Shown here: positions 1-22,541 of the stretch, one piece after another | How the letters are laid out: every line of letters starts with the position of its first letter | Position numbering within the stretch: position 1 is the stretch's first letter | Origin: a virus | Virus record (IMG/VR): IMGVR_UViG_3300042350_000744 | Span: 1 to 22,541 of that record | DNA length: 22,541 nt | Direction: 5' to 3' (one strand) | Made by a program: the position numbers and the translations under genes | Notes under the pieces: model-generated | What the model saw: only the letters and a program-made list of their open reading frames with translations | Databases searched by the model: none | Told to the model about the DNA's origin: nothing

Positions 1-53
1 TCTCACTCAGTCATACATAACATTCCAATACAGTTATTATGGATGATAAATGG
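1..53. other. Left-edge sequence, no gene recognised
   Basis: These 53 nt lie beyond the spanin stop. A minus-strand ATG cluster is present, but it opens only a very short frame that stops within a few codons. No hairpin or promoter was recognised. The operon may end or continue outside the window. Confidence 0.4.
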
Positions 54-434
54 CTACCTAAACCAAAGCACCACAAGCACTAGTACCAAGAACGTATAAA
101 CCCACCAAGGCACGGATGTTGATTCTTTCACTTCAATAATGCGCACGGGTACTTTGCGTTCTAGGACTACTGTATCACCTGCGCATTTACCGTACACGTA
201 GATAGAGTCCTGATGGCGTATAACCTGCACGGTTAGCCTATCGCGGTTGACAATGAATGTGTCGTAAGTATTCATTACCTGCATGGTGTCAATACTAACG
301 CTTTGCGTTATTACCGTGTCAATGATTTTAACGCTATCTACGCGCACCAATTCTGGGTGATTGCGGATTAATCGCTCTAGTCTCTTTTGAGGCGTGCAGG
401 AGGCTAGGAGTAGTAATAGGATTATGTATCTCAT
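54..434 (-). CDS. Putative unimolecular spanin (u-spanin), lysis protein
   Basis: This 126-residue protein has the two ends expected of a one-piece spanin. The N-terminus is a lipoprotein signal peptide, a run of I/L followed by the lipobox LLASC with the acceptor Cys at residue 13. The C-terminus is a single membrane span at about residues 107-125, preceded by VPWW and ending in R. The middle, about 90 residues, is rich in V, T and D and would cross the periplasm. Known u-spanins such as phage T1 gp11 link outer and inner membranes this way and fuse them in the last step of lysis. The neighbours support this: it is the last gene of a tightly coupled unit after endolysin and holin, and its ATG overlaps the holin stop (ATGA, 431-434). 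The lipobox, terminal span and position are seen; the spanin role is inferred. It could instead be an unrelated membrane-anchored lipoprotein. Confidence 0.72.
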   Translation of the reverse strand: MRYIILLLLLASCTPQKRLERLIRNHPELVRVDSVKIIDTVITQSVSIDTMQVMNTYDTFIVNRDRLTVQVIRHQDSIYVYGKCAGDTVVLERKVPVRIIEVKESTSVPWWVYTFLVLVLVVLWFR

Positions 435-658
435 TTGCGTCTAAGGTCAATAATATTCTGCACAGTAATAATCCCCAACAGCAGCAACACAAAACACAGG
501 TCGATTAAGACTATATCAACCACTACGGTTGTATCAACAAACCGATAGTGCAGGTACACTACGCAAGTCATTAACACGAACGCGGATAACTTACGCGCTG
601 AGAACCCCTGCGGCGAGTTCTCGAATGACTTTATCAATGAGTTCAATAGTTCCTTCAT
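431..658 (-). CDS. Putative holin, two membrane spans
   Basis: This 75-residue protein has an amphipathic basic N-terminus (residues 1-23), a first hydrophobic span at about 24-38 (FVLMTCVVYLHY), a short polar turn with DTT, and a second span at about 46-68. It ends in a charged DLRRK tail. Size, two spans and charged ends fit class II-type holins, which form inner-membrane lesions that let endolysin reach the peptidoglycan. It lies between the CHAP endolysin and the spanin candidate. ATGA overlaps on both sides (655-658 and 431-434) imply coupled translation. Its start directly follows TAGG. No sequence family is recognised beyond resemblance to small Bacteroidota phage membrane proteins, so the holin call rests on topology and context. 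Confidence 0.68.
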   Translation of the reverse strand: MKELLNSLIKSFENSPQGFSARKLSAFVLMTCVVYLHYRFVDTTVVVDIVLIDLCFVLLLLGIITVQNIIDLRRK

Positions 659-1107
659 CCTAGTATGTTTACAAATGTGGCAAACCCAACTCCGCGTGTG
701 CGCTTATACACTCCGCCACCATTGGACTGACTGCCGTTATTATTAGGCGATGTGTTGCCTTCAATGCATTCAAATGTAGTCTTAGTCACCCAACGCACGA
801 ATATTCCCGTATGGTCGTGCTTACCGTCGTGATTCCAATCGAATAGAACTATGTCACCTTCCTTCGGTGTTGTAGTTATCCATCCATTCTGCTTGGCGCG
901 GTGGTACATGGTCGGAACGTAGTGAAACCCTTCGTCGGTGTCAATCTTAGGTAGTGAGTGTCCAGCGAAGTGGTAGCAATAGGAAACGAACTGAGCGCAC
1001 CAAGCGACATTGTTCATCCCGTACCATTCACCGAATTGGTTCTTGTTGTTCACTCCTTCGGTATAACCGATGTGTGAAGCTGCAACGTTGATTATATCAC
1101 TTCTCAT
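655..1107 (-). CDS. CHAP-domain endolysin
   Basis: This 150-residue protein consists almost wholly of a CHAP (NlpC/P60-type cysteine amidohydrolase/peptidase) domain. The motif VAWCAQFVSYCY carries the candidate nucleophile Cys37. KHDHTGIF supplies His99. FECIEGNTS gives the acidic and Asn residues (E116, N118) usual after the second strand of the fold. GDIVLFDW before the His is also typical. There is no signal peptide, so it probably accumulates in the cytoplasm and needs the adjacent holin to exit. It would cut peptide or amide bonds in peptidoglycan. There is no separate wall-binding domain, which is common for phages of Gram-negative hosts. The start overlaps the end of the upstream DUF3310-like gene by 11 nt, and its stop overlaps the holin start (ATGA). 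Confidence 0.88.
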   Translation of the reverse strand: MRSDIINVAASHIGYTEGVNNKNQFGEWYGMNNVAWCAQFVSYCYHFAGHSLPKIDTDEGFHYVPTMYHRAKQNGWITTTPKEGDIVLFDWNHDGKHDHTGIFVRWVTKTTFECIEGNTSPNNNGSQSNGGGVYKRTRGVGFATFVNILG

Positions 1108-1309
1108 GCTTAGGATGTTGAAGGTATAAGGTTAGGTGATGGATAGCCTTTTGAATGTCTTCCACAGGTGTCTGATGTTTACGGTTAGCGCGAAGGATAT
1201 ATTCAACTGCTGAGGCGAGGTTGTGGTTTTGGTCAAGTTCAAAGTCTATCAGCACGTCCTGCGCGGTGATACCCTTGTACTTCCCGATATAGTATTCAGG
1301 TGTTTTCAT
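1097..1309 (-). CDS. DUF3310-like phage protein
   Basis: This 70-residue protein resembles the DUF3310 family, small phage proteins sometimes labelled SaV-like or nucleotide kinase without firm biochemical proof. The family pattern is a PxxY start, a block ending in KYILRaxxK, and a final helix leDlxKAxxYL. Here these appear as PEYYIGKYKG, SAVEYILRANRKH and VEDIQKAIHHLTLYL. It sits between a small unknown gene and the endolysin in the leftward operon. It overlaps the upstream gene's stop by 4 nt and the endolysin start by 11 nt. The function is unknown. The resemblance is by eye, and the first half diverges from the usual consensus. Confidence 0.6.
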   Translation of the reverse strand: MKTPEYYIGKYKGITAQDVLIDFELDQNHNLASAVEYILRANRKHQTPVEDIQKAIHHLTLYLQHPKHEK

Positions 1310-1581
1310 CGTCTAGTCGTTTTACGTTTAGATCGCGTCAGCACCTTGTTGTTAAGTACAATTAACGCTTGAAGCATTTTCTGTTCTACTTCGGCACAGG
1401 CGTTTTCAATGTCATATATCGGCATAGGTGATTCAAAACAATCACCATGAATATCCCACACGTATGTGCCACCCTCGGGGTCTTTAACATTAACCTGTGC
1501 GAGTTTGGCAATGGCGAAGATGCTCCACCGTTGCAGCACGATGCCACCTTTATCGTCTAGCAGTTTTAGTCCTATTCTCAT
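1306..1581 (-). CDS. Hypothetical phage protein
   Basis: This 91-residue protein is not recognised. It begins MRIGLKLLDDKGG, has a mixed alpha/beta-looking first half with WDIHGDCFESP near residues 42-52, a helical segment with acidic residues at about 56-75, and a very basic C-terminal tail (RSKRKTTRR). The tail suggests nucleic-acid contact, but that is only an inference. The start overlaps the end of the exonuclease gene by 32 nt. Its stop overlaps the start of the DUF3310-like gene by 4 nt, so it appears to be a translated member of the operon rather than a chance frame. A 106-codon frame on the opposite strand here is much less likely, because it breaks the continuous leftward chain. Confidence 0.6.
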   Translation of the reverse strand: MRIGLKLLDDKGGIVLQRWSIFAIAKLAQVNVKDPEGGTYVWDIHGDCFESPMPIYDIENACAEVEQKMLQALIVLNNKVLTRSKRKTTRR

Positions 1582-2314
1582 TTTTCATTTTGTTATACGT
1601 TGATTCGGGAACACTCCATGATGTACCGCATGACTGGCAGCGAAGCACTACCTTAACACCTGCGGATATGGTCATGCGCCTATCTTGCAGATGCACGTGG
1701 TCGCTTCCACATTCAGGGCAATCTGTTCGGTCTTGCGATACGCGGGTAACGGGCTTGAGATACGGCTGCATTACTTTATGTACACGCTCTAGTTCTAACA
1801 CGTCTTTTTTACAATAGGTCACCATGTCACGCATTGCGCGTTTATTGCCTTTGAGGGTGATGTCTAACCACCATTGAAATTCTGTTTTCAGTTTCCCATG
1901 TCCGCCTGTGAATTTGCTGATGTAGTCTAAGCGGTTTGAGTTGAATTTAAACTGACCGCGTGACACCTTAAGAGTATCGACGATAGGTAAGGAGTGCGGG
2001 AATTTAACGCGATGGAATAACGCCCGTGTACGAATCCAAGGCAGGTCGAAACGCGCACCGTTATGCGCGATGATTTCAGTTGCGCTGCCGCAAATCTTAG
2101 CTAAAGTTTTGACTAGTTCTTTGTCGGACTTGTTGTTATCCCACGTAGCTGAATAGATTTTTGATTGACCTTCCCACTTCCAACACGCGCAGATGATAGC
2201 ACGTTCTTGGACGATGTTCTCATAGCCGATGGAAACCTTATGGCCTGTCTGCCAAAACACGCCTATATTCGGTGATACTTCAATGTCGATGTATAAGCGT
2301 TTTCTTTCGTTCAT
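1550..2314 (-). CDS. DEDDy 3'-5' exonuclease (RNase H-like) with C-terminal zinc ribbon
   Basis: The start is set at 2314, giving 254 residues. A Met at 2362 is in frame but would overlap the upstream gene, and its extra residues do not look conserved. The 2314 ATG also follows an A-rich leader. Residues 1-185 form a DnaQ-like/RNase_H_2 (YprB-type) exonuclease: Exo I YIDIE (D10, E12), Exo II HNGARFD (N85, D90), and Exo III YxxxD (Y167, D171), the DEDDy arrangement of polymerase proofreading domains. A C-terminal CPEC...CQSC zinc ribbon (C199, C202, C226, C229) follows, likely for nucleic-acid binding. The tail is basic. Such free-standing exonucleases may act in DNA repair, recombination or host nucleic-acid degradation; the substrate cannot be told here. 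It is unusual to find it between structural and lysis genes. Confidence 0.83.
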   Translation of the reverse strand: MNERKRLYIDIEVSPNIGVFWQTGHKVSIGYENIVQERAIICACWKWEGQSKIYSATWDNNKSDKELVKTLAKICGSATEIIAHNGARFDLPWIRTRALFHRVKFPHSLPIVDTLKVSRGQFKFNSNRLDYISKFTGGHGKLKTEFQWWLDITLKGNKRAMRDMVTYCKKDVLELERVHKVMQPYLKPVTRVSQDRTDCPECGSDHVHLQDRRMTISAGVKVVLRCQSCGTSWSVPESTYNKMKNENRTKTARR

Positions 2315-2334
2315 TGTCTTGGCTTTAGTGTTCC

Positions 2335-2604
2335 TTAACCTACAAATAGATGTTTTATCCAAGCGAACAGTCCACCTCCCGAAGCCCCTGCGGCTGCGGC
2401 AAAGCCGATAACTTTAGCCCGTTCAACCTTTTGCGCTTGGATGTATTCCTGATGTTCGTTAACGGTGTCAATCATTCCCTTATCGCCGTATTCCTTGTCT
2501 CCGATTAACTTCCGCTCAACCCGTTGCAGCCTGACCGCGTTATGTTGCTGACCGCGTTTTATCTCCGCCAGTTCAGCTATAATGATGTCGATTTTTTCTC
2601 TCAT
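2335..2604 (-). CDS. Small coiled-coil protein with C-terminal membrane segment (XhlA/holin-accessory-like)
   Basis: This 89-residue protein has a charged helical N-terminal part (about 1-62) with heptad-like hydrophobics (IIIAELAEIKRG, VRLQRVERKL). A C-terminal segment at about 65-88, rich in Ala and Gly and ending AWIKHLFVG, could insert into a membrane. This layout resembles XhlA-type hemolysin or holin-accessory proteins and other small phage membrane anchors. However, the membrane segment is only weakly hydrophobic (AAAAGASGGG), and the sequence itself is not diagnostic. The start overlaps the upstream 75-residue gene by 4 nt, and a 20-nt gap separates it from the exonuclease start at 2314. 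A lysis-related or membrane role is inferred only. Confidence 0.55.
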   Translation of the reverse strand: MREKIDIIIAELAEIKRGQQHNAVRLQRVERKLIGDKEYGDKGMIDTVNEHQEYIQAQKVERAKVIGFAAAAGASGGGLFAWIKHLFVG

Positions 2605-2828
2605 GCCGCGTACTTCTTTAACTCGTTATTTACCCAAACATCAATGTCGGAATCTTCCCAAGTATCTGAGTAGGTAAACCCGTCGAGGGTAACACTAAAC
2701 GATGCGGAATCAACTGATAGTAACACATCAACTGAGCAGGTTTTTTCTGCGATGTTGTCCACTACTTTAGTGATGCGAACGGTAGGGTCAGTTATTTGCG
2801 TTTTAAATTGGTCAAAAGAATATATCAT
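2601..2828 (-). CDS. Hypothetical small phage protein
   Basis: This 75-residue protein is not recognised. Alternating hydrophobic and polar stretches (VRITKVVDNIAE, CSVDVLLSVDSASFSVTLDG) suggest an all-beta fold, ending in a short helix NNELKKYAA. Similar small beta proteins occur beside fibre or tail genes in Bacteroidota phages, so a virion role is possible but unproven. It is coupled to its neighbours: the ATG overlaps the upstream stop (2825-2828), and its own stop overlaps the next start (2601-2604). Its start is preceded by TTAGGATT, one of several starts in this window with AGG very close to ATG. Confidence 0.55.
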   Translation of the reverse strand: MIYSFDQFKTQITDPTVRITKVVDNIAEKTCSVDVLLSVDSASFSVTLDGFTYSDTWEDSDIDVWVNNELKKYAA

Positions 2829-4306
2829 AATCCTAAATCTGAGAGTGAGAAAATTCGGCAGTACATATAGTTGTTCGTTGTTGTCTTACCAACCTGTGCT
2901 ATACCTCCTGCTGTTGTTGCTCCTGTTGCTAATACCCTAAATGCACTTGTAGTTGTGTCAGGCGATGTGGTGCTTGTCCACATGGACGCAAAAGAAATGT
3001 TGAAAGGCGTGTAGTTCAGCATACCACCTGAGTTGCCGTAGTTCATTATACTTTGCGCCTGTTGAACGTTCGGAATGTGCCAGTCGGTGAATCCTCCTTG
3101 GTTAGAAGATAAAGCTGCGTCAATAGAATTGTTCCAGTTGGCGGTTGTTGCGGGGTTGTACCACATCAATCGACGCGACCAATCTACGATTATTCCATTG
3201 GAATATGTTTGACCACCTGATGTATCTGTGAATCGGTTTGAGTTGCCGTAAGGGTTCTGTGCAGACAATACAACGAATGATAATAACGAACCTTGCTCGA
3301 TGTCTCCATCATCACCAGTACGGTAGGATATTGTTTGGCCTGTTTTAATGTCCAATAACGCGGTTAAGTTATCCTTTTGGGTAAAGGTTAATCCATCGTC
3401 AACATCGTTCAACTGAGCGGCTGATAACGCAGGAATAAGCGTTGCGCTAAAGTTTATACCTGCCGCCTTGCTAGAAGTGGTATTGTCCGTATCGGTGAAT
3501 GTGATATCGTTAACCGTAACGGTGCCACCAATGATAGGTGACACAAGCCCTGAGCCTATTGTGGTGTTAGCTGAGTTCTTGACCGTTGCTGTTACATCAT
3601 TAAGAGTGATGATGGTACTAACATCGGGGTCAATGAAATATGAAACTTCCTGCCCGTCTTCGTCTCTTACATACACTTCGATTTCACCACAACCTCCGCC
3701 TTCACAAAACGCCGCTTCCAAGTCCAGTTCCTGTTGTTCGGTTAGGTTGTCGAGTACGGATGTGTCAGAGAAATCATACGTTGGTAAGATACATTCATTT
3801 AGTTGATCGGTTGTTAACTGATTAAGTAATACCTCACACGCATCCTGTGGTGTTTGCGTTTCAAGAGGTATCTCACAAAGCCCATACGATGCGACTTCAA
3901 CTTGCAAATCCATAACACACCCTGCACATTTATCGAGGAATGCGTTATTTATCGGTGTTATTGTCGGGTCACTCAACACATCAACGTCAACATCACTACC
4001 GTCTTTGAAATATCGGTAGATATCGTTGAGTATTAAGTCCGCATCCGACACGATTGTGTTCACGTTGTTGCGCGATTGCATTATTTGGTCAGCGCAATAG
4101 ATGCGAATGGTGAATGTGTTGATGTTTTCACCTACTACTTTACTAACTGGCACTACATAGATGAAAGGAAATAGGTTATCTGTTGCCTCGAAGTCACCTA
4201 TCTGTTCTTCAAAGTCAAAGCCATAACGCTTAATCTGATAGTGAAGGTCACAGAAATCCTTGATTTTTTTCAGTAGCTTGATATATGATACGCTGATAGC
4301 TGCCAT
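2825..4306 (-). CDS. Tail-completion domain fused to a DUF1566/Lcl_C-like (lectin-fold) domain
   Basis: This 493-residue protein appears to be a fusion. Residues 1-147 resemble the tail completion or terminator proteins of Bacteroidota siphophages (helix KLLKKIKDFCDLHYQI, then FPFIYVVPVS and FTIRIYCADQ strands, then a helix before FKDG). A Cys-containing linker (about 150-206) is followed by beta-rich stalk sequence (206-275) and an uncharacterised part (275-365). Residues about 366-487 match the DUF1566/Lcl_C pattern: RLMWY, WNNSIDAAL, GGFTDWHIPNVQQAQSIM, MWTSTT, YMYCRIF. DUF1566 is related to the formylglycine/C-type-lectin-like folds often used for ligand binding. It lies directly after the connector gene, which fits neck or terminator function. 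The lectin-like end suggests carbohydrate or cell-surface contact, which is inferred. The domain boundaries are approximate. Confidence 0.68.
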   Translation of the reverse strand: MAAISVSYIKLLKKIKDFCDLHYQIKRYGFDFEEQIGDFEATDNLFPFIYVVPVSKVVGENINTFTIRIYCADQIMQSRNNVNTIVSDADLILNDIYRYFKDGSDVDVDVLSDPTITPINNAFLDKCAGCVMDLQVEVASYGLCEIPLETQTPQDACEVLLNQLTTDQLNECILPTYDFSDTSVLDNLTEQQELDLEAAFCEGGGCGEIEVYVRDEDGQEVSYFIDPDVSTIITLNDVTATVKNSANTTIGSGLVSPIIGGTVTVNDITFTDTDNTTSSKAAGINFSATLIPALSAAQLNDVDDGLTFTQKDNLTALLDIKTGQTISYRTGDDGDIEQGSLLSFVVLSAQNPYGNSNRFTDTSGGQTYSNGIIVDWSRRLMWYNPATTANWNNSIDAALSSNQGGFTDWHIPNVQQAQSIMNYGNSGGMLNYTPFNISFASMWTSTTSPDTTTSAFRVLATGATTAGGIAQVGKTTTNNYMYCRIFSLSDLGL

Positions 4307-4815
4307 TAGATGAACATGAAGTCAGATTCATAATTTCCGTGAGTTGTGTCGGTAGCTTTTATGTCGCTATCGCGGTTATTTTCGGATGTAAAATTTGCGA
4401 ATAGCGATTTATTTTCCTGCAGATATTTTATCACACGGTTCGTGTAGAACTCAGCCTTTTGATTGTACTGACGCATGGCGAATGATAACTCAGAGGCTTC
4501 CACGCCTTCGGAATTTTCCCCGCTTTCGCGCTGAATACCTTTGTTTGTTATCTTACGTGATAGCGCATAAGACGCATCAGCGGCAGCCCTCCACGCGATG
4601 ACCATTTGAATCTTACCAACTAGCACTTGCTCGTTAGATGATAGCGTTTGCGCATTGTATTTGGTAAGTAAGTCCGTATAGAAATACGTTCCAAGTAACG
4701 ATTGCGCCCACATATCGGAGGCTGTACGGATGAACGGTTGAAAATCGCGCGTATCAGCGTTAGCACCTACGTTCGTGGTGTTCTTTAGCAGCGTATCTGT
4801 AACAAAATAAATCAT
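4306..4815 (-). CDS. Head-tail connector protein (DUF6712-like)
   Basis: This 169-residue protein is mostly helical. Features seen: FQPFIRTASDMWAQSLLG near residues 26-43, a Y/F-rich turn, then a long helix VGKIQMVIAWRAAADASYALSRKI at about 66-90, and a late helix ELSFAMRQYNQKAEFYTNRVIKYL. This resembles the DUF6712 family of small head-tail connectors (gp6-like adaptors) that sit next to portal in Bacteroidota phages, where they form a ring below the portal. Its place directly downstream of portal supports the call. It is one of the few genes here with a good Shine-Dalgarno sequence (AAAGGAG, 7 nt before ATG). The portal stop and this start overlap by 4 nt, and its stop overlaps the next gene by 1 nt. 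Confidence 0.75.
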   Translation of the reverse strand: MIYFVTDTLLKNTTNVGANADTRDFQPFIRTASDMWAQSLLGTYFYTDLLTKYNAQTLSSNEQVLVGKIQMVIAWRAAADASYALSRKITNKGIQRESGENSEGVEASELSFAMRQYNQKAEFYTNRVIKYLQENKSLFANFTSENNRDSDIKATDTTHGNYESDFMFI

Positions 4816-5984
4816 TGTGCCGCTCCTTTCTCAACAATAACATCACCGATGATTTGGTAATTCACAATAGATATTTTTGCTTTCACGCCTGACAAATTAA
4901 TGAGGTCATCGAAGATATTTTGCACCACTTCACGGGTCGGCATTACGAAATTCTTTTCCCAAATAACGTAAGCCTGTTTAATATCAGTTCCTGAGCCTAA
5001 CTTACCGCTAACACGGATACCCATGAGGATTGGGTCGATGGTGTGCGCTTGACAAATCTTCTCATCAATACGTCCATCAGTCTGAATGAACAGTTGGTCG
5101 TTGTTGTTTGTCGGTATTGGTTCTAATACTGGCATTTGGTCAGCAGAATTAGCGAATACCGCGAACACACGACCTGCACTTGGCGCACCTTTAGCCTTTT
5201 CAATGCTTTCTTTGATGGCGTTTTGCTCCTCTTTACTTGCAGGTTTCTTCGGGAATTTAATCATCACCGAAGCAAACACGGAATTCTGAATATTACTCTT
5301 ATGCAAGTACGACATTTCACCGTCAAGGAATACCCAATTTAAACACGATGTATATTGAGGAATAGGGTATGGAAAATCACCGATAGAATCTAATTCGTAA
5401 CAGTAGATTTGTTTTGATTCTGTATTCTCAGGATGGTAAGGCTTATACCATTTCTTCGCCAGTTCAGTTGACCAATCATCCGCAATAAAATACAAGGACT
5501 TGTCGCGGTTAGTACGTACTTTCTCAGGCGATATGCGCTCGTATTTAACGGCCTTTTTATCCTTAACAGTTAACAGGAAATAACATCTACCGTGCATCAC
5601 AATATCACGGGTCACAAGGTCTTTAATTCGCTTGATGTTGTTGCGTGAGTTGAACATTTTCCATTCAACTATTTCACGCTGATTCATGTTTGTCTCATCA
5701 ACTTCGATTCCTCCACCGATAACGCTGCGCACTTTGAACTCAATGATAGACGAATGCAACGGGCTGATGTAGTACATCTGATTCATCAGTTGTGGGTATA
5801 GGTTATCCCCACCGAAATAAATCATTCCCTTATCACCTGTGATGCGGTTGTTGATATACGGTAACGATAAGTTACCTTCGCCAACTTCCATAAATGGCGT
5901 AGAGAATTTACTAAGCGTTGAATAGTTTTCTACCGTTGCAGCAGGTTGCTGAGGCGGTGAGAAGAATTTCATTAATCTACTCAT
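4812..5984 (-). CDS. Portal protein
   Basis: Portal forms the twelve-fold DNA channel at the head vertex and docks terminase. Using the start at 5984 (MSRLMKFF) gives 390 residues. In-frame ATGs at 6011 and 5972 are alternatives, but 6011 would overlap the upstream gene by 35 nt, while 5984 overlaps by 8 nt. Recognisable parts are an early GDKGMIYFGGDNLYPQLM segment, a wing region with ISPLHSSIIEFKVRSVIGGG, DIVMHGRCYFLL, a middle ISPEKVR strand, and the near-C-terminal block AHTIDPILMGIRVSGKLGSG. The last is characteristic of portal proteins of Bacteroidota siphophages. The gene is unusual in position: it follows capsid and tail-tube genes instead of lying between terminase and protease. It is followed at once by the connector gene. 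Confidence 0.85.
   Translation of the reverse strand: MSRLMKFFSPPQQPAATVENYSTLSKFSTPFMEVGEGNLSLPYINNRITGDKGMIYFGGDNLYPQLMNQMYYISPLHSSIIEFKVRSVIGGGIEVDETNMNQREIVEWKMFNSRNNIKRIKDLVTRDIVMHGRCYFLLTVKDKKAVKYERISPEKVRTNRDKSLYFIADDWSTELAKKWYKPYHPENTESKQIYCYELDSIGDFPYPIPQYTSCLNWVFLDGEMSYLHKSNIQNSVFASVMIKFPKKPASKEEQNAIKESIEKAKGAPSAGRVFAVFANSADQMPVLEPIPTNNNDQLFIQTDGRIDEKICQAHTIDPILMGIRVSGKLGSGTDIKQAYVIWEKNFVMPTREVVQNIFDDLINLSGVKAKISIVNYQIIGDVIVEKGAAQ
4823..4829 (-). promoter_or_regulatory. Shine-Dalgarno site of the connector gene
   Basis: On the minus strand AAAGGAG lies 7 nt before the ATG at 4815, inside the last codons of the portal gene. It is the only textbook ribosome-binding site noticed near a start in this window, where most starts have A/T-rich leaders. 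It supports 4815 as the true start. Confidence 0.55.
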
Positions 5985-6318
5985 AAACAGTTCCAGTTGT
6001 GTTAGCGTCAATCACATTCAATATACCTTCTTCGAGCGCATCACCAACGATGGCTGCGGGGTTAGTGGTGACTGTTGCGGTTTGATAAACTCTGTATGTA
6101 TATTGACCTGCTGCGAGTGTTACGGTTACACCTTCTTTGATTTCAAAATGATTGAAACGTTCAGGGTATGCCGACACGTCAGGCGTGGTGAAATATACAG
6201 GTGATGGGTTTGTCAGATCGCGGATAACTTCAAATAAGTATGACGGACTTGTCAGCGTTGCCGATTCACTCAGCGTTAGCACAACATCGTTTTCATCACC
6301 TTTGTAAAGCACTATCAT
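5977..6318 (-). CDS. Small beta-rich tail/virion protein (Bacteroidota phage family)
   Basis: This 113-residue protein reads as an all-beta fold: MIVLYKGDENDVVLTLSES, then YLFEVIRD, a Y-P-ERFNHFEI strand, and an AAGQYTYRVYQT strand. This pattern recurs in short proteins encoded near tail-fibre or tail-tip genes of Bacteroidota phages, whose exact role is not established. It starts just downstream of a hairpin that appears to end transcription from the tail-tube gene, and its end overlaps the portal start by 8 nt. Its start (AGGTATGATAGT) closely matches that of the 405-residue structural protein at 16153, as do its first residues MIVL. Confidence 0.6.
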   Translation of the reverse strand: MIVLYKGDENDVVLTLSESATLTSPSYLFEVIRDLTNPSPVYFTTPDVSAYPERFNHFEIKEGVTVTLAAGQYTYRVYQTATVTTNPAAIVGDALEEGILNVIDANTTGTVYE

Positions 6319-6357
6319 ACCTATTAATGTATTTCAGTAAAAAATTGTAGCAAAAGA

Positions 6358-6382
6358 AAAGGGCTACCATAAGCAGCCCTTT
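6358..6382 (-). terminator. Rho-independent terminator after the tail-tube gene
   Basis: A perfect 8-bp stem (AAAGGGCT paired with AGCCCTTT, 6358-6365 and 6375-6382) closes a 9-nt loop. On the minus strand it is followed by TTTTCTTTTG, a U-rich tract. It lies 20 nt past the stop of the tail-tube gene and before the small tail/portal genes, so it may limit read-through after the highly expressed capsid and tube genes. Confidence 0.65.
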
Positions 6383-6401
6383 CCAATTCAAAGTGTTTCG
6401 T

Positions 6402-6920
6402 TTAAGAGTTCACAGAAGTGAGTGTAGCAGCAGCAGCCGAATCCAACTCATACGCCCATGATTCGTATTCACCTAAGAAGGTTACATCGAAGTTCGAGCC
6501 GTCAGCCTTAGCAGTTCCTGAACCGCCTGTGCCTCCGTTGAGTTGCATATATTCAAACCACCAGTACTTACCATTTGCATCAAGCACCACGATAGTAAGG
6601 TAACGCTGACCTTCACCTGCAATGTTCAACTGTCTTGCCTTAGCTGCATCCTTGCGGTGGAACTTAAGAGAAAGTAAGTTGCTGATGAAAGATGACCCGT
6701 TAGTCATGTCCTTGGTTACAGTCTCCACGTAGTTCGACACGTTGCGTTTCACTTCGTATTCAACGAATGCAACGGTGTTGGTGAAGTCTGTAATTTCCCA
6801 GTTGGCAGTATCAACGGTTTTACCTGTGATGTTGTCTTGGTCATTTACCCACACTTGAACGATGCCACCGAGGTTGTTCTCGCATGACTTCGTGATAGCT
6901 ACTAAAGAATTACAAGCCAT
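6402..6920 (-). CDS. Major tail tube protein
   Basis: This 172-residue protein is the likely tail tube subunit, which stacks in hexameric rings around the tape measure. It begins MACNSLVAITKSCENNLGG, a Cys-containing start typical of tail tube proteins in Bacteroidota siphophages. Beta strands follow (VQVWVNDQDN, AFVEYEVKRNVSNYVETVTKD). A central FHRKDAAKARQLNIAGEG region leads to YLTIVVLDANGKYWWFEYMQL and a C-terminal FDVTFLGEYESWAYEL strand. The gene follows the capsid gene by 51 nt and is flanked by hairpins on both sides, which fits a highly expressed single gene. The tube function is inferred from family likeness, size and position. Confidence 0.78.
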   Translation of the reverse strand: MACNSLVAITKSCENNLGGIVQVWVNDQDNITGKTVDTANWEITDFTNTVAFVEYEVKRNVSNYVETVTKDMTNGSSFISNLLSLKFHRKDAAKARQLNIAGEGQRYLTIVVLDANGKYWWFEYMQLNGGTGGSGTAKADGSNFDVTFLGEYESWAYELDSAAAATLTSVNS

Positions 6921-6937
6921 AGTTTTTAAGTGTATTA

Positions 6938-6959
6938 AAGGGAGGTGTTACCCTCCCTT
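6938..6959 (-). terminator. Hairpin between capsid and tail-tube genes
   Basis: A perfect 8-bp, G/C-rich stem (AAGGGAGG with CCTCCCTT) closes a 6-nt loop, 12 nt after the capsid stop. The minus-strand sequence after the stem is T/A-rich (TTAATAC) but lacks a long U run. It may be a partial terminator, an attenuator or a 3'-end stabiliser of the abundant capsid message. Confidence 0.5.
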
Positions 6960-6971
6960 ATTGGTTAATGA

Positions 6972-7934
6972 TTAGGATTGTTTTGCGATACCGTAGGTTA
7001 CGATTTCAGACGGGTTAACATAGTTAACACCGAATTTGAACGCACCGATTGCGCGGATTTTACGGTCACCAGTTGTCTTGCTCATGTCGATAGTTTGCAG
7101 AGATTCTGCATCGCTAACGAGGTCAGTCAAGAAGATGAAGTTATTGGACAATGAAGCCATCATCACGTAGTCAGAGATTCCTTCGCACACGGTCAAGGTG
7201 TAACCCAAGAATTTCAAGTCAGCATCTTTGGTGGTGTATGCCTCAGCAGATGCAGTTGCAACCGCTAAACGGTAAGCATCAGCAACAACAGGCGATACCA
7301 TCCAAAGGATTTGTGCTTTCTTTTTCTTAAGTGCTTTCGGGATTGCGTTGTAAACTTTCGTCAACTCAGCAACTACGTTAGAAGAGGTAACGGTAGTACC
7401 TGTGATACGGTTAACACCTGTTACGATACCATCTTCAAATGCGAATTGTTTTTCCAAACCATCGCACAATTCAAGGTAGTCGTTAGTGTTCCCATCGGTG
7501 TCACCTTGGAAGGTCAACACTTCAAGTTCTTCGTTTACTTTCTTACGAAGTTCTTCGTAGAAGTGAGTGGCAAACTGTGCCATGCTTCCACCTGACATGA
7601 AATCACCGGGAGCAGAGCCGGGTTTCATCCAGTCAGCAAGGAATGAAGTTTCGATGTCATCTTGACAAATCTCAACTCCGATTTGGAATTTGCATGGTTC
7701 CATTTCCTTAGCGGAAAGTGTTTGGTTGGTAGCCGCGAAGTCGCAACCTGCTTCTTGCAGTACGTCAGCGAACAACACGTTAGCGATTTTCGTTTTCTCC
7801 TTAATGTTCAGGAGTTGGCGGAATCGTGCTGTAGAGCGATCGGAAAGGAGTGTCTTAGCGTAGAACTCCTTTGGATTCACTTGCAAAAGAGCGGATGAAG
7901 CTACGCTCAAATCAAATAGATACTTCTTTGCCAT
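6972..7934 (-). CDS. Major capsid protein, HK97 fold
   Basis: This 320-residue protein is the likely major head subunit. After a short helical N-terminus come features matching small HK97-fold capsid proteins of Bacteroidota phages: an early KIANVLFADVLQEAG segment, FQIGVEICQDDIETSFLADWMKPGS, and a long spine-like helix region FATHFYEELRKKVNEELEVLTFQGD (E-loop/P-domain side). Later there is a PKALKKKKAQILWMVSPVVADAYRLA helix and the end block RKIRAIGAFKFGVNYVNPSEIVTYG, the usual closing strand. It follows the protease/scaffold gene by only 7 nt, the expected order for protease, scaffold and capsid. A hairpin follows the stop. No long N-terminal delta domain is present, in agreement with a separate scaffold. 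Confidence 0.85.
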   Translation of the reverse strand: MAKKYLFDLSVASSALLQVNPKEFYAKTLLSDRSTARFRQLLNIKEKTKIANVLFADVLQEAGCDFAATNQTLSAKEMEPCKFQIGVEICQDDIETSFLADWMKPGSAPGDFMSGGSMAQFATHFYEELRKKVNEELEVLTFQGDTDGNTNDYLELCDGLEKQFAFEDGIVTGVNRITGTTVTSSNVVAELTKVYNAIPKALKKKKAQILWMVSPVVADAYRLAVATASAEAYTTKDADLKFLGYTLTVCEGISDYVMMASLSNNFIFLTDLVSDAESLQTIDMSKTTGDRKIRAIGAFKFGVNYVNPSEIVTYGIAKQS

Positions 7935-7941
7935 GTGGTTT

Positions 7942-9297
7942 TTATTTTTCGGTTTCTGATTTTACAATTGTGTTTTCATAGAACGCCATAAACTTTTCGT
8001 GTGCGCTCATTTCTGTTTTCGCAGGTTCTTTGATTTCCTCCTCAACGGCAGGTTCACCTTCTGCGAGTTGTTTGGTTTCTGCGATGATGGAGGTCAACTC
8101 ATCAATCATAGGTTTAATCAACGCCATGATTTCGGCTTTCTGTGCATCGGTCAATGCGCCTGATGTTTCACCTTCAGGTGCGGGTGTTTCGGCAGCAGCA
8201 ACTTCTTCGGCAGGTGCATCTTCGGTCGGTTTTTCTTCCTCGGTAGGTGCGGCAGTTTCGGCCATTTCTTCTTCCTTAACTTCGGTAAACTCACCATTAA
8301 CAACGGTGTAAATCATCTTACCGATTTTATGTTCACCGTCAGGGAGTGTGATTTTTTTGCTCATATTTTTAGCTTTATTGATTACGTCGATGAAGCGTTG
8401 ATTCTGTTTTAAAATGACATCCATTGACGCTAGTTCTTCGGTTGTCACGAATTTATGCGTGATGTGTTCGGCTGAAAGCAAAAGGCTTCCACTATTTTTT
8501 TTATAGTCAGCAACAAAGTAGAACGATGTTGTTCCATCTCCGTTGTCGATTGAATCAACTGGCATTAACTCATCATACGCTAACCCCGTTTCCTCGGCAA
8601 GTTCACGTATTGCAGCGCGTTCAAGGGTTTCGTCTCCTTCAATTTTACCACCTGCAAATCCCCATACTGACGGTTCAAAGGTGTCGTTATCTTTACGCTT
8701 AAGCATGAGAGATTTATCGCCGTCAAGAACTATGACATCTGCATAGTTCGGTTTTTGTTCACTCATTTTTAGCCCAAGGAATCCCTCTACGGAATAACCC
8801 ACCTGACCATTTGCCACTAGCGATTCGTAGTACGCAGGGTCAGTAACCTGAGACACTACGAATAAAGTGCCTTTAGGACACTCGATACCGAATGTTGAAT
8901 AAGACTTATCCTGCTTTGGATTCTCCACTAACCATGCTTCTAAGATGTACGCAGGTACTTTCTTTTCCGCGTTATGTTCAAGGTTGAACAGGTCGCGGTT
9001 AGTTAGATTTTCCATGAAGCGTGAGTAGATTTTTTCAATCTCATCCTCGGTAAACTTCACGTAGTGTTCACCCATATCCTCATCAGCCTTGCGATAGATT
9101 TCCATCGGAATCATTGCAGGTGCTGCGATGCGATACTTTACGTTATCTGAAAAGAACTGTTTTGTTTCCGCTTCAAACGCCACACCCTTAACCTTGATAG
9201 CAGGTCGAGAGGTAAAGGCAATCATATCAACTCCGAGCGGCTGCCCTTCATCGTTCGTGCCTTCGATGTCAACTTCGTAAACGGGAACTTTTTCCAT
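7942..9297 (-). CDS. Prohead protease (XkdF-like) - Nudix hydrolase - scaffold fusion
   Basis: This 451-residue protein has three parts. Residues 1-177 resemble the XkdF-like putative serine protease of phage heads: SRPAIKVKGVAF, LEHNAEKKVPAYILEAWLVE with candidate catalytic His108, and GQVGYSVEGF with candidate Ser169. Residues about 184-307 are a Nudix hydrolase. The box is complete, G217-x5-E223-x7-R231-E232-L-x-E235-E236-x-G238-L, after FEPSVWGFAG and before FYFVADY. Residues 312-451 look like scaffold: LPDGEHKIGKMIYTVVNGEF, then a Pro/Glu/Ala-rich linker, a helix (TDAQKAEIMALIKPMIDELTS) and a charged tail. Nudix enzymes hydrolyse nucleoside diphosphates linked to another group; the substrate cannot be told. 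It begins the left operon, directly before the capsid gene. ATGs at 8766 and 8364, at the domain edges, could be internal starts. Confidence 0.88.
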   Translation of the reverse strand: MEKVPVYEVDIEGTNDEGQPLGVDMIAFTSRPAIKVKGVAFEAETKQFFSDNVKYRIAAPAMIPMEIYRKADEDMGEHYVKFTEDEIEKIYSRFMENLTNRDLFNLEHNAEKKVPAYILEAWLVENPKQDKSYSTFGIECPKGTLFVVSQVTDPAYYESLVANGQVGYSVEGFLGLKMSEQKPNYADVIVLDGDKSLMLKRKDNDTFEPSVWGFAGGKIEGDETLERAAIRELAEETGLAYDELMPVDSIDNGDGTTSFYFVADYKKNSGSLLLSAEHITHKFVTTEELASMDVILKQNQRFIDVINKAKNMSKKITLPDGEHKIGKMIYTVVNGEFTEVKEEEMAETAAPTEEEKPTEDAPAEEVAAAETPAPEGETSGALTDAQKAEIMALIKPMIDELTSIIAETKQLAEGEPAVEEEIKEPAKTEMSAHEKFMAFYENTIVKSETEK

Positions 9298-9341
9298 TTA
9301 CTTACAAATGGAATATTTATAATTTTTGTGTTACTTTGTGC

Positions 9342-9349
9342 CAAACGTA
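9342..9349 (-). promoter_or_regulatory. Candidate Bacteroidota-type promoter (-7 element) for the head operon
   Basis: The minus strand carries TACGTTTG, an exact match to the Bacteroidota -7 consensus TAnnTTTG. Transcription would start near 9336, about 40 nt before the ATG at 9297. No clear TTTG -33 box is seen at the usual distance (TTTC at best), so the site is tentative. The same 56-nt intergenic region must also drive the divergent plus-strand genes. TTACTTTG at 9331-9338 on the plus strand is a one-mismatch candidate for that direction. Confidence 0.38.
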
Positions 9350-9353
9350 AACT

Positions 9354-9935
9354 ATGATACAGGTAAGAAATGAAACCATGCGCAACGCGCCGCATGAAAT
9401 GACAATTGGTGATTTCGAGAAAGTCACCACCGCGCTAAACAATAAGACTGACGGCATCATTGACCGATACGCCAAGGTGTTTCACATCTTAGGGTTGAGC
9501 AAAGACCTAATCGAAGATTTAGAGTCCGATGAGTTCAACGCGCTTATTCGCGAGTTCACCGACCAATCGAAAGCAGTACCGAGTGAGTGTGTCCCCTCGA
9601 TTGAAATAGACGGGGTTAAGTATGTTGCCTTTACAGATAGCCTAAAAATTAAGGTCAAAGACATGAAGTTGATTGAAAAGTTCGTCGGCATCGGCACTTC
9701 ATGGGTTGCTGAGATGATGGGTGTGCTGTTTAAGAAAGAAGGACTGAGCAACATGGAACACTATGACGTTAACCACATCAAGCACAAGGCTAAGATGTTC
9801 CGTGAGAAGGTGACGGCAGACGTTGCGTTCCCGTACATGATGGAGTTGAGTGGTCGAATGGTGCAATCATTACAGAAAGAAACAAATGCAGATAAAACAA
9901 CTACTACCGAAGGAGTGGTCAGAACTATCGACTGA
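9354..9935 (+). CDS. Tail-assembly-chaperone-like protein 1 (putative)
   Basis: This 193-residue, mostly helical protein starts at 9354 on the plus strand; an ATG at 9378 is a possible alternative. It has MTIGDFEKVTTALNN followed by DRYAKVFHILGLSKDLIEDL and LESDEFNALIREF, a helix pattern like siphophage tail assembly chaperones, which coat the tape measure before tube assembly. A second similar half follows from SIEIDGVKYVAF to the C-terminus. This half aligns by eye with residues about 85-190 of the next gene, so the two look like diverged copies. The next gene begins 50 nt before this stop. Odd points: it is one of only two plus-strand genes, and chaperones normally lie directly upstream of, and on the same strand as, the tape measure. 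The role is inferred. Confidence 0.6.
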   Translation: MIQVRNETMRNAPHEMTIGDFEKVTTALNNKTDGIIDRYAKVFHILGLSKDLIEDLESDEFNALIREFTDQSKAVPSECVPSIEIDGVKYVAFTDSLKIKVKDMKLIEKFVGIGTSWVAEMMGVLFKKEGLSNMEHYDVNHIKHKAKMFREKVTADVAFPYMMELSGRMVQSLQKETNADKTTTTEGVVRTID

Positions 9936-10671
9936 TAGGTTTATCGAGTTTAAGCAGTTAAATCCCGAAGAATTTACATCGGTTATCGAGTACCGCATCG
10001 CTCAATTGTGTGTGTTGCTCGATACCGATACTACGGAATTTGATTTCGATGAACTTTACGACACCGAACTGGAGGAAATCATGGATGGTATACGTTTTAT
10101 TAAGCGTGAACCGCGTGGTAATCTTAGAAAATCTATCAACGGATTAATGTTTAAGCCCGTCGAGACCATGACCATCGGTGAATTTATCGACGTGTCCACA
10201 CTCATGCAGGACTTTTATCAGAACTTCACGCAGATTCTTTGCTATGCCTACCGAGGTACGGACGAAAACGCATGGGGAAAGGTAATCTATCAGCCTATTG
10301 ATACGATACCATTCGATGATAGACGAAGGATGTTCGATAAACTTTCCATAGACCAAACATACCCAGCTGTTAACGCATGGGTTGACCGCGTTCAATGGTT
10401 CATAACAGAATACACAGGGCTATTTGATACCGACCCTGAGCCAGTTGCGGAGGAGGATTTGAAAGAGATGGACGCGGAAGAAAAGAAAGTTGCGCAGCAG
10501 CAGAACAAATTCCAAAAATGGGCGTGGGAAAAAACAATCCACGACCTATGCGATGGCGATTTGACGAAGTTCGACGAGGTTACAGATATGCCCGCAACAT
10601 TCGTATTCAATATGATGTCTATGCGTTCTGATTTGGGTATCTCAGGTGGTAAATCTCATCCGCAATTTTAA
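9886..10671 (+). CDS. Tail-assembly-chaperone-like protein 2 (putative)
   Basis: The preferred start is 9886 (MQIKQLLPKEWSEL, 261 residues), because it follows an A-rich leader and the upstream ATG at 9850 adds only 12 unlikely residues. The N-terminal part (WSELSTDRFIEFKQL, then YRIAQLCVLLDTD) and the middle MTIGEFIDVSTLMQDFYQNFTQILCYAY, followed by FDDRRRMFDKLSIDQ, mirror the layout of the preceding gene and resemble Bacteroidota phage tail assembly chaperones. An acidic linker (about 195-225) leads to a helical C-terminal part with FQKWAWEKTIHDLCDGDLTKFDEVTDMP. It overlaps the first gene by 50 nt in the +1 frame and the convergent glycosyltransferase gene by 53 nt. Function is inferred from pattern only. 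Confidence 0.6.
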   Translation: MQIKQLLPKEWSELSTDRFIEFKQLNPEEFTSVIEYRIAQLCVLLDTDTTEFDFDELYDTELEEIMDGIRFIKREPRGNLRKSINGLMFKPVETMTIGEFIDVSTLMQDFYQNFTQILCYAYRGTDENAWGKVIYQPIDTIPFDDRRRMFDKLSIDQTYPAVNAWVDRVQWFITEYTGLFDTDPEPVAEEDLKEMDAEEKKVAQQQNKFQKWAWEKTIHDLCDGDLTKFDEVTDMPATFVFNMMSMRSDLGISGGKSHPQF

Positions 10672-11326
10672 TTTGTTCGGTTTCCTTTTTATGAAACTTT
10701 TCAAAGATGCTATCACCGCGTTCCGAGTCTTGAGGCATAAGCCAACGGTGCGCGTGTGGTAGTAGTGTGATTGGTTGATTATACATCGCACATTCCAAAG
10801 AGAATAGTAAATCGGTCATACATTGGCGTTCGTCATATGCAATCCATTCAGGTTTCACAACCGATGTATCAAATGCGCTAACACCTGTGCCTAATACGTC
10901 CACTTGCCACTTGCCACGTATCTCCTCGGCGAAGTGAAAACGTTTATGTTGCGAATAGTACGAACGGTTACGACCTAGTAATAACCTACCGTGATGCGTT
11001 ACTATTGGATTAACGCGCAATGCCTCAGTCATTGTGCGCACATAGTCCGATGGGTATAGTATATCATCATCAAGCGTGAAGTATTGTTCGCGCTGCATGG
11101 TATCAAGGAACACATACTTACCGTTGTCTTTTAGGTCATGCTCTTGAACGCGCAGGTACATAGAACTTTTCCCTACCTGCTTGAAATATCTCAACTCATC
11201 AGGAATACGCTCATACTCATTCAGGCAAATGCGAATAACATCGAACTGACCGTCGATAGTTTTAAGCATATTAAGCAATAGCGGCAACCGCTTTGGATAC
11301 GTTGCAATGTTAGCGGTTACAAGCAT
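10619..11326 (-). CDS. GT-A-type glycosyltransferase (third of cassette)
   Basis: This 235-residue protein begins with a Rossmann-like strand and helix (MLVTANIATYPKRLPLLLNML). It has a second strand with the candidate metal-binding motif YFTLDDDILYP (Asp86-88), as in GT-A nucleotide-sugar transferases. The later VDVLGTGVSAFDTSV and DLLFSLECAM segments resemble the acceptor region of GT-A enzymes, and PHAHRW near residue 195 offers a late His. It would transfer a sugar from a nucleotide donor; donor and acceptor cannot be told. The start overlaps the 66-residue gene by 10 nt. The 3' end overlaps the convergent plus-strand gene by 53 nt. No signal peptide or membrane span is seen, so it is likely cytoplasmic. 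Confidence 0.75.
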   Translation of the reverse strand: MLVTANIATYPKRLPLLLNMLKTIDGQFDVIRICLNEYERIPDELRYFKQVGKSSMYLRVQEHDLKDNGKYVFLDTMQREQYFTLDDDILYPSDYVRTMTEALRVNPIVTHHGRLLLGRNRSYYSQHKRFHFAEEIRGKWQVDVLGTGVSAFDTSVVKPEWIAYDERQCMTDLLFSLECAMYNQPITLLPHAHRWLMPQDSERGDSIFEKFHKKETEQIKIADEIYHLRYPNQNA

Positions 11327-11517
11327 GGTCGTAGTGTTGCTATTTCCTTGTCGATGTCGTACGAGAACTTCACGCGGTTGTTCTTATTGTGCTTGTTCCA
11401 TTGTGTTGACACGAGCTGTCTAGCGGATTGCACCTCATGTGGTTGCAGGTAAATAGTTGCGCTGCCATTTGCTAACGCAGCGATACAAGCGTCTAAATAT
11501 TTTTCCTTTTTCTTCAT
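11317..11517 (-). CDS. Hypothetical small protein in glycosyltransferase cassette
   Basis: This 66-residue, lysine- and asparagine-rich protein is not recognised. Its first 38 residues are probably helical (KKEKYLDACIAALANG, then PHEVQSARQLVSTQW). The central part (NKHNKNNRVKFSYD) is basic. It lies 4 nt after the GT25-like gene and its stop overlaps the next glycosyltransferase start by 10 nt, which supports translation. No function is proposed. Confidence 0.5.
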   Translation of the reverse strand: MKKKEKYLDACIAALANGSATIYLQPHEVQSARQLVSTQWNKHNKNNRVKFSYDIDKEIATLRPCL

Positions 11518-11521
11518 GATG

Positions 11522-12121
11522 CTAAGATAAATATTTTAATTTATCACCTTGTAGATTCACGCCAGTAATATCAGACAACGAGTTTAACTGCCATGCGTAA
11601 CACTTGCGCGTGATAAGGCATTTGTGCGATTGCTGAAACTCCGTGAATAGCACATCAACTTTCCACATACGTGAGTTCAACACGTTTAACAACGCGGGTA
11701 TTGAAGACTTACGAATAGCATACGCATGAGTGCAATATACTTCGAGTGCCTTGTCGAACTTTTCATTATACGGTTCAATGGGTTTCTTTGATAGTGTTTT
11801 ATTCCCACCGAAATAAACTAACTCAACATCGCTAGGCACGTCATTGAGTATAGCGGTTGTCCATTCCTTATCTAGTACACAATCATCTTCCATTACTATA
11901 CACCAATCGTATTCCAATGTGGTGAACATATTCAGTACTTTCTTATGCGATTCGAGGCAACCGAAATGGCCTTGCAGGTTGGCACGTTTAACGTCGGGGA
12001 ATTTCTTCTTTCCGTTCACACCTTCGACAAAGAAATAGTCATCTATTCCCATGTTCATGAACTGCCTTACGATGTGTTGCCGCCTGTCATTGCGGTGTGA
12101 TAAATTAATAACGAGTATCAT
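11522..12121 (-). CDS. Glycosyltransferase family 25-like protein (second of cassette)
   Basis: This 199-residue protein matches the GT25 (LPS glycosyltransferase) pattern: an opening VINLSHRNDRRQHIVRQFMNMG, then FFVEGVNGK, the block GHFGCLESHKKVL (residues 51-63), and the metal-binding IVMEDDCVLD with EDD at 78-80. GT25 enzymes add sugars, usually galactose or glucose, to lipooligosaccharide or collagen-like acceptors. The C-terminal region with THAYAIRKSSIPALL also fits the family. It is shorter than typical members (about 250 residues), lacking part of the C-terminal region. The ATG overlaps the upstream glycosyltransferase stop (12118-12121). The acceptor is unknown; it could be a virion protein, DNA, or the host surface. 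Confidence 0.82.
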   Translation of the reverse strand: MILVINLSHRNDRRQHIVRQFMNMGIDDYFFVEGVNGKKKFPDVKRANLQGHFGCLESHKKVLNMFTTLEYDWCIVMEDDCVLDKEWTTAILNDVPSDVELVYFGGNKTLSKKPIEPYNEKFDKALEVYCTHAYAIRKSSIPALLNVLNSRMWKVDVLFTEFQQSHKCLITRKCYAWQLNSLSDITGVNLQGDKLKYLS

Positions 12122-12759
12122 TTAATAGAGTTTAACGGAAACTTTTTGCGTTCATCATGGTGCATCATTGAACAATCATTTCCCATATGGTCGCATATTG
12201 ATTTGTACGGTTGTATGATAGGCACATGATGACGTTGCAAGTGTTCGGTAATGTACTTACCAACACCTGATGAGGCGTTCAGGTTTAACCATCTGTCAGG
12301 TACGTTAGGCATACGGTAGTTGAATACCTTGCGTAGTGTCTTGTTGGATATAGCGAAGTGAGCATCTACCCAACCTATCTGTCTGTATAAATTGTTCAAT
12401 CTCTTAGGTTGATAGTTCACCCATACCGATTCTCTATCATCGCGGTGGTAGTGTAGTACACCGTCTTCGGTAAACCGCATAGCGTCTATCAATGCCTTGG
12501 TGTCCCAGTCTCCGAAATCATCCTGCGCGAATACAAACCAATCGGCATCGGTTGTTGATGCGTGGTTAAATGCAACTTGCCAATGTTTGTGAAATCCTTT
12601 CTTACCGAGGTGTTGCGGTGAACGTAAAGTGTGAAGCGTGGTGATGAAATCAGAATGGTCATCCACTACCGTAACACTCCCAACCGTACTGAGTTGGCGA
12701 GCGCAATCAAGTAGTAATTTTTCCCTATTGTAAGAGAAAATATATGAATGAATTTTCAT
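12118..12759 (-). CDS. GT-A-like glycosyltransferase (first of cassette)
   Basis: This 213-residue protein starts MKIHSYIFSYNREKLLLDCARQL and has VTVVDDHSD at about residues 29-37, the usual nucleotide-binding start of GT2-type folds. WFVFAQDDFGDWD at 74-86 carries the acidic motif QDD that would hold the metal. FHKHWQVAFNHA between them resembles the G-x-x-x-A-x-N-x-A/G helix of GT2 enzymes. The later HFAISNKTLRKVF and MPNVPDRWLN segments are typical of the acceptor half. It is coupled by ATGA overlaps to the upstream 136-residue gene (12756-12759) and the downstream GT25-like gene. Substrates cannot be told. Confidence 0.72.
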   Translation of the reverse strand: MKIHSYIFSYNREKLLLDCARQLSTVGSVTVVDDHSDFITTLHTLRSPQHLGKKGFHKHWQVAFNHASTTDADWFVFAQDDFGDWDTKALIDAMRFTEDGVLHYHRDDRESVWVNYQPKRLNNLYRQIGWVDAHFAISNKTLRKVFNYRMPNVPDRWLNLNASSGVGKYITEHLQRHHVPIIQPYKSICDHMGNDCSMMHHDERKKFPLNSIK

Positions 12760-13166
12760 TTCAAATAACTAGGAGTGTCGCTTCCGATGTAGTTAAAGTC
12801 AACTGTTACAACTGGTCTATTGCGTAGCTTGTCGAGTTTCTTCGGTACTTTCAATACATCGTATTTCTGTACGTACCATTCTAAAAAATCCGAATACACT
12901 TGCAGGAATATCGCTTGAACTTTCGGTCGCTTGAACCACTTATCGGTGATGCGTTGCGGTGCGATATACTTCGTTCCCTCATCGAGAAAGAAATAATAGA
13001 ATCGCGTATTGATGATGCAATTCATATTCCCATCCTCCTCCACAGTTAGCGAGATACGTACGCTGTCATACATCGCCCATGTGTCCACTAATCCGAGATC
13101 GCGGATGACGCGCTTTAGTTCCCATGCCAAAGCGTTACGCTCTTTATATTTTACCTTGTATGCCAT
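12756..13166 (-). CDS. Putative neck/tail-completion protein (HK97 gp10-like, tentative)
   Basis: This 136-residue protein has an N-terminal helix (NALAWELKRVIRDLGLV), then DSVRISLTVEEDGNMNCIINTRFYYFFLDEGT, and PQRITDKWFKRPKVQAIFLQVYSDFLEWYVQKYDVL. The pattern of a D-S-V/I strand, a Y-x-x-x-x-(D/E)-x-G-T turn and a late amphipathic helix recalls HK97 gp10-like tail completion proteins. A Bacteroidota variant often lies beside the tape measure gene. It begins 3 nt after the tape measure stop. Function is inferred from layout; direct homology is uncertain. Confidence 0.5.
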   Translation of the reverse strand: MAYKVKYKERNALAWELKRVIRDLGLVDTWAMYDSVRISLTVEEDGNMNCIINTRFYYFFLDEGTKYIAPQRITDKWFKRPKVQAIFLQVYSDFLEWYVQKYDVLKVPKKLDKLRNRPVVTVDFNYIGSDTPSYLK

Positions 13167-13169
13167 AGT

Positions 13170-14936
13170 TTAAAGTTCGGACAAGTTACGTATTTTATTC
13201 AATCGCGATTGCGTTCCTGAAATTTCTGTCTCACTAACGTAAGCCCTGACGGTCATTTCTTCGGAACGTGCAGCACTAGCGTTGTTGAATTGGTTAGCGT
13301 TACCGAATAGATTGAACGCGGGTTGAACATTCGGTATAGTTGGCGCACTGAATGAACCACCACCACTAGCACCTTTGACCTGTGGCGCACCTTGCACCGC
13401 TTTGATAGCTGATGCAATACCGCTTATCACTGCTGTTACTCCTGTGGCAATGGCTGCAAGGTTAGCAGGGAATGGCACGGATTGCGCCTGAGCGATTGCA
13501 CCTGAGATTGCCTTACCAGTGTCGTATGCGATTTGTGCTAATGCGATGGTCTTTTGTAGTCCTACATTCTCTACACCTGCTGCTGTGAGTAGGTCGGAGA
13601 TGGAACGCATGAGGTTTGCTGTTGTCGCGAACGCATTGCGTTTAGCCTCTTCGATTTGTTCTGTTCTGATGCGGTCGGCTTCGGCTGCTTCGGCTGCGAT
13701 GCGGTCTTGTTCTTCCTGAGCCTTACGCGCTTCCTCAGCAACTATAGCATAGTAACGCTGCAATAGTTCTTCATCCTCTTTCTGCTGCGCCCATTCGCGT
13801 TCTAACTGTGCTTGTCGTTGCTCCTCATCCATCCGCGCAAGTTCAGCGTCTAGGTCTTGTTGGTCTTTGATTTGTTTATCCCTACGTTCCTTAGCTTTGT
13901 CGGCTGCTGCCTTGTCGCGCTTTGCCTCGAAGATTTCGATGGACTGTTCCTGCTTCTTGAGTGCATCTTCGGTTGTCTTGACCTGTTGCTCGAACACATC
14001 GTTAAAGCCTTCGGTGAAATCACCCTTTAGAATGATAGCTGCTTGTTTGGCAGCCTCTCTACGTAAGCGTAATTCTTCCTGCAATGACGCGCGGACGAAC
14101 TCTAATTTTTCTTCTTCAATACGTGCGGTATCTTTACCTGATGCCTGAGCCAATGCGAGTTCATGGTCGTAACGGTCGGTTACTTCTTTGCGAACTTTTA
14201 TCAGCGCGTCGATTTGTTTCTCTGCTGAGATTAACGCTTCCTGTGCCACTTTGATTTCCGCTTCACGTGCCTTGCGCCTTGCCTCCTCAGCACGACTAGC
14301 CTCGATGGATTCTTTCGCCCATGCTGATGCGATAAGGTTTATCAATCCAACAAATGGGAATAGAATGGCTAGTGCAATCTTAGCACCTTCGGAAAGGTTG
14401 GCAAACCATAATACTATCTCCTGAATGTAGTAAATCAACCCATCGAACGCCTTGCCTATTAAGTCCATCACCTTTTGTACGATGCCAAACTTTTGCGCCA
14501 ACTGTACAAGCGCATAAATAATACCCGCTATGACGGCCGCGATAAGGAATATCGGGTTAGTGAGTAATGCTTTGCCCATTGTCGCGAATGCAACACCGAG
14601 GTTCTTAATGCCCGACACCGCATCACCAAAGGTTATGCCCTTAGCTGCTGCCGCGAATAGCTTTGCTTTCTCTGCTGCACCCTCGAAATCCATATTTTCA
14701 AGGTCACCCTTGATAGCCCCGAACGCATTTGTCACCTGCTCATACTTCGATCCTGTCGCGAATATCTCAGCTTGTTCGTTTGCGTCCTTAATCTTATCCT
14801 TAAGTTCACCCGCTTTCTGTGCAAGTTGCTGCATCTGCTTAGGGTCTGTTGCCTTAAGCATTGCATCCTTGGTTTCCTTAAGTTCCTGTTTAAGTTCCCT
14901 AAGACCTTTTACTTCTATTTCCGCTTCGATTTTCAT
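13170..14936 (-). CDS. Tape measure protein
   Basis: The start chosen is 14936 (MKIEAEIEVKGLRELK, 588 residues), because its ATG overlaps the upstream stop as TAATG. The in-frame ATG at 15008 would overlap the upstream gene by 73 nt. Residues 1-60 are an amphipathic helix region. A hydrophobic block follows with likely membrane segments at about 128-148 (NPIFLIAAVIAGIIYALV), 165-181 and 185-205. Then come about 230 residues of charged coiled coil rich in A, E, K, Q and R. The C-terminal Ala/Gly region has AAIATGVTAVISGIASAIKAV and ends with RNLSEL. Tape measures set tail length and are ejected into the cell. At roughly 0.15 nm per helical residue, 588 residues would suggest a tail near 90 nm (inference). 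Confidence 0.85.
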   Translation of the reverse strand: MKIEAEIEVKGLRELKQELKETKDAMLKATDPKQMQQLAQKAGELKDKIKDANEQAEIFATGSKYEQVTNAFGAIKGDLENMDFEGAAEKAKLFAAAAKGITFGDAVSGIKNLGVAFATMGKALLTNPIFLIAAVIAGIIYALVQLAQKFGIVQKVMDLIGKAFDGLIYYIQEIVLWFANLSEGAKIALAILFPFVGLINLIASAWAKESIEASRAEEARRKAREAEIKVAQEALISAEKQIDALIKVRKEVTDRYDHELALAQASGKDTARIEEEKLEFVRASLQEELRLRREAAKQAAIILKGDFTEGFNDVFEQQVKTTEDALKKQEQSIEIFEAKRDKAAADKAKERRDKQIKDQQDLDAELARMDEEQRQAQLEREWAQQKEDEELLQRYYAIVAEEARKAQEEQDRIAAEAAEADRIRTEQIEEAKRNAFATTANLMRSISDLLTAAGVENVGLQKTIALAQIAYDTGKAISGAIAQAQSVPFPANLAAIATGVTAVISGIASAIKAVQGAPQVKGASGGGSFSAPTIPNVQPAFNLFGNANQFNNASAARSEEMTVRAYVSETEISGTQSRLNKIRNLSEL

Positions 14937-16153
14937 TACCTCTCGATTAACATTGTTGTACCTGCCATTGTTGTTGCTGTGGTTGCGGATGAACGATACA
15001 CCCACCATAAGGCAGTACCGTTGTAAATCCTTACGCCCGTGCCATTGGTTACATACGTATCACCGATTCCACCAACGTTCGCCACAGGGTTAGCGATGGA
15101 GTATAGGTTACGATACAACACCAAGCTAATCGCACCACCCCCATAAGATGTTCCGAGCGTGATAGACTGAATACTTCTTATACCTCTGTCACCTGCTGCC
15201 AACTGAATAGGCACGAACGTACCCGCAACGGCTGTGGCAGGGAATGAACTGATAGTACCTGTCTTACCTGCTGTGCCTGATTCGTTCGTGTAGCTTATAG
15301 TTGTATTGGTAATCGCTCCCGCGTTTGTTGTTGCTGTTGTCACATAGATAGCCGCGTTCCATCCTTCACCGTTGGTCGAGCCGTTCAGGTCACGCGATGG
15401 GATAGATGATGCAGGCATGGTAATATTCTGCGCGGTGGTAGTAGTTACGACAATACCCGTGTTGTACCATAGCAAGTCAACTAACTGCATGAGATGCCCT
15501 GTTGATACTGTCACCTTAGGAGGTAGCAAGTACCACGAACCGCTTGATGGGTTATTCAACACAAAACAACCTGCCTGTGTTGCTCCCGCAGGGTTGGCCG
15601 CGTTGGATGCCTGTGAGGCGTCCGTCCACCAACCGTTTATACCGGGAGTTCCGGGAACCCATGCTCCGGGAAAACCTGAATCTTTCGCGAAGCCATACCA
15701 GTTACCAATAGCCTCGGAGGATGTACCTATCTTGTAAAACTCAAACGGAATACCTGTATATCCCATCACATCGGTTGAGGCTTTCTTCTCCCTTCCCTGC
15801 GCGTCATATACCGTGAAGCTACCCTCAGCATTTACCTTTAAACTTTCACCACGTGCCAAAGTGTACGTACCGCCGATGATGTAATTCGTTCCGCTTACAT
15901 CTTTCTGAATAGTGACGTTACACGATGACGTTGCGTGTCGGTTAGTGATAGTGATTAACTTAACCTGATACTGTTCACCACCTGATGGTGAACTAAGGAT
16001 CGTCGTGGTTGTCGCGGATGCGATTGTCCCCTGCGTTGAATCAATGGTGATTGAACTAGAGGTTATTTGCGCGAATGAAATGTAGTAGTCAATATTTGCC
16101 GTTGACGAAGTGACAAGTTCAAGCGCGTCATTTACTGTGGATAAAACTATCAT
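14936..16153 (-). CDS. Phage structural protein (virion or tail-associated)
   Basis: This 405-residue, Ser/Thr/Gly-rich, all-beta protein is likely a virion component. The first ~115 residues (MIVLSTVNDALEL to GSFTVYDAQGR) resemble a beta-sandwich module common in environmental phages, with QYQVKLITITNRHATS and TLARGESLKVN. The following FEFYKIGTSSEAIGNWYGF and a short collagen-like PGAWVPGTPGING stretch are also shared by many phage structural proteins. The C-terminal half is a long beta domain with RGIRSIQSITLG and ending TMLIER. It sits between the tail-tip protein and the tape measure, with ATGA overlap upstream and TAATG downstream. No enzyme motif is seen. The exact place in the virion is unknown. 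Confidence 0.65.
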   Translation of the reverse strand: MIVLSTVNDALELVTSSTANIDYYISFAQITSSSITIDSTQGTIASATTTTILSSPSGGEQYQVKLITITNRHATSSCNVTIQKDVSGTNYIIGGTYTLARGESLKVNAEGSFTVYDAQGREKKASTDVMGYTGIPFEFYKIGTSSEAIGNWYGFAKDSGFPGAWVPGTPGINGWWTDASQASNAANPAGATQAGCFVLNNPSSGSWYLLPPKVTVSTGHLMQLVDLLWYNTGIVVTTTTAQNITMPASSIPSRDLNGSTNGEGWNAAIYVTTATTNAGAITNTTISYTNESGTAGKTGTISSFPATAVAGTFVPIQLAAGDRGIRSIQSITLGTSYGGGAISLVLYRNLYSIANPVANVGGIGDTYVTNGTGVRIYNGTALWWVYRSSATTATTMAGTTMLIER

Positions 16154-19104
16154 ATACCTATTGATGTAATTCGTAAAACTTCTGCAAACGTGAGGCCTCC
16201 TCCCCCACCACCACCTGATGGGTTGTAATCAGCGAGTATAGCCCATGAGTTTCTATTTGAAAATAATATAACCCCTTGCTCACTATCTAATGTAATTGTG
16301 TTATCACCGTCGATGGTACTACCTCCTATTGTATTCGCGTCGATTGTCACCGTATTACCTGATGAATCTGCGCGTTTAAAGAATATCGGCATTGACTGTA
16401 TATCGTATGGGTTAGGTAGTTTAATAGTAATGTTACCACCTGCCGCATTGATACCGTTGAAGATAGCTAACTCACTCGCGACAATATCCTTATTCGATGT
16501 GATTAAACTAACACTATCTGCGCCTGAAACAATCATGCCCCTGTCTATTAGGCAGTCATTCAAGTTCTCATACTCAACACCCGAAGTATTAGTAACGGTT
16601 ACGTTAACGCAATTCTTCAACACGTTGTTATCCGAGTTGATTAACGCGATACGCTCACCACTCACCACGTTGTCGGATGAATTAGTAATCATAATGTTGT
16701 CACCGCTTACCGCGTTTTTCCTTCCGCCAAAAATTACCGAGCCATTACCCTTAATAGAATTGTACTCGGAATTTATCACCTGACTTGCGCCCTCTATGTT
16801 ATTCGTTGATCCTGTGGTGGTCTGCCAATCTGAATTAATAGGTTGCCCCACTTGCGCCTCACCTAGTGACGGCTTAGTGTATGGTCTTACAGGGAATCGC
16901 GGTAGTTGTATTTCTGTATCCGCGCTGATTAATTCTACCTTAGTCAATCCCTCAACCATAGGGTTGTAATCAATCACCTTGTTGATGTGCCAGTACTTAC
17001 TGTCAAGGAATACTTTATCGTTCAACCTGAGTGATACGATATCGTATTGGTCAAGCCTGAACATACCTGTCAGCATGATGCCTGAGTTCATCTGCCCTGT
17101 TTGTCTGCGATAGTAATTATTGAACAGGTTGTTATTGGTCAGTTGCGGCACTTGGTAAAAGTAATAATCACACACACCGTAATTGATGTCGTAGGTCGGT
17201 GCTAGTGGATTGTCGAACGTTGTAATCGCAGGGTATTGCGTTATACCTAATTCACCTGTTGTACCGTAGTTGTAAATGTCAAACGATGAGCAGTTCTGTT
17301 CGCCACCATCGTACAACACTCGGATATTTGTTTTCGGTGCGATACCATCATAGATAGGGTTAACACCACCGTAGCCACTCAACGCACATGGTGTAGGTGA
17401 GAATATTATTTCATTTTTAGTTGTACCCTTTACGTGTTCGGAATCAAATGTAAATTCCAATTGACCGTAAATCTCTTTTACATTGTCAACATATCCGACA
17501 TTTGCAGCGTCTTTATCCTCCTTGTAAGTGAATAGCATTTTCTTACCACCCAACTCAGGAAGGAACTGAATGGTATTCGTTTGGTTGCGCGCTAACTTTT
17601 TATTCCAATCCTTTACCTCACCTGCATCGTAATACTCATCCCTTGATGTGATGTTGATTAAGTTCTCATCAAACTCATCAGCCTCCATGTAAAGATTGAA
17701 CATATTGCAAATGGACTTAATAAAATCCGATTGCTTCACATCGCGCGGCACTACATCATTCACCTGCATGATTGACCCGAACACTACGTTAGTAACACGC
17801 GGTTTGATTTCAATTCTGATGTTGGTTAACTCTATCTTAGTATCAACCCTCACCGTGCTACCACTATCGCTATTCGATGCTCTCCATCTTCCAAAGAATG
17901 AATTAACATCTATACCAATAATCGGTTCAAGTGTGTCACCAACATTAGGCGAATAAGGAGCGTTGATACTTATCGTGCGCGATAGACTACCCGATTGAAT
18001 AGTGGTATCACCTGACGGAATAGAATCTCCTACATCGTATTGAACATATGACGGGAATTGCGATTGTTGCGTAAGACCATTACACTCAATACCGATATAC
18101 CCACGATAACGGTTGTATGCTGCTGCCGATGTACCAACACCACGAAGGTAAGCTGTTGCGCCTGTGGTGTTATTCAGAATCAACTCATAGTCAAAAGTGA
18201 ACGTTACATCATAACCACCTGCATTGCCTGTGTAGATACTCGAAGTGTACTGACCTGTTAACGGGTTGTAGCTTGATGAATCATCCTGCACCTCAGTACC
18301 TGCAACGATGGTCGTGTCTGCCGATACGTTTATGCCGTTGCTCGTTTGGTTGAAGTTATCAATTTGAGAACTTTCCTCTGCAATAGCTGTGAGGTAGTCT
18401 AGGTCATCGGCCGACATTTGAAGCGCATCACCGTTGTAAGGAATCAGCAGCTTTCTCATGTGCGCTAACGTGTTGCCCGTCCAGTTGTATCGGAATCCAC
18501 CACGCGCAAAAATCCTATCCCAATACTGAATAGCATACACCGCAGGTTTGCATTGTTCAAGCGCGTAGAAGTTGTTAGGCGTATATGGTAGAATGTATTT
18601 ATACCCATCGGTATAGTCATTACCAAACGAGCCGACAACATTAGCTGCAGAATAGGTGTGGTCTAAATCGGTGAATGGAATGTCTTCTAACTTCGCATCC
18701 GCAATCTCAGTGAACAGGTTAGCGGTTGCATCACGGATCAATACCTCATATTCCACCAACTGTTCGCCTGTGAATAGTTCGGTTTCTGCTACACGCGTTA
18801 CACTCAATAGTTGAATATATGCGTTGCGCAGGATGGGGAAATCGTTTTGCAGTATGATGCACTTTTGCAGTGCATTCACATCGAATGTACCCGCGACAAC
18901 ATTCACATTGAAATAATTATTCAGCAGCTTGTTGTTGTTCGCAGTACCCGAAAGAGTTACGGTTTTAGTGAACTTACCAACGCGTTTACTGATGTCGCGA
19001 ATATCCGCAACACCAAAGTTCAAAGGGAATACCGTTCCCTCCTTTACATCTAAATACCCTTCTTGCGGGTCAGTAAGTTGAATCTTAACCATTGATAGGG
19101 TCAT
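16150..19104 (-). CDS. Tail-tip/baseplate protein with beta-helix and fibre-like C-terminus
   Basis: This is the largest protein (984 residues from 19104; the ATG at 19092 is equally plausible and overlaps the upstream gene less). Residues ~5-130 carry an N-terminal domain typical of Bacteroidota phage tail-tip proteins, with YLDVKEGTVFPLNF and DISKRVGKFTKTVTLSGTANNN. About 260-440 is a jelly-roll-like insert. Residues 455-740 contain DFIKSICNMFNLYMEADE and a hub-like beta region ending KVELISAD. Residues 770-870 show short N/G/S-rich repeats (INSEYNSIKGNGSVIFGG and relatives) like a beta-helix. About 905-960 is a fibre-type domain (FFKRADSSGNTVTIDAN, SWAILADY), then seven glycines and LTFAEVLRITSIGI. 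It likely forms the tail tip and contacts the host. It lies between the distal-tail and structural genes. Confidence 0.75.
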   Translation of the reverse strand: MTLSMVKIQLTDPQEGYLDVKEGTVFPLNFGVADIRDISKRVGKFTKTVTLSGTANNNKLLNNYFNVNVVAGTFDVNALQKCIILQNDFPILRNAYIQLLSVTRVAETELFTGEQLVEYEVLIRDATANLFTEIADAKLEDIPFTDLDHTYSAANVVGSFGNDYTDGYKYILPYTPNNFYALEQCKPAVYAIQYWDRIFARGGFRYNWTGNTLAHMRKLLIPYNGDALQMSADDLDYLTAIAEESSQIDNFNQTSNGINVSADTTIVAGTEVQDDSSSYNPLTGQYTSSIYTGNAGGYDVTFTFDYELILNNTTGATAYLRGVGTSAAAYNRYRGYIGIECNGLTQQSQFPSYVQYDVGDSIPSGDTTIQSGSLSRTISINAPYSPNVGDTLEPIIGIDVNSFFGRWRASNSDSGSTVRVDTKIELTNIRIEIKPRVTNVVFGSIMQVNDVVPRDVKQSDFIKSICNMFNLYMEADEFDENLINITSRDEYYDAGEVKDWNKKLARNQTNTIQFLPELGGKKMLFTYKEDKDAANVGYVDNVKEIYGQLEFTFDSEHVKGTTKNEIIFSPTPCALSGYGGVNPIYDGIAPKTNIRVLYDGGEQNCSSFDIYNYGTTGELGITQYPAITTFDNPLAPTYDINYGVCDYYFYQVPQLTNNNLFNNYYRRQTGQMNSGIMLTGMFRLDQYDIVSLRLNDKVFLDSKYWHINKVIDYNPMVEGLTKVELISADTEIQLPRFPVRPYTKPSLGEAQVGQPINSDWQTTTGSTNNIEGASQVINSEYNSIKGNGSVIFGGRKNAVSGDNIMITNSSDNVVSGERIALINSDNNVLKNCVNVTVTNTSGVEYENLNDCLIDRGMIVSGADSVSLITSNKDIVASELAIFNGINAAGGNITIKLPNPYDIQSMPIFFKRADSSGNTVTIDANTIGGSTIDGDNTITLDSEQGVILFSNRNSWAILADYNPSGGGGGGGLTFAEVLRITSIGI

Positions 19105-20509
19105 TTATACTCATGGTTACCGATACTGTATAGCGTATCATTTTTTTGTTGCGTTCACGCTTCACCTCATGCGATGTCTCGTTCACCGTTACAGCTAAAT
19201 AATTACCATCAACAAGCAGGTAACATTCGGGCGATGTCATCAGTTCTTTGAAGTAAACAGATGCCTCATCATTCATCCAGTTGGTGTTAAGCGTTAGCGA
19301 TGTGGTTTCATCGACATTGAATATCGCATTACCTCGCGCGGTAGTGTCGTAAGTGAACGCGCTCACCCCATCGTAATCACCGTATGATTTTTTATAAGCC
19401 GACCGATTTATTTGTTTGTTTTCAGTTGACAATAACCCAAAGCTAAACGGTAACCATGACCCCATTCTATCCTTGAATAAAATATTGTAGTCATTAGCCG
19501 TGCAGCGTCTGTCGATATAGAATGTAAAAATATCACTCGTTCTAGTTCCTGACCCGTTGGTCATCCATACTTGATACCATTCTGTATCATCCTTAATGAT
19601 AGGCAGCGTTCCGACCGTTGCGGTTGTCGGGTTAAGGTTAGCTGTTCCAACTGGTACGCTCATCACATACCATCCTGCGTTAGCTGTTGAGCGATACGCA
19701 ACATCACCGTTGGAGTTCTTGTAGTACACACGCGCGCAATAGGTCGATGTGTTTGATGAATACATCATGAAGTGCGCTTCGACTGATTCGGCAACATAGA
19801 AGTTGTCAGGTGCTGAGGTTAAGAACTTGCCACGCGGGTCTGATGTACTATCCATATTCCAATCGTTCGCATCCCATTCGGTATATGGCACGGGTGCAAT
19901 AGCAGCATCATAAGCAACCTGACCGCTTAGTGTGTTAAGATCGCGCGTGATAGTCTTGCGGTTATCGGCATAAGTGATTGAACCAGTTGTAAGCGATGCC
20001 ATGCCCGCATCGTAAACCAAGTCAATGGTGAACGTGTCGGTATCTGTCACGTCGATGATAGTGTGCAGCCCGTTGACACTTGCCACGTCCGCGCCAGTTA
20101 TTACCACTTGGTCGCCAACTGCGAACGTATTAACTGCAGTTGTGTCTAGCTTAAGATATCCGCTATCATCAACAGGTGTGTCGATAGTGTAACTAATGAC
20201 ATATTCTTCACCTATCTTAACGTCATACCGAACGAAATTGGTTGTTGCCTGTCTGAATGTTGCGTTACCGATAGGCAGGTCAAGCGATAGTTGTGAGGTT
20301 AATGTCTTGGTTAGGTTGAAATATCCATAACCGTCATTAGGTCGCGGGGCTATTCGACCCTCATAAATCTTTGTCGATGTACCTGCCTCGTAAATATCTA
20401 CCACGTAAGAAAAACCAGTCTGATTTTTATTCGTGGAATCGTAATAGTAAGCGTTTATATTATACGCGGGGTTGAATGTTGCAGGTGCAGCTAGTCTAGT
20501 GATTGCCAT
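19085..20509 (-). CDS. Distal-tail-like structural protein with FCCH-type insert
   Basis: This 474-residue, beta-rich protein fits the distal-tail or tail-tip family next to TerL in Bacteroidota phages. The first ~110 residues contain YVVDIYEAGTSTKIYEGRI. Residues ~118-182 contain FAVGDQVVITGADVASVNGLHTI and DTFTIDLVYD, like E1 ubiquitin-activating FCCH modules reused in phage structural proteins. Middle strands (VAYDAAIAPVPYTEWD, EWYQVWMTN) lead to the block NILFKDRMGSWLPFSF at 342-357, a hallmark of this family, followed by RSAYKKSYGDYDG. The end is RYTVSVTMSINDPING. It starts 16 nt after TerL and runs into the large tail-tip gene. Function is inferred from position and family likeness. Confidence 0.65.
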   Translation of the reverse strand: MAITRLAAPATFNPAYNINAYYYDSTNKNQTGFSYVVDIYEAGTSTKIYEGRIAPRPNDGYGYFNLTKTLTSQLSLDLPIGNATFRQATTNFVRYDVKIGEEYVISYTIDTPVDDSGYLKLDTTAVNTFAVGDQVVITGADVASVNGLHTIIDVTDTDTFTIDLVYDAGMASLTTGSITYADNRKTITRDLNTLSGQVAYDAAIAPVPYTEWDANDWNMDSTSDPRGKFLTSAPDNFYVAESVEAHFMMYSSNTSTYCARVYYKNSNGDVAYRSTANAGWYVMSVPVGTANLNPTTATVGTLPIIKDDTEWYQVWMTNGSGTRTSDIFTFYIDRRCTANDYNILFKDRMGSWLPFSFGLLSTENKQINRSAYKKSYGDYDGVSAFTYDTTARGNAIFNVDETTSLTLNTNWMNDEASVYFKELMTSPECYLLVDGNYLAVTVNETSHEVKRERNKKMIRYTVSVTMSINDPING

Positions 20510-20525
20510 ACCTAATAATGTAAAA

Positions 20526-21707
20526 TCACATTACCATGTACCCCGACCCTCTTGTATAGTTATCCTTGATATAAGTACCTGCATAACGTATGGCATCCAT
20601 TGCGTCATCATCCTTCTTACTCACTTGGTCTGTGATAACACCGTTAATAACCTTGCGTTTGTATTTTCTATTTTCCGTTTGCACGTTAACCGCCTCATGA
20701 TGGACAAATACCTTTTGCTCATTGATAAAGTTGATGCCTTTCTCTACTGACTTATCTGCATTCAATACATAGAACCCCGCATCTTGAAGGTCGGCAATCA
20801 TTTCAGGTCTGGCGTAGTCGGCAATTATTTCGACGGTCTTATCTACTCCGCGTTTATTCATCTGCTCAATCAACTGACCTGATGTTAATCCTGTCATGTA
20901 TAGCACTTCCTCGATAAATAATTCGTCCTCATGGAACCATACCTTAACGAGCGCGGTCGGATGTTGATACCCGAAGTCAAGGCCATAAACGAATTGTGTA
21001 AACTTCGAAGGTTTACGTTTGAGGATTTCCCACCGTGAATAAACTGCTTCTTGTAACGACCCGATTTCTCCTAGTCCGTACACCTGCCACCAGTTCCACC
21101 AATATCCTCGATTGCCTGACTTATCCTCTGCCTCAGCTTTCTCCTTTCTCACCATTAAATTCTGATACACCGCGTCAGGTATGCACTCGTTATCCCTATA
21201 AGTTAATTTTAAGAATGACGCATCGGGCTGCGTGAGTATTTCCGTGTGCGCCCAAAATTCCATGTCCGCGTTGAAGTCTAGCCATATCTCATTGCTACGA
21301 ATGATTAACGCATCGGCAATTCCATAAGGCACATGGTTAGCCTCGTTGATGAATAGTAAATCGCGTTTACCTGCTGCCTTAGCTTTACCGACTGAATCGA
21401 ATGATTTAAACTGCAATCGTGAGCCGTTGCGGAACGTATAAATCAAATCGGTTGCGTTCCATTGGTGGTCGTTCCAACGTTTCTCATCCGACATAAAGTT
21501 TTTGAAAATGTCAATAGCACCATCCTTCAAAGCGGGTAAGGTCTCAGCAGTTACCGTTGCTTTAAATCTAGTCTCCGCGATACACTTATCAATGGCGATT
21601 GGAATGATACCGTATGTCTTCCCCGAACTTGTTGAGCCTTGAACTACTTTTTTATTGCCCTTCATTTGCAGCATCTTCCGTACTGCTGTTGTCATTTGGA
21701 ACGCCAT
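20526..21707 (-). CDS. terL: Terminase large subunit
   Basis: This 393-residue protein packages DNA into the prohead. Its N-terminal ATPase has Walker A GSTSSGKT at 24-31 and Walker B LLFINEAN at 117-124 with the catalytic Glu after Asn, a known terminase variant. The coupling motif IWLDFN lies at 141-146. The C-terminal RuvC-like nuclease shows GLDFGYQHP with Asp244, IIADYARPE with Asp297, and DDDAMDAIRYA with Asp367-369/371. Length is normal to slightly short for this family. The start overlaps the TerS gene by 56 nt; ATGs at residues 5, 12 and 15 are alternatives, but the overlap remains. The family resembles PBSX/Terminase_3-type enzymes of Bacteroidota siphophages. It lies directly downstream of TerS, as expected. 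Confidence 0.94.
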   Translation of the reverse strand: MAFQMTTAVRKMLQMKGNKKVVQGSTSSGKTYGIIPIAIDKCIAETRFKATVTAETLPALKDGAIDIFKNFMSDEKRWNDHQWNATDLIYTFRNGSRLQFKSFDSVGKAKAAGKRDLLFINEANHVPYGIADALIIRSNEIWLDFNADMEFWAHTEILTQPDASFLKLTYRDNECIPDAVYQNLMVRKEKAEAEDKSGNRGYWWNWWQVYGLGEIGSLQEAVYSRWEILKRKPSKFTQFVYGLDFGYQHPTALVKVWFHEDELFIEEVLYMTGLTSGQLIEQMNKRGVDKTVEIIADYARPEMIADLQDAGFYVLNADKSVEKGINFINEQKVFVHHEAVNVQTENRKYKRKVINGVITDQVSKKDDDAMDAIRYAGTYIKDNYTRGSGYMVM

Positions 21708-22074
21708 AGTTCACATTGAATATTCTAGGTTCTTCTTTATGCGTTACCTCGATGCGGTCGCCCCATACTTGCGTTCTGAGCTTAGATAACACGAATTTTA
21801 ACGTATCAACTTTCAGTCTGTCACGGTTCACATGGTTTGCGCCGACGAATGGTTTTTCGTCATCCTCATCCTCAAACGAAACTTTTAACAATAAACCTTC
21901 GAGGTAGTTCAGTTGTTTCTCCCGCGCGCGCACGTATTTGCCATACCTAGTTTTATCATTCAGAGCGTACTCAAATTGATGAACTGGTAAGTTCAAATCG
22001 CTACATACGTGATGATACCCCTTATGCGTTTGGCTTAGGGCATCTAATACACGGTCAAAATCTTCCTCGGTCAT
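21652..22074 (-). CDS. terS: Terminase small subunit
   Basis: This 140-residue protein would bind the packaging start site and hand DNA to TerL. The N-terminal half is helical with an HTH-like region (KGYHHVCSDLNLPVHQFEYALND). The middle contains RDRLKVDTLKFVLSKLRTQVWGDRIEVT, typical of the terminase small subunit family (R-L-K-v-d-T-rkw-x-x-s-K-l...yGdkv-e-vt). The C-terminus is acidic and polar. Its ATG overlaps the upstream lipoprotein stop as TAATG. Its 3' end overlaps the TerL start by 56 nt. The family and position immediately upstream of TerL agree. Confidence 0.85.
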   Translation of the reverse strand: MTEEDFDRVLDALSQTHKGYHHVCSDLNLPVHQFEYALNDKTRYGKYVRAREKQLNYLEGLLLKVSFEDEDDEKPFVGANHVNRDRLKVDTLKFVLSKLRTQVWGDRIEVTHKEEPRIFNVNYGVPNDNSSTEDAANEGQ

Positions 22075-22220
22075 TATCTTGTAGCTTTAAGGCTGTCAAG
22101 TTTCTGCTGAATAATAGCTAAACTGTCACACGCCTGTTTTTGTTCAGACGATAATTCCACGTTTGGTTGTTCGCATGATACTAATACGACAACTGCGATG
22201 ATTAAGGTTACTGCTTTCAT
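22074..22220 (-). CDS. Small lipoprotein (48 residues)
   Basis: This short gene has a lipoprotein signal. MKAVTLIIAVVVLVSC gives a charged start, a hydrophobic core and lipobox LVSC with acceptor Cys16. A short mature part of 33 residues follows (EQPNVELSSEQKQ, then SLAIIQQKLDSLKATR), with a helical, coiled-coil-like end. Coupling supports it: its ATG overlaps the upstream stop (ATGA at 22217-22220), and its TAA overlaps the TerS ATG by 1 nt. A lipoprotein just ahead of TerS could protect against superinfection or be a small spanin-like part, but nothing here proves either. An overlapping 65-codon frame on the same strand is less likely, since it would break the coupling. Confidence 0.7.
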   Translation of the reverse strand: MKAVTLIIAVVVLVSCEQPNVELSSEQKQACDSLAIIQQKLDSLKATR

Positions 22221-22432
22221 TTTTTCTTTTTGGTTTTAGGTTTTGATTCTTTTGGGAACAATAGTTGTGCCGCTTCCTGCTCCACTTCAAACAGGTCAGG
22301 AAACAAATCAACGAAATTGATATATTTCTCCTCAGGTACACGTGTTGAATCGAAGGTGATAGTTCCTACCCCTGCCTTAACTCGTGAGACGATTAGTCCT
22401 TCGTATTCCTTTTTAAGTCTAACTCTTTGCAT
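22217..22432 (-). CDS. Hypothetical small phage protein
   Basis: This 71-residue protein begins MQRVRLKKEYEGLIVSRVKAG, then VGTITFDSTRVPEEKYINFVDLFPDLFE, and ends with a Lys-rich tail (PKTKKKK). It resembles small phage proteins of unknown function whose N-terminal beta part has the form VRLKKEYEGLxVxR. Its start lies within the end of the upstream HTH-like gene (40-nt overlap). Its stop overlaps the lipoprotein start (ATGA). The basic tail could bind nucleic acid or be a flexible end. Confidence 0.6.
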   Translation of the reverse strand: MQRVRLKKEYEGLIVSRVKAGVGTITFDSTRVPEEKYINFVDLFPDLFEVEQEAAQLLFPKESKPKTKKKK

Positions 22433-22541
22433 ATTCCTAGTTTTAGATTGTCGATATACTCCCGTGCTGCCTTGGTGCTTATTTTGAAGTGTGACGCAAA
22501 GTCTCGAACGGTTCTGATACCCTTATCAACATACACTTCGG
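22393..22541 (-). CDS. Partial HTH-like protein (5' end beyond the window)
   Basis: Only the last 48 residues are present, in the minus-strand frame ending TAA at 22393-22395. It reads VYVDKGIRTVRDFASHFK, ISTKAAREYIDNLKLG and ends ELDLKRNTKD. The segment RTVRDFASHFKISTKAAREYI has the spacing of a helix-turn-helix. The stop overlaps the next gene by 40 nt, and the gene runs off the right edge, so its size and role are unknown. It could be a regulator or a DNA-binding replication protein. Confidence 0.55.
   Translation of the reverse strand, partial: EVYVDKGIRTVRDFASHFKISTKAAREYIDNLKLGICKELDLKRNTKD

Follow-up and report, generated by a model that had tools for sequence, protein, structure and literature searches.

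The window analyzed here, a viral stretch of 22,541 nucleotides (IMG/VR record IMGVR_UViG_3300042350_000744), encodes an XkdF-type protease, a complete Nudix domain and a scaffold-like tail as three parts of a single open reading frame (ORF). We propose, with our confidence evenly divided, that this MutT-like Nudix hydrolase, putatively active, serves as optional cargo: a cassette set into the protease-scaffold linker and carried in the phage head. The phage is one of Bacteroidota-type bacteria.

A Nudix domain between prohead protease and scaffold-like tail

An initial sequence-only reading had reported a full Nudix box in a 451-residue head gene, set between a prohead protease and a scaffold. 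Motif, coordinates and all three parts were borne out, the gene lying on the minus strand (table 1). The box, G217-KIEGD-E223-TLERAAI-R231-E232-L-A-E235-E236-T-G-L239, is a full match to GX5EX7REUXEEXGU, and Pfam scores two domains above their cut-offs: NUDIX PF00293 (residues 186-291; 56 bits, cut-off 21, E 5e-15) and Peptidase_S78_2/XkdF PF14550 (residues 72-173; 32.2 bits, cut-off 24, E 1e-7). The candidate catalytic residues of the protease, His108 and Ser169, do not vary among the 17 aligned XkdF members.

Modeled alone with AlphaFold, the Nudix domain has a mean pLDDT of 94.9, and comparison of the predicted alpha/beta/alpha structure returned 606 PDB matches at E <= 0.001, with Nudix proteins taking all the top places. 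The full-length model gives mostly pLDDT 81-94 for the Nudix blocks, followed in the tail by a short beta element, an acidic low-confidence stretch (315-395) and helices at 384-412 and 432-450. The helices and low-confidence stretch match what a scaffold should look like, and we infer that the tail, which has no family match, is a scaffold from these predicted helices, its composition and its position before the likely major head gene.

The Nudix and a capsid-processing peptidase share one ORF among head genes, making this a head-fused Nudix, and its position, as suggested earlier, would bring the enzyme into the prohead. The terminase genes are found at the far end of the window from this gene. 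Two plus-strand genes of 193 and 273 aa (window 9354-10671), without an informative PHROG match, have divergent starts beside the protease-scaffold gene in an otherwise minus-strand structural region. Small minus-strand genes (10619-12759; e.g., 199 and 213 aa) lie between structural genes and appear glycosyltransferase-like by eye.

Table 1. Features of the window discussed in the text, with positions, strand and basis of assignment
Feature	Position	Strand	Basis
Protease-Nudix-scaffold gene, 451 aa, long form	7942..9297	-	ORF, domain matches, AlphaFold
XkdF-type prohead protease domain, residues 72-173	8779..9084	-	Pfam PF14550; His108 and Ser169 invariant
Nudix domain, residues 185-311, MutT-like	8365..8745	-	Pfam, pLDDT, PDB fold matches
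Nudix box G217..L239, every consensus residue present	8581..8649	-	Motif check
Nudix cassette, 391 nt (16 nt in Nudix-less L007, L008 and L009)	8359..8749	-	DNA comparison
Candidate internal start (Met312) of a scaffold-only product	8362..8364	-	Conserved Met and A-rich upstream context; inferred
Scaffold-like C-terminal part, residues 312-451	7945..8364	-	AlphaFold; sits immediately ahead of the likely major head gene
Likely major capsid protein, directly downstream of protease-Nudix-scaffold gene	6972..7934	-	PHROG 1623 "virion structural protein" E 5e-12
Portal protein	4812..6011	-	PHROG portal E 4e-23
Large terminase	20526..21707	-	PF04466 and PHROG matches

Presence and absence of the Nudix cassette

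Five IMG/VR contigs from other datasets (L002-L006) contain the same gene with a cassette 100% identical to that of the window. Three further contigs (L007, L008 and L009) have 96-99% DNA identity to the window on both flanks and lack only the Nudix. L009 shows no mismatch to the window over the 900 nt that follow the cassette, nor does L007 over the 139 nt that precede it, and over the 10.9 kb of L009 that can be aligned the cassette is the sole large difference. An assembly chimera is ruled out by the six contigs with the cassette and three without. Relocation of the domain was also rejected: a search of nine Nudix-less contigs, four of them 30-35 kb, revealed no Nudix at any other site, though these contigs may be incomplete. 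The existence of cassette-free relatives establishes that the Nudix is dispensable and says nothing direct on delivery.

More distant members of the family, with 57-84% identity in the protease part, are without the Nudix. The homologue search suggested by the sequence-only reading recovered the three-part architecture in three lineages, accounting for 5 of 102 distinct protease cores; these 102 were the highest scorers of a larger set and do not give a population frequency. That reading had also considered that box residues might be lost in close relatives; no such loss was found, the residues being invariant where the domain exists, but close relatives do lack the whole domain, cleanly.

Between a loss of the cassette in L007-L009 and a gain in the window lineage, the evidence points both ways. 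Outgroups without the cassette favor a gain in the window lineage, whereas its right border, MSKKI in the window and L010 versus MEKKI in L007, counts against a simple gain. Compared with L007 and L009, the window (8359-10688; reverse complement 11854-14183) has ~96% identity upstream of the cassette and near 100% identity for several kb downstream, and this jump suggests that recombination boundaries may lie nearby.

The same slot is used in other lineages. L175 encodes a diverged XkdF-Nudix-scaffold protein, and L327-L335 encode the same protein without the Nudix, at 79-97% identity in the best segment. The linker is intact in L327 (GLKLSKQ-LNTNTMEVQ); in L175, the Nudix enters exactly after KLSKQ, in frame, and SKQ (DNA AGCAAACA, an 8-bp repeat) recurs at both Nudix ends, the second copy preceding LNTNTM. 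Judged from this alignment, the L175 Nudix is an insertion relative to L327-L335. A third XkdF lineage with Nudix is represented by L255 and L256. In L173 and L176-L184, the Nudix instead lies between a scaffold-like tail and a ClpP-type protease unrelated to XkdF. Within the ClpP-type lineage, L177 and L340 have the Nudix and L343-L347, with 93% protease identity to L177, do not; the latter retain sequence of the last Nudix helix, which suggests that they have probably lost the domain. All three lineages with presence and absence use one position, between protease and scaffold. These additional fused lineages exclude a one-off unique fusion. In the domain tree, the XkdF- and ClpP-type Nudix sequences cluster together (support 93/77), but with an alignment of only 111 columns and a long branch leading to the window sequence, the tree does not separate independent gain from transfer.

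L187, L207, L216, L217, L234, L241, L266, L275 and L279 show a separate recurrent fusion, in which a single ORF carries the Nudix ahead of a DUF2213-type head protease. Whole-protein tblastn against annotated phages reached no further than the protease half, which it matched in Nonlabens phages P12024L/S, and Nudix-only tblastn against annotated phages matched only Flavobacterium phage MaF61 at E <= 0.01. The window architecture was thus found by IMG/VR profile searches and not in named isolates; a genome contig scan returned one protease relative, which ends at a contig edge and is uninformative on the Nudix. The MaF61 domain, the nearest Nudix among annotated phages, is internal (332-439) to a 924-aa protein (L086:11011-13785), with a putative neck protein gene ~10 kb away. 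Burkholderia phage Bm1 has a free Nudix gene (L168:3998-4426) that overlaps a head morphogenesis gene and lies near a gene for a DUF2213 head protease; here the Nudix/head-protease association is seen unfused.

Candidate nested scaffold start

A methionine is present at the scaffold start in 92 of 92 distinct XkdF-family sequences, within an otherwise variable linker. Across the family this position has 60% A upstream, compared with 33% at other internal methionines, little G nearby, A at -3 in 95% and A at -12 in 98%. Flavobacterium johnsoniae initiates translation more readily where A occupies positions -3, -6, -12 and -13 (PMC6847099). The Asn, Lys and Gln codons of the linker are A-rich in any case, so the conserved methionine is a stronger argument than its A-rich context. 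Met312 of the window falls at the ~85th-90th percentile of internal methionines in the window, using a start-site matrix of 25 starts that has little power, and most scaffold methionines of the ClpP-type fusions are without A at -3.

Taken for the XkdF family, this pattern suggests a nested scaffold-only product made from the internal methionine. A protease with an in-frame nested scaffold expressed from an internal start has been demonstrated in lambda (gpC/Nu3). The window gene would resemble that system in its candidate nested protease/scaffold layout and differs in having a Nudix and an unrelated protease family, and in that its nested product is a prediction. As the Nudix is upstream of Met312, initiation there would leave the domain in the long form alone, and that form is presumably less abundant. 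The earlier expectation that the enzyme enters the head in many copies is therefore weakened, the conserved methionine suggesting that the scaffold is also made alone.

Enzyme type and possible roles

Catalytic residues are invariant in the aligned sequences wherever the Nudix domain is present. Nudix dN/dS is 0.05-0.13 in informative ClpP-type fusion pairs (protease parts 0.01-0.06), leaving out L183-L184 for having too few changes; these values describe the related fusions, the window cassette itself being invariant among its contigs. Together, low dN/dS and invariant catalytic residues indicate that the Nudix is a selected enzyme, and a decaying insertion is ruled out by the dN/dS of the related fusions. 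We consider it very probable that the Nudix is an accessory, active enzyme. The close relatives that do without the domain would fit a structural spacer or hitch-hiking insertion lacking any enzymatic role, but the same invariance and dN/dS make such an explanation highly improbable.

Iyer, Burroughs and Aravind (2022) described phage proteins in which a Nudix domain is joined to MuF, to a portal or to a "capsid-protein-processing serine peptidase," proposed their packaging and injection, and assigned the head-fused Nudix to a T4 NudE-like clade acting on NAD/ADP-ribose (PMC9503650). The window protein shares with this class the fusion of Nudix and capsid-processing serine peptidase and differs in its MutT-like profile and fold. 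Top profile and fold matches were MutT, CTP pyrophosphohydrolase, BdRppH and MTH1, with NadM-type and NADH-type Nudix also among the matches listed; NudE/ADP-ribose pyrophosphatases were not closest, which does not place the domain in the T4 NudE-like clade. These comparisons point to an enzyme closer to MutT/NTP-pyrophosphohydrolases than to ADP-ribose hydrolases, although the fold does not fix the substrate.

Under the proposed mechanism, the long protease-Nudix-scaffold product would join the prohead via its scaffold tail, the scaffold-only product starting at Met312. The protease would then cut the linkers and the scaffold pieces would exit, leaving the folded Nudix, too large to follow, to remain in the head and go out with the DNA. 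In a new host it could remove a nucleotide, either damaged or defence-derived, and a benefit against only some hosts would result in frequent gain and loss. Carriage into the prohead seems probable to us; retention in the head and delivery may occur but we hold this somewhat short of an even chance, and an anti-defence purpose is rather doubtful. A domain that is optional, repeatedly gained and lost, and selected for catalysis does fit a host-dependent benefit, for example, against nucleotide-based defence.

The enzyme could alternatively act in the cytoplasm late in infection, the fusion giving strong late expression and packaging being incidental. In this view its task would be to clear up the nucleotide pool, or to break down nucleotide signals, inside the cell that makes the phage. 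Late expression is usual for head genes, and the MutT-like profile and fold, the invariant catalytic residues and the purifying selection in related fusions all agree with such a role, as does the free Nudix gene among Bm1 head genes, from which fusion is evidently not obligatory. However, the closest IMG/VR relatives of the Nudix (36-46% identity; L173-L184, L255 and L256) are all within protease-scaffold ORFs and none stands alone, which suggests that scaffold attachment matters, and we regard a purely cytoplasmic function as unlikely. We give a low probability to an anti-defence enzyme directed at ADP-ribose or NAD-derived signals, which has been the general proposal for head-fused phage Nudix (PMC9503650). 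Its accessory, recurrently gained and lost distribution would suit an arms race, but its best matches are MutT, CTP pyrophosphohydrolase, BdRppH and MTH1 and not ADP-ribose hydrolases.

The proposed head cargo has parallels in known systems. In Burkholderia phage Bcep781, an internal head protein (gp17) ends in a Nudix; this protein is a portal and not a protease-scaffold. In P22, cargo on the scaffold N terminus is encapsulated and stays inside when the scaffold exits after proteolysis; as in the window protein, the enzyme of P22 nanoreactors is N-terminal to the scaffold, but the fusion is engineered and has no protease (PMC9962691). It is a tentative suggestion that protease-scaffold genes of phages hold a slot for cargo immediately ahead of the scaffold start, through which enzymes are swapped between phages as in-frame cassettes, a natural counterpart of engineered P22 scaffold-fusion loading that would arm or disarm near-identical virions with a nucleotide hydrolase.

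The sequence-only reading had allowed that this architecture might already be described and inactive. The fusion class is indeed published, on the evidence of PMC9503650, and hence is not new; that paper offers no experiment on it. The catalytic residues of the Nudix are invariant here. A term search of main-text passages of the paper found no presence/absence cassette among near-identical phages, nested scaffold start, XkdF or ClpP. As far as the literature searched shows, it is new that phages otherwise nearly identical differ in having or lacking the cassette, that two unrelated proteases share one position for it, that it sits ahead of a likely nested scaffold start and that its affinity is MutT-like. 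The role of virion-carried Nudix enzymes has so far been argued from genome context alone. If the proposed reading is true, natural phages that are almost the same but for one in-frame cassette would provide a ready-made genetic test of virion-carried Nudix function, and the protease-scaffold linker would represent a general route of capsid cargo loading independent of MuF or portal fusion.
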